The translations under genes and the position numbers were made by a program. Under the pieces are notes generated by a model. That model had not been told where the DNA came from, made no database searches, and was given only the letters and a program-made list of their open reading frames with translations. From contig AAXZ01000003.1 in NCBI GenBank assembly GCA_000169395.1, positions 186,001-250,000 on the forward strand: 64,000 bases of DNA, given 5' to 3'. Origin of the DNA: Rhodobacteraceae bacterium HTCC2150 (GTDB lineage Bacteria > Pseudomonadota > Alphaproteobacteria > Rhodobacterales > Rhodobacteraceae). This document shows positions 1 to 64,000 of the stretch, in pieces. The number at the start of each line of letters is the position of its first letter. The stretch's first letter is position 1.

Positions 1-72
1 TACCAAGCGCGGGTATAGATCGAAGTGCGCCTCATAATCAAACCACCCAGATGATCCAAACTCTCTTTTAAT

Positions 73-171
73 TTAGATGGCCCTTGGACCCAAAAACTCT
101 GCCAACGTGTGCTGCACCGTCTTGTCATCGCGTAGCGCCTCATGCGCCACAGCAAGTTTAAACTTGTCTGC
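73..171 (-). pseudogene. Fragment resembling IS3-family transposase OrfA
   Basis: A 32-codon open stretch on the minus strand reads ADKFKLAVAHEALRDDKTVQ and then a leucine-rich tail before a TAA stop. It resembles the N-terminal helix-turn-helix region of IS3-family OrfA proteins, where a pattern like FK..VA.EAL...KTV..LA is usual. There is no start codon, no OrfB and no inverted repeat nearby, so only a decayed scrap could remain. It lies just beyond the 3' end of the RTX gene. The assignment rests on one short motif. Confidence 0.3.
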
Positions 172-268
172 AAATTTCTATCGCCTCGTCATCTGTGTAT
201 TTATTCGCTTGTCTTGGATACATCTTAGCACACTGTTCAAATTTGCCAGACCGCTTCAGCGCGCTGCT

Positions 269-3200
269 TTAAAAAATAAACGAATCGACCAACAGACTGT
301 AGTCGCCGTCCGAAAAGTCGTGGTTAGTCTGTAGTGTCACGCTTTGCCCAAAGCCGAGTTTCAATAGCGCGTCATTATCGTTGGTCCAAGACAAGCATCT
401 CTCTCGCCACGCATCCGTACTCTCATAGGATTCGAGAAGCGATAAGTCAGTGAGATCAAGGCTATCCGCCGAATCCCCATAACAATTAAAATCCAACACC
501 GTGTCATGATGGGAGCCATTGTCAGACAGGAAAACAAATGTATCCGCTCCTGCACCACCAGAAATCATGTTTTGGCCTGCACCAGCCTCGATCAAATCAT
601 CGCCGGAGCCACCAAAGATTGTGTCCTTCCCCGCGCCACCAGAGATCGTATCCGCACCTGCATCGCCATGCAGCGTATCGTTACCTTGATCACCGTTGAT
701 TTGATCATTATCTGAACCACCGTGCAATTCATCATTGCCGCTGTTGCCCGACAGGAAATCTTCTCCACTGCCGCCTTGCAAAAGGTCTTTGCCGCGTCCA
801 CCCAGCAGCATGTCGCTACCTTCTTTGCCGCTCAGGGTATCGTTGCCTGACCCACCATCCAACTGGTCCGCTCCGGCGCCGCCATCGAGAACGTCATTTC
901 CGTTGCCACCTTCCAATTGGTCGGCATCCGCGCCCCCGTCCATTACGTCGTTTCCAGAGCCACCAAAAAGCTGGTCTTCTCCCTCATCACCAAAAAGCTG
1001 ATCACGACCTGCGCCGCCAAACAACTGATCCGCTCCCTCGTTGCCTGAGAGCGTGTCATTGCCAGTTTCGCCGTACACCACATCGGCGCCGAACCCGCCA
1101 AAGGCAAGATCATTGCCGCGTCCACCATTTACCTCGTCAGTGTCTTCACCACCGTACAAGCTATCATTACCAGAGCCGCCAAAGAGGTGATCGAACCCGG
1201 AGCCGCCGAAAACCAGATCCTGACCCGCTTCCCCGTTCACTGTGTCGTCACCGATCCCACCAATGATGTCGTCGTGACGTCCTCCACCATAGATCTTGTC
1301 GTCGCCATCGCCGCCAAAGATGACGTCATCCCAGCCTTCCCCTTCCAGTTCCGCCACTACAATATCCCGCATCAACACCTTTGCGGTGGCATCTATCTCA
1401 GCGAAAGGGTCATTCCCGCGTGGGTCAACTGCGCCATCATTGTTGCCGGTTGTCTGAGCCGATGACATGAACACAGCCTGTGCGTATTGGCCAGTTTCAC
1501 CGACGTCGATGCGGTAAATCCCGCCCGATTCAGCTGTGTCCTCCGCCAGATCATGGTCACCCGAATTCAGCCCTGCATAGAGGTTGCCCGAGCCGTCTAC
1601 GAAAACGGCGCCATAAGCTCCTTTCGCCATGCCGATTAACGTAACATCCTCAACAAAAGTCTGTGTGATTGGGATATCGGAAACGGTCGGTATGCCGCCG
1701 TTTTCGACATCAGCCAGATCGATGATTAGAATCTTTCCATCTTCGCCATTTGATTGGGGTGCCACAACGCCATAGAACAGATCAGTTTGGTGGCTGTAAG
1801 CGACGTCAAAGATGTTTCCGTTGCTCAGATTTGCGGGCAGCGCAAAGTTCTCTATCGCAGGGTTGCCCTGTGCATCCAGTGCATTGACATCAATCTTAGT
1901 GACACGATCCAGTGAACTGTCAAAAGTCCAAAGATTGCCCGCGTCGTCAAAGTCACCAACAAAGTCTGCGTATTGCCCATCGCCAAGCTTGTAGATTGCG
2001 CCAGTTGCATCCATCATCACCAGACTGTTTGGCGATACTGATACACCAAGTGCGTCCGTACCGTCAGCCTTTGCGTAGCCGTAGATCAAATCATCCTGAA
2101 CGTTCAGTCCAATAGCATTTACTCTGACCCCAGTCTCAGGACCCGCGACAGTATAGCCTTGCGTGACGGTATCAAAAATCTGTAATTGACCCGAGATAAC
2201 CTGCAGCAACTTGGACTGTCCCGGCGCAAAGCCAGAAACCATGATATCTCCATCCCCAAGGTCAACAGTTTTTTCATAAGAGTAGATCGGTCCACTGGTG
2301 TCATAGATCGATGCTGCGTTTGAATCAGGATCAGCGGTGCTTATCGCGATCGCGGTGTCCGCTCCAAAGCCCTGTACTTCATAGTTCAGAGTACGAAATT
2401 CGCCACTGCCCACTTCGATCTTATCGATGACCTGGTCGTTCCACAGCACCTCAATAGCACCAGATGTGAACCCACCAGCAAAGTTAGCAGCAACATCAAT
2501 GCTCACTTTGTAAGTCTTTTCGGATTGCGTATCTATGACTTGAGACATCTTGGTCTGGCCAGTGTCACTATCCTGGGTAACCGTCCAATCCGCACCCTCA
2601 AACTGCGCAACAGACAAACCGACCGAGGTGTCCTCACCAGCCAGCAGGTTATCAGGTAGTTTGTCGCCGTAGATGACATCGTTACCTATGCCACCATCCA
2701 GCGTGTCTTCGCCGGCGCCACCCACCGCATAGTCATTGCCCTCATGGAGGTTGATCTTGTCGTCTGCTGTGCCACCGTATGCGACGTCATGCCCGAGACC
2801 GGCGTTTAGGATATCTTCGCCGTCCTCTCCACGTAGTAGATCGTCCCCTTCATCACCTTGAAGTAAGTCGTTGCCGGTCCCGCCGCGCAAAGCATCTGCG
2901 TCAGCGCCGCCGTAAAGCATATCGGCTCCGGCTTCGCCCATGAGAACATCGCGCCCCGTTCCACCGAGAACTGCGTCGTTTCCGGTGCCCCCAAAAAGAC
3001 TGTCATCACCATCAGCTCCATAAAGAAGATCCGTGCCAAAGCCACCGTAAGCGGCGTCGTTCTGCGATCCGCCGTCGAGTGTGTCGTTTCCGGTCCCGCC
3101 AAAAAGTTGATCAGTATCCAAGCCACCATGAACGTAGTCGGTCCCCTCCTGCCCATAAATCACGTCCGAATCGCGTTGCCCAAAAAGCCGGTCATTGCCG

Positions 3201-3562
3201 GATTGGCCATGGATCTCATCCGTGCCGGACCCACCCCAAATCTGGTCATCGATGCCGCCAGTTCCCTGCGCTGGAGCGTTTGAAGTCAGAACGTCGCCGC
3301 CAAAGAGCACATCATCGCCGGACCCACCGTAAATCCGGTCCGATCCATAGTCGCCGTTGACCGTGTCGTCACCGGTGCCCGCATAGGCACGGTCCTCGTC
3401 TCCGCCTAGTGACACTAAGTCCGAGCCGCCACTGCCAAACACTTTGTCCTGGCTGCCGGAGGTCGAGATAATGTCATCTCCGCCCTTGGCAAAAACGGTG
3501 TCTTTGCCCGCGCCACCGTTCAGATCATCGTTTTGCGACGTACCATAAATTTTCCCTGACAT
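269..3562 (-). CDS. RTX repeat protein, calcium-binding, probably type I secreted
   Basis: This 1,097-residue protein is dominated by glycine- and aspartate-rich RTX nonapeptides (GGxGxDxux), which fold into calcium-binding parallel beta-rolls outside the cell. Two RTX blocks, about residues 10-310 and 775-1010, flank a central region of about 450 residues without repeats. That region starts beta-sandwich-like and continues with propeller-like strands (for example LLQVISGQLQIFDT and GNLYAGLN). The C-terminus has the ADTFVF and VLDF motifs and a hydrophobic tail typical of uncleaved type I secretion signals, and there is no N-terminal signal peptide. ATG at 3562 is preferred because AAAGG lies 8 bases upstream, while the alternative GTG at 3571 overlaps that site. 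No ABC exporter is adjacent. No catalytic motif was recognised in the centre, so its activity is unknown; adhesion or surface-layer roles are possible. Confidence 0.9.
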   Translation of the reverse strand: MSGKIYGTSQNDDLNGGAGKDTVFAKGGDDIISTSGSQDKVFGSGGSDLVSLGGDEDRAYAGTGDDTVNGDYGSDRIYGGSGDDVLFGGDVLTSNAPAQGTGGIDDQIWGGSGTDEIHGQSGNDRLFGQRDSDVIYGQEGTDYVHGGLDTDQLFGGTGNDTLDGGSQNDAAYGGFGTDLLYGADGDDSLFGGTGNDAVLGGTGRDVLMGEAGADMLYGGADADALRGGTGNDLLQGDEGDDLLRGEDGEDILNAGLGHDVAYGGTADDKINLHEGNDYAVGGAGEDTLDGGIGNDVIYGDKLPDNLLAGEDTSVGLSVAQFEGADWTVTQDSDTGQTKMSQVIDTQSEKTYKVSIDVAANFAGGFTSGAIEVLWNDQVIDKIEVGSGEFRTLNYEVQGFGADTAIAISTADPDSNAASIYDTSGPIYSYEKTVDLGDGDIMVSGFAPGQSKLLQVISGQLQIFDTVTQGYTVAGPETGVRVNAIGLNVQDDLIYGYAKADGTDALGVSVSPNSLVMMDATGAIYKLGDGQYADFVGDFDDAGNLWTFDSSLDRVTKIDVNALDAQGNPAIENFALPANLSNGNIFDVAYSHQTDLFYGVVAPQSNGEDGKILIIDLADVENGGIPTVSDIPITQTFVEDVTLIGMAKGAYGAVFVDGSGNLYAGLNSGDHDLAEDTAESGGIYRIDVGETGQYAQAVFMSSAQTTGNNDGAVDPRGNDPFAEIDATAKVLMRDIVVAELEGEGWDDVIFGGDGDDKIYGGGRHDDIIGGIGDDTVNGEAGQDLVFGGSGFDHLFGGSGNDSLYGGEDTDEVNGGRGNDLAFGGFGADVVYGETGNDTLSGNEGADQLFGGAGRDQLFGDEGEDQLFGGSGNDVMDGGADADQLEGGNGNDVLDGGAGADQLDGGSGNDTLSGKEGSDMLLGGRGKDLLQGGSGEDFLSGNSGNDELHGGSDNDQINGDQGNDTLHGDAGADTISGGAGKDTIFGGSGDDLIEAGAGQNMISGGAGADTFVFLSDNGSHHDTVLDFNCYGDSADSLDLTDLSLLESYESTDAWRERCLSWTNDNDALLKLGFGQSVTLQTNHDFSDGDYSLLVDSFIF

Positions 3563-3571
3563 CGCACACAC

Positions 3572-3912
3572 CTTTTACTTGCAGCCCTGTGTAAGTGATA
3601 GCTGGATAATGTCACCTCTGCATCTGCCATTAAGTCTACTGCGAGACGCAAAAGGATAGGTGAAATAGACTTTTGAACAGATGCGAACAGAAGAATAGAG
3701 GTGGTCCTGGAAATTAGGACCAATTGGTAAGGTGGACCGCATGACGAAAGAAGTGATCTGAAATGAAGAAATGAAAGAACCATTCGCTAGAGTTTAGGGT
3801 TAAGGTCGCACTTGAAGGGATCCGTGATGAGATGAGGTCGGTGGAACTGTCCAAGTAACACGACATACATCCGACGCAAATCGACACATGGAACTGAGCC
3901 TCCCCCTTTGAA
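3572..3912. other. Intergenic region upstream of the RTX gene
   Basis: No convincing gene was found in this stretch. It must contain the promoter of the reverse-strand RTX gene, but no clear -35/-10 pair was recognised. The inverted repeat TGGTCCT (3702-3708) and AGGACCA (3716-3722) runs directly into the palindrome ACCAATTGGT (3719-3728). That arrangement would suit a dimeric repressor such as a GntR-type protein. The right edge is the left inverted repeat of the IS6-like element. Confidence 0.4.
3702..3728. promoter_or_regulatory. Overlapping palindromes, possible operator
   Basis: TGGTCCT and AGGACCA are separated by seven bases, and the second arm overlaps the perfect palindrome ACCAATTGGT. 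The pair lies about 140 bases upstream of the RTX start codon. TTGGT/ACCAA half-sites are common for GntR-family regulators, but no such regulator is nearby and the role is inferred from symmetry alone. Confidence 0.25.
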
Positions 3913-4743
3913 GGGTTCTGTCGCAAAGTTTCACGGGCGGTATCTATTCAGTTCCGGTTGTGGGATGTATTTTTGAAAAGAGCTGCAGGCGGGGCCCCTT
4001 CATGAGCATCGATTTCAAAGGCGCACATTATCCAAAAGCGGTGATCATCCACGCCGTGTTTTTCTACGTCCGTTATGGCGTGTCTTATCGTGATCTCGAA
4101 GAGATATTGGCCAAGCGTGGTGTGGCCGTCGATCACACCACGCTGAATCGCTGGGTCGTGAAATATGCGCCGTTGATCGCCGCAAAGGCCCAGGCCAAGA
4201 AGCGATCTACAAGCGTTTCCTGGCGGATGGATGAAACCTACATCAAGGTGAAAGGCAAGTGGATGTATTATTATCGAGCCGTCGATAAGTTTGGCAAAAC
4301 CCTTGATTTCATGCTCTCTGAGCGCCGAGACAAAGCAGCAGCCACCGCATTCTTTACCCGCGCAATAGGCAACAACGGCTTCCCCGACAGAGTTGTGATC
4401 GACAAAAGTGGTGCCAATCTCGCCGGGCTACAAAACATGAATTGCTTGCTGATTCTAAATGGATGGTTCTGGCTGGTCGAAGTGTTGCAGGTCAAATATC
4501 TCAACAATATAATTGAGCAGGACCACCGTTTCATCAAAAAGTTGACACGACAGGTGAAGGGGTTCAAATCCTTCAACTCAGCCTCGGCGACACTGGAAGG
4601 CATCGAAGTCGCCCACATGATCCGCAAGCAACAATTTGAGACGTTGGGCCAATCCGCATTCAAGCAATTTGCTGCTCTCGCTGGATAACTATGTCTAGCC
4701 AAATCGATGAATCCGCAGCCCGTCAAAACTTGCAACAGAACCC
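3913..4743 (+). mobile_element. IS6-family insertion sequence
   Basis: This 831-bp element is bounded by near-perfect inverted repeats. The left end reads GGGTTCTGTCGCAAAGTTT (3913-3931), and the right end is its complement with small differences, ending at 4743. The sequence GGnTCTGTnGCAAA is typical of IS6 (IS26-like) ends, and the element carries a single transposase gene. The 8 bases outside the left end (cctttgaa) and the right end (ataaagtt) differ, so no target duplication is visible. That is expected if the copy arose by cointegration or if flanking DNA was later deleted. Confidence 0.9.
4002..4688 (+). CDS. IS6-family transposase
   Basis: This 228-residue DDE transposase catalyses replicative transposition of the surrounding element. 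The catalytic triad is visible as WRMDETY (first Asp), VVIDKSG (second Asp) and NNIIEQDHR (Glu, followed by the family's RRxK-like region). The N-terminal part reads YPKAVIIHAVFFYVRYGVSYR, typical of the IS6 helix-turn-helix. ATG at 4002 gives the usual family N-terminus MSIDFKG; an in-frame GTG at 3960 would add 14 residues without a better ribosome site. Length and motifs look intact, so the copy may be active. Confidence 0.9.
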   Translation: MSIDFKGAHYPKAVIIHAVFFYVRYGVSYRDLEEILAKRGVAVDHTTLNRWVVKYAPLIAAKAQAKKRSTSVSWRMDETYIKVKGKWMYYYRAVDKFGKTLDFMLSERRDKAAATAFFTRAIGNNGFPDRVVIDKSGANLAGLQNMNCLLILNGWFWLVEVLQVKYLNNIIEQDHRFIKKLTRQVKGFKSFNSASATLEGIEVAHMIRKQQFETLGQSAFKQFAALAG

Positions 4744-4749
4744 ATAAAG

Positions 4750-4871
4750 TTCCCTGTTAATTTTAGCACCAATGTCCAAATCCCCAATAGGCTATGGAGT
4801 TTTAACAGTCCTAAAATTTAAACCTAAAAAATTCCCTGTTAAATTCCCTGTTAGTTCCCAATAACAGGGAA
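4750..4871. repeat. Cluster of TTCCCTGTTA repeats between two IS elements
   Basis: TTCCCTGTTA occurs in direct orientation at 4750-4759, 4832-4841 and 4844-4853, and as its complement TAACAGGGAA at 4862-4871. The last two copies form an inverted pair around AGTTCCCAA, able to make a hairpin. The block is AT-rich, non-coding, and lies between the IS6 right end and the IS481 left end. The layout resembles iterons or a recombinase-binding array, or a spreading short repeat, but no replication protein or integrase sits beside it. Confidence 0.6.
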
Positions 4872-4925
4872 AACCCACCCTCGCCAAATGAGCGTCTGAG
4901 TAAAGTGTAGATATGTACGGACTCT

Positions 4926-5886
4926 CGGGACACTTCCTGTAAACTCCCTTATTTAGGGATGGAGGAAGTTTCCATGACGAACGAAGAACGCGACATTCAA
5001 CGCAAATTGAGGGTGCTTCAACACGCCGAAAAGATCGGCAATGCCCGCAAAGCCTGTCGGTATTTTGGGATTGGGAGATCCAGCTTCTATAGATGGCGGG
5101 ATGCGTATCAAAAGCATGGCGAATCTGGTCTGAAGAATGCCAAATCTATTCCAAAGAACCCTGCCAATCAAACGCCGCCAGAGATCGTGGAGAAGGTTCT
5201 GTATCTACGCCGCAAGTATCACCTCGGGCCCATCAGGATCGTCTGGTATTTGGCGCGCTATCACGGCATCAAAATCTCGGATGCAGGGGTTTACCGTATC
5301 CTCAAGCGCAATGGTCTCAACCGACTACCCAGAGGCACACGAATGCGTAAATTACACACAAAACGCTATCAGAAACAGGTGCCAGGACACCATATCCAAG
5401 TTGACGTCAAGTTTCTGACATTCAAAGGAAAACGCGGCGAGAAAGTACGCCGCTTCCAGTTCACCGCGATCGATGATGCGACAAGAGTTCGGGCCCTTAA
5501 GATCTACGAGAAACACACGCAGGCAAGCGCAATCGACTTCATTGATCACATCATTGAAAAGTTCCCGTTCCGTATTCGTGAAGTGCGGACAGATAACGGC
5601 CACGAGTTCCAAGCCAAATTCCATTGGCATGTTGAAGATGTTGGGATCAGGCACGCCTACATAAAACGCGGCACGCCCCAGTTAAATGGAAAAGTGGAGC
5701 GATCTCACCGATCCGATCAACAGGAGTTCTATCAGCTCCTGAGCTACAAGGGTGATGTCGATCTCGAGGCCAAGCTGGACGAGTGGGAACGGTTTTACAA
5801 CTTCGCCAGACCACACGGCGCGCACAATGGGCAGACCCCTTACGAAGCTCTCAGAGACAAGCTACAGTAACCCCACAAGTGTCCCG
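4926..5886 (+). mobile_element. IS481-family insertion sequence
   Basis: The element is about 960 bp long. CGGGACACTT at 4926-4935 is matched by its complement AAGTGTCCCG at 5877-5886, which is the usual kind of end for this family. It encodes one transposase in the same direction. The exact outer boundaries may extend two or three bases further on each side. No convincing target duplication was found. Confidence 0.8.
4974..5870 (+). CDS. IS481-family transposase
   Basis: This is a transposase of 298 residues. The N-terminal helix-turn-helix (about residues 10-60) contains ARKACRYFGIGRSSFYRWRD, followed by an HTH_29-like linker and an rve integrase core. The catalytic residues appear as QVDVKFL (first Asp), VRTDNGHEF (second Asp) and LNGKVERSHR (Glu). 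ATG at 4974 is chosen because GGAGGA at 4961-4966 sits 7 bases upstream; the in-frame ATG at 4959 would place that site inside the gene. The frame is intact, so the element may be functional. Confidence 0.9.
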   Translation: MTNEERDIQRKLRVLQHAEKIGNARKACRYFGIGRSSFYRWRDAYQKHGESGLKNAKSIPKNPANQTPPEIVEKVLYLRRKYHLGPIRIVWYLARYHGIKISDAGVYRILKRNGLNRLPRGTRMRKLHTKRYQKQVPGHHIQVDVKFLTFKGKRGEKVRRFQFTAIDDATRVRALKIYEKHTQASAIDFIDHIIEKFPFRIREVRTDNGHEFQAKFHWHVEDVGIRHAYIKRGTPQLNGKVERSHRSDQQEFYQLLSYKGDVDLEAKLDEWERFYNFARPHGAHNGQTPYEALRDKLQ

Positions 5887-5889
5887 CAG

Positions 5890-6627
5890 GTTCGTCTAGG
5901 CTACACGGGCAACCTCGTACCTTTGCACTATGTTTTTACTACTGACCGAGTAACGCGTACTTACGTTGATATATTTGGGATGGCTTGGGCTCTCTTGTCG
6001 TTTGGACCGTTTGCTTGGGACTTGAAGTAACGCATCCATTGTTCGTGTCATGGGGCAACTCTGGCCACACGCGTTTCCCATTCCGACCTCAAATAATGCG
6101 AGTCCACTGGGGAGTACAGATAACGGTGTTTGCATCATGTTTTTAAGGGACAGGTGGACCACGTTTTTCGAATTCGACGCCGTCAGATAGCCCCAAAATC
6201 CCAATGTGGACCACGCGAGTTCCATGCAAAATGTAATTATTGTTTATTATCAATGATTTAGGAAAAATGTGGTGCCCCCACACGGACTAACCTCAAAATG
6301 CTAAAGCATTTCTCGAACCGCCGTGAGCTTACCAAGGTTATCCTTGCGAGTAGCTTTTATCTAGCCTACTCAATAACATAGCCAATCTGACTGCACTTGA
6401 ATCCTGCTGAATTATCTACGGCCTGTCAACATCATTTTAGGCCTCAAACACCACAAACACTGAAATGTAACTCAAGATGTACCCAACAGTCTGGATATAG
6501 GAGGCAACAGATTAGTTGTTATTTTTCAGTATGTTAAAAGGATTATTCGTTTGATTGCAGGTGTTTGTCTTTTGGGGGTGTATTACAGCTGTCTAACACC
6601 GCATCCATGTTGCTACGACAAACAGTT
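5890..6627. other. Gene-poor gap between IS481 and the polymerase-like gene
   Basis: No open frame here has a recognisable domain. The sequence is AT-rich and contains a short palindrome AAATGCTAAAGCATTT near 6296-6311. Two copies of GTGGACCACG lie at about 6153 and 6204. A reverse frame across 5896-6225 is open for 109 codons, but it has no ribosome site and no family I recognise. The region may be remnant DNA left by insertions. Confidence 0.4.
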
Positions 6628-7968
6628 CTATTTCACCTTCATCATGGGCCAAACACCCAACTGATCGTAGAAAACTTGACGGTACATCTGTTCAGCTTGC
6701 TCTCTATGTTTGAGAGGTACGATGATGCTGTCATGAATAGGCAGTACCCCTATCCCGTGCTCTAGTAACTGCTCCATCGTTACCCTCAGCACCTCAGCCT
6801 CACGATAGTTTAAGTAAGCCCAATCCATGTGGCGTTTCTTAAGCATTCCAATCTGAGGCATACCCCTCATCATGGCTGACTTTATGTCGTTCCACGGGAT
6901 AGTTGAGGCTACGTCTGGATGGTCGTCTTTTAGAGCCTTTGGATGCTGCTTTTGAGTGAGAGCCCCGTTCCCTAAGCTAGAGGTAAAGATAGTCTTCACG
7001 GCCTCCCGTGTAAGCTGTGGCAGGACATCCACAACTGCCTGATAGTAATCGAAGCACTCTCTGTCGTTTAGCCTGTTCTTGCTTACGTAAAGACCGAACA
7101 AGACTGATGGGATTGAAGACACAATGTCGATCTCACAACAGACTTCACCATCAATACGGAGTGTGTCCAAACGAGTAGCTGAAGGCATGGTTTGAACGGG
7201 AGAATGGTATCTTCCATAGTTTTTGATGTGACTCTTAAATAGCCTCGTCAGGGGCTGAAACTTTGCACTGCGACCTTTGATTATGATCCCACTGTAGTCG
7301 TGCTCTGCCATGGCCCTGCGTAGCTGTACGACCCCGTCAGAGACCTTACTCCACTCCTCTTTCGTCGCTTTCTCGTACTTGAACCGTAAGCCTTTAGCCT
7401 TCTCAGCTTTGGACTTCGTCCTCTCTGAAAACCTGATTGGTCTGTACGTCAGATCGTCATAGGGATCGTGCTTCAAACCAGACTGTAGCTCTTCAAACTC
7501 AAGCTCTTGATCTGGGATTAACGAAAGCAACTCATCTGATGGTCGATACCTTGGGGCTAGATTATCGACTGCTAGTGCCGAGGGATCAGAAACACGTATC
7601 AAGTGACCATTATTGATCAGATCACCTATGATATTGTGAAACGCTGTGTAGCCAACCTCATAATTGAGTTTGTTGTAGTTACCCCTGTTCTTCTGGAAGA
7701 AGATCAGATCGTCATCACCATCTAAGATGGCCTTAACCAAAGCCGATATTACGATCTTAGCTTTCCTACGTTTCTTAAAAGCTCTACGATCACCTAGAAG
7801 GCTAGGGCTAAGGAGTGACAAAATCGGATCAAGAAGAACAGGCTTTAAGTCTTCATTATCACAGGTCTCTATCCAAGCAGGAATGACCATCAAACCCGTT
7901 CTTCGTTCATCGTTTATCTCTTTCATTGTTCTAGAACGAAAGGTCTTAGACTGGGCGGAAGAAGTCAT
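6628..7968 (-). CDS. Compact family A / T7-like polymerase-related protein
   Basis: This 446-residue protein is not a standard annotated gene. Its C-terminal half shows the ordered motifs of single-subunit polymerase palms. Motif A is CEIDIVSSIPSVL with Asp281. A motif-B-like helix TREAVKTIF...LGNG has Arg321 and Lys325 at the spacing seen in T7 RNA polymerase and Pol I (R-x3-K), ending in Asn334-Gly335. Motif C is LPIHDSIIVP with His412-Asp413-Ser414. The N-terminal 200 residues are basic and helical and may bind nucleic acid. No 3'-5' exonuclease, primase or helicase domain was seen, and the A-to-C distance is shorter than in Pol I. It lies alone in a mobile-element-rich region, which suggests a plasmid, phage or defence origin. 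Polymerase activity is inferred from motifs only. Confidence 0.6.
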   Translation of the reverse strand: MTSSAQSKTFRSRTMKEINDERRTGLMVIPAWIETCDNEDLKPVLLDPILSLLSPSLLGDRRAFKKRRKAKIVISALVKAILDGDDDLIFFQKNRGNYNKLNYEVGYTAFHNIIGDLINNGHLIRVSDPSALAVDNLAPRYRPSDELLSLIPDQELEFEELQSGLKHDPYDDLTYRPIRFSERTKSKAEKAKGLRFKYEKATKEEWSKVSDGVVQLRRAMAEHDYSGIIIKGRSAKFQPLTRLFKSHIKNYGRYHSPVQTMPSATRLDTLRIDGEVCCEIDIVSSIPSVLFGLYVSKNRLNDRECFDYYQAVVDVLPQLTREAVKTIFTSSLGNGALTQKQHPKALKDDHPDVASTIPWNDIKSAMMRGMPQIGMLKKRHMDWAYLNYREAEVLRVTMEQLLEHGIGVLPIHDSIIVPLKHREQAEQMYRQVFYDQLGVWPMMKVK

Positions 7969-8463
7969 TTTTAGCTTTCTTAGGCAGGAAGGAAGGGAGA
8001 GAGAGAATGAAGGTAGGATGGTGCACTTTCATGCTATCCTTTAAGGAGGTCTTGGCAGGGTACTACTGGTCCCTTTTGAGCCACATGTATCACAGAATGT
8101 ACCCAACTTCATCTACTGAATAGCCTCAAACATCAGTAAAATATGATCTACGGATACAAACCATGGGTCCTGCTTCAGGATTCATACCTGTAAAATAAAC
8201 ATTGTTATGGGCTCGTTGCCCCTACCCAGGGGGGGGAGCACCCCACCCGCTTGTATGTACAACACACCAAAACATTTGCTGACAGAAATCCTAGACACCG
8301 TGGACTCAATACAAGCCCCCGTGGAGAGCAATCAGGTCCGTTCAAGTAGGGTGACCTAGGTCAGCATCGACATTGGAATCCACGGGCTATGCCAGAGCCT
8401 TAAATGGCTTGCCGACTCAGGCTCACTATGTAAATCTCATATTGAAATTTATGGAGAGTGAAG
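7969..8463. other. Non-coding gap with GC-rich hairpins
   Basis: This is the divergent upstream region of the polymerase-like gene and the SH3 gene. It contains a purine-rich strip at about 7990-8020 and a C-run followed by a run of eight Gs near 8220-8240 that can form hairpins. No open frame with a ribosome site and recognisable product was found. Confidence 0.4.
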
Positions 8464-9072
8464 ATGCGTAAGGCGTTAGTTAGGATGATCGGATTACTTT
8501 TGGTTTTTGGAACTGCTAGCTTCGCTGAGCCTATCCCACCCGTTAAGAATGTTTTTTATCGGGTCGTCGGCGTTGCTTCAAACGACGTATTAAATATTCG
8601 TGCTCAACCTACATCCCGCTCTGAGATTATTGGAGTATTTTACCATAACCACCCGTTGTTTGAAGTGACTGGTAGTGATGGCAGGTGGGTGCGGGTCAAC
8701 TTAGAAGAATATTCGGGCTGGGTCCATTCAGGCTATATACAGCAAGTAAATGTACTAACTTTCCCACAAACAAATCTACCTAACGGTTTGAAATGCTACG
8801 GCGAAGAGCCGTTTTGGACTGTAACCCTAGGTGGTGGCCGTCTCCAACTCCAGAGTATGACGTTTGGAGAGAAGGTTTATGCAGTATCAACCATCGAAAG
8901 TATTGGTGACGGCTACTTAATTACTGGAATAAGTAAATCTGCGAATGAAATTTCAATTGTTGTTAAAGATGAAATGGCCTCAAGCTCAATGGTTGAAAAC
9001 TATTATAACTGGTCGGTTTCATTAGAAATGGATGGTTATTCGGTGCTTGGTGGTACTGGCTGTGGCCTTTAA
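8464..9072 (+). CDS. Secreted SH3b-domain protein
   Basis: The product is a 202-residue exported protein. A signal peptide (hydrophobic core RMIGLLLVFGTASFA) precedes a bacterial SH3 domain at about residues 30-95, recognisable from VLNIRAQPTSRSEIIG, GRWVRVNLE and GWVHSGYI. The second half, starting CYGEEPFWTVTL, resembles the small beta-barrel module (GxEPFW motif) found in COG3650-type envelope proteins. Such proteins usually bind cell-wall components, but no catalytic site is visible. ATG 8464 has GGAG 7 bases upstream; the in-frame GTG at 8458 is less likely. It stands alone between mobile fragments. Confidence 0.75.
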   Translation: MRKALVRMIGLLLVFGTASFAEPIPPVKNVFYRVVGVASNDVLNIRAQPTSRSEIIGVFYHNHPLFEVTGSDGRWVRVNLEEYSGWVHSGYIQQVNVLTFPQTNLPNGLKCYGEEPFWTVTLGGGRLQLQSMTFGEKVYAVSTIESIGDGYLITGISKSANEISIVVKDEMASSSMVENYYNWSVSLEMDGYSVLGGTGCGL

Positions 9073-9279
9073 AGCAAGTTGGCATCTTGAAAGCGGGCCT
9101 CTGCTGTACAGCCCTCCGCTGAGGTCGTTTAGATCATCTCAGCTACCCATGCCTACGTCTAGGTCCTCACCTGACTCAGCGGGGGCATCCAGAGCCTCTA
9201 CGGCTACCCTGTAAGCACGACTTGATCCCCTGGCCAATGTGAGACAACATTCTGTCAACCAACGAACAGGATCATTACT

Positions 9280-9655
9280 TTGGCTATCTTCGACGAGTTC
9301 ATCACATCCATACGAACTGAGTTTGGTGAACAGGCAGCGGGTAAGAAGTTTGAGGTCTTCTGCAAGTGGTTCTTAGAGAACGATCCTGAATGGTCCAAGA
9401 CTGTCGATAAGGTCTGGCTGTGGGATGACTATCCAAACAAATGGCAACGTCAGGACTTAGGGACTGACCTCGTCTTCAGTGACAAAGAAGGTCTGATCTG
9501 GGCCGTTCAAGCCAAGTGCTATGGTGAACATAGAACGACCACAAAAGGTGATATGAACTCCTTCTTGGCTGATACTGGGCGTAGGGAAGTTGATCGTCGC
9601 CTTTGGATGCAGACTACCAATAAGATGGAAGCTAAGGCTGACAAAACCCTCAAAG
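9280..9655 (+). pseudogene. N-terminal nuclease part of a COG4889-type restriction helicase, cut by IS3
   Basis: About 125 residues remain of a much larger protein. They match the N-terminal Mrr-like endonuclease of type ISP / COG4889 restriction-helicase proteins. Landmarks are FEVFCKWFLENDPEW, VWLWDDYPNKW and the PD-(D/E)xK core GTDLVF...IWAVQAKCY, with Asp63, Gln77 and Lys79. Start is TTG 9280 with ACAGG 9 bases upstream. The frame runs into the IS3 end at 9655, and nothing resembling the helicase, methylase or target-recognition parts appears beyond the element. The far side was therefore lost or deleted. Function as a phage-defence enzyme is abolished. Confidence 0.75.
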
Positions 9656-9718
9656 TGGACCTGTCACGGTTTGATGCCGCTCCTTTGATAGCATTTACTG
9701 CAGCAAAGGAGACTGACT

Positions 9719-9994
9719 ATGGTACTGAAACGGACGGACGAATTCCGCCAAGATGCAGTGCGGATCGCGCTGACCAGTGGGCTGACGCGCAAGCAGGTGG
9801 CGGACGATCTTGGCGTCGGCATGTCGACACTGAACAAATGGATCACGGCGCATCGAGACACGGATTTGGTGTCAAAAGAGGATTTAAGCCTCGCCCAAGA
9901 GAATGACCGGCTTCGACGTGAGAACCGCATTCTCAAGGAGGAAAGGGAAGTGTTAAAAAAGGCCACGGTGTTCTTTGCGAGCCAAAAGCCATGA
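9719..9994 (+). CDS. IS3-family transposase OrfA
   Basis: OrfA is a 91-residue DNA-binding partner of the transposase. It has a helix-turn-helix in residues 20-45 (TRKQVADDLGVGMSTLNKWI) and a C-terminal leucine-zipper-like coiled coil (ENDRLRRENRILKEEREVLK). In this family OrfA overlaps OrfB and a -1 frameshift yields the OrfAB transposase. Here OrfA ends at 9994, overlapping the OrfB start at 9991 by ATGA. OrfA itself is intact. Confidence 0.85.
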   Translation: MVLKRTDEFRQDAVRIALTSGLTRKQVADDLGVGMSTLNKWITAHRDTDLVSKEDLSLAQENDRLRRENRILKEEREVLKKATVFFASQKP

Positions 9995-10845
9995 GGTTTA
10001 AGTTTATCGAAGAACACCGATCTGCATTTTCCATTGAACTGATGTGTCGGGTCATGGCTGTCAGTCCGCGCGGTTTGCGGGCGTATCGCAGCCGACCTGC
10101 CAGCCGCAGACAGCGGTCTGATATGGTGACGTTGGCGCACATTAAAGAACAATCGCGCCTGAGCTTGGGCAGCTATGGCCGCCCACGCATGACAGAAGAG
10201 CTGAAAGAGATTGGCCTTGATATTGGTCACCGCCGTGTTGGGCGTTTGATGCGCCAGAATGGCATATCAGTGATCAGAACACGCAAACATAAGGTGACGA
10301 CAGACAGCAATCATAAGTTCAACATCTCGCCGAACCTACTGGAGCGTGACTTCAACGCAGATGCGCCAAATCAGAAGTGGGTTGGTGACATTACCTATAT
10401 CTGGACGCGTGAGGGCTGGTTGTATCTGGCCGTGATCCTCGATCTTCATTCACGGCGTGTGATCGGCTGGGCGTGAGCAATCGGATGAAACGAGACCTGG
10501 CAATCAGGGCGTTGAAAATGGCTATCGCGTTCCGCGCACTGCAAAAGGCTGCATCCATCACACTGACCGTGGCAGCCAATATTGCTCACACGATTACCAA
10601 AAGATCTGCGCCAGCATGGCTTCAAAGTATCCATGTCTGGCAAAGGCAATTGCTATGATAATGCCGCCGTCGAAACCTTCTTCAAAACCATCAAGGCGGA
10701 ATTGATCTGGCGCGATAACTGGGAAACCCGCAGGAAGGCTGAGATGGCGATCTTCGAATACATCAACGGCTTCTACAATCCACGACGACGCCATTCAGCA
10801 TTAGGCTGGAAAAGCCCTGTCGCATTCGAACGAAAGGTGGCTTAA
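9991..10845 (+). pseudogene. IS3-family transposase OrfB with three single-base deletions
   Basis: The integrase core is recognisable, but the reading frame breaks three times. The first part ends after HSRRVIGWA near 10472, where a G is missing and gives TGA. The frame shifts again near 10535-10540, and the catalytic HTDRGSQY is then read from 10556. A third base is missing near 10606 (ATCTGC where ATCCTGC is expected). After that the original frame resumes with SMSGKGNCYDNAAVETFFK to the end. The DDE residues survive in WVGDITYI, HTDRG and the final Glu region, but no single frame links them. All three losses shorten a doubled G or C, so sequencing error must be considered. Confidence 0.85.
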
Positions 10846-10884
10846 ACGAGCACCGGGGGCGGCACAAAAGCGCGACAGGTCCAC

Positions 10885-11286
10885 ACTGCATTTCAACAGA
10901 AAGATTGACAAGCAAAGAGAGGCAGCAAAGCCCATCTCGTACAAGCTACAACAATCAAAGTTACTATCTTAAAGCGAAGCATAAAAACAGAACGTGGTTC
11001 TGAGGCGGTCGAGTCAAAAAAGTTGATGGGACCTAATTAGACCCAGGCACATTATGCTTGGCTCGTGACAGCACCCATCTAACGGATTTCCAACAACGCC
11101 ACAGGTTTTTATGTGATACACTAGTAATACGACTTTATGGCCATCAACCCTCCTCTTGGGGAAGATGATATTGCACAAGCACCTTTAGCACCGGTCTGAA
11201 GATGAAAAGACCACAGACTTCAGATCCGCCCACCCTAAGGTACCTTTAACTTCGCTACTTATTTCGGAAAAACTGGAGAGAATTAT
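10885..11286. other. Non-coding gap after IS3
   Basis: No gene was found. The first bases beyond the IS do not continue the interrupted restriction gene in any frame. The rest is AT-rich and should hold the promoter of the zinc-ribbon gene, but no confident -35/-10 pair was seen. Confidence 0.4.
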
Positions 11287-11928
11287 ATGGGCGGATATGG
11301 CTCAGGCAGACACGGGCACAAACACACGGCAGAACACTATCGTTCGATTGATGCCAACAAAATGAAGAGAAGCGGTAACTTGACCGAGGGCGCTTCTGGG
11401 CAATGGCAATGGTTGCGAGAGGGCGAAACCATCGCACAAATCGACTACATGACCCGCAAAGGCTACCTAGAGCTTTCGTACCGCTACCGAGAGACCGGCA
11501 ACGAATGGGAGCCAGTCATCGAGCACGTTCGCCTGTCAGATGTCCCACGTCACTTTGGGGGTGTTCAAACCTACTTTAAATGCCCTGCCGTTGTTGATGG
11601 TCGCGCATGCAACCGTCAGGTCAGCAAGCTTTATGCTGGCGGGCGCTATTTTCTTTGCCGTCATTGTTATAACTTGGCCTACTACAGCCAGTCTGAGGAC
11701 AGGGCAGATAGGATGCTAAGGCGAGCAAACAAAATTCGAGTGGCGTTGGCTGGGGAACGCGGTACGGCAAACTGGATTGCCCCGAAGCCTAAAGGCATGT
11801 GGCAACGGACATATCAGCGAAAGCGGTTTGAGATTGGGTGGTGCGAAAACCAAGCGGACGTATGGTTTATCGAAAAATATAGCCATTTTTTGAGCATGGA
11901 CGAAAGGCGAATGTTCTTCGATGACTAG
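11287..11928 (+). CDS. Zinc-ribbon protein of unknown function
   Basis: The product has 213 residues and belongs to a recurring family of hypothetical proteins that start MGGYGSGRHG. Residues 30-85 are beta-rich and aromatic. A four-cysteine zinc-ribbon-like arrangement follows: Cys-Pro-Ala...Ala-Cys at about residues 98-107, then FLCRHCYNLAY at about residues 120-130. The C-terminal third is basic and tryptophan-rich, which would suit nucleic-acid binding. ATG 11287 has GGAG about 9 bases upstream. Neighbours are IS debris and an efflux adaptor, so context gives no role. Recognition is of the family, not of a function. Confidence 0.7.
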   Translation: MGGYGSGRHGHKHTAEHYRSIDANKMKRSGNLTEGASGQWQWLREGETIAQIDYMTRKGYLELSYRYRETGNEWEPVIEHVRLSDVPRHFGGVQTYFKCPAVVDGRACNRQVSKLYAGGRYFLCRHCYNLAYYSQSEDRADRMLRRANKIRVALAGERGTANWIAPKPKGMWQRTYQRKRFEIGWCENQADVWFIEKYSHFLSMDERRMFFDD

Positions 11929-12007
11929 CGTCCAAGCCAAACGGCATGAGGCGCTATTGACTTGTTATCAAAACAAGGCAGGATCAATAAAGGTATCGGA
12001 GGGTTTC

Positions 12008-12946
12008 ATGAAAAAATTGATGTATGTTTTTAAGCTTGGACTTTTTATTTTTGGTATGACCATTCCCGCGACTGCTCAGAATGTTTCCCAAACAGAAGAT
12101 TTAGCTGGATCAGTAGTAGCTAATAACAAAACTCGATTGTCTTATGAAGCTCGAGGCTGCATCACAGGGTTGTCGAAAATAGCATTAAAAACTGGTACTG
12201 CTACCGCAGGCCAAATGTTAGTAGAGCTTGATAATCGTGCTGCTAAGTTAGCCGTTAGGACAGCCCAAGCGCGAGTGAATGATCTTGAAGATGCACTAAG
12301 TGAAGCCGATTTTGCGATTGCTGTTGCCCAGTCAAATGTAACAAGAGTGAATGAAGAACAAAATTTTGTTAAAAAAGAGTTTGAACGCACACGTGTGCTA
12401 TTCAAACGTGGCTTAGTTAACGAAACAGCACTGGAAGTTGTCGAACGCAGTAAGCTGAATGCGACATTCGCTGTTGAACGCTCGGAGGAGGAGCTTACGC
12501 GTACCGTGTCAGCTAGATTGCGTGCTAAAACTGCGTTGGAAATTGGTGAATTGGATGTCCAAGGCCGTGAATTAGAGCTTGAATCATTGACAGTAAATTC
12601 GCCGTTCGATGGTGTATTGTTAAATTTTGAACCCAAAATTGGTGATTGTGTTTCAGCGGGAGCACTGGTGGCGCAAATCTATGCTCCAACTGAAAAAAAT
12701 GTAGAAACATTTCTCTTTGTTAACCAATTGTTTGACACCGTGGAGGGTGGAGTTACCGTTGGCACGAAAGTAAATGTAAAACGCGTGAACGGGGAAACTT
12801 GTCCGGGAATTTTTTCGCTAATTAGCACAGAGGCGGATTTGGAGTCTCAGCTCGTAAAAACAACTATTGAGCTAGCTGCATCATGCGCACCAAAAATGTT
12901 TTTAAACGAATTTGTTGGCATAGAAATTTTGCCTATCGATCGCTGA
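12008..12946 (+). CDS. Periplasmic adaptor (HlyD/RND membrane-fusion type), orphan
   Basis: The product is a 312-residue exported adaptor. A signal peptide ends near ATA-Q at residue 24. A split biotinyl-lipoyl hairpin is seen in LSYEARGCITGLSKI and, after the coiled coil, LTVNSPFDGVLLNFEPKIGDCVSAG. Between them, residues 75-180 form a long helical coiled-coil hairpin (KAAQARVNDLEDAL-like heptads). Such adaptors couple an inner-membrane pump to an outer-membrane channel, but neither partner is adjacent. GGAGGG at 11998-12003 supports ATG 12008. The DNA is more AT-rich than the housekeeping genes, suggesting transfer. The adaptor may once have belonged to a multi-gene exporter. Confidence 0.75.
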   Translation: MKKLMYVFKLGLFIFGMTIPATAQNVSQTEDLAGSVVANNKTRLSYEARGCITGLSKIALKTGTATAGQMLVELDNRAAKLAVRTAQARVNDLEDALSEADFAIAVAQSNVTRVNEEQNFVKKEFERTRVLFKRGLVNETALEVVERSKLNATFAVERSEEELTRTVSARLRAKTALEIGELDVQGRELELESLTVNSPFDGVLLNFEPKIGDCVSAGALVAQIYAPTEKNVETFLFVNQLFDTVEGGVTVGTKVNVKRVNGETCPGIFSLISTEADLESQLVKTTIELAASCAPKMFLNEFVGIEILPIDR

Positions 12947-13590
12947 GCTTCAGAAAATGTCAAATAATTATTCTTCGATGCCTTTGGCTTCTTCGTCATC
13001 TCGATCTCCTAATTGTTAAGATGAACCAGAAACACTCCATTATTCAAATACTCATATTTGTTCCAAAGGCGCTGACGTCAAACAGTCTCTGGGAGGGGTA
13101 CTCCCCTTCTGCTTACTTCTTTATCTGCTACCAAAGTTGACCAACAACAGCACTTTTCAGCACCGTTTCAGGGTAGGTTTTTGATGTTTTTATGAGTTCA
13201 TTTCGGAGGCAGTTTTAGCCTCTTTTTAGGGCTATGTCTGCTGGTTTTGATACTTCAAAGGAGGCTTTGACACCCCCAATTAAGCAACTTTTTGTTAAAT
13301 CTGGCTGTGCTTTTACAGGGCTTCTAACGTCATTTCTTTTGACATTAGAGCCACAAGTTCTGGACCTGTTTCGGACCCAAACCTGAGAAGCGAGGGTCTT
13401 CGAATATCCCGCCCGGCTTGGCGCAAACAGACGCTAAGCAAAGCGCAGGGAGCCGATACAGGGGGCAGTTTTAGGGGTGGCCCTATGTTTAGGGTAGATG
13501 GCTCTTAGAGGGCCACTTTGGGTACTCTCTGGAGGTGCTAGAAAAGATGACATCAGCAACTATACCGACCTTTCATACAGGGTCTCACAC
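12947..13590. other. Non-coding gap, possible decayed downstream gene
   Basis: A short ORF starts at ATG 12957 and stops after 20 codons (MSNNYSSMPLASS...). A second frame then stays open with DLLIVKMNQKH, which looks like a frameshifted start of a gene that followed the adaptor. No ribosome site is clear and no family was established. GGCAGTTTTAG recurs near 13210 and 13461. The rest shows no recognisable feature. Confidence 0.35.
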
Positions 13591-13800
13591 CTAGCACTGA
13601 CGAGTTCGACACTGTGGGCAGACGCAGAAGCCCTGGTCATCTGTCTGGAATGCTACCTTAATCTCAACCGCGGAATTGAACCCCTGAGATTTTGCGGCGG
13701 TAAGTTCGGCAATATATCGCGACATTTGACCGTCATACTCCATTATAGCTGCTCGTTCTTCGTAGATGTCTTTACAAGGTATTCCGTTACTTATGTTCAT
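13591..13800 (-). CDS. Small hypothetical protein with EERAAIMEYDG motif
   Basis: This 69-residue protein contains EERAAIMEYDGQMSRYIAEL near residues 14-33. That motif resembles short proteins I associate with plasmids and islands of this family of bacteria, in which EERAAIME.DG is conserved. It ends with a CVCPQC cysteine pair that might bind metal. ATG 13800 has AAAGGAG about 7 bases upstream, a strong ribosome site that argues the gene is real despite its size. It stands alone in an otherwise non-coding stretch. No function is known to me. Confidence 0.55.
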   Translation of the reverse strand: MNISNGIPCKDIYEERAAIMEYDGQMSRYIAELTAAKSQGFNSAVEIKVAFQTDDQGFCVCPQCRTRQC

Positions 13801-14175
13801 CTGGCTTGCTCCTTTTATAATTTTCACAGGGATGCTTAAGTACTCACAAGAGTTCTCGTCTTGGCATCGCTACAAAAGTTATTCCTAGAACCTCCCACCC
13901 TTGTTTTCCTGTTTGTGACTTTTGAGGTCAGTTTTTGACGCTTTGTTCAGTTCTTTTCAGCGGGTGACAGGGACTTCAACGGGAACGCTTTTAGATTTTA
14001 GACCCTGTATTTTCTCTTATTATTCAATACTTACAAGGTAGTTTGGTTCAGGCCTCGGGTACCACACCTCCAAATCATTGATGTGTGACCTTACGTAATC
14101 GTGAGGTGGATAGTGCTGTTTAGCATGGATTTTTGTCTGTGATGTTTGCATAAATTGGCGGTGAATGGATCGAAA
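13801..14175. other. Non-coding gap at the right border of the accessory region
   Basis: The stretch must contain the promoter of the reverse-strand small gene. No integrase, tRNA fragment or clear repeat marks an island boundary here, and no other coding frame was supported. Confidence 0.4.
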
Positions 14176-14595
14176 ATGCTGACCGAACAGAAACCACCTA
14201 TGTACTTCTATCCGGCGGCGTTTGTGGCCTTGCTTTGGTTTTTGGCAATGGCGTCTTTATTGATTTGGCGCGACCAATCCTTGCAGTTTGCATTTGAAAC
14301 ACGCTTTTTGTTTTGCGTGATGCAACTAGAACTTTTGCCACAGAAAATTTATGAACTGGCGATATGGGCTGGTTTGGCGGGTTCGTTTTTATTGCTGCGC
14401 AGATCAATCATCGCCCCTATTGCATGGGCGATCTCATTTCTAGCTTTCTTAGCCTTCACGTTAGAACTTTGGAAAACGGGAAAGTTTAATGTTTTTCAAT
14501 TTAGCGAAACGTGTTTCGTAACGACCACGTTATCGATGTCTTTGCTATATTATCTATATGCGCGTGCGGTGAAAACGCGATCCCATTTAATCTAA
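14176..14595 (+). CDS. Small four-helix membrane protein, unknown function
   Basis: This 139-residue protein has four likely transmembrane helices: about residues 10-32 (AAFVALLWFLAMASLLIW), 60-78, 83-102 and 112-132. No conserved catalytic residue or named domain was recognised. ATG 14176 is preferred over a TTG at 14146 because the membrane topology then begins immediately. Its stop codon interlocks with that of the convergent MobA-like gene through the shared bases CTAA at 14592-14595. Context gives no role. Confidence 0.6.
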   Translation: MLTEQKPPMYFYPAAFVALLWFLAMASLLIWRDQSLQFAFETRFLFCVMQLELLPQKIYELAIWAGLAGSFLLLRRSIIAPIAWAISFLAFLAFTLELWKTGKFNVFQFSETCFVTTTLSMSLLYYLYARAVKTRSHLI

Positions 14596-15179
14596 AGCGC
14601 GCGCCACTCTTGCCATTCTTCTGGCGTATCTAAATCAGTGGTGGCGTGGTTGTTGGGTAGTGCCACCAAATTCACCTTTTCTGTCTTTAGTACCTCTTTG
14701 GCACCAAAATCACCTGTCAATTCCAATAATCTTTCAAACAATCGCTGTGGAAAAACAACAGGATGCCCAGCTTTACCTGTTGTTGTCGCGCCTCGGTGGA
14801 CCAAATCAGGTAATTGCTGCGTGGCATCGATCATGGATTGCAAATCCGTAGTGTCAATTTCAGGCATATCGCCCAGCATCATGATGATATGGCTTGCACG
14901 ATTTTTAAGCTCGTTTAGCGCATAACGGATTGTTGCTGACATTTCCTTTGTGGTTTCTTTGGGTAAAAGCAGCGTGTTAACAGCAATACCGTCAACGATT
15001 TGACGCGCGGCCAAATTGTTTTGCGGCAAAGCCACATACACTGATAAACCGGTTTTTATCGCTTGATCAGAAAGATGCGCTAACAATGGTTTTCCTTCAA
15101 CAAGTTCCATCAACTTGTCCGCCCCGCGCATTCGGCTTGATTTGCCGGCTGCTAGGATAAGGATCACTGGTTCTTTCAT
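14592..15179 (-). CDS. MobA-like nucleotidyltransferase (molybdopterin cytidylyltransferase type)
   Basis: A 195-residue NTP transferase. The N-terminal Rossmann motif ILAAGKSSRMRG (residues 6-17) is the nucleotide-binding signature of the MobA/MocA family. LGDMPEIDTTDLQ carries the metal-binding Asp, and GHPVVFP is the usual substrate loop of MocA-type enzymes. MocA converts molybdopterin to the cytidine dinucleotide form used by xanthine dehydrogenase and CO dehydrogenase relatives, but no such enzyme is in the window, so substrate is inferred. Start at 15179 follows from the family N-terminus; the open frame extends upstream into the GlxA gene. It is probably cotranscribed with the regulator upstream, 37 bases away. 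Confidence 0.8.
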   Translation of the reverse strand: MKEPVILILAAGKSSRMRGADKLMELVEGKPLLAHLSDQAIKTGLSVYVALPQNNLAARQIVDGIAVNTLLLPKETTKEMSATIRYALNELKNRASHIIMMLGDMPEIDTTDLQSMIDATQQLPDLVHRGATTTGKAGHPVVFPQRLFERLLELTGDFGAKEVLKTEKVNLVALPNNHATTDLDTPEEWQEWRAL

Positions 15180-15216
15180 TTGAGGAATGTCATTAGAAAC
15201 CAACGCCAAGGTCGGA

Positions 15217-16221
15217 TCAAATTGATAGACGTGCCGCTTGGGCGCCGCGTTCGCGATAGGGTGTCGTGTTATAATGCGACCGATAACATTTGGAAAAATG
15301 CGACGGACTGGCAAAACCACAAGCAAGTGCCACGTTAATCACACTCATTTCCGTTTGCATCAGCAAATTACGCGCCTTTTGCAGGCGGATTTCCATGTAA
15401 TAGCGTTTGGGTGAGCGGTTAAGGTAACGACGAAACAAACGCTCAAGCTGACGTGTCGACATGCCAACGTCTTTGGCTAGCGTAGCAGGGCTTATAGGTT
15501 CTTCAATATTGGCTTCCATCATCTGAATGACTTTGGCCAGTTTGGGATGCCTCACACCAATTCGGGTTGGCGTTGACAGGCGTTGTGTGTCTTGATCCGT
15601 GCGAATGGTGGTATAAATCAACTGATCCGCCACGGCATTGGCAATCTTTTCGTCTTGATCCTGTGCAATTATTGCCAACATCAAATCAATCGAGCTGGTG
15701 CCACCAGCCGTCGTGTACCGATTGCCATCCATTACAAAGACGGATTTGGTTAAGGTAACCTCGGGAAATTCTTCTTCAAAACTGTCTTGGTTTTCCCAGT
15801 GAATGGTTGCCTTGCGCCCGTCAAGCAAACCCGCCTGGGCCAAAGTAAACCCAGCCGTACATAGACCAATCATTTTCAAGCCACGGCGTGCCTCGCGGCG
15901 TATCCAGTTTAGTATGCGTTTGGTTGAAGAATTTTGAATTTCAACGCCACCACAAATCACAATCTGATCGTTGCGTTGCAATTCTTTTAATTCACCCTCA
16001 ACGGCAATCTCAATTCCGGATGAACATCTGATGGAATTCCCATCCTCTGACAGCAACGTCCATGTATAATAATCATGGCCCAACATACGGTTTGCCAAAC
16101 GCAATGCTTCGACTGCGCAGGAAAAGCTTAGAAGTGTAAAATCTTCTAGCAACACAAAAACGAAACGAGACGTTTTTTGCGGTTGTTCAATCCGTGTCAC
16201 AGGTGTTTGTATCGAAGCCAT
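15217..16221 (-). CDS. GlxA family transcriptional regulator (DJ-1/PfpI plus AraC)
   Basis: The product is a 334-residue activator of the GbdR/ArgR-like GlxA group. Residues 18-185 form a DJ-1/PfpI amidotransferase-like sensor domain, with LCTAGFTLAQAGLLDGRKATIHW containing the nucleophile-elbow region. Residues 225-325 hold the two AraC helix-turn-helices (LAKDVGMSTRQLERLFRRYL and ALACGFASPSHFSKCYRSHY). Relatives control glycine betaine, dimethylglycine, carnitine or arginine catabolism. Because a methylated-amine-type cluster lies 17-24 kb away, a link is possible but unproven. It heads a reverse-strand unit with the MobA-like gene. Confidence 0.9.
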   Translation of the reverse strand: MASIQTPVTRIEQPQKTSRFVFVLLEDFTLLSFSCAVEALRLANRMLGHDYYTWTLLSEDGNSIRCSSGIEIAVEGELKELQRNDQIVICGGVEIQNSSTKRILNWIRREARRGLKMIGLCTAGFTLAQAGLLDGRKATIHWENQDSFEEEFPEVTLTKSVFVMDGNRYTTAGGTSSIDLMLAIIAQDQDEKIANAVADQLIYTTIRTDQDTQRLSTPTRIGVRHPKLAKVIQMMEANIEEPISPATLAKDVGMSTRQLERLFRRYLNRSPKRYYMEIRLQKARNLLMQTEMSVINVALACGFASPSHFSKCYRSHYNTTPYRERGAQAARLSI

Positions 16222-16412
16222 TAAACAACCCTCGTTGATGTCATTATCGCCGAGCCTCTACAGGAATTTTTGACATCTGCAAGGGGCCGTTAACGCAATT
16301 TGCGACATTTTTCATTCAATTGCTAGCCAAAGCACACAGGAGCATTTATATTTGATTTTCTGCTATCGCTAACATAGTGGGTAGTGAATGATTTTTTAAC
16401 GGAGCGAAAAAC

Positions 16413-17780
16413 ATGGCACAGGCATGGACAAAGTCTGATTGGCGCAACAAACCAAGGGTACAAATGCCGGATTATACCGATCCTGCCGCCCTTCACGCTG
16501 TTGAAGCACAACTTTCAAATTATCCGCCACTTGTTTTTGCAGGCGAGGCGCGCTCGCTGCGCCAAAAATTGGCTGACGTTGGCGCCGGTAAAGCATTTTT
16601 GCTGCAAGGTGGTGATTGTGCCGAAAGTTTTGCTCAATTCTCGGCTGATTCTATTCGCGACACTTTCAAAGTAATGCTTCAAATGGCGATGGTTTTGACG
16701 TATGGCGCGAAAATGCCTGTGGTCAAGGTTGGTCGCATGGCCGGTCAATTCGCAAAACCTCGTTCTGCGAATACGGAAACCATTAACGGTGTGGAATTGC
16801 CGTCCTACCGCGGTGACATCATCAACGACATCGATTTCACCGCTGCGGCGCGTGTGCCAGATGCGGCACGCATGTTGCAGGCTTATACGCAATCCGCTGC
16901 GTCATTGAATTTGGTACGTGCTTTTTCAACAGGCGGTTATGCCGACGTGCATCAAGTGCACGCTTGGACACTTGGCTTTACCGAGGGCAAGAACGCCGCC
17001 AAGTATCGCGATATGGCAAACCGGATTTCTGACACATTGGATTTCATGACCGCAGCTGGCATTACGGCTGAAACCAGCCATGCACTGCAAACGGTTGATT
17101 TTTACACAAGCCACGAAGCGCTGTTGCTTGAATACGAAGAGGCGCTTTGCCGGATCGATTCAACATCCGGTCTGCCTGTTGCGGGTTCTGGTCACCTTAT
17201 CTGGATTGGCGATCGTACACGTCAACCAGATGGTGCGCATGTTGAATTCTGTCGTGGTGTGCAAAATCCAATTGGTTTGAAATGTGGCCCAACCACATCG
17301 GCTGAAGACCTTAAAGTTCTGATGTCTAAGCTGAACCCCGACAACATTCCAGGTCGCTTGACCTTGATTGCACGCTTTGGGGCAGGGTCCGTTGGTGATC
17401 ATCTGCCACGTTTGGTTAAGGCCGTAAAAGAAGAAGGCGCCAATGTTGTTTGGACGTGTGACGCGATGCACGGCAACACAATCAAATCGGCCTCAGGTTA
17501 CAAAACCCGCCCATTTGACAGCGTCTTGCGCGAAGTTCAGGAATTCTTTGGCATCCACAAGGCCGAAGGTACAATTCCAGGCGGCGTGCATTTCGAGATG
17601 ACTGGTCAAGATGTGACCGAATGCACAGGCGGCGTACGCGCTGTTACTGATGAGGATCTGTCAGATCGGTACCATACAGCGTGTGATCCGCGCCTAAACG
17701 CTAGCCAATCGCTGGAATTGGCGTTCTTGGTGGCTGAAGAGTTGCAGCAACGTCAGTTGGATATTGCTAAAGCTGGTTAA
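16413..17780 (+). CDS. 3-deoxy-7-phosphoheptulonate synthase, class II
   Basis: The product is a 455-residue class II (plant-type) DAHP synthase. It condenses phosphoenolpyruvate with erythrose 4-phosphate in the first step of the shikimate pathway. Family hallmarks include [49 protein letters not shown] and [10 protein letters not shown], with the metal-binding Cys, His, Glu and Asp conserved. Length is normal for the class. It is transcribed alone, with a strong terminator immediately after. aroB and aroK lie 41 kb away. Confidence 0.95.
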
Positions 17781-17803
17781 ACAAACACTTTCAAAAGTAA
17801 TGC

Positions 17804-17836
17804 AAAAAAAGGCGGTCTGTTCGATCGCCTTTTTTT
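17804..17836 (+). terminator. Rho-independent terminator after DAHP synthase
   Basis: An A-run and GGCG at 17804-17814 pair with CGCC and a T-run at 17826-17836 around an eleven-base loop. The 3' arm ends in seven Ts. The position 24 bases after the stop codon fits termination of the synthase transcript. Confidence 0.85.
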
Positions 17837-17885
17837 ATGATTAGCTACGCGCCGCGACCTACGAAATGAAAACAAGGACTTTACC

Positions 17886-18869
17886 ATGGCACCATCACAA
17901 TCGTTTACCGGATTTGCCACGGCGTTTACGGCCACCAATAATTATGGCAGTGGCATAGGCGAGGTAAGTGGTACAGTGAATGGCGTAACGTTCACTCTCT
18001 CGCAAACAGGTGGCTTCAGTCCAGGCTGGGGTTTGGGTCTATTACCAAGCCAATTATCCGTTAATCAAACTGGCGCTGGCGTGCAGTATTTCTTGCTAAC
18101 CTGGACAAATGGCGCCGGTGGTAGTCAAGCCAACAGCATTTCGATAGATTTTACAGGCAGCGATCCGTCTGAAATCTATTTTGTCAAAAACTCCACAACT
18201 GCTTCAACAACCGAGGCACAAGACAATCTGGTTTATAATTCAGGCCAAGTGGTCGGGATTTCCTTTGTTTTAAATGCAGACTCCGATCAAGCGATCATCT
18301 TGTCACTGAAAATGTCCATAAATTGTTTTACCGCCGGCACAATGATTTCAACACCCAACGGCGCGCGCGCCGTTGAAACGCTGGTGGCGGGTGACGTAAT
18401 CCTGAATTCGGAAGGGCGTGTATCGACCGTTAAATGGTTGGGCGCCCAAGATGTGAACACACGCTTTACCGACCCTAAAAAGGTTAACCCGATTTGCATT
18501 ACGGCTGGTGCCTTGGGAAATGGACTGCCTTTGCGTGATTTCAAGGTGTCGGGTGATCATGCGATTGCCATTGAGGGTGTGCTTTATAACGCCTCAACCT
18601 TGGTCAATGGCACCACGATCTATCAAGTCGCGGAAATGCCACTGGACGGCTTCACCTATTACCACGTGGAAACCGACGCGCATGAACTGCTGGTGGCCGA
18701 AGGCGTGGCGGCGGAAACCTTCATTGATTACGCCGGGCGCGACAACTTTGAGAATGGCGATGAGGCGACAGGGCAGGTGGCTGAAATGGCGATGCCACGG
18801 ATCAGCTCGCGCCGGATGGTGCCAGATCATATCCGCAAGGCACTTAAGCCAATAATTGCGGCAGAGTAA
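17886..18869 (+). CDS. Hint-domain protein 1 (intact)
   Basis: A 327-residue protein with two parts. Residues 1-140 form a beta-rich domain of unknown function with little charge (NGVTFTLSQTGG, SISIDFTGSDPSE). Residues 143-290 form a Hint (hedgehog/intein) domain of the Hint_2 type. It starts at Asn146-Cys147 (NCFTAGTMIST) and includes TVKWLG and the block-B Asp-His at 224-225 (SGDHAIAI). Hint domains perform an N-S acyl shift at the first Cys and can cleave or transfer the N-terminal part. AAGGA 7 bases upstream supports ATG 17886. It is the first of three tandem paralogues with similar Hint parts but dissimilar N-terminal halves. No signal peptide is obvious. Confidence 0.85.
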   Translation: MAPSQSFTGFATAFTATNNYGSGIGEVSGTVNGVTFTLSQTGGFSPGWGLGLLPSQLSVNQTGAGVQYFLLTWTNGAGGSQANSISIDFTGSDPSEIYFVKNSTTASTTEAQDNLVYNSGQVVGISFVLNADSDQAIILSLKMSINCFTAGTMISTPNGARAVETLVAGDVILNSEGRVSTVKWLGAQDVNTRFTDPKKVNPICITAGALGNGLPLRDFKVSGDHAIAIEGVLYNASTLVNGTTIYQVAEMPLDGFTYYHVETDAHELLVAEGVAAETFIDYAGRDNFENGDEATGQVAEMAMPRISSRRMVPDHIRKALKPIIAAE

Positions 18870-18881
18870 CAATTCCAAGGT

Positions 18882-18914
18882 CTAATTTTCATGATCTAAC
18901 CCCATGAAAATTTA
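18882..18914. other. Hairpin after Hint gene 1
   Basis: TAATTTTCATG and CATGAAAATTTA form an inverted repeat around TCTAACCC. It sits 13 bases after the stop codon, lacks a T-run on the plus strand and is AT-rich. It may be a weak terminator or an mRNA 3'-end stabiliser. Confidence 0.4.
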
Positions 18915-19010
18915 GCCATTTCTATATTGAACGACCATCCTCTTTGGTTTAGCGTCACGCAACAGTTTCAGTGTCTTAGGAACACTGAATATTAGGGACA
19001 ACAGGGAAAT

Positions 19011-20060
19011 ATCTTCACGCCTTTTTCTTTTGACTTTAATAATAGCGACTTTGCGGCTTCAGCATCTGGAACTGGAACCACTTTATCTAACACGGCAAAT
19101 GGCGTTTCATTCACCCTTAGTGGCGATAGTGGAGGTGGTAAAGAATTCTTATTGTTTGGAAACTACAGCCATCTGAGTGCTCCTTTTGTTATAGACGACC
19201 AAGGCAGTGATGATGTGATCACGTTGACCTTCAAAAGCACGGTAAATACGGCGAACAATCAACTAAGCGCGACGGCTTCCAACCAATTGGTTTTTTCATT
19301 CGGGCCATTCATTGTCGGGGCGTGGAAAATTGGCCTGCAAACAACAGGTGGCGGCACCGTTGGAACACAGACGATCAATTCGGCAAACGCTTACGGAACT
19401 GTCAATTTTGGCACGCATACCGCCACAGGTATTGTATTCACTTCCTTAAATGGGGCGGCCTCAGCTACCCTAGTACTCAACTCCATTTCAGCCAACGCCC
19501 TGAACTGCTTCACCGCAGGCACGCAAATCGCCACGGCGCAGGGCAACGCTCTTGTAGAGGATATCGTCGCTGGTGATGTGATCAAAACCGCTGATGGTAA
19601 AATGGCGACTGTGAAATGGGTTGGCGTGCAAAACGTAAACACCCGCCTGACTGATCCGAAAAAGGTAAACCCGATCCGTATTTGTGCGGGGGCTTTGGGT
19701 AACGGGTTGCCACTGCGCGATCTGGAGTTGTCGCAAGATCACACCATCGCCATTGACGGTGTTTTGATCAACGCCGGTGCCTTGGTGAACGGCACGACGA
19801 TTTATCAAATCGCTCAAATGCCGACGGACGGATTCACTTATTACCACATCGAAACTGAGGCGCATGAGTTACTGTTGGCCGAGGGCGTGGCGGCGGAAAC
19901 CTTTATTGACTACGCAGGGCGCGACAGCTTTGAAAATGGCGATGAGGCGTCGGGGTCGGTGGCCGAGATGGCCCTGCCACGAATTTCAAGCGCCCGAATG
20001 GTGCCATCAGAATTACAAACGCGATTGAATGAGAACAAGCAATCACGTTCTATGGCCTAG
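19011..20060 (+). CDS. Hint-domain protein 2, no canonical start for its full frame
   Basis: The frame is open from 18996 to 20060, and the protein-like sequence starts around 19011 (FTPFSFDFNNSDFAASA). That stretch contains NGVSFTLSGD, matching NGVTFTLSQT in the upstream paralogue, so it belongs to the gene. However, no ATG, GTG or TTG occurs in frame before TTG 19152, which would remove 47 residues of the N-terminal domain. An ATC at 19011 follows CAGGGA by only 3 bases and may be a rare start, a mutated ATG or a sequencing error. The Hint domain is complete: NCFTAGTQIAT begins at 19503, SQDHTIAI supplies the Asp-His, and the sequence ends after ETFIDYAGRDSFENGDE. Coordinates from 19011 are therefore provisional. 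Confidence 0.6.
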   Translation: MFTPFSFDFNNSDFAASASGTGTTLSNTANGVSFTLSGDSGGGKEFLLFGNYSHLSAPFVIDDQGSDDVITLTFKSTVNTANNQLSATASNQLVFSFGPFIVGAWKIGLQTTGGGTVGTQTINSANAYGTVNFGTHTATGIVFTSLNGAASATLVLNSISANALNCFTAGTQIATAQGNALVEDIVAGDVIKTADGKMATVKWVGVQNVNTRLTDPKKVNPIRICAGALGNGLPLRDLELSQDHTIAIDGVLINAGALVNGTTIYQIAQMPTDGFTYYHIETEAHELLLAEGVAAETFIDYAGRDSFENGDEASGSVAEMALPRISSARMVPSELQTRLNENKQSRSMA

Positions 20061-20091
20061 GCAATTCGACTGATAGTTATTGTAAATTCTT

Positions 20092-20122
20092 AAAGGAACG
20101 TATCTTTGGTGCGTTCCTTTTT
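20092..20122 (+). terminator. Rho-independent terminator after Hint gene 2
   Basis: AAAGGAACG (20092-20100) and CGTTCCTTT (20112-20120) form a perfect nine-pair stem with an eleven-base loop, followed by more Ts. It lies about 30 bases after the stop codon. Confidence 0.8.
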
Positions 20123-20288
20123 ATTGGGTCAATTTTTTCAAAACCAATTGTTCCTAGGTAAAATGCGCGATTTTTGCTAAGATAAACCTATTAATTATCG
20201 ATAATGCCGTGCGAAACAGTGTTCATGTTTGCATTTCAAACATTTAGTACACCCAGTGATTCCGCGGTTAAAGTAAAGGAATATTGGA

Positions 20289-21302
20289 ATGCCATCAGTA
20301 GTCATAGGCGGCGGTTCTCATCTATTTAATTTTGATGATGGAACGACCACGCAATTTGTTTCAAACTCTTCCCCCCACGATCTAACGATACCAGATGACG
20401 GCGTGAATTTTTTATGGTCCACGGGAACGACAGGCACACCGCATACAATTTGGCATTCCTTAGGCGATGAAAACCTTAATTTTGTAGCGTCATCCGCAGA
20501 TGCTGTAACCCTGCAGTTGGCCGGAACATCTTTGTATTTTGTCAGCCCCACGATCAATATCACGTCGATGGTTGGTGCGTGGCAAATTTCATATTTTACA
20601 ACCGCTGGAACCGCTTATGTTCCTTTAACGGCAATGACCGGTTCCTTCACTGTTCCTGCGGCGACGTCTTTGGCCATTTCTGGCAATATACTCGCAATCA
20701 GATTTACGAATTAGACTTCGGGTCAAATTTCAATCACCAGCATCAATACTTCGGTCAATTGCTTCGTTGGGGATACGTTGATTTCAACACCCAAAGGAGA
20801 GGTCGCCGTTGAAAATCTAGCCAAGGGTGATTTCGTGACATTGGCAGATGGCACAGATGTTCGGATCAAGGCGATTGGTGAAACATTTGTAAATCCAAGG
20901 CTATGCAATCCAAAGACCATGAACCCTATACAGATTGCAAAGAATGCATTGGGGCAGGGTATGCCAAGTCGCGATCTGATGGTGTCGCCTGATCATGCGA
21001 TAGAAATTGATGGCGTACTTTATACGGCCGGCAGCTTGGCCAATGGGGACAGTATTTCGCAGTTACCGCGGATGCCTTTGGATGGTTTTACCTATTATCA
21101 CATTGAAACAGAAAACCACGCATTGGTTTTGGCCAATAATGTGCCTGCGGAAACCTTTATCGACTATGCAGGGCGGACTGGTTTTGAACATTCAGCACCT
21201 TCTGTTGGGTCAATCACCGAGATGGCTTTGCAACGGGTTTCAGGGGCAGCAATGGTTCCAGCCTCCTTAAAGAACAGACTGACTGGTAAAAAGGCCGCCT
21301 AA
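20289..21302 (+). pseudogene. Hint-domain protein 3, interrupted by in-frame TAG
   Basis: The two halves are in the same frame. Codons 1-141 (MPSVVIGGGSHLF...) form a beta-rich N-terminal domain ending ...AIRFTN. A TAG at 20712-20714 interrupts the gene, and translation would resume with TSGQISITSINTSVNCF straight into a Hint domain. That domain has Cys at codon 158 (NCFVGDTLIST), SPDHAIEI as Asp-His, and FIDYAGRTGFEH near the end. The sequence after the stop has no ribosome site, and its first TTG lies inside the Hint domain past the key Cys, so separate translation would not give a working domain. Either this is a nonsense pseudogene, the stop is read through, or the base is wrong. AAAGGA 9 bases upstream supports ATG 20289. 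Confidence 0.75.
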
Positions 21303-21321
21303 TCGCGCGGGTCGCAGATTA

Positions 21322-22401
21322 TCAGGATTTCCGGCTTTTCTTTTGAATAGCTTTGATACGTTTGTGCAGGGATTTATCACCGGCTTTGCGTTCTGACAGG
21401 CTGCTTGTGTTGAATTTTTCTTCGGCGGACAGTTTTGCCCAACGGGCCAAGCGTGTTGCGTCAATTTCACCTTTGGCAACAGCTGCTTGAACTGCGCAAC
21501 CGGGTTCTGTGTCGTGACCGCAATTGCGAAACCGACACCCAGTGGCAAGTTCGGTGAGATCGGCGAAAACATCGGCAATCCCTGCCTCTACATCCGTTAG
21601 CTGCAATTCTCGCATGCCCGGCGTGTCAAGGATTGCACAGCCGCTTGGCGTGAAATGCAATTGACGGTGCGAGGTGGTGTGCCGCCCTTTGCTGTCATCT
21701 GAACGAATGGCGCCGGTTTCAGCCACCGTTTCGTTAAAGAGCGCATTAACCAACGTGGATTTACCAACACCAGAAGACCCAAGAAAAGCAACCGTTTGAC
21801 CGGGCTTGCACCATGGTGACAATTTGTCGATGGCCGCATCCGTTTGGGCATTTAGCGTTTCAACGGTCACGCGATCAGAAATATCAACTGCCGCATCCAC
21901 ATAGGGGGCCACATCTTCACATAGATCGGGTTTTGTCAAAACAATCACTGGAATGACGTCCGCCTCAAAGGCCAATGAAACATAGCGTTCCAATCGGGCC
22001 ACGTTAAATTCATCATTGCAGGATGAAACAATAAATATTGTATCGACATTTGCGGCGATCAGTTGGCGTTTCACCTCTTTGCCCGGCGCGCGGCGTTCAA
22101 CGACTGTGGCGCGCTCAAGAACGATGCTGATTGGGGGCTGAAGCGGATTATAAAGCACCCAATCCCCCACTGTGGCTGACAAACCGGGTGGAATGACAGC
22201 ATCCACACCGTCACCTAACACACGCAACCCACTGCGATGCACCTCGACCACACGAACGGGCAATAGGTTGGCATGTTCATCCGGGTCAATCTGTTGATTG
22301 AAAAACGGCTTCCAACCAAGACGTTCCAGCGGCGTGGCTTCGCGCTTGGGCGGGGTGTTGGTTTTGGCGTTGGGCAAAAATGCAGAAAAATCGCGGGTCA
22401 T
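21322..22401 (-). CDS. rsgA: Ribosome small-subunit biogenesis GTPase RsgA
   Basis: The product is a 359-residue circularly permuted GTPase that assists late 30S subunit maturation. An N-terminal OB fold (about residues 45-105) precedes the permuted G domain: G4 TKPD at 156-159, G1 GSSGVGKST at 208-216, G2 around HTT 241-243 and G3 DTPG at 259-262. A C-terminal zinc-binding module uses Cys289, Cys294, His296 and Cys302. The basic tail (KRIKAIQKKSRKS) suits rRNA contact. Length is typical. It is transcribed convergently with the Hint genes. Confidence 0.95.
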   Translation of the reverse strand: MTRDFSAFLPNAKTNTPPKREATPLERLGWKPFFNQQIDPDEHANLLPVRVVEVHRSGLRVLGDGVDAVIPPGLSATVGDWVLYNPLQPPISIVLERATVVERRAPGKEVKRQLIAANVDTIFIVSSCNDEFNVARLERYVSLAFEADVIPVIVLTKPDLCEDVAPYVDAAVDISDRVTVETLNAQTDAAIDKLSPWCKPGQTVAFLGSSGVGKSTLVNALFNETVAETGAIRSDDSKGRHTTSHRQLHFTPSGCAILDTPGMRELQLTDVEAGIADVFADLTELATGCRFRNCGHDTEPGCAVQAAVAKGEIDATRLARWAKLSAEEKFNTSSLSERKAGDKSLHKRIKAIQKKSRKS

Positions 22402-22475
22402 TTTGCTGCCCTATCATGATAGATTAGGGGATCAAAGTGGTGGTCGGCTTTTTGCGGACAACTGTGACAGCTAAA

Positions 22476-23171
22476 TCAATCGCGTGAATGCACCAGTCGC
22501 AGATTAGGTCCTTTGTGCCCGTTTGTTTGGTTATGGCGGGGGCGGTGCCAAAACGGCGCACTTTCCTCGGCCATTTCGTTTTGTTTTGCTGGAACCGGGG
22601 TTTTGAAATACCCCTCGGGCACCTCAATGCGCGTTACGTCCACTGTATCAATCATTCGGCGAAAAGGGACTGTGGGGTTGCCTGACACGATATAGGTGCC
22701 CATGGCGCGATCAACGAAGCCTTCTTGGCCCTTCAAAGGCAAAATTAACCAACTTCCTTGTGCATATGGGCTGTTAAGTTCGTCCTCTTGATTGCCATTG
22801 CTTGTGGAAATACGCAAAATTGCGGGTTTAGTGAAAACCTTCGTCAGTTCGGTTTTGACGCGTTGGCGGCATTGGGGGTCAAAAAAGCTGCTGATTGGCA
22901 TGCCACGGGTATCCATATTCATGGATTTGTTCAGTTTTGATCCAGCAACACGTAGTCGTACCAAGCCAGTTTGGGTTCTTTCGGCGACAAAGGCGTTTTC
23001 CAATGCACCCTCAAGGCCAGTTGGGTCAATCTCGCTTCGCAAAGGCATCGGGCGCCCAGAACAAAGTTCCTGCCAATAATCGAGCACTTCGTTTTCGATG
23101 TCATGCGTTGCCATTGTTTTATACTGCCAAATTGGGACAACATTTGCCCCCGTAAAGGTTGCCTGTTTCAT
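22476..23171 (-). CDS. PAS-domain protein (PAS_5 type)
   Basis: A 231-residue protein with a single PAS_5 (DUF1457-like) domain spanning about residues 20-175. It is recognised from the lead-in VLDYWQELCSGRPMPLRSEIDP and GMPISSFFDPQCRQ, and ends in a basic tail. Alphaproteobacterial relatives are stand-alone cytoplasmic proteins without an output domain, often of unknown role in signalling or envelope control. No enzymatic motif is present. It lies upstream of rsgA on the same strand with about 75 bases between, so joint transcription is possible. Confidence 0.8.
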   Translation of the reverse strand: MKQATFTGANVVPIWQYKTMATHDIENEVLDYWQELCSGRPMPLRSEIDPTGLEGALENAFVAERTQTGLVRLRVAGSKLNKSMNMDTRGMPISSFFDPQCRQRVKTELTKVFTKPAILRISTSNGNQEDELNSPYAQGSWLILPLKGQEGFVDRAMGTYIVSGNPTVPFRRMIDTVDVTRIEVPEGYFKTPVPAKQNEMAEESAPFWHRPRHNQTNGHKGPNLRLVHSRD

Positions 23172-23324
23172 GCCAAATCTGCTCCATCTACTCGTACTTC
23201 AATAATTGTTATAGCCCTGCGTTGGTTGTTCGCCATTGTCAGGTCTGTTAACGCTATGTCCATAATCGTTACCACGAGGTAAATATGACAGGTTTTTCTC
23301 AAATTGCAGCTAAAAGAGGCACAC

Positions 23325-24218
23325 ATGGTTAATTCTATGACTGGTTTTGCCGCCGGAACCGGCGCACTAGACGCTTTTGTTTGGGCATGGGACATGCGTT
23401 CGGTGAATGGGCGTGGGCAGGATATTCGCTTGCGAGTACCTGACTGGGTGTCTGGTCTTGAGGCGGCTTTGAAAAAGAAGATAGCCGCTGAAACGACCCG
23501 CGGTACGATCAATTTGACCTTACGGCTGAACCGCGAAAAATCTGCGGGCAGCATGGCGATTAACCAAGAGGCGCTTGATCGTGTATTAGCCTCGCTTGAT
23601 GTCATTCAACATGCAGCAGATGATCGTGGATTGGCATTGGTGCCGCCGTCATCAATTGATGTTTTAGGTTTTCGTGGTGTTGCCGAAGAAGTGGCAGATG
23701 AGGGCGAAGATACAGACCCAATCAAAGCCGCTTTGCTTGCTGATTTTGAAGCCGTTTTCATGCAGTTTCAAAAAATGCGTGCCAACGAAGGGACGATGTT
23801 AGTTGAAACGCTGTCTGGACAGTTGGATCAAATTCAAGGACTTTTGGAGGGGGCTGCGCAAATTCTAGCAGACCGAAGTGCTGCAGTTGCAGATAATTTA
23901 CGAGCCAATATCGCAAAAATTATGGAAAACGCCGAAGGCGTCGATGAACAGCGATTGACGCAAGAATTGGCGATTTTGGCAGTTAAATCCGACATCACCG
24001 AAGAAATTGACCGTCTAGACGCCCATATCAAAGCAGCACGCAAGATGCTGACAGGAAATGGTGCCGTGGGGCGGCAACTTGATTTTTTGATGCAGGAATT
24101 TAACCGCGAAGCCAACACCTTATGTTCAAAATCGAACTTTAGTGATTTGACAAATCTTGGTCTTGAGATGAAAACACTGATCGACCAAATGCGCGAACAA
24201 GTGCAAAATCTGGAGTAA
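23325..24218 (+). CDS. YicC family endoribonuclease-like protein
   Basis: This 297-residue protein has the diagnostic N-terminus MVNSMTGFA and the VRSVNGRGQDIRLR-like segment of the YicC family. Its C-terminal DUF1732 region contains DITEEIDRLDAHI and GRQLDFLMQEFNREANTLCSK. YicC proteins are linked to RNA turnover and stress tolerance, with endoribonuclease activity reported for members. ATG 23325 is favoured by AGAGG 5 bases upstream and the family start; an in-frame upstream start at 23304 adds seven residues. It forms an operon with gmk and the gamma carbonic anhydrase. Confidence 0.9.
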   Translation: MVNSMTGFAAGTGALDAFVWAWDMRSVNGRGQDIRLRVPDWVSGLEAALKKKIAAETTRGTINLTLRLNREKSAGSMAINQEALDRVLASLDVIQHAADDRGLALVPPSSIDVLGFRGVAEEVADEGEDTDPIKAALLADFEAVFMQFQKMRANEGTMLVETLSGQLDQIQGLLEGAAQILADRSAAVADNLRANIAKIMENAEGVDEQRLTQELAILAVKSDITEEIDRLDAHIKAARKMLTGNGAVGRQLDFLMQEFNREANTLCSKSNFSDLTNLGLEMKTLIDQMREQVQNLE

Positions 24219-24221
24219 CAC

Positions 24222-24866
24222 ATGTCTGTTGATCGTCGTGGCCTATTAATCATTTTATCATCGCCTTCAGGGGCGGGAAAATCCACGTTGGCCCGTGGAA
24301 TGATGGAATGGGATCCAAGCCTGTCGTTTTCGGTGTCCGCAACCACGCGTAAACCCCGCAAAGGCGAAGAGCATGGGCGCGAATACTATTTCCACAACCA
24401 TGATGAATTTCGCAAGATCGTTGACGACGATGGGATGCTGGAGCACGCCGAAGTTTTTGACAACTTTTACGGCAGCCCACGTGCACCCGTAGAAACAGCG
24501 ATAAAAGCAGGACGTGATGTTCTGTTTGATATTGATTGGCAAGGTGGCCAACAGGTTCGAAATTCGGTTCTTGGCAAACACACATTGTCAATTTTTATCC
24601 TGCCACCGTCGATAACCGAACTTGAACGGCGTCTGCGCAGCCGCGGTCAGGACACCGACGAAGTGATCTCAAACCGCATGCAGAAAAGTCGTGATGAAAT
24701 TAGCCATTGGCCCGAATATGATTATGTTTTGGTGAATGACAATTTGGATGTCACCGCTGAAAAATTGAAAACCATCATCAGTGCAGAACGGCTTAGAATT
24801 TCCCAACAACCAAATTTGGTTGAAACCGTACGTGTTCTGAACAGTGAATTTGAGGATCGCAAATGA
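24222..24866 (+). CDS. gmk: Guanylate kinase
   Basis: Guanylate kinase of 214 residues; it phosphorylates GMP to GDP using ATP. The P-loop [10 protein letters not shown] is at about residues 11-20, the GMP-binding region includes [19 protein letters not shown], and the lid and base-binding part contain [14 protein letters not shown] and [11 protein letters not shown]. Length is normal. It follows yicC by 3 bases and overlaps the next gene by ATGA, so translation is probably coupled. The yicC-gmk pair is widespread in proteobacteria. Confidence 0.96.
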
Positions 24867-25387
24867 CACTTTATGCGCTTGAGGGCATAAGCCCAACAAT
24901 CGATCCTGATACATGGATCGCACCGGATGCAAATGTCATTGGAAATTGCGAAATTCATGCCGAGGCTTCTGTTTGGTTTGGGGCCACAATGCGCGGTGAC
25001 AATGAACTGATTTTGGTCGGGCATGGCAGCAATGTTCAAGAAAACGTCGTTATGCACACAGACATGGGCTTTCCACTGACGATTGGCAAAAACTGTACGA
25101 TTGGGCACAAAGCCATGCTGCATGGTTGTACAATCGGCGAACAGACATTGATTGGCATGGGGGCTACGATCCTAAATGGGGCCGTCATTGGCAAAAATTG
25201 CCTGATCGGGGCAGGGGCTTTGATACCAGAAGGCAAAGTCATTCCAGACGGCAGTTTAGTCATGGGCATGCCCGGTCGTGTGGTACGTGAAATGGATCAG
25301 GCTGCAATTGATGGGAATTTAAAATCCGCCCAAGGATATCAAGACAAATCCAAAGTTTTTCGCGCATCGCTTGAAAAGGTTAAATAG
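24863..25387 (+). CDS. Gamma-class carbonic anhydrase family protein
   Basis: This 174-residue protein is built from left-handed beta-helix hexapeptide repeats (IxxNxxI/V pattern), such as [20 protein letters not shown] and [19 protein letters not shown]. Putative zinc ligands are the His residues in VVMHTDMG and IGHKAMLHG. Members are gamma carbonic anhydrases or related acyltransferase-fold proteins (YrdA/PaaY type), and catalytic activity often is not demonstrated. It overlaps gmk by four bases. Confidence 0.85.
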
Positions 25388-25388
25388 A

Positions 25389-26570
25389 ATGAAACGCCCA
25401 AACATGATCCGACGCACTGGCGTTTCACATGGAATCTCACGCCCGTTGGTAACACCATTGCAGCCCTCGGTGGTTTACGCCGCTGACAATCCTGATGCGC
25501 TGGACAGTATGTATGAGGGCCGCGAAGAAGGCTTTACCTATTCGCGTGAAGGCCATCCCAATGCCAGCGTTCTTGCCGCAAAACTGGATCAACTAGAAGG
25601 CGGGCAAGGGGGTATCATTACCTCATCTGGCATGTCTGCCATCACGGCGCTGTTTTTCGGGGTGCTAAAAGCAGGCGACCATATTATTGGCGGTAATCAG
25701 CTTTATGGGCGCTCGATGCGCATGATGAACGAGGAATTACCGCGTTTAGGTATTGCCACTTCATTGGCCGATCCTACAGATGTAAATGCCATTCGCGCCG
25801 CAATTCGTCCAGAAACCAAAATGATCCTGGTTGAAGTGGTGTCAAACCCCACTTTGCGTTTGGCTGATATGGAGGGCATTTTGGCTTTGGCGGCTGAAAT
25901 GGGCATTCTGGTGGCCGTTGATAATACATTCACCACACCATTTGGATATCAACCTTTCACTCAAGGCGCTGATTTTGTTGTGCATTCGGTTACAAAACTG
26001 TTGGCTGGTCATTCTGACGTTATGGCCGGATACGTGGTGGCGCGGGATCCGGAACACCAAAAACGCATTGAAATCGTCGCGGTAACCATGGGTCTAACGG
26101 CCAGTCCGTTTGACAGCTGGTTGGGTGAACGCGGCTTGTTTACCTTTGAGTTGCGGTATGAAAAGGCACAGCAAAATGCAGCCGAACTGGCAGAATTCAT
26201 TGCCACGCAACCAGGCGTAAAACGCGTTCTTTATCCGGGCAGGGCAGATCACCCAGATCACAACCGCGCGGCTGCTTTGCTGAACGGTCAATTTGGTAAT
26301 ATGGTCAGTTTCGAGGTTACGCCAACACGCAATGCCGCTAACGCATTGGCCAACGCGGTGCCGCAACTGGCGTTCGCACCGACCTTGGGTGACGTTGGTA
26401 CAACACTGTCTCATCCAGCATCATCGTCACATCGCGCCTTAACTGAACAAGATCGCGCTGAATTGGGCATGTCAGAGGGGTTCTTTCGCGTGTCCGTTGG
26501 GATCGAGAATATCGATTTGTTGAAAGAGGATTTCAAGACGGCGATTCAAGCCACAGTTGCCAAAGGGTAG
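25389..26570 (+). CDS. Trans-sulfuration PLP enzyme (Cys/Met metabolism family)
   Basis: This 393-residue fold-type I PLP enzyme belongs to the group of cystathionine beta-lyase/gamma-lyase and O-succinylhomoserine sulfhydrylase. SVTKLLAGHSD provides the PLP lysine (Lys203), DNTFTTP the ring-binding Asp178, and SREGHPNASVLAAKLDQLEGG and SSGMSAI bind phosphate. The exact reaction cannot be read from sequence. ATG 25389 has AAGG about 10 bases upstream; an in-frame TTG at 25371 overlaps the preceding gene. It is the last gene of the yicC-gmk unit. Confidence 0.88.
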   Translation: MKRPNMIRRTGVSHGISRPLVTPLQPSVVYAADNPDALDSMYEGREEGFTYSREGHPNASVLAAKLDQLEGGQGGIITSSGMSAITALFFGVLKAGDHIIGGNQLYGRSMRMMNEELPRLGIATSLADPTDVNAIRAAIRPETKMILVEVVSNPTLRLADMEGILALAAEMGILVAVDNTFTTPFGYQPFTQGADFVVHSVTKLLAGHSDVMAGYVVARDPEHQKRIEIVAVTMGLTASPFDSWLGERGLFTFELRYEKAQQNAAELAEFIATQPGVKRVLYPGRADHPDHNRAAALLNGQFGNMVSFEVTPTRNAANALANAVPQLAFAPTLGDVGTTLSHPASSSHRALTEQDRAELGMSEGFFRVSVGIENIDLLKEDFKTAIQATVAKG

Positions 26571-26816
26571 AAGTTTGCCGTTTTCTAGTTTGCGCTCTAC
26601 AATAATCTCATAATCAGTATTATGTTAAATAATTTGAATTGAAACTACGACTTTAGTATAAGATCATTCATTACTCATCTGATAATAAACAATAATAAAA
26701 TAATTTGGCGCCTTCTTTACTGCAATATTTCAACCATAAGTTAAGAATTATGAACGCGGTTGCGTGAATTGCTCGACAACTGCCACGTAGTTAAGCTAGT
26801 CCTATCAGGGGAAATC
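26571..26816. promoter_or_regulatory. AT-rich upstream region of the LuxR unit
   Basis: The stretch is strongly AT-rich, with TAAT-type repeats between 26600 and 26710, and contains no gene. It should hold the promoter and any binding sites for the LuxR gene and its upstream short ORF. No individual operator was identified with confidence. Confidence 0.4.
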
Positions 26817-26915
26817 ATGTTGCAACGTCAATTTTTATTGCTGTCTACTACGGGATGCGAAAACGTGTCCCTTTCGCGTTTGTCAACAAACCGAATGGCA
26901 GATCCCTGCGAATGA
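26817..26915 (+). CDS. Short upstream ORF coupled to the LuxR gene
   Basis: A 32-codon frame starts at ATG 26817 with a strong ribosome site AGGGGA (26807-26812) and reads MLQRQFLLLSTTGCENVSLS and onward to Glu32. Its TGA stop (26913-26915) overlaps the ATG at 26912 of the LuxR-type regulator, giving the ATGA arrangement of coupled translation. The regulator start itself lacks a good ribosome site. The peptide resembles nothing known to me. A leader-peptide role is inference. Confidence 0.5.
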   Translation: MLQRQFLLLSTTGCENVSLSRLSTNRMADPCE

Positions 26916-27676
26916 TTAACGACAAATTAGAACGCATACTTGAGGCCACCTCAATCGAAGAAGTTTGGGGCGCCCATACAGCCACAATGGAATCTTATGG
27001 CTTTGATCGTTTGTTGTATGGTTTCACGCGCTATCGTACTGCGCGTTCATTTGGCGATCTGCAAGACATCTTAACACTGTCTAATCATCCCAAGGAATAC
27101 CTTGAACGCTATCTTGGCGGCACGCTCTATTTACACGGCCCAATGGTACGTTGGCTTAGTCAGAATGTTGGTGCCTGTTCATGGCGTTGGATTGATGAGC
27201 AACGTGCGGCTGGCAAACTGTCGGAACGCGAAATTGAGGTCCACGAGTTCAACAAGTCCATGGGGCTGGTTGGCGGATATTCAATCAGCTTTAAGGACGT
27301 GTCTGATCGTGCCAAAGGTGCCATTGCGCTGACCGCACGCCCTGGCCTTTCGCAAGATGATGTTGAGGAAATTTGGAAACGTGATGGCAGCGATATCGTA
27401 ACAATTAACAAAGTTATGCATCTTAAAGTGACGCAATTGCCTTATGCTGGATTGCGACGCCCTTTAACCAAACGTCAGATAGAAGTATTGGAATGGGTTG
27501 CGGACGGAAAAACCACTGCTGATGCTGCGACGATCATGGGTTTGACCAATGCCACAATCGAAAAACACTTGCGCTTGGCGCGTGATGTTTTGGATGTGGA
27601 TACAACGGCCCAAGCGGTGATGAAAGCCGCTGTTTTGAATCAGATTTTCGTTCATCACACAGCGAAACCGTCTTAG
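26912..27676 (+). CDS. LuxR family regulator with autoinducer-binding-like domain
   Basis: The product is a 254-residue regulator. Residues 10-170 resemble the autoinducer-binding domain of LuxR/VjbR proteins (LERILEATSIEEVW, YGFDRLLYGFTRYR, WSWRWIDE-like CSWRWIDEQRAAGKLS, NKSMGLVGGYSI). Residues 185-245 are the GerE helix-turn-helix (LTKRQIEVLEWVADGKTTADAATIM). No LuxI-type synthase is in the window, so it is a possible solo receptor. ATG 26912 overlaps the short upstream ORF's stop. ATG 26855 is in frame and would add 19 residues but has no ribosome site. Confidence 0.85.
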   Translation: MINDKLERILEATSIEEVWGAHTATMESYGFDRLLYGFTRYRTARSFGDLQDILTLSNHPKEYLERYLGGTLYLHGPMVRWLSQNVGACSWRWIDEQRAAGKLSEREIEVHEFNKSMGLVGGYSISFKDVSDRAKGAIALTARPGLSQDDVEEIWKRDGSDIVTINKVMHLKVTQLPYAGLRRPLTKRQIEVLEWVADGKTTADAATIMGLTNATIEKHLRLARDVLDVDTTAQAVMKAAVLNQIFVHHTAKPS

Positions 27677-27812
27677 GCCAATTCAATTCAGTAGTGCATA
27701 CTCAGTGCGGCTGATTTGCCGCCTTTCTTTATCAATATATTCCAACAATCGAGTGAAATGTTGAATTTCAGAACGTGTAAGCCACTGTTTTCACGTCATA
27801 TCAAAATAATTG

Positions 27813-27841
27813 TTGACTGAATTCGCAATAATCCCCTTATT
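27813..27841 (+). promoter_or_regulatory. Possible promoter in the LuxR-tsf gap
   Basis: TTGACT (27813-27818), a 17-base spacer and CTTATT (27836-27841) resemble a housekeeping sigma promoter pointing into the structured region. There is no downstream protein gene on this strand before the terminator at 28087. Confidence 0.35.
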
Positions 27842-27847
27842 TTCTGC

Positions 27848-28121
27848 AGTTTTTTTGAAGATTTGAAAAAAGTAAGGTTTTCCTTACTTTCCTGAATCGC
27901 AAAGTTAACGCAAAGTTAGGTTGTTCCGTGAGTGGTGGCATTAGGCCATAGGAGCAATCGGCCAAGAGACCCAACGATTTTTTGGGCGCAACGGGCTGAG
28001 GCTGGCAGAAGGATCTTATAGTCAGGTCCTTTATGCCAGCGTCTTTGATTGCATTTCCCTCTTCCCCAGAGGTTGATCAAAAAAAAGCGCGGTAACCCAT
28101 CCCAGGTTACCGCGCAATTTT
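27848..28121 (+). ncRNA. Candidate structured RNA between LuxR gene and tsf
   Basis: This non-coding gap between convergent genes holds several strong stems. AAAGTAAGG/CCTTACTTT is a perfect hairpin at 27869-27890. GTTGTTCC pairs with GGAGCAAT near 27926-27960 with G-U pairs, and encloses TGGC/GCCA. CCCAA pairs with TTGGG near 27973-27990. CTGGCAGAAGGA pairs with TCCTTTATGCCAG near 28003-28042. The gap ends at a strong terminator. A promoter-like element precedes it. It does not match the SRP RNA core or any RNA I could confirm, and the strand is uncertain because the stems exist on both. Confidence 0.3.
28087..28121. terminator. Bidirectional terminator between LuxR side and tsf
   Basis: GCGCGGTAACC (28087-28097) pairs perfectly with GGTTACCGCGC (28105-28115). 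It is flanked by six As on the left and by seven Ts (28118-28124) on the right, so it can end transcription in both directions. It serves tsf on the minus strand. Confidence 0.9.
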
Positions 28122-28146
28122 TTTGTTTATTAAAGAGTTAACGCTA

Positions 28147-29019
28147 TTAAGCGTTCATTTTTGCCACTTCTTCAGCAAAGTTCTCTTCTTCTTTTTCAAT
28201 GCCTTCGCCAACTGCAAGACGAATGAAACCAGTCACTTCTACGCCAGCTTCTTCAGCAGCTTTAGCAACTGTAAGGTCTGGGTTCACAACGAAAGCTTGA
28301 CCAAGCAAAGTCACTTCGGCCATGAATTTCTTCATGCGACCAATGATCATTTTTTCAATCACAGCTTCTGGTTTGCCAGATTCGCGTGCAGTTTCGATTT
28401 GAACAGCTTTTTCGCGCTCAACGAATTCAGCATCCAAATCAGCTTCGGACAATGATGCTGGGTTAGCGGCTGCTACGTGCATGGCGATCTGTTTGCCAAT
28501 TCCGTTGTCAGCGCCGTTAAGGCCAACAAGTACACCGATTTTGCCCATGCCTTCGGCTGCTGCGTTGTGCACGTATGCAACCACAGTTTCAGCTTCTAGA
28601 ACAGCCATCCGACGCAGAGTCATGTTTTCGCCGATTGTCGCGATTTTGTCTGTTAGGATTTCAGAAACCGCTTTGCCGTCGATTGTTGCAGCGTTAAGGC
28701 CGTCAACGTCAGATACGTCTAGAGCAGCAGTTGCAAAGCTGGTTACCATGGCTTGGAATTCAGCGTTTTTACCAACGAAGTCAGTTTCAGAGTTCACTTC
28801 GACAGCAACACCTTTGCCGTCTTTGATCGCAACAGATACAAGACCTTCAGCAGCCGTACGACCAGATTTTTTAGCCGCTTTGGCCAAACCTTTTGTACGT
28901 AGCCAATCGATTGACGCATCCATGTCGCCATTGTTTTCAACGAGCGCTTTTTTCGCGTCCATCATGCCTGCGCCAGAAGTTTCGCGCAGTTGTTTTACCA
29001 TTGCAGCAGTAATTGCCAT
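28147..29019 (-). CDS. tsf: Translation elongation factor Ts
   Basis: EF-Ts, 290 residues, is the guanine-nucleotide exchange factor for EF-Tu. The N-terminal UBA-like motif [19 protein letters not shown] (residues 9-27) and [13 protein letters not shown] are the two family signatures. A strong AAGGAG ribosome site precedes ATG 29019. It follows rpsB in the conserved rpsB-tsf order with 75 bases between, and is closed by a strong terminator. Confidence 0.97.
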
Positions 29020-29094
29020 CTTGGTTCTCCTTTGGAATTTTTAAAAAAGAAATCAGGACAGGCGATCCCTGCCCTGACGTTCTTGTCGTTTAAA

Positions 29095-29853
29095 TCAGGC
29101 TTCAGCTACAGCTTCTTCAACTGGTGCTTCTTCTGCGGCACCAAGATCGATACCAGCGGCACCCATCTGTGTGCTCATGCCGTCAAGGGCTGCGCGGCTG
29201 ATCAGATCACAATAAAGGTTGATCGCACGTGACGCATCGTCGTTACCTGGGATTGGGAAGTCGATGTCGTCTGGTGATGCGTTCGTATCAACGATCGCAA
29301 CAACTGGGATACCCAATTTGCGGGCCTCAGCGATGGCCAAGTCTTCTTTGTTGACGTCGATCACGAAGATAAGGTCAGGAACACCGCCCATATCGCGGAT
29401 ACCGCCCAAAGATGCTTGCAATTTTGATTGTTCGCGTTCCATGCCAAGACGTTCTTTCTTGGTCAGGCCAGCGGCGCCTTCAGCCAAGTTTTCGTCAAGT
29501 TTTTTCAAACGGTTGATTGAATTGGAAACTGTTTTCCAGTTCGTCAACGTGCCACCCAACCAACGGTGGTTCATGTAGTATTGCGCACAACGCTCAGCCG
29601 CTTCGGCGATTGGTGTTTGTGCTTGACGCTTGGTGCCTACGAACAAGATACGGCCGCCTTTAGCGACAGTTTGTTGTACTGCATTCAAAGCCGCGTCCAG
29701 TAGTGGAACGGTTTGTGTCAGATCCATGATGTGGATGCCGTTACGGTCGCCATAGATGAACTGGCCCATACGAGGGTTCCAGCGTTGTGTTTGGTGACCA
29801 AAGTGAACGCCAGCTTCTAGTAGCTGACGCATAGAGAATTCAGGGAGACCCAT
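29095..29853 (-). CDS. rpsB: 30S ribosomal protein S2
   Basis: S2 has 252 residues. It shows the family signatures [22 protein letters not shown] and [29 protein letters not shown] 29853 is set by the conserved N-terminus [10 protein letters not shown] and by AAAGGA 9 bases upstream; the longer open frame to 30003 is not conserved. The acidic, alanine-rich C-terminal tail is common in alphaproteobacteria. It heads the rpsB-tsf operon. Confidence 0.97.
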
Positions 29854-30087
29854 GCTCTTATATCCTTTTTCCGGTTTCAATCCTCGGCAGGGGTGCAAGG
29901 GCTGATGCCCAACCGGCGGCTTGATTAAGGATTTCTCCCCTAACCAGACCATACCCTGCCTGTGAAGTGAGGCTGCATTAGAACACCTACTCGCCCAACG
30001 CAAGCTGTTTTTAGCTATTTTATGCCTTTAATTGCTTGGCTTTTGTGGGCTCTTGCAAGTCGCGGCCTTGCTGGATCATATAGACCT

Positions 30088-30987
30088 ATGAATAGCATTC
30101 CACAAACACCGCAAATTCTGTGCATCGGTTCCGTCCTTTGGGACATCATTGGTCGTGCGCCTGTTCACATGCGCCAAGGGTCCGATGTTGCGGGCCGCAT
30201 CACCCGCCTGCCCGGCGGCGTTGCGTTGAACATTGCCATGACGCTGGCGCGATTTGGGTTGATGCCATCGTTGCTAAGCGCGGTTGGGCGCGATGCTGAA
30301 GGCAAAGAATTGGTGGCGGCCTGTACCGAATTGGGCCTAAATTGTGATTATCTCTATCGATCTGCGGATTTACCGACGGATGTTTATATGGCGGTTGAGG
30401 GGGCAAATGGATTAATCTCAGCCATTGCCGATGCCCACAGTTTGGAAATGGCCGATGAGAAAATTTTAGCCGCGCTTAAAGATGGTCGTCTTGGTACAGT
30501 TGATATGCCATTTTCAGGCGTCATCGCATTGGATGGAAATTTAACCACCTCTTTATTGGGGAAATTGGCGAAATCCGCGTTATTTGCCGCGGCTGATTTA
30601 CGGATTGCCCCCGCCTCACCTGGCAAAGCGCAACGGTTGTTGGCCCTGCTGGATCATCCTGCCGCCACGATTTATGTGAACCGTGAAGAGGCTGGTTTGA
30701 TTTGCCAATCCGAATTTGACGACAGCGCCAGCGCGGCCAAAGCATTGGTTGCAAAAGGTGCAGCACGCGTGTTGGTCACAGATGGCGCTGAAAATTCCGC
30801 TGTGGCCTTTGGTGATATGCTTTTGACGCAAAAGCCACCACAAGTCATGGTTACGCGTGTGACAGGCGCTGGTGATACGTTTATGGCCGCGCATATCGCC
30901 GCCGAAGTATCTGGTGCCGACAACGAAGACGCGCTAACAGCGGCGTTAACGGCTGCGGCCAATTATGTTTCCGGTAGGGTTGAATAA
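30088..30987 (+). CDS. psuK: PfkB-family kinase, probable pseudouridine kinase
   Basis: A 299-residue ribokinase-fold enzyme. The N-terminal substrate motif GGVALNIAMTLARFG and the C-terminal TGAGDTFMAAHIA anion-hole/catalytic Asp motif define the PfkB family. Its stop overlaps the start of the pseudouridine-5'-phosphate glycosidase gene, and in this context PfkB members phosphorylate pseudouridine. Together the two enzymes degrade pseudouridine to uracil and ribose 5-phosphate. ATG 30088 is preferred over the upstream 30022 because it gives the usual N-terminus (PQILCIGSVLWDIIG). Confidence 0.85.
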   Translation: MNSIPQTPQILCIGSVLWDIIGRAPVHMRQGSDVAGRITRLPGGVALNIAMTLARFGLMPSLLSAVGRDAEGKELVAACTELGLNCDYLYRSADLPTDVYMAVEGANGLISAIADAHSLEMADEKILAALKDGRLGTVDMPFSGVIALDGNLTTSLLGKLAKSALFAAADLRIAPASPGKAQRLLALLDHPAATIYVNREEAGLICQSEFDDSASAAKALVAKGAARVLVTDGAENSAVAFGDMLLTQKPPQVMVTRVTGAGDTFMAAHIAAEVSGADNEDALTAALTAAANYVSGRVE

Positions 30988-31907
30988 TGAAAGATTTACT
31001 AAGTATCGCGCCAGAAGTGTTGGATGCCTTGAACGAAGGCGCACCTGTCGTGGCGCTTGAAAGCACAATCATTTCGCATGGCATGCCTTATCCCAAAAAC
31101 TTGGAAACGGCTTTGTCGCTAGAGGCACTTATTCGCGAAAATGGCGCGGTTCCAGCGACAATCGCTGTGATCAATGGCGTGCCAAAAATCGGATTATCCG
31201 AGGCTGAAATCAGCGAATTGGCACAAGCACAATCGGTCATGAAACTGTCCCGCGCTGATCTTGCGATTTGTATTGCCCAAGGAAAAATGGGTGCGACAAC
31301 CGTTGCGGCCACCATGATCCTTGCCGAATTGGCGGGCATCGATGTGTTTGCAACAGGTGGTATCGGTGGTGTTCACAAGGGTGCCGAGGAAAGCTTTGAT
31401 ATTTCTGCTGATCTGGGTGAACTGGGTAAAACTGCGGTTTCAGTGGTGGCCGCGGGCCCCAAGGCCATTCTGGATGTACCAAAAACGTTGGAAGTTCTGG
31501 AAACCCAAGGCGTGCCTGTCATTACTTATGGTGCCGATCAGGTGCCCGCGTTTTGGTCACGCGAAAGTGGCATCCCTACCCCGCTGCGCATGGATGCAGC
31601 GGACGAGATTGCCGCGGCACATCTTATGCGCGCTCGGTTGAACATATCGGGTGGGCAATTGATTTGTAATCCAATTCCCAAAGAGGCTGAAATTCCAGCG
31701 GATGTTCTTGCCCCACTTATTGCCCAAGCCGTGGCCGAGGCAGAAGCAGCACAGATCAATGCCAAGGCTGTAACGCCCTTTTTGTTGAAGCGATTGACCG
31801 AATTGACAGAAGGTTCCAGTCTGATCGCCAATATCGCTTTGGTCCGTAACAACGCCAAAGTAGGTGCAGAAATTGCCAAGCAAATTTCACTTCAACGGCA
31901 AAAATAG
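30987..31907 (+). CDS. psuG: Pseudouridine-5'-phosphate glycosidase
   Basis: The product has 306 residues and belongs to the indigoidine synthase A / PsuG family. It splits the C-C bond of pseudouridine 5'-phosphate to uracil and ribose 5-phosphate. Family motifs include VALESTIISHGMPYPKN, GKMGATTVAATM, FATGGIGGVHKG, VVAAGPKAILDVPKTLE and ETQGVPVITYG. The start overlaps the stop of the kinase gene (ATGA-type), indicating translational coupling. Confidence 0.95.
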   Translation: MKDLLSIAPEVLDALNEGAPVVALESTIISHGMPYPKNLETALSLEALIRENGAVPATIAVINGVPKIGLSEAEISELAQAQSVMKLSRADLAICIAQGKMGATTVAATMILAELAGIDVFATGGIGGVHKGAEESFDISADLGELGKTAVSVVAAGPKAILDVPKTLEVLETQGVPVITYGADQVPAFWSRESGIPTPLRMDAADEIAAAHLMRARLNISGGQLICNPIPKEAEIPADVLAPLIAQAVAEAEAAQINAKAVTPFLLKRLTELTEGSSLIANIALVRNNAKVGAEIAKQISLQRQK

Positions 31908-31990
31908 ACCCATCACACACAAGCGTGTGAAAATCCATTGAGATTGCGCAATGGACACCTTAATAGAGTCTAAACTCTGGGAATAAATAT

Positions 31991-32749
31991 ATGTCCAACG
32001 ATCACGACGAAGACGATATCGCATCAAAACGCCCCAGCCGGCGTTTGTTTGTTCGCTTGCGGGGGAATTTCCTTGCTGGCCTCATCGTGGTGGTACCTGT
32101 CGTTCTTACCATTTGGTTGATTTGGACGGTGACAGGCTTGATTGATGGTTGGGTTTTGCCGTTTGTGCCAGATCAACTTCAACCGTCTAGTTATGTTGCA
32201 CAGTTGTTGCAAAACATCGGCATCAACATTGATCCTGATTTACGTGTCAACATTCGCGGCGTTGGCGTTATCATATTCCTGATTTTTACAATCATCGTTG
32301 GTTGGATGGCCAAGGGGTTCATGGGCCGAACAATTGTTCGTTTTGGGGAACGTCTTGTGGATCGGACGCCCGTTGTGCGTTCCGTATATAACGGTCTAAA
32401 GCAATTGATCGAAACGGCGGTTTCCCAATCCACCAGTTCTTTTGATCAAGCATGTTTGATCGAGTACCCGCGCAAAGGCATCTGGGCGATTGCTTTCATT
32501 TCTACCAAGGCCAAGGGCGAAATCTTTGCCAGTTTGCCGGGTGAAGAGGATATTTTCAGTGTGTTTTTGCCGACAACGCCTAACCCAACATCGGGATTCT
32601 TGTTGTTCTTGCCGCGCAGCGAAGTGATCGTACTTGATATGTCCGTTGAGAACGCGGCCAAATTGGTGATATCCGCAGGCTTGGTCTATCCAAACGCCCA
32701 AGATCCAACGCAGCCGGTTTTGCCGGGCATTGATCCTGCAAATAAATAA
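31991..32749 (+). CDS. DUF502 family membrane protein
   Basis: The product is a 252-residue inner-membrane protein with two N-terminal transmembrane helices (about residues 25-48 and 85-108). The DUF502 core includes RTPVVRSVYNGLKQ and NPTSGFLLFLPRSEV. The function of the family is unknown. The gene is followed after 6 bases by a LysE-type exporter, so the two are probably cotranscribed. Confidence 0.9.
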   Translation: MSNDHDEDDIASKRPSRRLFVRLRGNFLAGLIVVVPVVLTIWLIWTVTGLIDGWVLPFVPDQLQPSSYVAQLLQNIGINIDPDLRVNIRGVGVIIFLIFTIIVGWMAKGFMGRTIVRFGERLVDRTPVVRSVYNGLKQLIETAVSQSTSSFDQACLIEYPRKGIWAIAFISTKAKGEIFASLPGEEDIFSVFLPTTPNPTSGFLLFLPRSEVIVLDMSVENAAKLVISAGLVYPNAQDPTQPVLPGIDPANK

Positions 32750-32755
32750 CCTTCT

Positions 32756-33364
32756 ATGATCAGCGCGTCGTTCACAGGTTTTTTCACTGGGTTTTCTTTG
32801 ATCCTCGCCATTGGTGCGCAAAATGCCTTCGTGCTTCACCAAGGGATTTTGCGATCACATGTTTTCGCCATTTGCCTGTTTTGCAGCATTTTTGATGCAG
32901 TCCTAATCGCCATCGGTGTTCTTGGTTTTGGTGTGATTGTTGATCGCTGGGCGTGGTTACCAGTTGTCATGGCGCTTTTGGGGGCGGCCTTTTTGATTGT
33001 TTACGGTGTGATGCGTTTTAAGGCCGCGCTAAAAGGTGATTACGAGTTGTTGCTAAAAGGCGAAACCACTTCTTTGGCGTCATCAATGACGGTACTTGTC
33101 GCCCTGACTGTTCTTAACCCTCATGTATATTTGGATACGCTTGGCTTGATTGGCGCAGTTTCCACGCAATTTTTGGGCACCGAGAAGCTGGCCTTTGGCA
33201 TTGCCACGATGACGGCTTCTTTTACGTTCTTTTTCTCACTTGGTTATGGCGCACGACTACTTGCGCCGATCATGCAAAGTGCCGCGAATTGGCGTATTTT
33301 GGATTTTCTAATCGCATGTGTGATGTGGGCGATTGCGGCGGCATTGCTGATTAGCGTTCTGTAG
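32756..33364 (+). CDS. LysE/ArgO-type amino-acid exporter
   Basis: This 202-residue protein has about six transmembrane helices. The LysE-family start reads FFTGFSLILAIGAQNAFVLHQGI, and LNPHVYLDTLGLIGA is the second family signature. Relatives export lysine or arginine (LysE, ArgO); substrate here is inferred from the ArgO-like length and motifs. Confidence 0.88.
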   Translation: MISASFTGFFTGFSLILAIGAQNAFVLHQGILRSHVFAICLFCSIFDAVLIAIGVLGFGVIVDRWAWLPVVMALLGAAFLIVYGVMRFKAALKGDYELLLKGETTSLASSMTVLVALTVLNPHVYLDTLGLIGAVSTQFLGTEKLAFGIATMTASFTFFFSLGYGARLLAPIMQSAANWRILDFLIACVMWAIAAALLISVL

Positions 33365-33541
33365 GACCACGTTTGTCGCTAAAAACTGGATTAATTGCCA
33401 AACGCATTTAAAGACTGCGCACGTATAGATTTGAAATAATCAAATGAAGCAGGTCCAAAAAAATCCGTAAGTTAAAGATTAATACTTTCCACGTTCTACA
33501 TTTTTTGATTAACTTTTTTCAGAATAACTAAGGGGGGCAAC

Positions 33542-34861
33542 ATGGTTGATACCAACACACGACATTTCCAACATCTTGTGGATATTTCCAAAGGTGAAAT
33601 CAATCGTGAAATGTTTTCTGATCCCGATATTTACCAACAAGAATTGAAGCAGATATTTGCCCGTTGTTGGTTGTTCCTCGGGCATGTTTCGCAACTGCCA
33701 AATGAGAACGATTTTTTCACGGCCTATATGGGCGAAGACCCCGTTATCGTCACACGTCATAGCGATGGGCAACTTGGCGCATTTTTGAACATGTGCCGCC
33801 ATCGTGGCAATCGGGTTTGCCGTGCTGACAGTGGCAATCAACGCCTGTTCACCTGCCCGTTTCATGGATGGACGTTTGCCAATTCTGGCCATCTAAAAAC
33901 GGTGCCAGGTTACAAACAAGTATATCATGAAAAACTGGATATGGAGGCCCACGGCCTGATCCCTGTCGCGCGAATTGACGACTATAAGGGCATGATATTC
34001 GCGACCTTTGATGAAAATGCACCCGCCTTGGACGAATATTTGGGGGATATGGCTTGGTACCTTGATATGGCCATAGATCGACGCGAAGGTGGTATTGAAT
34101 TTCTGCCAGGCACCCATAAATGGCGCATCAAATGTAATTGGAAATTCCCTGTCGATAACTTCATTGGTGACAGTTATCACGGCCCTGTAAGTCATGGTTC
34201 GGCTTGGGAAGTGGGTTTTGAAGGCATGCCTCGGCGCAAAAAGGGCTATGGCTATGAAGGTTTTCAAATAAATGCTGGCAATGGGCATGGATTTGGCGTG
34301 CGTTGGGCTGAAAATGAAGATCAAATTTATGAAATGGCTTTGCCAGAATTTCTGTCATACGAAGAAGAGCGGTTCCCAGAAACCCACGCCCGCCTAGGTG
34401 ATCTACGCGGCATGCACCTTAGCCCAATGCACGGTTCGATTTTTCCGAATTTTTCAATTCTTTGGCAATCGGGCAATATGCGTGTTTGGCATCCGCGCGG
34501 TGTGGGTGAAACCGAGGGCTGGTCTTGGTGTTTCGTCGACAAAAAAGCGACGCCAGAACATCGCGATCTTGTGCGTGTCCATGATCTACAACGCCATGGC
34601 ACGTCTGGAACCTGGGAACAGGATGACGTCGATAATTGGGTTCAATCCACATTGTCCAGCCGTGGTTATGTTGGACGACAAGTAAAACAAAATCTAAGCA
34701 TGGGCGTTGAACATGAAATTTCAGACCCAAAATCGATCCACCCAGATATGCGTGGTCGGATTGCTGGGTTTCAAAACGAAATAAATCAGCGCCAACTTTA
34801 TGCTCAATGGGCGCGCATGATGGATGGTGCCGCGCCTAATGTTTCGGGGGCGAATGTATGA
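33542..34861 (+). CDS. Rieske aromatic-ring-hydroxylating oxygenase, alpha subunit
   Basis: The alpha subunit has 439 residues. The Rieske [2Fe-2S] ligands are Cys85, His87, Cys105 and His108 (CRHRGNRVC...CPFHGW). The mononuclear iron site is suggested by DNFIGDSYHGPVSH, with His213 and His218, plus a later acidic residue around EQDDVDNW. Such enzymes activate O2 to dihydroxylate aromatic rings or to demethylate substrates. AGGGGG 7 bases upstream supports ATG 33542. The beta-subunit gene overlaps the 3' end by ATGA and a dehydrogenase follows, an arrangement of cis-dihydrodiol pathways. No ferredoxin or reductase gene is in the operon, so electrons must come from elsewhere. Confidence 0.92.
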   Translation: MVDTNTRHFQHLVDISKGEINREMFSDPDIYQQELKQIFARCWLFLGHVSQLPNENDFFTAYMGEDPVIVTRHSDGQLGAFLNMCRHRGNRVCRADSGNQRLFTCPFHGWTFANSGHLKTVPGYKQVYHEKLDMEAHGLIPVARIDDYKGMIFATFDENAPALDEYLGDMAWYLDMAIDRREGGIEFLPGTHKWRIKCNWKFPVDNFIGDSYHGPVSHGSAWEVGFEGMPRRKKGYGYEGFQINAGNGHGFGVRWAENEDQIYEMALPEFLSYEEERFPETHARLGDLRGMHLSPMHGSIFPNFSILWQSGNMRVWHPRGVGETEGWSWCFVDKKATPEHRDLVRVHDLQRHGTSGTWEQDDVDNWVQSTLSSRGYVGRQVKQNLSMGVEHEISDPKSIHPDMRGRIAGFQNEINQRQLYAQWARMMDGAAPNVSGANV

Positions 34862-35367
34862 CCGATTTAGAAACATGGTTCTCTGTGAACCAATTTTACA
34901 CAAAAGAATCCCGATATCTGGATGATCTAGAGTTCACCAATTGGTTGTCTGGCTTTGATGAAACCGTTCGCTATTGGATGCCAATTGTGTCCAATCGCAT
35001 TGGCCGTGATGTGGGCCGTGAACTGACACAACCTGGCGAGCTGGCACATTTTGAGGATGATCACACAAGCCTTACAAACCGCGTTAAACGGTTGCAAACG
35101 GGGCGTGCTTGGGCAGAAACACCGCCCGGGCGAACGAACCACATGATTTCCAACGTCGAAATTATGGAACGCGATGGTGTGCAATTAAAGGTTAGATCAC
35201 AATTCCTTATTTATCGATCCCACATGGAGATCGATCAAGAAATATTCTCGGGCACGAGGATCGACAAGTTGCGCCCAGATACTGAAACCACGTGGAAAAT
35301 CATGGACCGATCTATCATCTTGGATCATGCTGTGTTGACCCAAAAATCCTTGGGGATATTCTTTTGA
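34858..35367 (+). CDS. Ring-hydroxylating dioxygenase beta subunit
   Basis: The 169-residue SnoaL/NTF2-like protein is the structural beta subunit of alpha3beta3 Rieske dioxygenases. Recognisable segments are ETWFSVNQFYTKESRYLDD, FDETVRYWMP and NHMISNVEIMERDG. It overlaps the alpha gene by four bases and its TGA interlocks with the TTG start of the dehydrogenase. Length is normal. Confidence 0.88.
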   Translation: MTDLETWFSVNQFYTKESRYLDDLEFTNWLSGFDETVRYWMPIVSNRIGRDVGRELTQPGELAHFEDDHTSLTNRVKRLQTGRAWAETPPGRTNHMISNVEIMERDGVQLKVRSQFLIYRSHMEIDQEIFSGTRIDKLRPDTETTWKIMDRSIILDHAVLTQKSLGIFF

Positions 35368-36146
35368 TTGAACTTTCATTGTCAGGTGTGGCTGTCGTTA
35401 CAGGTGCGGCCAAAGGAATTGGTCAAGAAATCGCACGCACGTTGGCCAAAGCCGGCGCGCGCGTTGCACTGGTTGATGTTGATCTTGCAAGTGCGCGGGA
35501 AATTGCCTTGGAAATCGGCGGCATGGCTTATGCCTGTGACGTAACGGATAAAGCCGCGGTTGAGGCCACAGCGCGTGAAATTCAATCCGATATGGGCGCT
35601 GTGCGGTATCTGATAAATAACGCCGGTATTGTATCGCCACCAGGTGATCCATTTACTGAAAATTCCGAAGAAGACTGGGACAAAACCTTTGCGGTTAATG
35701 TCAAAGGCGGTATTTTTTGGGCTGGAGCCCTGAAAAGTGATCTTGAGGCCCACGAAGGGCGCATTGTGAACATTACTTCCATTGTGGGTGTGATTGCGGC
35801 CCCGTTTTTACCGCCTTATTCGGTTTCAAAATCTGCGGCCAACGGCATGACGCGGGTATTGGCCCGTCAGTTTGCGTCAAAGCAAGTTACCGTCAATGCC
35901 ATTGCCCCCGGTTATGTCTGGAGCCCCTTGTGGGAAGAGCTTGGTATTGACATTGCTAAGGCCAGCAATGGCGCATTTGGTGAAAATGCAACAGATGTGT
36001 TTCAAGGACGTGTCGACAGTCTTGTGCCTATGAAACGCGCGCAGACACCCGAAGATATTGCTGCCTGCACCGCGTTTTTATGTTCGGACCTTGCTAAAAA
36101 CATCACGGGCCAAATCATTGGTGTTGATGGTGGGATCACAATCTAG
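35364..36146 (+). CDS. Short-chain dehydrogenase/reductase in the Rieske operon
   Basis: The product is a 260-residue SDR. TGAAKGIGQEIA is the NAD-binding glycine motif, NNAGIV the NNAG motif, and Ser with YSVSKSAANG gives the YxxxK catalytic pair. TTG 35364 is chosen as start because it overlaps the beta-subunit stop as TTGA and gives the usual N-terminus just before the glycine motif. The open frame extends further upstream inside the beta gene. In context it may oxidise the diol made by the Rieske enzyme. Confidence 0.85.
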   Translation: MIELSLSGVAVVTGAAKGIGQEIARTLAKAGARVALVDVDLASAREIALEIGGMAYACDVTDKAAVEATAREIQSDMGAVRYLINNAGIVSPPGDPFTENSEEDWDKTFAVNVKGGIFWAGALKSDLEAHEGRIVNITSIVGVIAAPFLPPYSVSKSAANGMTRVLARQFASKQVTVNAIAPGYVWSPLWEELGIDIAKASNGAFGENATDVFQGRVDSLVPMKRAQTPEDIAACTAFLCSDLAKNITGQIIGVDGGITI

Positions 36147-36164
36147 ATTTCCGCCAACTTTACT

Positions 36165-38633
36165 CTACAGCCGCATATTTGCGCCATTCGGGTCATAAAT
36201 CGGCCCACCAAGCACGACGGCATCATACATTTCACCAAGAATTTCGACCTGCAATGATGTGCCGGGTTGGGCGTTTTCTGATGATACATATCCCATGGCC
36301 ATTGATGTTCCAGAACGATGTGCATAGCCACCGGATGAGACATAACCAACCGCCTGCCCATCTTTCAGGATGGCTTCATCGTTGCTGACGTCGATACCGT
36401 CGACATCGATTGTCATGGTCACCAATTTTTGTTTGGGGCCAGCATCGCGGATTGCCAATGTTGCGTCTTTGCCGACAAAATCTTTCTTCCAATTGATGAA
36501 GACGTCCATTCCAGATGCAACAGCATCAAAATCAGGTCGGAATTCAAGCGTCCAAACACCCCACCCCTTTTCAAGTCGCATCGACATAAGTGCGCGGGCA
36601 CCATACCAGCGATAGCCAAGATCGGAACCAGCCGCCTCAATTGCCTCGGCAAGACGTAGTAGGTATTGTGGCTTGCAATAGATTTCATACCCCAATTCCC
36701 CGCTAAAACTGATCCGGTTTAAAATGACGGGCACACTGCCCACGTAGGTTTGGCGTAGATCCCGAAATTTTAGGGCCTCACTGCTCACTTCATCGCGGCA
36801 AATTTTTGCAAGCAATTCTCGTGATTTTGGCCCAGATAAAGCGATCCCATGCCAATCATCACTGACGTTGGCATAGCTCACATTGTCTGGCAAATCTTTG
36901 GTGAACCAGCGACTGTGTGCCTCTTGCATGGCACCCGAGCCAAACAACATGAAATGCTCGTCTCCCAGACAAGCGACGGTTAAATCCCCATATAGTTTAC
37001 CTTTTGGTGTCAGCATAGGGGTAAGCGTCAACCTGCCCGGTTTGGGCACATAGCCCGCCAGCGTTCTATCCAGATATTCACGCGCGCCGGCGCCTTTGAA
37101 TTCGTGTTTGGCGAAGTTGGTGATTTCAATCCCACCAACGGCCTCTTGCACGGCCTTTACCTCGCGGGCGACATAATCGTGACTGCGGTTGCGTTCAAAA
37201 GTTGGTTCTTCATGGGCGTCTTCTGGGCCATCTGCGAACCAAAGCGCATTTTCTAGGCCAAAGCCCTGCCCCATCAAGGCACCTTTGGCTTTCAGACGAT
37301 CATAAAGCGCCGTGGTTTTTTGCATTCTTCCCTTTGGCAGCGTTTCATTTGGAAACGTCATCACAAAGCGTCGCTCGTAATTTTCGGTCGATTTGACCAT
37401 ACCCCAATCAGGCGTTGCGAATTCACCAAAACGGGCAACATCCATGGCCCAAACATCAATGCTGGGTTCGCCATCAATCATCCATTCAGCCATGGTCAGC
37501 CCCACGCCGCCGCCCTGGCAAAATCCAGCCATGACACCAACCGCTACCCAGTAATTTTTCATGCCTGGTACAGGACCAATCATTGGATTGCCGTCAGGGC
37601 CAAAAGTGAATGGACCATTGATCGTGTCCTTAATACCGGCCTCGCCAATGGCTGGAATACGTTCAAATGACATCTCAAGACGATCTGCGATACGGTCAAG
37701 ATCAGGCGGCAGCAGTTCATGCCCAAAATCCCAAGGCGTGCCGCCCACCTTCCACGGCGTGCCCTTTGGTTCATAGGTGCCAAGCAGCATGCCTTGGCGT
37801 TCTTGCCGGAAGTAAATATTTGCCTCGTAGTCGATACCAGCAGGCAGGCGCCCCGCCTCGCCCATACTGTCCATACGATCGGCAATGAGCGGGATTTTAT
37901 CCGTGATGAGATAATGGTGTTCCATTGGTTGTACGGGCAGATGAATACCGGACATTTGCCCAACTTCACGCGCCCACAAACCACCGCAATTAACGATCTG
38001 TTCAGCGTTTATTTTACCTTTGGGTGTTTCTAGATCCCATGATCCATCGGTGCGTTGGGACATGGCCGTCACACCGCAATGGGTGATATATTGTGCACCA
38101 TGAACACGTGCTGCCTTGGCGAATGCATAAGTCGCCCCAGATGGATCAAGATCACCGTCTTGGTCATCCCAAAGGGCAGCATGGTAATGTTTCGGATCGA
38201 TCAGCGGGTGGCGTTCTGCCAGTTCTTTGGGGCTAATGAATTCTTGATTAAGACCCATGTAGCGTGCTTTTGAACGCTCGCGTTTTAGATAATCATACCA
38301 TTCTTTAGTTGAGGCGGCATAAAAGCCACCTGTGATGTGTAAACCAACGGAATGGCCCGAAGTGTTTTCAATTTCCTTATACAAATCAATCGTATAACTT
38401 TGCAGGCGGGAAATATTGGGGTCAGAACTGATGGTATGGATCTGTCCTGCGGCATGCCAACTTGATCCAGAAGTCAGCTCGTCACGTTCCAACAGGACCA
38501 CGTCTTTCCAACCAAATTTAGCCAAATGGAACAGGATTGAGCACCCCACAACACCGCCACCAATCACAACGACTTTGGCATGAGAAGGAAGCGATTTGCC
38601 GGTGGCTGTTTCGTCTTTTTGAATTTCAGGCAT
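36165..38633 (-). CDS. FAD-dependent oxidoreductase with GcvT domain (DMGDH/SarDH-like)
   Basis: This 822-residue flavoprotein has the layout of dimethylglycine and sarcosine dehydrogenases. An N-terminal DAO/FAD domain carries VVVIGGGVVGCSILFHLAK (residues 21-39) and GSSWHAAG, where His60 matches the covalent FAD histidine. An FAO_M linker follows, then a GcvT aminomethyltransferase-like tetrahydrofolate domain in the C-terminal 350 residues (PKSRELLAKIC, SFSGELGYEIYC). These enzymes oxidatively demethylate N-methyl groups and pass formaldehyde equivalents to tetrahydrofolate. The gene lies 10 bases downstream of the MttB-like gene on the same strand, and together they suggest catabolism of an N-methylated compound. 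The substrate cannot be read from sequence. Confidence 0.9.
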   Translation of the reverse strand: MPEIQKDETATGKSLPSHAKVVVIGGGVVGCSILFHLAKFGWKDVVLLERDELTSGSSWHAAGQIHTISSDPNISRLQSYTIDLYKEIENTSGHSVGLHITGGFYAASTKEWYDYLKRERSKARYMGLNQEFISPKELAERHPLIDPKHYHAALWDDQDGDLDPSGATYAFAKAARVHGAQYITHCGVTAMSQRTDGSWDLETPKGKINAEQIVNCGGLWAREVGQMSGIHLPVQPMEHHYLITDKIPLIADRMDSMGEAGRLPAGIDYEANIYFRQERQGMLLGTYEPKGTPWKVGGTPWDFGHELLPPDLDRIADRLEMSFERIPAIGEAGIKDTINGPFTFGPDGNPMIGPVPGMKNYWVAVGVMAGFCQGGGVGLTMAEWMIDGEPSIDVWAMDVARFGEFATPDWGMVKSTENYERRFVMTFPNETLPKGRMQKTTALYDRLKAKGALMGQGFGLENALWFADGPEDAHEEPTFERNRSHDYVAREVKAVQEAVGGIEITNFAKHEFKGAGAREYLDRTLAGYVPKPGRLTLTPMLTPKGKLYGDLTVACLGDEHFMLFGSGAMQEAHSRWFTKDLPDNVSYANVSDDWHGIALSGPKSRELLAKICRDEVSSEALKFRDLRQTYVGSVPVILNRISFSGELGYEIYCKPQYLLRLAEAIEAAGSDLGYRWYGARALMSMRLEKGWGVWTLEFRPDFDAVASGMDVFINWKKDFVGKDATLAIRDAGPKQKLVTMTIDVDGIDVSNDEAILKDGQAVGYVSSGGYAHRSGTSMAMGYVSSENAQPGTSLQVEILGEMYDAVVLGGPIYDPNGANMRL

Positions 38634-38643
38634 TTAGTCTCTC

Positions 38644-40164
38644 CTAGTACCACGCATCGGGCAAATTTTCTTTACGTTTTGCCACGAACGCTTCTAATGC
38701 TTCGCGTGTGGCTTCTTCCATTTTAGGTTGTTCATATTCATCCAGCATTTTTTTGACACGGGCATTGGCACGAACGCGCATATCAAGAGAACCGGCTTCT
38801 TCCCAGCTTTCTACATTTTCGCTGTCACTCAGTTGTGGTTCGTAAAAGGCATTTTGATAGTTACGCATTGTATGACTACAGCCAAGGAAGTGCCCGCCGG
38901 CATCAACCTCGCCATAAGCATCACGTGCCATTGCCTCGTCTGATACATCCAAGCCTTGGTCCAACACTTTTTGGTAACTGCCCAAGCGGTCGGCATCCAT
39001 AATGAGTTTCTCAAACCCCGTACAAAGCCCACCTTCAAGCCAACCCGCGGAATGAAGAACGAAATTTGCGCCCGCCAGCATTGTTGAATGCATGCTATCT
39101 GCACTTTCGTACGCTGCCTGTGCATCTTCGATTTTTGAGGCAGTTAATGAACCACCACACCGCAACGGCAATCCCGCACGGCGGGCTAATTGTCCAATAG
39201 CATAGTTTGAAATGATCGGCTCAGGCATGCCAAAGGTAGGAGCGCCAGATTTTAGGGACATTGAGGATAAAAAATTTCCCAAAACAAACGGTGCACCTGG
39301 CCTTAACAATTGTACATACGCGCAGACCATCATTGCCTCGGCCATGGCTTGGGCCACGGATGCTGCCGTTGAAACAGGGCCCATAGCCCCTGACAGAATA
39401 AATGGCACGACAACCATGCCTTGACCGCGCGAAGAATAAACGCGTGCGGCCTCAGTGACGACTTTATCCACCAGCAATGGCGAATTGGTGTTCACATTTC
39501 CCATAATGACACAGTTTTTGTCCATGATTTCTTTGCCAAAAACAATCTCGGCCATATCAACACTGTCCTGCGCGCGCGTCATTTCCGTAATCGCGCCAAG
39601 GTGGGGTTTATCTGATAAGGTCATGTGGGCCATCAACATATCAAGATGGCGTTTACTGACGGGAACATCACAAGGCTCACAAGTAACAAAGCCACCGTGG
39701 TGCAGATTTGGGTGCATGTATGTCAGTTTCACCAGATCGCGAAAGGCATTCATATCGCCATATCTGCGACCACCTTCAAGATCGCGCACAAAGGGGGCGC
39801 CATACACCGGGGCGAATACCTGATTTTTACCGCCGATTGTCACCGATCGTTCAGGATTACGTGCCAGTTGGACAAATTCACTGGGTGCCATGGAGCAAAG
39901 GGATCTGATCCAGTCAGCAGATGCGCGCACGATATCACCTTCAACTTTAGCACCTTCGCGTTTCCATAAGGCGATGGATTCTGGATCATCCCGAAAAGCA
40001 ATGCCAACATCTTGGATAAGCCAATCGACTTGTGCCTCAAGCTTTTCGATTTGTTCTTGATTAAGCACATCAAAAAACGGCAACTCCCTTTTGACAAAGG
40101 GCGACGCAGGAACGCCTGTCTGCTGGTTTTCCCTATTGCGAGATGCGCGAGTGCGACGTGCCAT
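38644..40164 (-). CDS. MttB-superfamily corrinoid methyltransferase homologue, without pyrrolysine
   Basis: The product is a 506-residue protein of the trimethylamine methyltransferase superfamily. The family core is seen in VQLARNPERSVTIGG, DMNAFRDLVKLTYMHPNLHHGGF, GAMGPVSTAASVAQAMAEAM and GMPEPIISNYAIGQLARRAGLPLRCGG. The frame has no internal TAG, so like MtgB-type homologues it does not use pyrrolysine. Non-Pyl members may demethylate glycine betaine, carnitine or related quaternary amines. No corrinoid protein or reductive activator lies nearby, which is unusual for a methyltransferase working as in MtgBC systems. It is divergent from a LysR regulator. Confidence 0.88.
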   Translation of the reverse strand: MARRTRASRNRENQQTGVPASPFVKRELPFFDVLNQEQIEKLEAQVDWLIQDVGIAFRDDPESIALWKREGAKVEGDIVRASADWIRSLCSMAPSEFVQLARNPERSVTIGGKNQVFAPVYGAPFVRDLEGGRRYGDMNAFRDLVKLTYMHPNLHHGGFVTCEPCDVPVSKRHLDMLMAHMTLSDKPHLGAITEMTRAQDSVDMAEIVFGKEIMDKNCVIMGNVNTNSPLLVDKVVTEAARVYSSRGQGMVVVPFILSGAMGPVSTAASVAQAMAEAMMVCAYVQLLRPGAPFVLGNFLSSMSLKSGAPTFGMPEPIISNYAIGQLARRAGLPLRCGGSLTASKIEDAQAAYESADSMHSTMLAGANFVLHSAGWLEGGLCTGFEKLIMDADRLGSYQKVLDQGLDVSDEAMARDAYGEVDAGGHFLGCSHTMRNYQNAFYEPQLSDSENVESWEEAGSLDMRVRANARVKKMLDEYEQPKMEEATREALEAFVAKRKENLPDAWY

Positions 40165-40255
40165 TTTTCACCTTTCTGTATTGTTGAGTGAATATTGCAC
40201 GAAATAATGACTATGTGACGGTTGAAAAAATCTATGCTTTAGATAATTTCAGATT

Positions 40256-41170
40256 ATGCAAAATATGTGGACACATCTTTCTTCCCCGCGTCATCTGATG
40301 GTTTTTGAGGCCGCCGCGCGTCTGGGATCTTTTACACGAGCCGCACAGGAACTGAATGTTCAGCAACCTTCAATCAGCGCATCAATAAAACAATTGGAAA
40401 CCTCACTTGATGTGCAATTGTTTTACCGAAGCCATCGAAGCATAAGCTTGACGAATGCAGGCGAACGTCTTTTTGCGGATGTGACCCGTGCATTTGAGCT
40501 GTTAGAACAATCCTCCACAACCATCCGGCAATCTGTCAGCAACGATCACGTGACTCTTAGTGCATCATCTGCGTTCAATAATTATTGGATGTTGCCTAGA
40601 TTAAGTGAATTTCAAAAAATTTACCCAAATATTGACCTGAGATTACAAACCAGCGACCGAGAACCCGATTTAACGGTCGAGCCGATTAGTTTAGCAATCC
40701 GCCTTGGAACGGGAAATTGGGCTGGGTGTGACAGTCACTTGATTGCAGAGGAATTGATTTATCCTGTGGCGGCCCCGCGGGTGATGGCTGCGGCCATTCA
40801 ACTTAGGAATATCACAGGATTACTGCATCAGCGGTTGATCCATCTAGAAGAACCAATTCGCGAACGCCCTTCGTGGGCACAGTGGTTTGGTGCGTTTGGC
40901 ATCACAGAACAGCCCCCGCGTGGTGGTTTGCGACTGAATGACTATGCGCTTGTATTACAGGCCGCCATGGCGGGTGAAGGCTTCGCATTTGGATGGGACC
41001 ATGTCGTTCAGCCTTTGGTGCAAAAGGGTCTTTTAGCGGCGCGCCCAGAATGGGGATGGAAGACGGGCAAGGGATTCTATTTGGTATGGGCCAAGGACAA
41101 CGCTTTATTGCCGCAAGCCAAGCTGGTTCGTGATTGGTTTATCGAGAATTACGGTAATTCTAAATCGTAA
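40256..41170 (+). CDS. LysR family transcriptional regulator
   Basis: A 304-residue LTTR. The winged helix-turn-helix (about residues 12-70) reads HLMVFEAAARLGSFTRAAQELNVQQPSISASIKQLE, and a PBP2-type effector domain follows from about residue 95. The GcvA-like features (SLTNAGERLFADV, TVEPISLAIRLGTGNWAG) suggest a relative of GcvA. It is divergently transcribed from the MttB-like gene, with a 91-base shared upstream region, and probably regulates that operon. The ligand is unknown. Confidence 0.9.
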   Translation: MQNMWTHLSSPRHLMVFEAAARLGSFTRAAQELNVQQPSISASIKQLETSLDVQLFYRSHRSISLTNAGERLFADVTRAFELLEQSSTTIRQSVSNDHVTLSASSAFNNYWMLPRLSEFQKIYPNIDLRLQTSDREPDLTVEPISLAIRLGTGNWAGCDSHLIAEELIYPVAAPRVMAAAIQLRNITGLLHQRLIHLEEPIRERPSWAQWFGAFGITEQPPRGGLRLNDYALVLQAAMAGEGFAFGWDHVVQPLVQKGLLAARPEWGWKTGKGFYLVWAKDNALLPQAKLVRDWFIENYGNSKS

Positions 41171-41182
41171 GCACTCAGTGCT

Positions 41183-41956
41183 TTAAAGAGCAGTCCAACC
41201 ACCATCTACGGAAATTGTTGTACCCGTGATTTGCGCGGCAGCGTCAGACGCCAAAAACACGGTGGTGCCCCCGATTTGTTCCATTGTGGCAAATTCTTTA
41301 GAAGGCTGACGCGACAAAAGGACATCGCGAATGACCGCATCGCGATCTAAACCGTATTCATCCATCGTGGCGGGGATCTGCTTTTCCACCAAAGGCGTCA
41401 AAACATAGCCTGGGCAGATGGCGTTGCAGGTAATTGACTCCTCGGCGGTTTCCAGCGCTGTTGTCTTAGTCAGCCCCACAACCCCGTGTTTGGCGGCGAT
41501 ATAGGCCGATTTGTAAGGCGAGGCTGTTAAACCATGGGCAGAGGCGATGTTCACCACCCTACCCCATCCAGCGGTACGCATCAACGGCAACGCAACGGCC
41601 GTTGTATGAAAAGCCGACGAAAGATTGATTGCGATGATCGCGTCCCATTTGTCGGCGGGAAATTTGTCTATTGGGGCGACATGTTGAATACCGGCATTGT
41701 TCACCAGAATATCGCAGGCTCCGGCGTGCTCGACCAAACCACGACATTGATCGGCCTTTGACATATCAGCCTGTATGTATCTGGCGTTCACACCAAATTC
41801 GGTGCCTATGCTTGCGGCAAGCGCATGGTCTGCATCGTCATTTGTAAATGAGTTCAAAACCACGTCTGCACCCGCACCCGCCAAGGCACGTGCCACACCC
41901 AAACCAATGCCAGAATTGCTGCCCGTGATGACGGCGGTTTTTTGAGCTAATGACAT
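41183..41956 (-). CDS. bdhA: 3-hydroxybutyrate dehydrogenase-type SDR
   Basis: The product has 257 residues. TGSNSGIGLGVA is the NAD-binding motif, NNAGIQ the NNAG motif, and YIAAKHGVVG gives Tyr-x3-Lys. The segment NAICPGYVLTPLVEKQIP, together with the C-terminus VDGGWTAL, is typical of 3-hydroxybutyrate dehydrogenase, which interconverts 3-hydroxybutyrate and acetoacetate during polyhydroxybutyrate and ketone metabolism. ATG 41956 has AAAGG about 7 bases upstream; the longer open frame to 42046 lacks one. A terminator hairpin and possible promoter lie upstream. Confidence 0.82.
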   Translation of the reverse strand: MSLAQKTAVITGSNSGIGLGVARALAGAGADVVLNSFTNDDADHALAASIGTEFGVNARYIQADMSKADQCRGLVEHAGACDILVNNAGIQHVAPIDKFPADKWDAIIAINLSSAFHTTAVALPLMRTAGWGRVVNIASAHGLTASPYKSAYIAAKHGVVGLTKTTALETAEESITCNAICPGYVLTPLVEKQIPATMDEYGLDRDAVIRDVLLSRQPSKEFATMEQIGGTTVFLASDAAAQITGTTISVDGGWTAL

Positions 41957-42047
41957 GGGTTCACCTTTTGGGTTGAAATTTGCGATGATCCTATATGCTG
42001 CACGTGCAAACTGTACAGGGTGACGACAACTAAATTCCGTCCACAAA

Positions 42048-42125
42048 ACAAAAAAAACGCCAGCACGAAGCTGGCGTTAAGTTATTGAGGCAGGTTTCAT
42101 ACAGGCAAGAAACCTATCGAGCAGT
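42048..42125 (-). ncRNA. Candidate small RNA or attenuated leader upstream of bdhA
   Basis: A compact minus-strand unit with all parts of a small transcript. The -35-like TTGGCC (42155-42160) is separated by 16 bases from TTATAA (42133-42138). A hairpin AGGTTTC/GAAACCT follows (42092-42098 with 42109-42115), and then a perfect nine-pair terminator with eight Us. The predicted length is about 76 nt. Because bdhA starts 94 bases beyond the terminator, the unit could instead be a leader whose terminator is sometimes read through. No Rfam family was recognised. Confidence 0.45.
42050..42078 (-). terminator. Strong minus-strand intrinsic terminator
   Basis: Read on the minus strand, AACGCCAGC and GCTGGCGTT form a perfect stem with loop TTCGT, followed by eight Us (the A-run at 42050-42057). 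No protein gene ends here: bdhA begins on the far side and the next gene upstream points away. Confidence 0.85.
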
Positions 42126-42239
42126 AAAGTCCTTATAAGCAATTCATCGCCGTGGGCCAAGCTAAAAGTTTGAATTGTTTGAAAAGGCACAATAGGCTTA
42201 TCCCAAAGAAAACAAGAGACCACAGGGAAGGTTGCCAGT

Positions 42240-44048
42240 ATGGAAACAGAGTTTTTCAACAAATCCAAGAGAATCGGCGCGGTTTTAGCGCTGATTCTTG
42301 CGACAACAGGCGCACAAGCAAAGCCAGAACACGGCATAGCTATGTATGGTGCCCCACAGCTACCACACGATTTTGTGTCCTTACCCCATGCAAACCCCGA
42401 TGCGCCCAAAGGTGGGCGAATCGTTTTTGGCGAGGGCGGCAGCTTTGACGGGATGAACCCTTACATTCAAAAGGGGCGCGCACCTTGGGGCGTAAGGACC
42501 CTTGTTTATGAAACACTTATGGGGCGTAATTACGGTGAACCTTTCGCCCTTTACGGTTTGTTAGCCGAATCGATTGAAACACCAGAGGATCGAAAATGGG
42601 TGGAATTCACGCTTCGGGCTGAGGCCCGATTCTCTGATGGATCACCCGTTACGGTTGAAGACGTGATTTGGTCTTTCGAAACATTGGGTACCGAAGGATC
42701 CGCGCGCTACAAGCGAAGCTGGGGTGACATTGCCAGAATTGCTAAAACCGGCGATCGAAAACTGCGCATTGATTTTGCAACCGATGACCGCGAAATGGCA
42801 TTGCTGATGGGATTACGCCCAATTTTGCAAAAATCCCAATGGGAAGGTCGCGACTTTGCTGACAATACATTGGATGTTCCTGTCGGGTCCGGTCCTTATA
42901 CAGTCGATGAGTTTGAAACCGGACGCTATGTTTCATTTAAGCGTAACCCAGATTACTGGGGCAAAGACGTGCCATTCATGCGCGGTCAAGCAAACTTTGA
43001 CGAGGTACGCTATGACTATTTCGGTGATTCCGGCGTTGTGTTTGAATCATTTAAAGCAGGTGAAATCAGCACTTACCGCGAATTCAACGAGGCGCTATGG
43101 GAAAGCAATTATGATTTCAGCCGCGTGACATCTGGTGATGTTGTGAAATCTGTTTTTCCACACAAACGCCCTTCTGGAATTGTTGGTTACGTGATGAACA
43201 CCCGACGAGACCAGTTCCAAGACTGGCGTGTGCGTGATGCATTGATCCATGCGTTCAATTTTGAATTCATCAGTGATGCCGTAAATGGGGGTAAAAAACC
43301 CCGCATTTCATCATATTTTTCCAATTCCGTTCTGGGCATGAAAAATGGTGCCGCCGATGGCAAAGTCGCTGAATTCTTAGCACCATATCAGGATGAATTG
43401 TTGCCTGGTGCCGTTGATGGATATCAATTGCCAATAAGCGATGGTTCAGAAGCCAATCGTAAAAACGTTCGCCGTGCGTTGGCTCTGTTTGAAGAGGCCG
43501 GCTATACCGTAGAAAATGGCGTCATGACGGGACCAGATGGCCCGTTTACCTTTGATATCTTATTGAAGGTCGGTGACGACGAAAACAAATCCATCATGTC
43601 AATGTATGTCGAATCCCTAAAACGGTTGGGAATTGAGGCGAGTATGACAATTGTGGATTCTGCCCAATATAAAGAACGCACCAACGTATATGATTTTGAT
43701 ATGGCATATTACTGGCGTGGATTGTCGCTTTCTCCTGGGAATGAACAAAAGTTGTACTGGGGATCAGGCGGCATCGAAAACCCGGGGACACGCAACTGGA
43801 TGGGCATGAATTCACCGGCGGCTGAGGCCATGATTGATAAATTGCTTACATCAACCGATGAAACTGACTTTATCGCCGCTACAAAAGCGCTGGATCGCGT
43901 TTTGACGTCAGGCCGTTATGTCATTCCAAAATGGTTCCGCGATGTTTCTACCGTGGCCCACAACAAAGAGCTGCATTTCCCCGACACATTGCCAATGTAC
44001 GGCGATTGGTTGGGTTTCCAGCCAGATGTTTGGTGGTACGAAGAATAA
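42240..44048 (+). CDS. Extracellular solute-binding protein, family 5 (YejA/oligopeptide type)
   Basis: The product is a 602-residue periplasmic binding protein. A signal peptide ends at GAQA-K near residue 27, and a family 5 (OppA/DppA/YejA) domain spans residues 70-590 (LVYETLMGRNYGEPFALYGLLAESIE, VPVGSGPYTVDEFETGRYVSFKRNPDYWG). Such proteins deliver peptides or peptide-like compounds to an ABC importer. The expected permease and ATPase genes are missing here: the gene is followed at once by a terminator. An in-frame GTG or ATG upstream was not seen. Similarity to YejA is by length and motifs only. Confidence 0.9.
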   Translation: METEFFNKSKRIGAVLALILATTGAQAKPEHGIAMYGAPQLPHDFVSLPHANPDAPKGGRIVFGEGGSFDGMNPYIQKGRAPWGVRTLVYETLMGRNYGEPFALYGLLAESIETPEDRKWVEFTLRAEARFSDGSPVTVEDVIWSFETLGTEGSARYKRSWGDIARIAKTGDRKLRIDFATDDREMALLMGLRPILQKSQWEGRDFADNTLDVPVGSGPYTVDEFETGRYVSFKRNPDYWGKDVPFMRGQANFDEVRYDYFGDSGVVFESFKAGEISTYREFNEALWESNYDFSRVTSGDVVKSVFPHKRPSGIVGYVMNTRRDQFQDWRVRDALIHAFNFEFISDAVNGGKKPRISSYFSNSVLGMKNGAADGKVAEFLAPYQDELLPGAVDGYQLPISDGSEANRKNVRRALALFEEAGYTVENGVMTGPDGPFTFDILLKVGDDENKSIMSMYVESLKRLGIEASMTIVDSAQYKERTNVYDFDMAYYWRGLSLSPGNEQKLYWGSGGIENPGTRNWMGMNSPAAEAMIDKLLTSTDETDFIAATKALDRVLTSGRYVIPKWFRDVSTVAHNKELHFPDTLPMYGDWLGFQPDVWWYEE

Positions 44049-44053
44049 AACCC

Positions 44054-44085
44054 AAAACGCCCCGAGGATTTCTTCGGGGCGTTTT
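44054..44085 (+). terminator. Rho-independent terminator after binding-protein gene
   Basis: AAAACGCCCCGA (44054-44065) pairs perfectly with TCGGGGCGTTTT (44074-44085) around an eight-base loop. It lies 5 bases after the stop codon and ends the single-gene transcript. Confidence 0.9.
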
Positions 44086-44100
44086 CTTTAAGTTAAGTGA

Positions 44101-44771
44101 CTAAGTCTGCTTGTCCAAAAAGTCATACATTTCCTGCATTTTTTCAAAAATTTCGTCGATAACATCTAAGCCATTGTTTTTAGATCTTATCCAATTTGCA
44201 CTGATAACTATCTGTTTATCAAAAATCATTGCAGGCATTTCACATTGAAAATCATCACAATAAATGACCGGCGCATTGTCGCCTTCGAAACGAGAGACGA
44301 TTTGGCAACTGATATCGGAGGATTGAACAGGATTAACGCAAAGGTAATTTGTCCCTTTATCAATGATAGCATCTAGCAAGGTAAGTCGTTCTTGATGAAC
44401 GGTTGCACTATCTTTTGAAAATGCGACCGCATCGTCTTTCCAATCCAATCCAAACCCAAAGACAGAAAATCAATATTCGCAGTCTCGGCATCAAATTTAA
44501 GCGCTGACACAATAGGAACATCAAGCGCGCGCCCATCTTTGGCCAGATTATCCACATCCCGACAAGTGGTTCCTTTAGGATCTAAAAGATGCGTTCCACT
44601 AACGTCAAAGGCCCTGAAAATCGGACCGCCACGTCGAATTATTCCGTCGCGATCTGTCAAACCAAAATCAACAAATCGATAAAAACTTGGACAACTTTCT
44701 GCCTGTGCATGATTAGCAATAATAACAAACAGAAGTGTCGGAATGATCTTGGAAATATTATTGTGAAACAT
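44101..44771 (-). pseudogene. Exported protein frameshifted at a (TCCAA)3 tract
   Basis: A signal-peptide protein begins at 44771 (MFHNNISKIIPTLLFVIIANHAQA). Its frame runs as ...DFLSLGLDW to about 44440 and then leaves the coding frame, ending at 44373. A second frame, open from about 44448 to 44101, starts DWKDDAVAFSKDS and continues the same protein. The switch falls exactly at three copies of TCCAA on the plus strand (44439-44453). With two copies the frames would join as LGLDWKDDA, giving one protein of about 220 residues. The protein has several cysteines (SCPSFYRF, TTCRDVDN, CVNP, CDDFQC) but no domain known to me. Loss by slippage, or reversible phase variation, is possible. Confidence 0.7.
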
Positions 44772-44858
44772 TTGGTCACTTTGGTTCTTTACGGGTCCAA
44801 TAACAAATGAAATATCTGTGTCTGCGAAACTTCACACGTTGAACCGAAAGAGTGCATC

Positions 44859-45320
44859 ATGAATATTCTTGTACTATGTACAGGCAATTCTGCAAGATCA
44901 ATTTTATTAGAGGCATTGCTTGGCGCTGACAGCCGGATCACGTCATTTTCGGCAGGCTCAAATCCCGCGGGTGCCGTGCATCCACAATCGCTAAAACTTC
45001 TCTCATCGCTGAATTATGACGTTTCAAATTTTCGCAGCAAGAGTTGGGATGAATTTACAGGCGAAATCAAGATGGATGCTGTTATTACTGTTTGCAGTAA
45101 CGCCGCCAATGAGGTGTGCCCAATATGGCCCGGCGCACCCATAACGGCCCATTGGGGTGTGGATGATCCTGCTGCTGCCGCCAAATCTGATTGGGAACCT
45201 GCATTCTCGTTGGCCCATGAACGCCTAAAAAAGCGCGCCGATGCCCTGTTGGCATTGCCGTTTGAGAGTTTTGACGCAGCAGAATTGAAAGATCATTTGG
45301 ATCAGATTGGCAAAATTTGA
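44859..45320 (+). CDS. arsC: Arsenate reductase, thioredoxin-type (low-molecular-weight phosphatase fold)
   Basis: The product has 153 residues. The CX5R phosphatase loop CTGNSARS (Cys7-Arg13) is at the N-terminus. HWGVDDPAAA and the AFSLAHERLKKRADALL region match the arsenate reductases of this fold, rather than tyrosine phosphatases. It reduces arsenate to arsenite. It is followed by a DUF1801 gene and an aquaglyceroporin gene, which could release arsenite. No arsR or arsenite pump is present. Confidence 0.85.
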   Translation: MNILVLCTGNSARSILLEALLGADSRITSFSAGSNPAGAVHPQSLKLLSSLNYDVSNFRSKSWDEFTGEIKMDAVITVCSNAANEVCPIWPGAPITAHWGVDDPAAAAKSDWEPAFSLAHERLKKRADALLALPFESFDAAELKDHLDQIGKI

Positions 45321-45321
45321 T

Positions 45322-45660
45322 ATGGACGAAACAATAAAATCCCAGACAATAGATCGACTGAAAGAACTGGTCGTTGAGCGGGCACAAAGCTTGCGCCTGC
45401 AAAGTATGACTTTTCGTGAAATGTATGGCGGGTTGGTAATCGAGCTTGAAGAAAACAATCCCAAAAGCCGTGTTGGCGGCATTTATGCCTACAAAGACTA
45501 CGTTTCTCTGGAACTGGCTAAAGGGATAACTTTTGATGATCCCGATGGCGTCCTTGAGGGAACTGGTAAATTCAGAAGGCATGTAAAATTGCACAGCCTG
45601 TCGGATATTGAAGATAAAAACTGCCAAATGTTTGTTGACCAGGCCGTCCAAAGTAATTGA
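45322..45660 (+). CDS. DUF1801 domain protein
   Basis: A 112-residue cytoplasmic protein of the DUF1801 (YdhG-like) family. It is recognised from VGGIYAYKDYVSLELAKGITFDDP, the following GVLEGTGKFRRHVKL, and an N-terminal helix. The function of the family is unknown; structures are related to bacterial frataxin-like or YjbR-like folds. ATG 45322 overlaps the arsC stop by one base, implying cotranscription. Its place between arsC and a channel gene is the only functional hint. Confidence 0.8.
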   Translation: MDETIKSQTIDRLKELVVERAQSLRLQSMTFREMYGGLVIELEENNPKSRVGGIYAYKDYVSLELAKGITFDDPDGVLEGTGKFRRHVKLHSLSDIEDKNCQMFVDQAVQSN

Positions 45661-45781
45661 ACCTTGGAACCGAATTCCATTTTCCAGCGGACATTTATTC
45701 AGAAATTGCGCCGCTAGCTTTGCCATTTCTGACGATTGGCCTTATTGAACGCGCGTACTGCTTGCAAAGGATTGTCCCGAT

Positions 45782-46432
45782 ATGAACATTCAGAAACTTT
45801 TGGCCGAATTCATCGGTACCGCTTTTCTACTCATTGGTGTTGTCGGTTCCGGCATCATGGGCGAGACATTGGCGGATGGAAATACCGCGATAGCGCTTTT
45901 GGCTAATGCAATTGCAACAGGCTGTACGCTTTATTTCATCATAACCATTCTGGGACCCATTTCGGGCGCTCATTTCAATCCAATGGTTACGCTGGCATTC
46001 CTTGCCAAAAAGGAAATCGCCCTGCCCTTGGCCGTTGCCTTTATCGCCGTGCAAATTGCAGGTGGTGCCGTTGGCGTTTGGCTAACGCATCAGATGTTTG
46101 ATCTGCCGATTTGGCAACTTTCGACAACTTCGCGCATGGGTATCGCCCAATGGTCATCAGAAATCATTGCCAGTTTTGGATTATTGTTCGTTATATTTGG
46201 TGGCATTCATTCGCGCATTGAGGCTGTGCCGACATTGGTCGCGCTATATATAACTGGGGCGTATTGGTTCACTTCATCAACCAGCTTTGCCAATCCGGCC
46301 GTCACCATTGCACGTGGGCTCTCGGATACTTTTGCAGGCATCAACCCAAGTCATATCGTGATGTTTATCGTGATGCAGATGATAGGTTTGGGCATCGCTC
46401 TGATAATTCTGCCCACCCTGTTCAAGAAATAG
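45782..46432 (+). CDS. MIP-family channel (aquaglyceroporin), possibly arsenite-conducting
   Basis: The product has 216 residues and six membrane helices with two half-helices. The second pore motif is NPA (TSFANPAVTIAR). The first is NPM (GAHFNPMVTLAF), a variant seen in some AqpS/plant-type aquaglyceroporins. In other alphaproteobacteria AqpS replaces the ArsB pump and lets arsenite leave the cell. Linkage to arsC supports that role here. Its 3' end overlaps that of the XRE-cupin gene by 11 bases. Confidence 0.82.
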   Translation: MNIQKLLAEFIGTAFLLIGVVGSGIMGETLADGNTAIALLANAIATGCTLYFIITILGPISGAHFNPMVTLAFLAKKEIALPLAVAFIAVQIAGGAVGVWLTHQMFDLPIWQLSTTSRMGIAQWSSEIIASFGLLFVIFGGIHSRIEAVPTLVALYITGAYWFTSSTSFANPAVTIARGLSDTFAGINPSHIVMFIVMQMIGLGIALIILPTLFKK

Positions 46433-47045
46433 AAGTAACCCACAAAATTGTGGCGTCATCATCTGACAGGGAAATAACATTGTGACCCATCGTGGCATCA
46501 TAATAAGCGTTGTCACCACGTTTAAGATCAACGGGTTCGTAAAACTCTGTATAAAGCCGAACGACGCCCGTTAAGACATACAAAAATTCCTCGCCGTCAT
46601 GGCGCACCCAGCCGTCAAACTCATCCATGCTGCGGGCGCGAATAAGGGCGCGATACGGTAGCATTTGTTTTTTTGTCAACGTCGGAGCCAGCAATTCATG
46701 TTCATAAGTCGTCGTCGTGCGCGCCTGTCCTTGGCCATCGTTAGTTACGGCAAGACGGCCAGTCACCAAAGAATTCGTAGGTGTCGTAAACAATTGCGGA
46801 ACCGAAATATCCAGCCCCAATGCCAGCTTCTTTAGGGCATCATAGGTCGGTGACATTTGACCATTTTCAATCTTAGATAATGTGGATCGTGCCAAACCTG
46901 CGTGATTTGCCGCCTGCTCCAACGTCCACTGTCTATCCTTACGAAGTTGGCGCACACGCGCGCCTAGATCCAAGGGTTCAGCGTTGGCGGTTTCCCCATC
47001 GGATTGGGTGATTTGCAGGGCGGCTAGGGCGTCTGGTTCAGTCAT
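46422..47045 (-). CDS. XRE-cupin transcriptional regulator
   Basis: A 207-residue regulator. An XRE helix-turn-helix lies at about residues 29-80 (RVRQLRKDRQWTLEQAANHAGLARSTLSKIENGQMSP), and a C-terminal cupin lies at about 125-205 (RHDGEEFLYVLTGVVRLYTEF). Such proteins often regulate amino-acid, aldehyde or organic-acid catabolism, sensing a ligand in the cupin. It is divergent from an acyl-CoA ligase gene with a 100-base shared upstream region, so that gene is a likely target. ATG 47045 is preferred to 47102 because the latter adds a non-conserved extension overlapping the promoter region. Confidence 0.88.
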   Translation of the reverse strand: MTEPDALAALQITQSDGETANAEPLDLGARVRQLRKDRQWTLEQAANHAGLARSTLSKIENGQMSPTYDALKKLALGLDISVPQLFTTPTNSLVTGRLAVTNDGQGQARTTTTYEHELLAPTLTKKQMLPYRALIRARSMDEFDGWVRHDGEEFLYVLTGVVRLYTEFYEPVDLKRGDNAYYDATMGHNVISLSDDDATILWVTSIS

Positions 47046-47145
47046 GGTATGCAAATAAGGGATGGATGCAGGGAATTGCAATAATCCTATCGTCGCACCC
47101 ACAGGCCATCTTGCAACTCGACCAACTGCACCCTAGCAAGGTGGC

Positions 47146-48675
47146 ATGATTTCCATTTCCGATAAAGGCATGCCCGCGCCCTGCCCCTCGCCGTTTAATA
47201 TGGCGGCGTATGTCCTGTCGCATGCGGAACGGTTGGCCGATAAATGCGCTTTAGAAGTTCTTGCCAAAACGGATGGTCAAAGTTTTACTTATAAAGAGCT
47301 TTCGGTTGCGACGTTGCGCATGGGCGCGGCCCTAAGGGCGCAAGGATATCAACCCGGTGATCGCATCATTATGCGCCTTGGTAACACGGTCAGCTTTCCA
47401 TTGGTGTTTCTAGGGGCGATTGCGGCTGGATTGATACCTGTCCCGCTTTCCAGTCAACTAACAGTGGTTGAAGTTGGCAAAATAGTGCTGGAAATACGCC
47501 CTGTGGCCATTATTCATTCCGCGTTTTTAGATTTGCCGCAGACAAATGTGCCGGTCCACGACGCACAAGATTTGTTAGAAATGCGGGATATTGAACCGAT
47601 AACACCCATGATGGGTGATCCAAATCGTCTTGCATATATCGTTTATACATCTGGCACATCGGGCAAACCACGCGCTGTCATGCATGCCCACCGCGTAATT
47701 TGGGCGCGACGTATGATGTGGCAAGGATGGTATGATCTTTGCGAAGACGATCGGATGTTGCATGCAGGCGCATTTAATTGGACCTATACGTTGGGCACGG
47801 GCTTGATGGATCCATGGACAATTGGCGCCACGGCTTTGATCACTGCAGATGGAACGCCAGCCAGTGAGTTACCTGATTTGATTGCGAAACATGATGTTAC
47901 TTTGTTTGCAGCAGCACCCGGTGTTTATCGCCGATTGCTAAATACGGATAAAACAATCAACGCGCCGAAACTGCGCCATGGTTTGTCAGCGGGTGAGAAG
48001 CTGTCGCCTAGAATTGCCGACAGGTGGGAAAAACAGACCGGCACGTTGGTACATGAGGCGATGGGCATGTCAGAATGTTCTACCTTTTTGTCAGGTTCCC
48101 CCCATCAACATGCGGTAAAAACCAGCCTTGGGTTTGCACAACCCGGGCGGCGAATTGCTGTTGTTGGCATTAAGGGTGACCTTCAACCAGTTGATACAGA
48201 AGGTATTTTGGCAATTTCAATGCGTGACACCGGCATGATGCTAGGGTATTTTGAACAACCTCAAGAAACCGCATCCCGCATCAAGGGTGAATGGTTTTTG
48301 ACCGGTGATACGGTATCCATGAACCGTGATGGTATGTTTACATTCTTGGGTCGTGATGATGACATGATGAATGCGGGCGGTGTGCGTGTGTCACCCATTG
48401 AAGTAGAGGATGCTTTTTCATCCCACCCAAATATCATTTCATGTGCGGCAGTGGAAGTTCCAGTAAAAGAAGACGTTAACGTTATCGCGTTATATTACAA
48501 TGCATTAACTAACATACCTGACGCAGAATTACAGGCATTCGCCGAAAAACGACTTGCCACTTACAAACGTCCTAGGCTTTATCAACGCAAGGAAGATCTG
48601 CCGATAAATGCCAATGGTAAAATCAACCGCCGCGCGTTGCGGCAATCATTTAGGGGGCCACATGGTCAAGCTTGA
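47146..48675 (+). CDS. AMP-forming acyl-CoA ligase (benzoate-CoA ligase-like)
   Basis: The product has 509 residues and activates carboxylic acids as acyl-adenylates and then CoA thioesters. The AMP-binding P-loop YTSGTSGKPRAVMHAHR, the GMSECSTF motif A5 region, GEWFLTGDT (A7) and GRDDDMMNAGG (A8) plus the catalytic Lys near NANGKINRRALR (A10) are all present. Similarity to benzoate/aryl-CoA ligases suggests an aromatic or short-chain acid substrate. It begins a plus-strand unit with the DsbA-family and MFS genes. The DsbA start overlaps its end. Confidence 0.88.
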   Translation: MISISDKGMPAPCPSPFNMAAYVLSHAERLADKCALEVLAKTDGQSFTYKELSVATLRMGAALRAQGYQPGDRIIMRLGNTVSFPLVFLGAIAAGLIPVPLSSQLTVVEVGKIVLEIRPVAIIHSAFLDLPQTNVPVHDAQDLLEMRDIEPITPMMGDPNRLAYIVYTSGTSGKPRAVMHAHRVIWARRMMWQGWYDLCEDDRMLHAGAFNWTYTLGTGLMDPWTIGATALITADGTPASELPDLIAKHDVTLFAAAPGVYRRLLNTDKTINAPKLRHGLSAGEKLSPRIADRWEKQTGTLVHEAMGMSECSTFLSGSPHQHAVKTSLGFAQPGRRIAVVGIKGDLQPVDTEGILAISMRDTGMMLGYFEQPQETASRIKGEWFLTGDTVSMNRDGMFTFLGRDDDMMNAGGVRVSPIEVEDAFSSHPNIISCAAVEVPVKEDVNVIALYYNALTNIPDAELQAFAEKRLATYKRPRLYQRKEDLPINANGKINRRALRQSFRGPHGQA

Positions 48676-49312
48676 TATTCTTTCAGATCCGATATGTCCT
48701 TGGTGCTTAATCGGTAAAACTTATCTGGATCGTGCCTTGGCCGATTTTCCGGATCATCCCTTTGAAATCGAATGGCACCCGTTTCAACTGAACCCAGATA
48801 TGATGCCTGAAGGTGCAGATCGCACCGCCTATCTTGAGGCCAAGTTTGGTGGTCCAGAGGGTGCGGAACGTGTTTATGGTGGCATTAAGAAAACGGCTCA
48901 AGATGCTGATATTAATATTGATTTTGACGCCATACAACGAACACCCAATACACTGAATGCGCATCGCTTAATTCATTGGGCTGGTCTAGAAGGTCGACAA
49001 ACAGCGATGGTTTCCGCCCTGTTCAAAGCCTATTTCCAAGATGGTCAGGATATTGGCGATGAGGCTGTTTTACTTGATCTTGCCGAAGGCGTTGAAATGG
49101 ATCACGCCATGATCAAACGATTGCTGGCCACGGATTCAGACATGGATGATATACGCGCGCGGGATTCACATGCTCGCGAACGCGGTGTCTCGGGCGTGCC
49201 AACCTTTGTGGTCGCCGGCCAACATGTTCTACGTGGTGCACAGCCAGCAGCAACTTGGGTTGACGTTGTAAAAGATATTCAACAACAACTTGCTGCGCAT
49301 AACAACGACTAA
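48662..49312 (+). CDS. DsbA-family (FrnE-like) oxidoreductase
   Basis: The product is a 216-residue thioredoxin-fold protein. CPWC in SDPICPWCLIGK (residues 10-16) is the redox motif and VSGVPTFVVAGQHV the cis-Pro loop. FrnE-type proteins are cytoplasmic disulfide oxidoreductases, and no signal peptide is present. ATG 48662 is set by the family start MVKLDILSDP; it overlaps the ligase gene by 14 bases, and translation is probably coupled. Confidence 0.88.
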   Translation: MVKLDILSDPICPWCLIGKTYLDRALADFPDHPFEIEWHPFQLNPDMMPEGADRTAYLEAKFGGPEGAERVYGGIKKTAQDADINIDFDAIQRTPNTLNAHRLIHWAGLEGRQTAMVSALFKAYFQDGQDIGDEAVLLDLAEGVEMDHAMIKRLLATDSDMDDIRARDSHARERGVSGVPTFVVAGQHVLRGAQPAATWVDVVKDIQQQLAAHNND

Positions 49313-49322
49313 TCAATAGGTT

Positions 49323-50525
49323 ATGTCGCGAACATCATCTATATCGCGTATTGAATTTGTCGCACTGACAGCCGTTTTAATGTCCTGCACGGCCTATGCA
49401 ATCGATTCAATGCTGGCCAGTGTACCTTTGATTGGGTCCGAACTTAGCCCAAATGCACCCGAACGCGCGACATTAATATTAACGTTGTTTTTCTTGGGCG
49501 TCGGGTTGGGAACGTTCATCGTTGGCCCCTTGTCAGATGCGTTCGGGCGAAAACCCGTATTGTTGATGGGACTGTCTGTTTTTATTGGCGGTTCCGCCAT
49601 TGCATGGCAAGCAGACAGTCTAAATTTGTTATTGGCTGCGCGATTTATCTCGGGACTTGGGGCTGCCACGCCGAGGGTTTTGTCAGGGGCCATAGTCCGT
49701 GACCTTTATCAAGGGCGCGGCATGGCGCGAATTTTGTCGTTTTCTATGATGGTTTTTACCATTGTGCCGGGCGTTGCCCCCCTTATAGGCAGCCTGATCA
49801 GCGATGCATGGGGGTGGCGGGCAGTATTTGCGTCAATCATGCTGTTTGCGCTCTTTGTGGCCCTGTGGTTTGGGCTCCGCCAAGTTGAGACCCTCGCGCT
49901 GGAAAATCGTCGCCCAATGCGCACGTCGCGTTACAAGCTGGCAATTAGTGAGCTGTTCATAAACCGATCCTTTGTAATTGTTTTATGCATGCAAGCATTG
50001 ATATCGGCCATGCTTTACACCGTATTAATGTCCGCCCATGGGATCTATGTCGAGATTTTCGACATGGCCGAACAGTTTCCCTATTTGTTGGGTTTTGGCT
50101 CGTTGTGCGGGGCAATTGCCGCCTTTACAAATGCCAGTTTAGTTTTGCGTTTGGGTATGCGTCGATTGATCAGAACCGCGCTTTCTATTCAGGTCAGTAT
50201 GTCAATTATCATGTTGGGAACATTGGCTTTTGTTGACCTTCCGGCCGGTGTGTTTTTCTGGGCGTTTTTGGTTTGGAAGGTCAGCAATTTTGCCGTGCTA
50301 GGGTTTACGACTGGCAACTTACAAGCCATCGCCCTTGGCCCCTTTGGTCACATGAGCGGCATGGCCTCTTCCATGTTGGCCGCATCATCCACGATATTAG
50401 CAGGGTTATTATCCTACCCTGTTTTTGCGTCGTTTGACGGATCGCTTTTGCCGGTGGTGTTTGGTATCGCAACACTTGGTGGTGGCGCATTATTCCTGTC
50501 GCATTGGTTAGGCCACGAAGGCTAA
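49323..50525 (+). CDS. MFS drug-resistance transporter, Bcr/CflA type
   Basis: This 400-residue protein has twelve predicted helices. The DHA1-type motifs GPLSDAFGRKPVLLMGL (motif A) and RFISGLGAATPRVLSGAIVRDLYQG (motifs B/D) place it in the Bcr/CflA group, which exports antibiotics and small molecules. It is 10 bases after the DsbA-family gene. Its TAA stop interlocks with the TAG stop of mfd through CTAA at 50522-50525. Confidence 0.88.
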   Translation: MSRTSSISRIEFVALTAVLMSCTAYAIDSMLASVPLIGSELSPNAPERATLILTLFFLGVGLGTFIVGPLSDAFGRKPVLLMGLSVFIGGSAIAWQADSLNLLLAARFISGLGAATPRVLSGAIVRDLYQGRGMARILSFSMMVFTIVPGVAPLIGSLISDAWGWRAVFASIMLFALFVALWFGLRQVETLALENRRPMRTSRYKLAISELFINRSFVIVLCMQALISAMLYTVLMSAHGIYVEIFDMAEQFPYLLGFGSLCGAIAAFTNASLVLRLGMRRLIRTALSIQVSMSIIMLGTLAFVDLPAGVFFWAFLVWKVSNFAVLGFTTGNLQAIALGPFGHMSGMASSMLAASSTILAGLLSYPVFASFDGSLLPVVFGIATLGGGALFLSHWLGHEG

Positions 50526-53500
50526 GTCTTTTTCTTTTTTGCAGCCCGACGTTTGGCCACAACTTTTTCGGCCAAGTCACGCGCAATGGCGAACGCGCCT
50601 TTGATTTTATCGCTGTCGCGTTGCCAATCACGACGGACAACAATTTTATTGTCACGCACTTTCGCCATGCCACGTTGATCGGCGATGAAATCAACCAAAC
50701 CTTCGGGGGATGCGAATTTGTCATTATGGAACTGAATTGTTGCCCCTTTAGGGCCACCGTCCAATTTGGCAATGCCTGCGATTTTACACATTGATTTGAT
50801 CCGAACCACCAACATCAATGTATTCACTTCTTTAGGCAGCGTGCCAAAACGGTCAATCAATTCAGCGGCAAAACCTTCCAATTCGACCTTGGTCGACAGA
50901 CCCGACAAGCGACGATACAGCCCCAAACGAACATCTAGGTCAGGAACAAAGGTTGCAGGGATCAAAACAGGTACACCCAAATTGATTTGTGGGGCCCATT
51001 GATCGTCTGCATCAGACAGACCTTCGGCGCCACCTGCTTTGATTTTGCCAATCGCTTCTTCCAACATGGATTGGTACAACTCAAAACCAACATCACGCAT
51101 TTGGCCAGATTGCTCTTCGCCAAGCAGGTTTCCTGCCCCGCGAATATCCAAATCTTGGCTGGCAAGGGTGAAACCTGCCCCCAAACTGTCAAGCGACCCC
51201 AACACGCGCAGACGCTTTTCCGCGCTTGGTGTCAGCTTTTTGCGCGGACGCGTTGTCAGATAGGCATATGCGCGGGTTTTGGAACGCCCGACACGACCAC
51301 GAATTTGATAAAGCTGTGCCAAACCGAACATATCGGCGCGGTGGATGATCATCGTGTTGGCCGTCGGAATATCCAGACCACTTTCAACAATTGTTGTGGC
51401 CAGCAAAACATCATATTTGCCGTCATAAAAGGCGTTCATACGGTCATCAAGTTCGCCCGCCGCCATCTGACCATGGGCGGTGATGAACGAAACCTCTGGT
51501 ACATGATCACGCAAGAATTCTTCGATTTCAGGCAGATCAGAAATACGGGGCACCACATAGAATGATTGCCCGCCACGATAATGTTCGCGCAACAAGGCTT
51601 CGCGCAACGTCACGCTGTCAAATTCGGTAACGTAAGTGCGGATTGCTAAACGATCCACCGGCGGCGTGCCAATGATAGACAGTTCGCGTACGCCAGACAG
51701 TGACAATTGCAATGTGCGCGGAATGGGTGTGGCCGTAAGGGTCAACACGTGAATGTCGCTGCGCATTTGTTTCAGGCGTTCTTTGTGTTGGACGCCGAAT
51801 TTTTGTTCTTCATCAATGATTAAAAGCCCAAGGTTATTGAAACGTACCGATTTGGCCAAAACCGCATGGGTGCCGACAATAATGTCAGCTGTGCCGCGAT
51901 TAATCGCTTCGCGTGCGTCATGGGCATCTTTAGTGGACACAAAGCGTGAAAGTTGGCGAACTTCGATGGGAAAGCCGCGAAAACGTTCGGCAAATGATTT
52001 GTAATGCTGCCGCGCAAGCAACGTTGTTGGTGCAATCACAGCCACCTGAACGCCAGACATGGCGGCGACAAATGCGGCACGCATCGCGACCTCGGTTTTA
52101 CCAAAACCAACGTCACCGCAAACAAGCCGATCCATAGGCAAGCCACGGCCAAGGTCCTCGGCCACGGCTTCGATTGCGCCCAGTTGGTCCTCGGTTTCTT
52201 GAAAAGGGAAACGGGCGGAAAAAGACTCCCACATATCATGGGGCGCCTCAAGCATAGGGGCCGTGCGCAAGGCGCGTTCGGCGGCAACTTGGATCAAACG
52301 GTTCGCCATCTCGCGAATGCGTTCTTTCATCCGTGCTTTTTTGGCTTGCCATGCGCCGCCACCCAGACGATCGAGCAAGCCAGTATCTTGGCCGTAACGC
52401 GACAAAAGTTCGATGTTTACCACAGGCAGGTAAAGTCTATCACCCCTGGCATATTCTAGGGCAATACATTCATGCGGCGCACCGGCGGCCGTGATGGTTT
52501 CAAGACCGTTATAAATGCCCACACCATGTTCGATGTGAACGATCAGGTCGCCTACCGTTAGGCTTTGCGCCTCTGTCAGAAAGTTTTCGGCGCGTTTTTT
52601 GCGTTTGGTGGATCGTATCAAACGATCGCCCAGAACATCTTGTTCTGAAATGACGGTCAGACCCTCGGCGTGAAAACCTTGCTCAAGCGCCCATACGACC
52701 AAGTATACGCCGCGCGCACCTTCAGACAGATCTCGGTAATCATTGATCAATATGGTGTCTGTTAAGCCCTCATCCGCCAAAAGCCCTTGCAAACGTTCCC
52801 GTGCACCCGCGGAAAAACTGGCCACGACTACGGCCCCATCGGCTTGCCGTGATTGAATATGCTGCTTGAGAACGTTGAATAGGCTGATGGATTCACTTTG
52901 ACGCTCTGGTGCAAAGTTGCGCCCTAATCGCCCACCTGCATCCATGACACCCAAACCCGTAGCCTGAGGCAGAGGTGCCAAGGAAACAACACGGTGACCA
53001 GAAATCGCCGCATCAAAAGCGGCCTCATCCAGATAAAGCAAATCTGCCGGACAAGGTTTGTAGATGCTGTCCATGCGCGTTTTTTGCGACAAGGCATGTT
53101 GGCGCGTTTCGTATTGATCCTGAACCACCGTCCAACGCGCAATCCGCGCGGCTGTTGCCTGATCATCCAGCATCAACGTGGCATCGGGCAGATAATCCAT
53201 CAGCGTTTCAAGTTTTGCGTGGAAAAATGGCAACCAGTGTTCAACGCCTTGATGTTTGCGCCCTGCACTTACCGCTTCATACAACGGATCATCGGTGCCA
53301 GCCGCACCAAATTCCAGACGATAGTTTTGGCGAAACCTTGTGATTGCAGGTTCATCCAAGATCACCTCGGACACAGGTGCCAAATCCAGATGCGTCAGCT
53401 TTTCCGTGGTGCGTTGTGTGGCAGGATCAAACCTGCGCAATCCGTCCAGAACATCCCCAAACAAATCAAGCCGAACAGGGCCAGTGGCACCTGGTGGATA

Positions 53501-53995
53501 AATGTCGATAATGCCGCCGCGAATGGCGTAATCACCGGGCTCCATCACAGTTGGTGTTTGGCTGAATCCCATGCGCACTAAAAATTCGCGCAATTCCTGT
53601 TCGTTGATCCGCTTACCGACCGTCGCTTGAAAAACGGCCGAGGCAACGACATCGCGCACAGGCAGGCGTTGCGTGACCGCGTTTAACGTTGTTAACAGGA
53701 TGAAGGGGCCGGATATGCCCGTGCGAAGGGCGGCCAGCGTAGCCATGCGTGCGCTGGACACATTCGGATTTGGGGAAATCCGATCATAGGGCACACAGTC
53801 CCAAGCCGGAAAATCCAAGACCAATGTCGATGGGCCAAAAAATGCCAACGCCGCGCGCATTTCGGCCAACCGGCGATCATCACGTGCTACAAACACGACG
53901 GGTTTGCCTTGCGCACCAAGTTCGCGCATCAAAAGTTCTGCGTCAAAACCTTCGGGTGCACCGCTTAGTGTTGTTTGCGTGGACTGTGTCATCAT
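50522..53995 (-). CDS. mfd: Transcription-repair coupling factor Mfd
   Basis: The 1,157-residue ATP-dependent translocase removes stalled RNA polymerase and recruits UvrA to lesions. The N-terminal half is UvrB-like. A CarD-like RNA polymerase-interacting domain is seen at about residues 480-560 (LTVGDLIVHIEHGVGIYNGLE). The RecG-like motor has GDVGFGKTEVAM (Walker A) and IIDEEQKFGV (motif II), then IRGRVGRSKTRAYAYL, and the TRCF domain closes the C-terminus. Two in-frame ATGs (53995, 53992) are equally possible. Length is normal for the family. Confidence 0.97.
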   Translation of the reverse strand: MMTQSTQTTLSGAPEGFDAELLMRELGAQGKPVVFVARDDRRLAEMRAALAFFGPSTLVLDFPAWDCVPYDRISPNPNVSSARMATLAALRTGISGPFILLTTLNAVTQRLPVRDVVASAVFQATVGKRINEQELREFLVRMGFSQTPTVMEPGDYAIRGGIIDIYPPGATGPVRLDLFGDVLDGLRRFDPATQRTTEKLTHLDLAPVSEVILDEPAITRFRQNYRLEFGAAGTDDPLYEAVSAGRKHQGVEHWLPFFHAKLETLMDYLPDATLMLDDQATAARIARWTVVQDQYETRQHALSQKTRMDSIYKPCPADLLYLDEAAFDAAISGHRVVSLAPLPQATGLGVMDAGGRLGRNFAPERQSESISLFNVLKQHIQSRQADGAVVVASFSAGARERLQGLLADEGLTDTILINDYRDLSEGARGVYLVVWALEQGFHAEGLTVISEQDVLGDRLIRSTKRKKRAENFLTEAQSLTVGDLIVHIEHGVGIYNGLETITAAGAPHECIALEYARGDRLYLPVVNIELLSRYGQDTGLLDRLGGGAWQAKKARMKERIREMANRLIQVAAERALRTAPMLEAPHDMWESFSARFPFQETEDQLGAIEAVAEDLGRGLPMDRLVCGDVGFGKTEVAMRAAFVAAMSGVQVAVIAPTTLLARQHYKSFAERFRGFPIEVRQLSRFVSTKDAHDAREAINRGTADIIVGTHAVLAKSVRFNNLGLLIIDEEQKFGVQHKERLKQMRSDIHVLTLTATPIPRTLQLSLSGVRELSIIGTPPVDRLAIRTYVTEFDSVTLREALLREHYRGGQSFYVVPRISDLPEIEEFLRDHVPEVSFITAHGQMAAGELDDRMNAFYDGKYDVLLATTIVESGLDIPTANTMIIHRADMFGLAQLYQIRGRVGRSKTRAYAYLTTRPRKKLTPSAEKRLRVLGSLDSLGAGFTLASQDLDIRGAGNLLGEEQSGQMRDVGFELYQSMLEEAIGKIKAGGAEGLSDADDQWAPQINLGVPVLIPATFVPDLDVRLGLYRRLSGLSTKVELEGFAAELIDRFGTLPKEVNTLMLVVRIKSMCKIAGIAKLDGGPKGATIQFHNDKFASPEGLVDFIADQRGMAKVRDNKIVVRRDWQRDSDKIKGAFAIARDLAEKVVAKRRAAKKKKT

Positions 53996-54034
53996 TCAAC
54001 TCAATTTGTCGTCGTTGAACCGGGCGAACCCAAT

Positions 54035-54559
54035 CTAACTTAGCGCCCCAATTGTTAGGTTTTGAAACATGCCGAACATTCCTGTTATGAGAATGAAAAT
54101 GATGCCAATCAATTGGATATAAAACCTAAGCCGTTTTAGCATTAGAAACATCGAAAGTGCGGAAATTTCAGATTTTTTTATGCGATTTGCGAAGTTGATA
54201 GATAATGCGCCAATCAAGGCTGATGGTAGAACCAAGAAAAACACCGCTTGGGCAAATTCAACCCAGTAGTAAAAACCCAGAACGCCCAAACCTGAGACAA
54301 CGAAAAACGTAAGTCCCGTCATTACTGTGCCAGACTTTTCCATGATGTTGGTTAGGCGGTTGCAATTAACCTCAATCATCACACGCATGTCGTGTTCTGC
54401 TTGGCCTTCTTCATTTCGGGCGCGTTGAATAAGGTCAAAAGGCACCCCCAAAATCCAGTGTGAAGCAGATGACCAATAAACAGCGAGCCCGATCCAATAC
54501 CAAAGATTGGAAAAGCTGCGCATATCGATACGCTCTGATACCAGTTGAAAAATATCCAT
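54035..54559 (-). CDS. Membrane protein of unknown function
   Basis: The product has 174 residues and four likely transmembrane helices, with a soluble stretch (EEGQAEHDMRVMIEVNCNRLTNIMEKSG) between helices 1 and 2. The start FSNLWYWIGLAVYWSSASHW is conserved in my memory of roseobacter homologues. Some databases label such proteins as a SufBCD component, but no suf gene is nearby and no motif supports it. It is a single gene, upstream of mfd on the same strand and divergent from hemB. Confidence 0.7.
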   Translation of the reverse strand: MDIFQLVSERIDMRSFSNLWYWIGLAVYWSSASHWILGVPFDLIQRARNEEGQAEHDMRVMIEVNCNRLTNIMEKSGTVMTGLTFFVVSGLGVLGFYYWVEFAQAVFFLVLPSALIGALSINFANRIKKSEISALSMFLMLKRLRFYIQLIGIIFILITGMFGMFQNLTIGALS

Positions 54560-54684
54560 TGTCTTGCCTAGTTCTGTCTAATTCTTTTGCGCCATCGTAA
54601 GGGATAGGTATAATCTAAACCATTCCCTCTTGAGGATTTGTTGAAAACTTCTATGACCGATGTAATCGTTAAAGGAAACCGTTG

Positions 54685-55683
54685 ATGCCACAATCCCTTG
54701 CCCCTTTTCCAAAGTCACGACCACGTCGCTTGCGTCGGACGCCTGCAATTCGTGCCATGGTAACGGAAAACCATCTTTCGCCTGCTGATTTCATTTGGCC
54801 TTTGTTTGTATGTGATGGGGAAAACACGCGTCAACCAGTAACCTCGATGCCCAGTGTCGAACGTCTGTCGATTGATTTGATCGTTGAGGCCGCGAAAAAA
54901 GCGCAAGCTCTTGGCATTCCTGCGATTTGTTTGTTTCCTTATACGGATGAAGCCTTAAAAACCGTTGAATGTGCCGAGGCATGGAACCCTGACAATCTTA
55001 CAAACCGTGCCATTCGTGCGATCAAGGCCGTGGTGCCTGACATTGCGATTATGACGGATATTGCGTTAGATCCCTACAACGCCAACGGTCACGATGGTTT
55101 GGTGCAAGATGGCGTTATTTTGAACGACGAAACCAATACAGCGCTTGTGAAAATGGCGCTGGAACAAGCCCGAGCTGGAGCCGACATTCTGGGCCCATCT
55201 GACATGATGGATGGCCGCATCGGCATGATCCGCGATGCGCTAGAGGCTGAGGGGTTCAGCGATGTGTGCATTCTTTCGTATTCTGCCAAATACGCTTCGG
55301 CCTTTTATGGTCCATTTCGTGATGCTGTTGGTGCATCCGGTGCCTTGGTGGGTGACAAAAAGACCTATCAGATCAATCCAGCAAATGGCGACGAAGCATT
55401 GCGGATGATCGCGCGCGATCTATCCGAGGGTGCGGATATGGTCATGGTGAAACCGGGCATGCCCTATTTGGACATTTGCTATCGAGTGAAATCTGAATTT
55501 GCGGTGCCGACTTTTGCCTATCAGGTTTCAGGTGAATATCAAATGTTGGCACTTGCGTTGGCCAATCCTGACCTAAACGGCGAGGCCATGGTGATGGAAA
55601 GCTTGATGGCGTTTAAACGGGCCGGGTGTGATGGAATATTGACCTATTTCGCCCCGCTGGCTGCCGAAATACTTGCAAAATAA
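54685..55683 (+). CDS. hemB: Delta-aminolevulinic acid dehydratase
   Basis: The product (332 residues) joins two 5-aminolevulinate molecules into porphobilinogen for heme and chlorophyll synthesis. Active-site lysines are in SYSAKYASAFYGPFRDA and MVKPGMPYLD. Family segments RRLRRTPAIRAMV, GADILGPSDMMDGRIGMIRDAL and QVSGEYQML are all present. DIALDPYNANGHDG marks the Mg-dependent, zinc-free type common in these bacteria. ATG 54685 follows TTAAAGGA; a TTG at 54682 is in frame but unlikely. Confidence 0.97.
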   Translation: MPQSLAPFPKSRPRRLRRTPAIRAMVTENHLSPADFIWPLFVCDGENTRQPVTSMPSVERLSIDLIVEAAKKAQALGIPAICLFPYTDEALKTVECAEAWNPDNLTNRAIRAIKAVVPDIAIMTDIALDPYNANGHDGLVQDGVILNDETNTALVKMALEQARAGADILGPSDMMDGRIGMIRDALEAEGFSDVCILSYSAKYASAFYGPFRDAVGASGALVGDKKTYQINPANGDEALRMIARDLSEGADMVMVKPGMPYLDICYRVKSEFAVPTFAYQVSGEYQMLALALANPDLNGEAMVMESLMAFKRAGCDGILTYFAPLAAEILAK

Positions 55684-55811
55684 CACTAAATAGGCAAGCA
55701 GTTGCCCATTGTGCGACGCCTCATTTTCTAAGGGTGACAAATCTTTTTGTGCGCCCTAAACTGGTGGTGACTGGCAGGAAACAATGCCAACGCTACATGA
55801 GGAAATTAAAA

Positions 55812-56369
55812 ATGAGTGGACATTCCCGTCGTAACTTTATGATTGGTGCTGGTGCAACTGCGATGTTGGCCGGTTGTGGTAATGGTATAGGAAGCCGTGG
55901 TTCGCAGAAAATTGATGGTCGCGTCGCCGCGGCTCGCGAATACATGTATACAAACATCCCAGGCGCGCAGGATTTGGCATATAAAGCATCCGGCGTTCTG
56001 ATTATGCCATTGATCACAGAAGCTGGCTTTGGCTTGGGTGGGTCATATGGACGTGGTGCGTTGCAGGTCAATGATAGCACGGTTGATTACTATTCTGCGG
56101 CACAAGCAACTTTTGGTATTCAAATCGGCGCACAGCAATATGCCCATGCATTGTTCTTTATGACCGAAGATTCCTTGTCAGATTTCCGTCGTTCCGCTGG
56201 TTGGGCTGCAGGTGTGGATGTTCAATATGCGGTGAGATCACAAGGTGCAAATCTTGGTGCGGATACATTTGAAATTCGCCGTCCAGTGATTGCCGTTGTC
56301 TTTGGTCAGGCTGGTTTGATCGTTGGTGCCACAGTTGAGGGAACCAAATATATGCGGATCATTCCATAA
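55812..56369 (+). CDS. SYLF-domain lipoprotein with Tat-type signal
   Basis: The product has 185 residues. The N-terminus MSGHSRRNFMIGAGATAMLAGCG joins a twin-arginine motif (SRRNFM) to a lipobox (LAGC), so a Tat-exported lipoprotein is likely. The rest matches the SYLF/Ysc84-like lipid-binding domain (DUF500), from YKASGVLIMPLITEAGFGLGGSYGRGAL to the C-terminus. Members bind phospholipids. ATG 55812 is chosen because AGGA lies 8 bases upstream; an in-frame ATG at 55797 lies inside that site. Confidence 0.8.
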   Translation: MSGHSRRNFMIGAGATAMLAGCGNGIGSRGSQKIDGRVAAAREYMYTNIPGAQDLAYKASGVLIMPLITEAGFGLGGSYGRGALQVNDSTVDYYSAAQATFGIQIGAQQYAHALFFMTEDSLSDFRRSAGWAAGVDVQYAVRSQGANLGADTFEIRRPVIAVVFGQAGLIVGATVEGTKYMRIIP

Positions 56370-56379
56370 ATTAGCTGAT

Positions 56380-56967
56380 TTAGCTGCCTAAAATCTTCAA
56401 TACATAGTTTTGCGTTTCCTCATATGGGGGAACGCCCTTATGTTTTGTTACCGCTTCTGGTCCTGCATTATATGCGGCCAACGCCAAGCGCCAATTCCCA
56501 AATCTTTCGTATTGTTGACGTAAATACCGCGCGCCACCTTCAAGATTTTGTTTGGGAATTGCAGGATCCACACCCAATTGCTTGGCTGTGCCAGGCATCA
56601 ATTGGGCTAAACCAATCGCCCCTTTGTTAGAAACCGCTTCGTCATTCCAATTACTTTCCGCTTCAACCAAGCGCAGGAAAAGCCCCTCTGGAATTGAATG
56701 TTTACGCGCCGCCGCACGCGCGGAACTCAAATGAACACCACTGTAATTACCGGTGTATCGGGGCAATATTGTAATCGTGTCCGCATTTGGCTTTAGGCGC
56801 GTGGAATTTGCATATTGGGTAGCAAGCCGACCGTCTAAAAATTTTGATTGGCTCTTCAGCATTTTCAATCTGTCATTTGAAACACCAGATTGGGCGGTTC
56901 CCTGCCCCATGGATACCATGACCAGCAAACTTGTCGTTGTTGTCAAAACCAACAATTTTTTAAACAT
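56380..56967 (-). CDS. Lytic transglycosylase, SLT type
   Basis: The exported protein has 195 residues. A signal peptide ([24 protein letters not shown]) precedes an SLT domain at about residues 85-190. The catalytic Glu is in [17 protein letters not shown], followed by [18 protein letters not shown] and [13 protein letters not shown], the signature of family 1 lytic transglycosylases, which cleave peptidoglycan glycan chains. ATG 56967 is chosen; a TTG at 56979 is in frame. It is divergent from ssb. Confidence 0.9.
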
Positions 56968-57113
56968 TACATTACTCAACCAATTGGGTTGCCTTAATAT
57001 AAGTGAATAGAATTACACAAACCAGCAAGTTTCCTACAAATCCGGCTTTTTAATCCTTAGTTCACCAACTAGTGTCCATGGTTAACAAAACAGATTCGAT
57101 TGGGGGTTAAAAT

Positions 57114-57635
57114 ATGGCCGGTTCGGTAAACAAAGTAATACTCGTTGGTAATCTTGGGCGCGATCCTGAGGTTCGTACATTTCAGAACGGCGGCAAGGTT
57201 TGTAACCTGCGCATTGCGACATCTGAAAATTGGAAAGACAAAAACACCGGTGAACGCCGCGAAAGAACGGAATGGCATTCAGTTGCAATCTTTTCCGAAG
57301 GTCTCGTACGCGTAGCAGAGCAATATTTGCGCAAAGGGTCCACCGTGTACGTCGAAGGCCAATTGCAAACCCGCAAGTGGCAAGATCAATCGGGCAATGA
57401 CCGCTATTCAACCGAGGTTGTTTTGCAAGGTTTCGGCGCAACATTGACCATGCTTGGTGGTCGCAATGATGGTGGTTCCGGCGGCGGTGGTGGCTATGAT
57501 CAAGGTGGCGGTTACGGCGGCGGCAACGATCAAGGTGGCTATGGTGGCGGTCAATCTGGCGGCGGTTATGGCGGTGGACAATCTTCTCCTCAAGGTGGTG
57601 GATCATCCAACATAGATGACGAAATTCCGTTCTAG
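57114..57635 (+). CDS. ssb: Single-stranded DNA-binding protein
   Basis: SSB has 173 residues. An OB fold spans residues 1-110 ([49 protein letters not shown]). A glycine-rich flexible linker follows (about residues 115-160, [13 protein letters not shown]), then the acidic tip DDEIPF that docks replication and repair proteins. A G-run about 8 bases upstream of ATG 57114 can act as ribosome site. It ends 5 bases before the convergent aroB stop. Confidence 0.97.
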
Positions 57636-57640
57636 AAAAA

Positions 57641-58753
57641 TTAAGAACGCGCCTTAAGCGCCTCTTTTAAAACCGATAAAACATCTTGGGCAGGCACATC
57701 TGCTGTGACAAATGTCTGCCCAATTTCCCGCGCCATAATAAAGCGCAGCTTGCCATCTACTACTTTTTTATCTTGCCCCATCAGGGCCAAAAGTGTTTCG
57801 GCATCAGGCAAATCACCCTCAATATCTGACAAGTCGGTTTTCTGACCATTGGCACGCAGCAGCGCGCGCAGGCGACTTGGGTCTTCTTGCGAACACAAAC
57901 CCAGTTTGGCCGATGTTTCAAAAGCCAACGCACACCCAATAGCAACGCCTTCACCATGCAATAAGCGATCAGAATATTCCGTAGCCGCCTCTAGAGCATG
58001 ACAAAAAGTATGCCCAAGATTTAACAAAGCGCGATCACCTTGTTCAGTTTCATCGCGTGCGACGATATCCGCCTTCATTTGGCAAGACCAACGCACGGCT
58101 TCAGCACGCAAATCTTTGTCACCGGCCACCAAAGCCTCGCCATTTTTTTCTAACCATTCAAAAAAGGCGAAATCACCAAGGGCACCGTATTTAACGACCT
58201 CGCCCATACCGGCCAGAAAATCACGACCAGTTAGAGTGTCTAAAACATCAATATCGGCCAAAACCAACGAAGGTTGATGAAATGCCCCAATTAAGTTTTT
58301 ACCATGGGGCGCATTGATGCCGGTTTTGCCACCAACGGAACTGTCGACTTGAGCCAATAGACTGGTTGGGATTTGCACAAAGCGAACGCCGCGGCGCAGA
58401 ATTGCAGCTGCAAACCCCACAAGATCGCCAATGACACCGCCGCCAAGGGCAACCACGATGTCACCGCGTTCGACTTTTTCATCCAACAACCATTCCACCG
58501 TTTGCATCAAGGGCCCCCACGATTTTGTGGCCTCGCCCGGTGGTAAAATCAGAACCTCAGATGTGATTCCAGCAGCATTAAAACCATTGACCAATGTTGC
58601 CAAATGATGGCCTGCAACGGTTTCCTCGGTCACAACGACCAAACGTTGACGTCGGATCATTGGGGCAATTTTTGCCCCGGCTTCATGCAACAAACCACGA
58701 CCAATTTCAATTTGGTAAGAGCGTTCTCCCAAGTGTACATCAACAGTTTTCAT
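57641..58753 (-). CDS. aroB: 3-dehydroquinate synthase
   Basis: The 370-residue enzyme converts DAHP to 3-dehydroquinate, the second shikimate step, using NAD and a divalent metal. Visible landmarks are GGGVIGDLVGFAAAILRRG (NAD/substrate loop), PTSLLAQVDSSVGGKTGIN and ERNLGHTFCHALE-like LLNLGHTFCHALEAATEYSDRLLHGEGVAIG, containing metal-binding His residues. It directly follows aroK with no gap (58754/58753). Confidence 0.96.
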   Translation of the reverse strand: MKTVDVHLGERSYQIEIGRGLLHEAGAKIAPMIRRQRLVVVTEETVAGHHLATLVNGFNAAGITSEVLILPPGEATKSWGPLMQTVEWLLDEKVERGDIVVALGGGVIGDLVGFAAAILRRGVRFVQIPTSLLAQVDSSVGGKTGINAPHGKNLIGAFHQPSLVLADIDVLDTLTGRDFLAGMGEVVKYGALGDFAFFEWLEKNGEALVAGDKDLRAEAVRWSCQMKADIVARDETEQGDRALLNLGHTFCHALEAATEYSDRLLHGEGVAIGCALAFETSAKLGLCSQEDPSRLRALLRANGQKTDLSDIEGDLPDAETLLALMGQDKKVVDGKLRFIMAREIGQTFVTADVPAQDVLSVLKEALKARS

Positions 58754-59308
58754 CTATTTGCCTTCACTCAATACACCGTTTAAAATCAGTGCTTTGACAA
58801 CCTGTTCGGTCATCTTTTCGATAGAATATTCAGGACGTCCTTCAACAACAATATCTGCCAATGCATATGTGGCTGCCCGTTCGTTGTATATTTCAGTCAA
58901 GGTCGCCAATGGATCTGCTGTTTGCAGCAACGGGCGCGTGGTTTTGTGCCGAACACGTGACCACAACAAATCAACATCCGCCCCCAAACAAACAGAAAAG
59001 CCCTGCGTGCCGATAAGCTTGCGATTGTTCTGAGCCATGAAGGCACCGCCGCCCGTGGATAAAACCGACGGTGTGCCCTTTAGCATGCGTTCTAAAACTT
59101 GATGTTCACGCTTGCGGAAAAAAGCCTCGCCGTCACGGGTGAAGATTTCGGCGATTGTCGCCTGTGCCGCTGTTTCTATTTCACGATCAAGATCATTAAA
59201 TGGCACATCTATCACTTGGGACAAGGCACTGCCGATTGCGGATTTTCCCGATCCCATCATGCCAACAAGTACGACTGTCTTTTTTAATTCATAGGGCACG
59301 TTCGGCAT
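58754..59308 (-). CDS. aroK: Shikimate kinase
   Basis: The 184-residue P-loop kinase phosphorylates shikimate at O3. Walker A is GMMGSGKSAIG near residue 15. NDLDREIE binds shikimate, ARKREHQVL-like FFRKREHQVLERML and STGGGAFM (Gly-rich substrate loop) are conserved, and the lid arginine lies in KTTRPLL. ATG 59308 is preferred to 59329 because AGGAC precedes it. The aroK-aroB pair is the standard operon. Confidence 0.95.
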   Translation of the reverse strand: MPNVPYELKKTVVLVGMMGSGKSAIGSALSQVIDVPFNDLDREIETAAQATIAEIFTRDGEAFFRKREHQVLERMLKGTPSVLSTGGGAFMAQNNRKLIGTQGFSVCLGADVDLLWSRVRHKTTRPLLQTADPLATLTEIYNERAATYALADIVVEGRPEYSIEKMTEQVVKALILNGVLSEGK

Positions 59309-59408
59309 TGTCCTGCTTTTTTTGCCCAAATTCGATGTAGGGCGTGAACTTCTTCAAAAACATATATATAAAGTTCTTAAATATAAAAACACTAATCCGG
59401 AGCCGAGC

Positions 59409-59543
59409 TTGCGCAGACTCATTAAATACTTGTTTATTATTGTTTTTATCCTGTTTTTAGGGTTGATCGCCTATTCGTATCTGGCCGATCTTTCACCCAG
59501 TCAGGAAAAAATACAGCTACCCGTAATCTTGAATGCTGGGTAA
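59409..59543 (+). CDS. 44-residue membrane protein with TTG start
   Basis: A TTG at 59409 with CCGGAG 6 bases upstream starts MRRLIKYLFIIVFILFLGLI and onward. It has one transmembrane helix and a short periplasmic tail ending LPVILNAG. It overlaps the following large ORF start by 11 bases. I recall similar small proteins upstream of this conserved gene in related bacteria, but no function. The open frame continues upstream to 59322 without a conserved start. Confidence 0.65.
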   Translation: MRRLIKYLFIIVFILFLGLIAYSYLADLSPSQEKIQLPVILNAG

Positions 59544-61047
59544 AGCCGCATTTTTCGTTGGATTTTTGGGTGCTTCGGCAATTGCGGGGCATGCACAGCC
59601 GCTTTCGGCAATCAATTGGTTGACGGAATCAGTGGCCAAAGAATCTGTTGCCTTAAACGAGGCACCTGTTACCCAAGACGGCACCAGCGCCAGCATCACC
59701 ACGACCACTTTGGGCGGAACGCGTCTAGATGCTGTCGGTTTATTCCCCGCCAGAAGTGCGGGGTTGCCGGCCAATCTGTGGGGCGAAAGTGCGTCTTCAA
59801 CGATCACTGCTTTAATTGGCGAACAAACCACGCAGGGTTTACCAGCACTTCGTGATTTATTGTTCACGCTTTTACTTAGCGAGGTAAATCCGCCGTTTGA
59901 TGCGGGCAATGACGGTAATTTACTGTTGGCGCGTGTTGATAAGCTGTTAGAATTCGGGGCACTTGATCCGGCTGCGGCCTTGTTAGACCAAGCTGGGCCA
60001 GAGGACCCTGCCCTTTTCAGACGCTGGTTTGATGTCAGTCTATTGATTGGGCGTGAGGATGCGGCCTGTATGACAATGCAGTCAAATCCGAAAATTACGC
60101 TTTCGTTGCCTGCACGTATTTTCTGTCTTGCACGCCAAGGTGATTGGAACGCTGCCGCGCTTACGTTGAATTCAGCCGAGGCAATTGCAGCACTTAGTGA
60201 TGAAGAGCTTGCGTTGCTAAGGCATTTTTTAGAGTCTGAATTGCCCAATGAAAAAGAGGCATTGCCAAGCCCGATCACCCCCTTGGTGTTCAAATTGACC
60301 GAGGCTGTCGGTGAACCCCTTCCTACCTTTGGTTTACCGCTTGCGTTTTCGGTGACGGATATTGATGCGATTTCAGGCTGGAAACCTCAGATCGAGGCAG
60401 CTGAACGACTTGCGCGATCAGGTGCATTACGCGCGACACGTTTGATCGAAATATACAGCGCGCGCAAACCTGCCGCATCAGGTGGTGTTTGGGATCGCGC
60501 CGCCATCGCACAGCGTCTAGATCAGGCAACAAAGGCCCGTAATTCGGCAAAAGTTGCTGAGTTACTTGAAGAGGCAAACAAAGAATTTCAACGCGCTGAC
60601 CTCAGTTATGTGTTTTCACAAATGTTTGGACCTGCCCTTGTTGGTTTGCCTTTGACAGGCGAAGTGGGTGAACTGGCCCACAAGTTAATCTTACTATCTG
60701 ATGGTGCAGAACTTGCTGCACGTGATTGGGCGCCAGACACTTCCGAAGATCAATTTTTGCGTAGCGTGGCAATAGGTGACGTGAATACACCAAAACCAAA
60801 TGGTCTTAAGGCTGGTGCTGTTTGGCAGGCTTTCACCACGTCCGACAGACACGAAAGTTATGAAGCACTTATTGATCAATCCAAAATGGGCGAGGCGATT
60901 TTGCGGGCGATTTCACAACTAAATGAAACCGGCGGCACTGATCCAGTGGCGATAACCCGTTCGCTCACGTTTTTGCGCAGTATTGGTTTGGAACGCATCG
61001 CACGGGCCGCCGCCTTGCAAATTCTTTTGTTGGATGATGTATCGTGA
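59533..61047 (+). CDS. Hypothetical exported protein, alpha-helical
   Basis: The product has 504 residues. A signal peptide (AAFFVGFLGASAIAGHA) precedes a long alanine- and leucine-rich helical protein with TPR-like pairs such as LEFGALDPAAALLDQAGPEDPALF. No catalytic motif or known domain was recognised. It overlaps the small membrane gene upstream and the recombinase gene downstream by ATGA-type or short overlaps (61044-61047), so the three are likely one operon. Roseobacter genomes often carry this pair. Confidence 0.72.
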   Translation: MLGKAAFFVGFLGASAIAGHAQPLSAINWLTESVAKESVALNEAPVTQDGTSASITTTTLGGTRLDAVGLFPARSAGLPANLWGESASSTITALIGEQTTQGLPALRDLLFTLLLSEVNPPFDAGNDGNLLLARVDKLLEFGALDPAAALLDQAGPEDPALFRRWFDVSLLIGREDAACMTMQSNPKITLSLPARIFCLARQGDWNAAALTLNSAEAIAALSDEELALLRHFLESELPNEKEALPSPITPLVFKLTEAVGEPLPTFGLPLAFSVTDIDAISGWKPQIEAAERLARSGALRATRLIEIYSARKPAASGGVWDRAAIAQRLDQATKARNSAKVAELLEEANKEFQRADLSYVFSQMFGPALVGLPLTGEVGELAHKLILLSDGAELAARDWAPDTSEDQFLRSVAIGDVNTPKPNGLKAGAVWQAFTTSDRHESYEALIDQSKMGEAILRAISQLNETGGTDPVAITRSLTFLRSIGLERIARAAALQILLLDDVS

Positions 61048-61982
61048 CGGCGCCCAAAGACGACATGCGTTTATGGATTTCTACGTTTCTAGAGGCCCAA
61101 TCAGCCGAACTTGACGCCTCGGAAAATACCTTGCTGGCCTATGCCCGTGATTTAAAAGACTTTCAGGATTGGATCGCACGGCAAAAGTTGGATTTCCAAA
61201 CCACCAGCCGTGAAGACATAGAAAAGTACCTGATCAACTGTGATGCACAAGGATTAGCAAAATCCACCCGTGCGCGTCGCCTTTCAGCCGTTAAACAGCT
61301 GTTTAGATTTGCTTATGAAGATGGGCGGCGCGATGATAACCCCGCACTGCAAATCAAGGGGCCTGGGCGCGATAAACGATTGCCCAAAACCCTAAGCGAA
61401 GATGAGGTTGATCGTTTGCTGGCGAGCGCGTCTAGTTTGGGTAGAAAAGACAGCGATCGGGCGCGCAACACATGTATGATGCAATTGCTTTATGCCACGG
61501 GCATGCGCGTTACAGAGTTGGTTTCATTACCTGTTTCAGCGGCGCGCGGTGATCCACGAATGATTTTGGTCATGGGCAAAGGTGGCAAAGAACGGCTTGT
61601 TCCGCTATCACCGCCTGCCCGCGAAGCGACAGCAACTTGGCTGAATATTCGTGATGCTACACAAAAATTGGCGGAAAAAAAGGGCGCCGCGCCCTCGCGT
61701 TTTTTGTTTCCCTCTAGCGGAAAGCTTGGCCACATAACGCGGCATCGCTTTTATTTGTTGATCAAGGAGATATCGGTACAAGCGGGCGTTGATCCATCTA
61801 AGGTTACGCCTCACACCATGAGGCATGCCTTTGCCACGCATCTTTTGGCACGTGGTGCTGATTTACGATCGATCCAAACATTGTTGGGCCATGCCGATAT
61901 TTCGACAACTGAAATCTACACGCATGTTTTGGATGAACGTCTTAAACAGTTGGTTTTGGATCATCATCCGTTGGCGGATTAG
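61044..61982 (+). CDS. Tyrosine recombinase, XerC/XerD type
   Basis: A 312-residue recombinase that resolves chromosome dimers at dif. The SAM-like N-terminal domain (residues 10-95) precedes the catalytic domain with Arg155 (ATGMRVTEL), Lys in GKGGKERLVPL, His257 and Arg260 (HTMRHAFATHLL), His283 (LLGHADIST) and nucleophile Tyr292 (TTEIYTH). All catalytic residues are intact. XerD rather than XerC is favoured by length and by the PS.TPHTMRHAFATHLL core, but sequence alone is not decisive. Its stop interlocks with the next gene through TTAG. Confidence 0.92.
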   Translation: MTAPKDDMRLWISTFLEAQSAELDASENTLLAYARDLKDFQDWIARQKLDFQTTSREDIEKYLINCDAQGLAKSTRARRLSAVKQLFRFAYEDGRRDDNPALQIKGPGRDKRLPKTLSEDEVDRLLASASSLGRKDSDRARNTCMMQLLYATGMRVTELVSLPVSAARGDPRMILVMGKGGKERLVPLSPPAREATATWLNIRDATQKLAEKKGAAPSRFLFPSSGKLGHITRHRFYLLIKEISVQAGVDPSKVTPHTMRHAFATHLLARGADLRSIQTLLGHADISTTEIYTHVLDERLKQLVLDHHPLAD

Positions 61983-62791
61983 GCCGTTTTCCCAAGGCGC
62001 ATTGATAATGGTAAAATGGCCTCGCTTGGCCAATACCCACAGATCAGCGCGCGATCATATCCTTGCGTTAAACCGACGGCATTCATACGCGTCGCTGAAC
62101 CCACAAAATCATACGACAATCTTTTGATTGATGCCTGCCCATCTTTTAGCACGACATAACGCGTATCGGGTGATCCATCGTGTTCAGGCATCCCAATCAC
62201 ACCGGCATTTATCCAGTGCACGCCGTTAATCACCATTTCAAAGGCAATACCCGAGTGCCCAGAAATCACGCCATCTATTGGACCGACCGCATCTTGGATA
62301 GCTTTGATTTCCGCAGCAAAAACCGCCTCTGGATCGTCAGGACAAACAAATCGACTAATGTCTGTCATGCCACCATGAATAACCGCATACTGGCGTTTGT
62401 TTTGCGTGAACACGATCACGTCCGGTAAACTGGCAAAAAACCTGCGGATTTCCGGTGTCATGGCCTTGTCAGCATATGGATACCAACCACGGGACAACAC
62501 ATCACACGTGCTGCCCGCATCAAAGCCACATCCGCAATCACCTGCATTTGCGGCAAGTTGTTTTTCACAATTGCCAGCAATCCCAATGCCACCCCTTGAT
62601 CGAAACAATTCAACTGTTTTTACAGGATCAGATCCATAAGCGACGACATCACCTGTGCAAATCATCGCCTCGGGTGGAACGTTCATGTCAGATGCAATTT
62701 TGTATAGCGCATCCAACGCTGCCAAATTGGAATACGGGCCACCATATAGAATTAGTTCAGAGGCCACTTGACCTAAATCCTTGATATTCAT
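61979..62791 (-). CDS. Metallophosphoesterase-like protein without the D-x-H motif
   Basis: The product is a 270-residue protein of the YfcE/MJ0936-like calcineurin family. Residues after the first strand read ILYGGPYSNLAALDALY where active members have SDIHGNLxAL, so the first metal ligands Asp and His are absent. Later motifs remain: CTGDVVAYG (GD), GIAGNCEKQL (GNC in place of GNH), VIHGGMTD (His) and SGHSGIA (GHS). DCGCGFDAGSTCD adds cysteines near the middle. The family variant may bind metal differently or be non-catalytic. ATG 62791 gives the usual N-terminus MNIKDLG; the open frame extends upstream to 62977. Confidence 0.78.
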   Translation of the reverse strand: MNIKDLGQVASELILYGGPYSNLAALDALYKIASDMNVPPEAMICTGDVVAYGSDPVKTVELFRSRGGIGIAGNCEKQLAANAGDCGCGFDAGSTCDVLSRGWYPYADKAMTPEIRRFFASLPDVIVFTQNKRQYAVIHGGMTDISRFVCPDDPEAVFAAEIKAIQDAVGPIDGVISGHSGIAFEMVINGVHWINAGVIGMPEHDGSPDTRYVVLKDGQASIKRLSYDFVGSATRMNAVGLTQGYDRALICGYWPSEAILPLSMRLGKTA

Positions 62792-62865
62792 AGCCAGACT
62801 CTTGTATGCGCAGTGTTCAGTGAATATTATATGTACCAACTTTCGGGACAAGAAAACATATCGTG

Positions 62866-64000
62866 ATGGAATACGGTTTTGATACGGCCTTTTGGCTGAC
62901 AGTGGCAGGAATTGCCTTTCTTCTAGTGCTTTCGGCCTTCTTTTCAGGCTCAGAAACGGCCCTAACTGCGGCGTCACGTGGTAAATTGCGTGCCAAAGCC
63001 GACAAAGGCGATCGCGGCGCGGCGCGTGCTTTGGATATCACAGAAGACAATGAACGCCTGATTGGTTCGGTTCTGTTGGGTAATAACCTTGTAAACATTC
63101 TGGCAACTGCTTTGGTTACAGCACTTTTCACCCGATTGTTTGGCGAAAGCGCGATTGCCCTTGCCACTTTGGTGATGACGTTGTTGGTACTGATCTTTGC
63201 AGAAGTGTTGCCCAAAACCTATGCCATTACCAAAGCCGAAGAAGCATCAAGTTGGGTCGCCGCGCCCATCAAAGTTGTAATTTTCATCTTTTCACCGGTG
63301 GTTTCCGCCGTACGTTTTTTCGTGCGCGGCGTTTTAAAAGTGTTTGGCGTCAATATTGACCCTGACAGTCATATTTTGGCGATCCACGATGAAATTGCCG
63401 GTGCCTTGCAATTGGGCCATTCAGAAGGTGTTGTTGAAAAAGAAGACCGCGATCGAATTTTGGGTGCCCTTGATCTGAACCACCGTGATGTCGAAGAGAT
63501 CATGTTGCACAGATCACAGATCGAAATGATCAACGGTGATGACGAGCCGGAAAAAATTCTGTCCCAATGTCTTAGCTCTCGTTATACGCGTCTTCCCGTC
63601 TATAAAGATGATCCTGAAAACATCATCAGTGTTTTGCACGCCAAGGATCTTTTGCGCGCCATGGATCGATTGACCCGTGGCCCTGAGGCATCAGAGGCCG
63701 CGCTGGCCTTGTTCCGAGTTCAAGATGTGGCAATGGCGCCATATTTTGTGCCTGAGACCAGTACTTTGGGCGATCAGATGCGTGAATTTCTGCGCCGCCG
63801 CACCCACTTTGCGTTGGTCGTCGATGAATATGGTTCGTTGCAAGGATTGATCACGCTTGAGGATATTTTGGAAGAAATCGTTGGTGAAATCACCGATGAG
63901 TTTGACCAAGAAGAAGAACCCACAGCCAACAAAGCCAAAGACGGCAGTATTACGGTTGATGGTTCAATGACAATTCGCGACGTCAATCGCGCCTATGATT
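62866..64000 (+). CDS. CorC/HlyC-type transporter-associated protein, partial
   Basis: The gene runs off the right edge. The first 378 codons show three or four helices of a CNNM/DUF21 transmembrane domain (residues 10-180, GSETALTAASRGKL, LLGNNLVNILATAL). Two CBS domains follow (about 205-325: SRYTRLPVYKDDPENIISVLHAKDLL, RRTHFALVVDEYGSLQGLITLEDILEEIVGEI), and then the start of a CorC_HlyC domain. Relatives are Mg2+/Co2+ efflux or hemolysin-like proteins. ATG 62866 is used; GTG at 62863 is also in frame. The C-terminus is not in the window. Confidence 0.92.
   Translation, partial: MEYGFDTAFWLTVAGIAFLLVLSAFFSGSETALTAASRGKLRAKADKGDRGAARALDITEDNERLIGSVLLGNNLVNILATALVTALFTRLFGESAIALATLVMTLLVLIFAEVLPKTYAITKAEEASSWVAAPIKVVIFIFSPVVSAVRFFVRGVLKVFGVNIDPDSHILAIHDEIAGALQLGHSEGVVEKEDRDRILGALDLNHRDVEEIMLHRSQIEMINGDDEPEKILSQCLSSRYTRLPVYKDDPENIISVLHAKDLLRAMDRLTRGPEASEAALALFRVQDVAMAPYFVPETSTLGDQMREFLRRRTHFALVVDEYGSLQGLITLEDILEEIVGEITDEFDQEEEPTANKAKDGSITVDGSMTIRDVNRAYD

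Follow-up and report, generated by a model that had tools for sequence, protein, structure and literature searches.

The window analyzed here, 64 kb of DNA, contains on its minus strand an open reading frame that starts with an ATG at position 7968, ends at 6628 and encodes 446 amino acids plus a stop codon. The frame and its neighbors are listed in Table 1. The residues that the initial annotation had numbered in motif A, motif B with the following LGNG, and motif C were all placed correctly.

Table 1. Features of the polymerase-like gene and its surroundings in the window
Feature	Position	Strand	Evidence
IS6/IS240-type transposase	3960-4688	+	Pfam DDE_Tnp_IS240, E=1.7e-38
rve_3/HTH integrase-core transposase	4959-5870	+	rve_3, E=1.1e-14
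TV-Pol / divPolA2-type family A polymerase-like protein	6628..7968	-	ORF; phrog_4756, E=3.8e-14; Foldseek hits on family A DNA polymerases
Polymerase core, residues 241-446 (hairpin, palm, fingers)	6631..7248	-	pLDDT mostly above 85; aligns with family A DNA polymerases
Motif C, H412-D413 (IHDS)	6730..6735	-	His in 124/129 homologues; Asp in 126 of 128-129
Motif B, R321-x3-K325	6994..7008	-	Arg in 123/129, Lys in 128/129
D307, conserved fingers-region Asp	7048..7050	-	Asp in 121/129
Motif A catalytic Asp, D281 (EIDIVSSIP)	7126..7128	-	Asp in 127/129
R253, beta-hairpin GRxY motif (window: YGRYHSPVQ)	7210..7212	-	Arg in 128/129
N-terminal region, residues 64-145, helix-helix-helix-strand-strand, winged-helix-like, proposed DNA-binding module	7534..7779	-	DSSP of the model; N-terminal family model
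Mrr_cat_2 restriction endonuclease fragment	9280-9906	+	Pfam Mrr_cat_2, E=1.4e-25
IS3-type element	about 9656-10883	+	HTH_21/rve; the Mrr_cat_2 fragment runs into the element

The conservation of these motifs in the family is far above chance. Two further residues, G252 and R266, are invariant across the 129 aligned homologues, and the proposed check on D281 and D413 found both nearly invariant in the aligned family (127 and 126 of 129). Nine of the 129 homologues deviate in the set R253/D281/R321/K325/D413, all of which the window protein retains. At the same time, its branch is long, it shares no more than 23% identity with any other sequence of the alignment, and neither the GGWWQ nor the NA(K) signature is present in it.

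The fold was predicted with AlphaFold2, template-free, from 26 family sequences, and the model had a mean pLDDT of 76.8. The palm strands are present, and R253 lies within a strand (253-255). Foldseek retrieved 101 PDB matches at E<=1e-3 (best E 8.8e-7), and each of the 50 listed matches is a family A DNA polymerase (Taq, Bst, Klenow, apicoplast or mycobacterial). The whole-chain TM-scores were low (about 0.33 when normalized by query length), since the C-terminal half alone corresponds to family A polymerases. Among viral models, the Barba31A 'DNA polymerase' of 435 amino acids was one of the best fold matches. No exonuclease or nuclease domain was found by Pfam in the 446 amino acids. The model, the Foldseek matches and the conserved motifs thus bear out the initial description of a compact, exonuclease-free, palm-type protein related to family A and T7 polymerases, for which a predicted palm fold had been named as a check.

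Comparisons of sequence profiles with Pol I were at most suggestive. A profile-profile comparison with alphaproteobacterial Pol I brought motif A alone into register and had no significance, and an HMM of the 129 sequences reached best E-values of 0.07-0.5 against Pol I, barely exceeding shuffled sequences. Therefore, the link to Pol I rests on structure and motifs, i.e., on motifs A, B and C and the palm/fingers fold. In contrast to Pol I, the window protein has neither a 5'-3' nor a 3'-5' exonuclease and no PF00476 match in Pfam. The host genome contains one PF00476 match, an ordinary Pol I on another contig (C25:697977), and the window protein is distinct from this enzyme.

Proteins with these features were described in 2008 by Iyer, Abhiman and Aravind as the TV-Pol family, which is characterized by a hairpin Arg, two palm Asp, a fingers Asp and RxxxK, the absence of a nuclease and a length of 400-600 amino acids (PMC2579912). 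According to that study, the hairpin Arg before motif A is absolutely conserved, members occur in Alphaproteobacteria including Loktanella, Roseovarius and Paracoccus beside integrase, resolvase or IS genes, and primase plus polymerase activity was predicted (PMC2579912). The window protein shares the two metal-binding Asp in an RRM-type palm, the hairpin Arg, the fingers Asp, RxxxK and the lack of a nuclease, and it resembles the subset that has an N-terminal globular domain and lies beside integrase, resolvase or IS genes. There are also differences. The TV-Pol thumb, a coiled coil of two antiparallel helices (PMC2579912), was not clearly seen in the window protein model, in which one long helix (203-220) lies ahead of the hairpin and a helical pair is not clear. 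One TV-Pol subset is linked to a D5-like helicase (PMC2579912), whereas none was present among the element genes scanned here; the subset bearing the N-terminal domain was defined without this helicase (PMC2579912). By shared features and shared organisms, as given in the published description, the window protein fits the TV-Pol family.

A second description, from 2024, concerns divPolA2 of barbaviruses and related phages. This protein likewise has about 430 amino acids, an active palm, no exonuclease and an unrelated N-terminal domain, but its carriers are large phages with their own normal DNA polymerase, and the passages considered do not mention bacterial integrative elements (PMC11348598). 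One protein retrieved with the family profile (L142) shares 72-73% identity with Barba phage proteins, and, on sequence grounds, the family studied here includes phage divPolA2. As both TV-Pol and divPolA2 had already been described, the window protein is best regarded as a member of a known family, and not as the new branch of polymerase that had been considered. In addition, relatives of another member (L130) are carried by 222 phage records, including Vibrio phage ICP1, and many phages of Vibrio, Aeromonas and Rheinheimera are among the family carriers (H35-H40 and others), with the annotation 'hypothetical protein' in the rows listed.

The family has a PHROG, 4756 (unknown function), which the window protein matches with residues 201-434, but no Pfam or NCBIfam model; for the window protein and nine relatives no meaningful Pfam or NCBIfam family match was found, with the exception of the HTH_3 tail of L021. 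Thus, three separate descriptions, alphaproteobacterial TV-Pols, phage divPolA2 and PHROG 4756, are joined here as one family that lacks a Pfam model. Within the class, 24 of the 289 genomes sampled contained PHROG 4756 matches, a count that takes in dead copies and one true Pol I (L031, E 2e-4), as did 25 of 398 genomes of a phylum sample. A scan with alignment A2 yielded 324 relatives encoded on bacterial genome contigs, the best 80 of which are mostly from Rhodobacterales and SAR116, and 25 encoded on viral contigs; the diversity of alignment A1 was too high for pattern searches. Single-protein scans of genome and viral contigs with the window protein as query retrieved no relatives because it is too divergent. 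The PDB sequence search gave nothing useful, and plasmids contained no DNA-level match to the window copy. Four further family members are encoded in the host genome, two of which share about 30% identity with the window protein in the core region.

The N-terminal region lies outside the C-terminal half that was matched in the fold comparison, and it was modeled separately. A model of 17 N-terminal regions had a pLDDT of 80. A comparison of this family model with the PDB gave no match at E<=1e-3, and the weak best matches were mostly PadR/MarR-type winged-helix regulators and a replication terminator protein. The region might therefore be winged-helix-like and putatively DNA-binding, whereas the N-terminal domain of TV-Pols had been called all-helical (PMC2579912).

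The positions that exclude ribose in Pol I were located by their distance from the conserved Asp and Lys. The site equivalent to Glu710 (position 286, +5 after the motif A Asp) is His in 111/129 homologues and Ile in the window protein, the Phe762 site (position 329) is Leu in 96/129 and Thr in the window protein, and the Tyr766 site is Asn in 112/129 and Gly in the window protein. A tested enzyme for comparison is CCPol of SCCmec, which as of 2020 was the sole TV-Pol tested (PMC7581432). CCPol retains the equivalents of Glu710 and Phe762 (PMC7581432), whereas both are replaced in the present family. With the ribose-exclusion residues replaced, sugar selection is possibly changed and may differ from that of CCPol; the named residues predict a different sugar choice. 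A loss of ribose exclusion at the Glu710 and Tyr766 sites would also suit an RNA polymerase with a T7-like mechanism, which would transcribe element or phage genes or make RNA primers and whose N-terminal domain would recognize a promoter. The GRxY reading of the hairpin is a further point in favor of this alternative, and in Dali comparisons divPolA2 models also matched RNA polymerases, mitochondrial and of N4 (PMC11348598). Nevertheless, we consider an RNA polymerase unlikely, as every one of the 50 listed PDB matches is a DNA polymerase and the elements described below have a size of just 6-15 kb. The spacing between the hairpin Arg and the motif A Asp is also short; with 28 residues in the window protein, it resembles that of Pol I more than that of T7 RNA polymerase.

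The genomic context of relatives was informative. Of the 33 alphaproteobacterial relatives whose context was complete to about 10 kb on either side, 30 lie within 10 kb of a tyrosine recombinase gene. The background frequency, 272 PF00589 matches over about 114 Mb from 31 related genomes, would predict about 0.05 per 21 kb. The nearest recombinase has a median distance of 2.3 kb from the family gene. Seventeen elements, with sizes from 6.4 to 15.1 kb and a median of 10.5 kb, could be delimited between exact direct repeats of 17-73 bp (L039, L045, L069, L075, L078, L093, L094, L098, L103, L104, L106, L117, L152, L153, L157, L161 and L162); in most cases the repeats lie at a gene for a tRNA (Leu, Val, Thr, Ser, Gly, Cys). 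The attachment sites are less certain for L157, with the repeat beside and not inside the tRNA gene, and for L106, where no tRNA was called; repeats at L042, L061, L096 and L148-L150 were left uncounted. The same direct-repeat test was negative for all 154 control flanks, although these come from an AT-rich lineage. Each of the 17 elements contains one or two integrase ORFs together with the TV-Pol gene, which in L069 is split into two ORFs. The same plan was found at a Sphingomonas plasmid locus, which comprises an integrase, an HTH protein, the family gene, Vsr, HNH and a cytosine methylase and is bounded by repeats at tRNA-Leu. The association with mobile elements that had been noted for the window is thus supported for the family, and the window copy itself adjoins IS elements. 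The location of bacterial relatives in small tRNA-inserted elements with defined ends is new, and the tRNA-bounded ends are added here to the TV-Pol description.

In the four elements examined, which carry restriction-modification or OLD-type cargo, the genes include those for DNA methylases, a type III restriction helicase, HNH, NERD and OLD-like proteins, and Cro-type regulators. Among ten element proteins scanned, there was no D5-type helicase, relaxase or capsid gene, and the scan recognized no other replication gene. The neighbors did not include a small partner gene that recurs, and the recurrent neighbor is the integrase. The element context and the lack of another recognizable replication gene make the TV-Pol a candidate replication factor, and with bounded elements it is the obvious one. 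The catalytic residues and the predicted fold support template-directed strand synthesis. Thus, we favor, with some confidence, the interpretation that these proteins are TV-Pols that act as replication proteins of small integrative elements, as putative origin-directed primase-polymerases. The N-terminal domain would recognize the origin of the element. At this site the palm would synthesize a primer or a short strand, with D281 and D413 serving in two-metal catalysis. The host helicase and replicase could then extend the TV-Pol product, so that the excised element would be copied ahead of reinsertion or transfer.

A precedent is CCPol-MP of SCCmec, also a family A palm in a mobile element (PMC7581432; Rice 2023, PMC10061031). 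In complex with its partner MP, CCPol starts strands without a primer, and this primer-independent synthesis needs D169 and D324 (PMC7581432). A replicase or primer-independent role of the present family, as raised in the initial annotation, is therefore plausible by analogy. However, CCPol needs the OB-fold partner MP and is in an operon with a helicase (PMC7581432; PMC10061031), while neither an MP-like partner nor a D5 helicase was identified next to the gene studied here. The priming and copying predicted for TV-Pols in 2008 are now directly testable. In phages the role need not be replication, because the large phages with divPolA2 also encode a normal DNA polymerase (PMC11348598).

The presence of another DNA polymerase in these phages and the variable phage neighborhoods (PMC11348598) would also agree with a repair or lesion-bypass polymerase that is cargo of mobile elements and large phages, and so would a compact, exonuclease-free protein. 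Yet the TV-Pol is present across the repeat-bounded elements while the cargo varies, as for a core gene, although the loci were found via the polymerase and its presence there is by selection; on balance, a repair function has a small chance. The initial suggestion of a defense component, e.g., an effector that performs abortive synthesis on phage DNA, has scarcely any probability. Relatives do share elements with restriction-modification and OLD-like genes, but these defense genes are cargo of the same elements, whereas the polymerase itself matches no PADLOC model, has the integrase as recurrent neighbor and no fixed defense partner, and has members in many phages (222 records).

The window copy differs from the delimited elements. 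Its flanks contained no exact direct repeat of at least 14 bp in the span tested, no integrase was found within 10 kb, and the window has no tRNA gene. Because it lies among IS elements without an integrase within 10 kb, the copy was probably left behind, as an orphan, when its element decayed. A copy on contig C13 matches the IS3-type element of the window with 99.7% identity. That the window copy is itself a decaying, non-working remnant, which would be compatible with the family being replication proteins, is a serious possibility somewhat short of probable: the IS flanks, the missing integrase, the long branch and the missing GGWWQ and NA(K) signatures speak for it, whereas the frame is full-length and all catalytic residues are retained. 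Two other features of the window were observed. A repeat-rich acidic protein of 1100 amino acids with GGxGxD-type repeats (269-3571, minus strand) adjoins the IS cluster. A repeat of about 100 bp at 12989-13084, about 5 kb from the window gene, occurs with 81-84% identity near the family copies L147/L148 and L149 of the same genome.

A different situation was found in one streamlined alphaproteobacterial lineage (f9) with genomes of 0.9-2.0 Mb. A single homologue per genome, mostly of 455-490 amino acids, is present in 26 of 32 genomes, including 5/5 near-complete ones, and these homologues form one clade (L027, L029, L030, L188-L198). In 14 sequences the hairpin Arg is present in at most one, and the RxxxK pair and the motif C His in none, whereas 12 still have the motif A Asp. 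The neighbors were identical in 12/12 sampled loci (L215-L226): folD and a small membrane protein gene on the upstream side, and downstream a cNMP-binding gene that starts within about 25 bases, followed by oxidoreductase, pab and ccm genes (folD, the small membrane protein gene and the latter genes were named by reading the sequences). No tyrosine recombinase was found in 226 kb around these homologues. Judged by the residues lost and the shared neighbors, they are catalytically dead, resident and syntenic. The identity within f9 is 58% for the N-terminal domain and 34% for the former polymerase part, the inverse of active members with 28% and 37%, respectively. With its inverted conservation, this lineage has the look of a former polymerase whose DNA-binding half was put to a new use.

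A joint reading of both situations is speculative and, taken as a whole, rather unlikely. Single-chain initiator-primases, each with a winged-helix origin-binding domain and a family A palm stripped of the ribose-exclusion residues, would start the replication of defense-carrying tRNA-inserted elements without the SSB partner or helicase used by CCPol. The dead f9 protein, vertically inherited beside a cyclic-nucleotide-binding protein, would have kept mainly the DNA-binding half and would be putatively regulatory. Further predicted losses lie outside the dead clade, in the full-length members L020 (host genome, C24:457812-458924), L091, L097 and L109, each with at least one catalytic residue altered. 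In L020 the motif A Asp is changed to Asn and the Arg of RxxxK to Cys.

Follow-up and report, generated by a model that had tools for sequence, protein, structure and literature searches.

The locus and its features

The window, that is, the whole stretch of DNA that we analysed, is 64,000 nucleotides long. In it, a short unit on the minus strand lies between a gene for a family-5 substrate-binding protein and bdhA, the gene for 3-hydroxybutyrate dehydrogenase. The features of this region are listed below with the evidence for each in brackets.

42240-44048, plus strand: divergent family-5 substrate-binding protein gene (Pfam PF00496)
42161-42173, minus strand: conserved block TCAAACTTTTAGC, immediately 5′ of the -35 element (alignment of 126 distinct sequences)
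42155-42160, minus strand: -35 element TTGGCC, RpoH-like, with a TTG core (sequence, conservation, cited RpoHI/RpoHII promoters)
42133-42138, minus strand: -10 element TTATAA (conserved xxTATAA at a constant distance to the sRNA start)
42050-42125, minus strand: sRNA gene, predicted StsR orthologue, transcript of about 72-76 nt (fold z -5.05, covariance model 108.1 bits, BLAST)
42118-42124, minus strand: CTGCTCG near the 5′ end, complement of site B (CGAGCAG) in the dcw leader (site B in family leaders)
42092-42115, minus strand: hairpin 1, AGGTTTC / GAAACCT with loop (RNAalifold; practically invariant)
42092-42107, minus strand: complement of site A in the dcw leader (UpsM); in the own genome 16 of 16 bases match (perfect antisense match)
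42050-42078, minus strand: intrinsic terminator, 9-pair stem and U8 (sequence, covariation)
41995-42010, minus strand: TTTGCACGTGCAGCAT, likely a piece of bdhA's own control region (GCAGCAT-type motif in bdhA upstream regions)
41183-41956, minus strand: bdhA, downstream neighbour outside the unit (TIGR01963 above cut-off)

Read directly on the minus strand, the unit opens with TTGGCC (42160-42155), a 16-nt spacer and TTATAA (42138-42133). The arms of hairpin 1 follow, AGGTTTC at 42115-42109 and GAAACCT at 42098-42092, and then a terminator of nine pairs, AACGCCAGC-TTCGT-GCTGGCGTT (42078-42056), with a run of eight T at 42057-42050. The promoter, the hairpin and the perfect terminator with eight U described in the sequence-only reading were all confirmed in this way, as was its remark that no protein gene accounts for the terminator: no gene on the minus strand ends there. 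The transcript predicted from 42125 to the U tract measures 72-76 nt, both ends being predictions. The fold of the 82 nt from 42130 to 42049 has an energy of -24.8 kcal/mol, compared with -12.7 (sd 2.4) in 200 shuffles (z -5.05), and none of the 200 shuffles matched the native energy.

A scan for sigma-70 promoters reported none at TTGGCC-16-TTATAA. RpoHI/RpoHII promoters have TTG at -35 and TAT near -10, as given in part of PMC3441632 and in a figure legend of PMC10673084, and the TTG at -35 and TATA at -10 found here in 120 of 126 distinct copies appear to resemble them. Judged by its motifs, the promoter is better read as RpoH-like than as sigma-70. The block TCAAACTTTTAGC just upstream, whose conservation comes close to that of the promoter, may act as an upstream promoter element or as a site that also serves the divergent binding-protein gene. 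No Rfam release 15 family matched the window at gathering score, and the eight low-threshold matches around the element all stayed far under their cut-offs.

The unit is conserved throughout the family

BLAST with a 121-base stretch found matches in 289 of 295 family genomes. Among 61 relatives, 36 of the 37 family genomes matched at E 2e-13 or better, the sole exception among those 37 (G033) being 74% complete, and the 24 genomes from outside the family gave no match to the element below E 0.001. A covariance model built from 53 sRNA copies recovered the sRNA in all 390 genomes of the order, which represent 140 genera and in every row the same family, and in nearly all of them the gene is present as a single copy. 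When the same model was applied to a class-wide draw, two family genomes scored 104-108 bits and 6 of the 140 others 30-33 bits; we take the latter matches as chance terminators. From the names attached to the loci (Ruegeria, Rhodobacter, Marivita, Shimia and others) we read the family as the Rhodobacteraceae of the literature.

For the comparison of individual copies we used two sets of loci, L001-L053 picked by sRNA match and L054-L133 picked by bdhA match. The sets partly overlap (for example, L031/L122 and L051/L131 were judged to be the same contigs), and since some contigs occur in both, the 129 sRNA copies reduce to 126 distinct sequences. A 39-nt core, ACTGCTCGATAGGTTTCTTGCCTGTATGAAACCTGCCTC, is identical in 123 of these 126, a count read from the list. 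The promoter, [CG]TTGG[AC], 16 or 17 nt and xxTATA(A), stands at a constant distance to the sRNA start in the 120 copies mentioned above. Both stems, on whose conservation the sequence-only reading had staked its proposal, are conserved, and the covariation analysis it suggested gave a different answer for each. In the terminator stem, 5 of 9 pairs have changed on both sides, with 98.9% of cells paired. Hairpin 1 is practically invariant; with hardly any variation to draw on, covariation neither supports nor contradicts it.

A scan of 3 kb gave six terminator-like sites, this one among them, where 4.2 are expected by chance, and for this reason the terminator pattern alone is weak evidence. 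It is conservation across genomes that sets the element beyond chance. Such patterns being common in the region, one could suppose a terminator belonging to the upstream region, or chance hairpins, from which no RNA product arises. This would fit neither the minus strand, on which no gene ends at that point, nor the near-invariant core and the conserved promoter, and we regard its probability as negligible. Taken by its sequence and distribution, the unit is an sRNA gene complete in itself from promoter to terminator, and it is conserved across the entire family.

The sRNA is not tied to bdhA

The sequence-only reading had left two possibilities, an sRNA or a leader controlling bdhA. In the second case, transcription would start at 42125, pause or terminate at 42050 and, depending on a signal, read through into bdhA. 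The arrangement at our locus invites such a reading: bdhA runs in the same direction, and between the last T of the terminator and its ATG at 41956 there are 93 bases. Among the 76 bdhA-selected loci with the sRNA, the bdhA start lies within 150 nt in 41 and at 151-400 nt in 25, so that 66 of the 76 fall within 400 nt. Against this, the distance exceeds 400 nt (up to 2235) in the other 10, the sRNA is missing from the fetched stretch in 4 of 80 bdhA loci, and the bdhA start is missing from it in 13 of 53 sRNA-selected loci. In Sulfitobacter sabulilitoris (L045 and L116, apparently one contig) the two are separated by about 6.7 kb. The constant neighbour of the sRNA is the divergent binding-protein gene, present and divergent at 126 of 129 sRNA loci.

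An attenuator would call for a fixed site 5′ of bdhA and for mutually exclusive terminator and antiterminator structures. We found a variable distance and, in the consensus fold, two independent hairpins: hairpin 1 and the terminator form separate domains, with no conserved antiterminator partner. In addition, a GCAGCAT-type motif occurs in 65 of 120 bdhA upstream regions, in 54 of 101 with the sRNA near and in 11 of 19 without it (0.5 and 0.2, respectively, after shuffling). As the motif is common to these regions whether or not the sRNA is adjacent, it suggests that bdhA has a control region of its own, of which TTTGCACGTGCAGCAT is likely a piece; its regulator is perhaps one of polyhydroxybutyrate metabolism, which is a guess. 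The invariant part of the sRNA, moreover, matches a remote target (see below) and not bdhA. On the position of the sRNA relative to bdhA and on bdhA's own upstream motif we rejected the attenuator reading, to which we attach a very small probability. The sRNA half of the earlier proposal stands, as a promoter-to-terminator gene found family-wide, and the leader half is not supported. Elsewhere in the window, an MTTB (trimethylamine methyltransferase-like) gene at 38644-40164 is open, with no internal stop.

Conserved antisense sites in the leader of the dcw cluster

The dcw cluster, an operon for division and the cell wall, begins with mraZ. In the own genome (G000), the second strand-opposed match to the sRNA is an uninterrupted run of 16 of 16 bases at G000:C22:19264-19279, corresponding to sRNA nt 19-34. 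This site A sits 185 nt 5′ of the mraZ GTG. The own mraZ leader contains an internal terminator, as described for UpsM; in the part of PMC5089854 available to us, the origin of UpsM from a long mraZ leader with an internal terminator is described as a family feature.

An earlier set of mraZ leaders was biased because the leaders had been chosen by antisense match. All counts given here come from a set in which mraZ was located by protein alone in the 61 genomes, which avoids this choice. mraZ was present in 36 of the 37 family genomes (G022 is without it), and after G017 had been dropped as too short, 35 family leaders longer than 150 nt were counted. At least 11 contiguous bases antisense to the sRNA were found in 31 of the 35, mostly matching sRNA nt 19-36 and lying 150-210 nt 5′ of mraZ. 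With shuffled sRNAs the same criterion was reached by a mean of 0.06 and a maximum of 1 of 35 leaders, and none of the 20 outgroup mraZ leaders contained such a run. Two family leaders fell short of it, G021 with 10 nt (17 of 18 site bases) and G014 with 9 nt; the leaders of G029 and G008 have no site A. In G008 the sRNA core is intact although its leader lacks the site.

A second site, CGAGCAG, is antisense to sRNA nt 2-8. This site B is present in 28 of the 35 family leaders, 31-44 nt 3′ of site A, compared with a mean of 1.6 in shuffled leaders, and it is kept in a changed context in G035 and G015. Being within a conserved part of the leader, it may also be kept for other reasons. Cofolding the sRNA with the own UpsM leader gave -111.9 kcal/mol against -24.8 and -64.7, a gain of about 22 kcal/mol. 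Plain duplex energies allow very large loops and were set aside as evidence, and covariation between the sRNA and its target could not be used because the sRNA hardly varies. These results predict base pairing of the sRNA with both the dcw 5′ leader and UpsM.

G029 alone has an sRNA that is strongly changed, with 33 of the 39 core bases kept (L199, from 1583 on), and its leader has neither pairing site. The sRNA and the dcw leader of this genome look as if they had drifted together.

The sRNA as a probable orthologue of StsR

StsR (formerly RSs0827) of Rhodobacter sphaeroides is a 72-nt sRNA (PMC8307010). It was first found induced under iron limitation and late in singlet-oxygen stress (PMC3413700, PMC3688512). 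As far as the available parts of three later reports describe it, it depends on RpoHI/RpoHII, is induced in stationary phase and by stress, and pairs with UpsM and the dcw leader, whereby an RNase E site is exposed and growth slows (PMC8307010, PMC11354728, PMC8625941). The unit has the corresponding length of about 72 nt, with its own promoter and intrinsic terminator and with predicted transcript ends, and its predicted pairing is with the same leader (site A in 31 of 35 leaders of the family and in none of the 20 from the outgroup, site B in 28 of the 35 family leaders). Since size, predicted promoter type and predicted target all agree, we conclude, setting it against StsR by the description of the latter, that the unit is very probably a stand-alone, trans-acting sRNA orthologous to StsR.

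Pairing of StsR near the rpoE start codon has been reported for R. sphaeroides. We looked at 17 rpoE genes of the family that precede chrR: the longest antisense run was 6-7 nt or there was none, and in the own genome it was 6 nt. We therefore rejected rpoE as a conserved target and, since R. sphaeroides is the only species for which the pairing is reported, regard rpoE as a target at the level of that species, one that does not define the RNA. This missing rpoE pairing, and the fact that StsR was compared by description, leave some room for a family-wide sRNA distinct from StsR that likewise pairs with the dcw leader. Against such an RNA, size, promoter type and target all agree with StsR, nearly every genome carries just one copy of the gene, and genome searches at E up to 1 showed no second sRNA with the same UpsM antisense; we consider it very unlikely.

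A core that varies less than the dcw site

In G023, G015 and G028 the leader carries GGCTTCA in place of GGTTTCA, and in all three (L027, L203 and L008, respectively) the sRNA keeps its usual GAAACC arm. In addition, sRNA nt 9-18 and 37-39 are invariant and have no partner in the dcw leader. An sRNA that stays invariant where the dcw site drifts, and also in positions without a dcw partner, points to at least one further family-wide RNA or protein partner. The combined picture, in which StsR is a family core gene that docks on dcw at two points and varies less in its 39-nt core than the dcw site would require, is one that we put forward tentatively, as a possibility somewhat short of an even bet.

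Several candidates for a second target were considered. In G032, a motB-like gene has a perfect 20-nt antisense site over its ribosome-binding site (L137 1551-1570). An antisense run of 10 nt or more was found in none of 24 other family motB regions, and the own genome gave no MotB match; with the site in one genome only, motB was rejected as a general second target. Antisense sites in a glcF-like gene (judged from its translation) in G006 and G028 were rejected because they are not on the mRNA strand. Within the own dcw cluster, a murD-like gene contains an 18/19 antisense match to the sRNA linker (L165, G000:C22:29098-29116), which may be due to chance (E about 0.2).

A proposed mechanism and its significance

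Starting from the observed gene anatomy, the conservation and the antisense sites kept in the very leader that StsR targets, we infer expression, the sigma factor, pairing in vivo and the RNase E step as follows. Stress or stationary phase would raise RpoH-type sigma factors, by analogy with StsR and in keeping with the promoter, and the sRNA would be transcribed. In the folded RNA of 72-76 nt, a hairpin whose loop is exposed would be joined by a single-stranded linker to the terminator. Site A of the dcw leader, and of the UpsM derived from it, would be bound by nt 19-36, which comprise the loop and the hairpin's 3′ arm; site B, about 35 nt further 3′, would probably be bound by nt 2-8 at the 5′ end. 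Because site A repeats the sRNA's own 5′ arm, pairing could begin at the loop and then, through strand displacement, open up the hairpin. The leader would then refold, RNase E would cut and the division genes would fall, this last step being taken from StsR: for R. sphaeroides, pairing is reported, in the parts available of PMC8307010, PMC11354728 and PMC8625941, to expose an RNase E site, to lower UpsM and dcw mRNA and to slow division. We are confident of this account as a whole, from the RpoH-type promoter and the sRNA through two-site pairing with dcw/UpsM to slowed division.

The analysis moves a regulator studied in one phototroph into a family-wide setting and predicts the same stress-linked brake on cell division for almost all the members examined, marine roseobacters included. 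Our search found no entry for the unit in Rfam release 15, so existing annotations of the family's genomes probably lack it, a gap that the alignment and the covariance model obtained here would close. The strict invariance of the core raises the question of what else the sRNA binds.

Comparison with known systems

The best low-threshold Rfam match was RyhB (RF00057), which reached 20.5 bits where the gathering score is 55; only the terminator is alike, a hairpin with a CUUCG-type loop and a U tract. SorY (RF02651), an sRNA of R. sphaeroides, belongs to the same bacterial family and is of similar size, but scored 13 bits, its gathering score being 111. A literature search for RSP_0827 returned nothing concerning R. 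sphaeroides. Either of the entries intergenic 134 and 60 in the available part of a Paracoccus denitrificans sRNA list (PMC5107571) could be the same RNA as our unit; the accessible portion of the Ruegeria pomeroyi list (PMC4809877) has no entry that we could link to it. UpsM (RSs0682), or the dcw 5′ leader, is a predicted partner and not a relative, its homology to the unit being confined to the short antisense sites. The closest counterpart is StsR of R. sphaeroides. It differs in the reported pairing with rpoE, which is not evident in the 17 relatives. Both come from the same bacterial family, and both are single genes for RNAs of about 72-76 nt, with their own terminator and an RpoH-type promoter (predicted here) and with antisense to UpsM and the dcw leader. 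To this description the present analysis adds the family-wide spread, the near-invariant core and the predicted two-site pairing.
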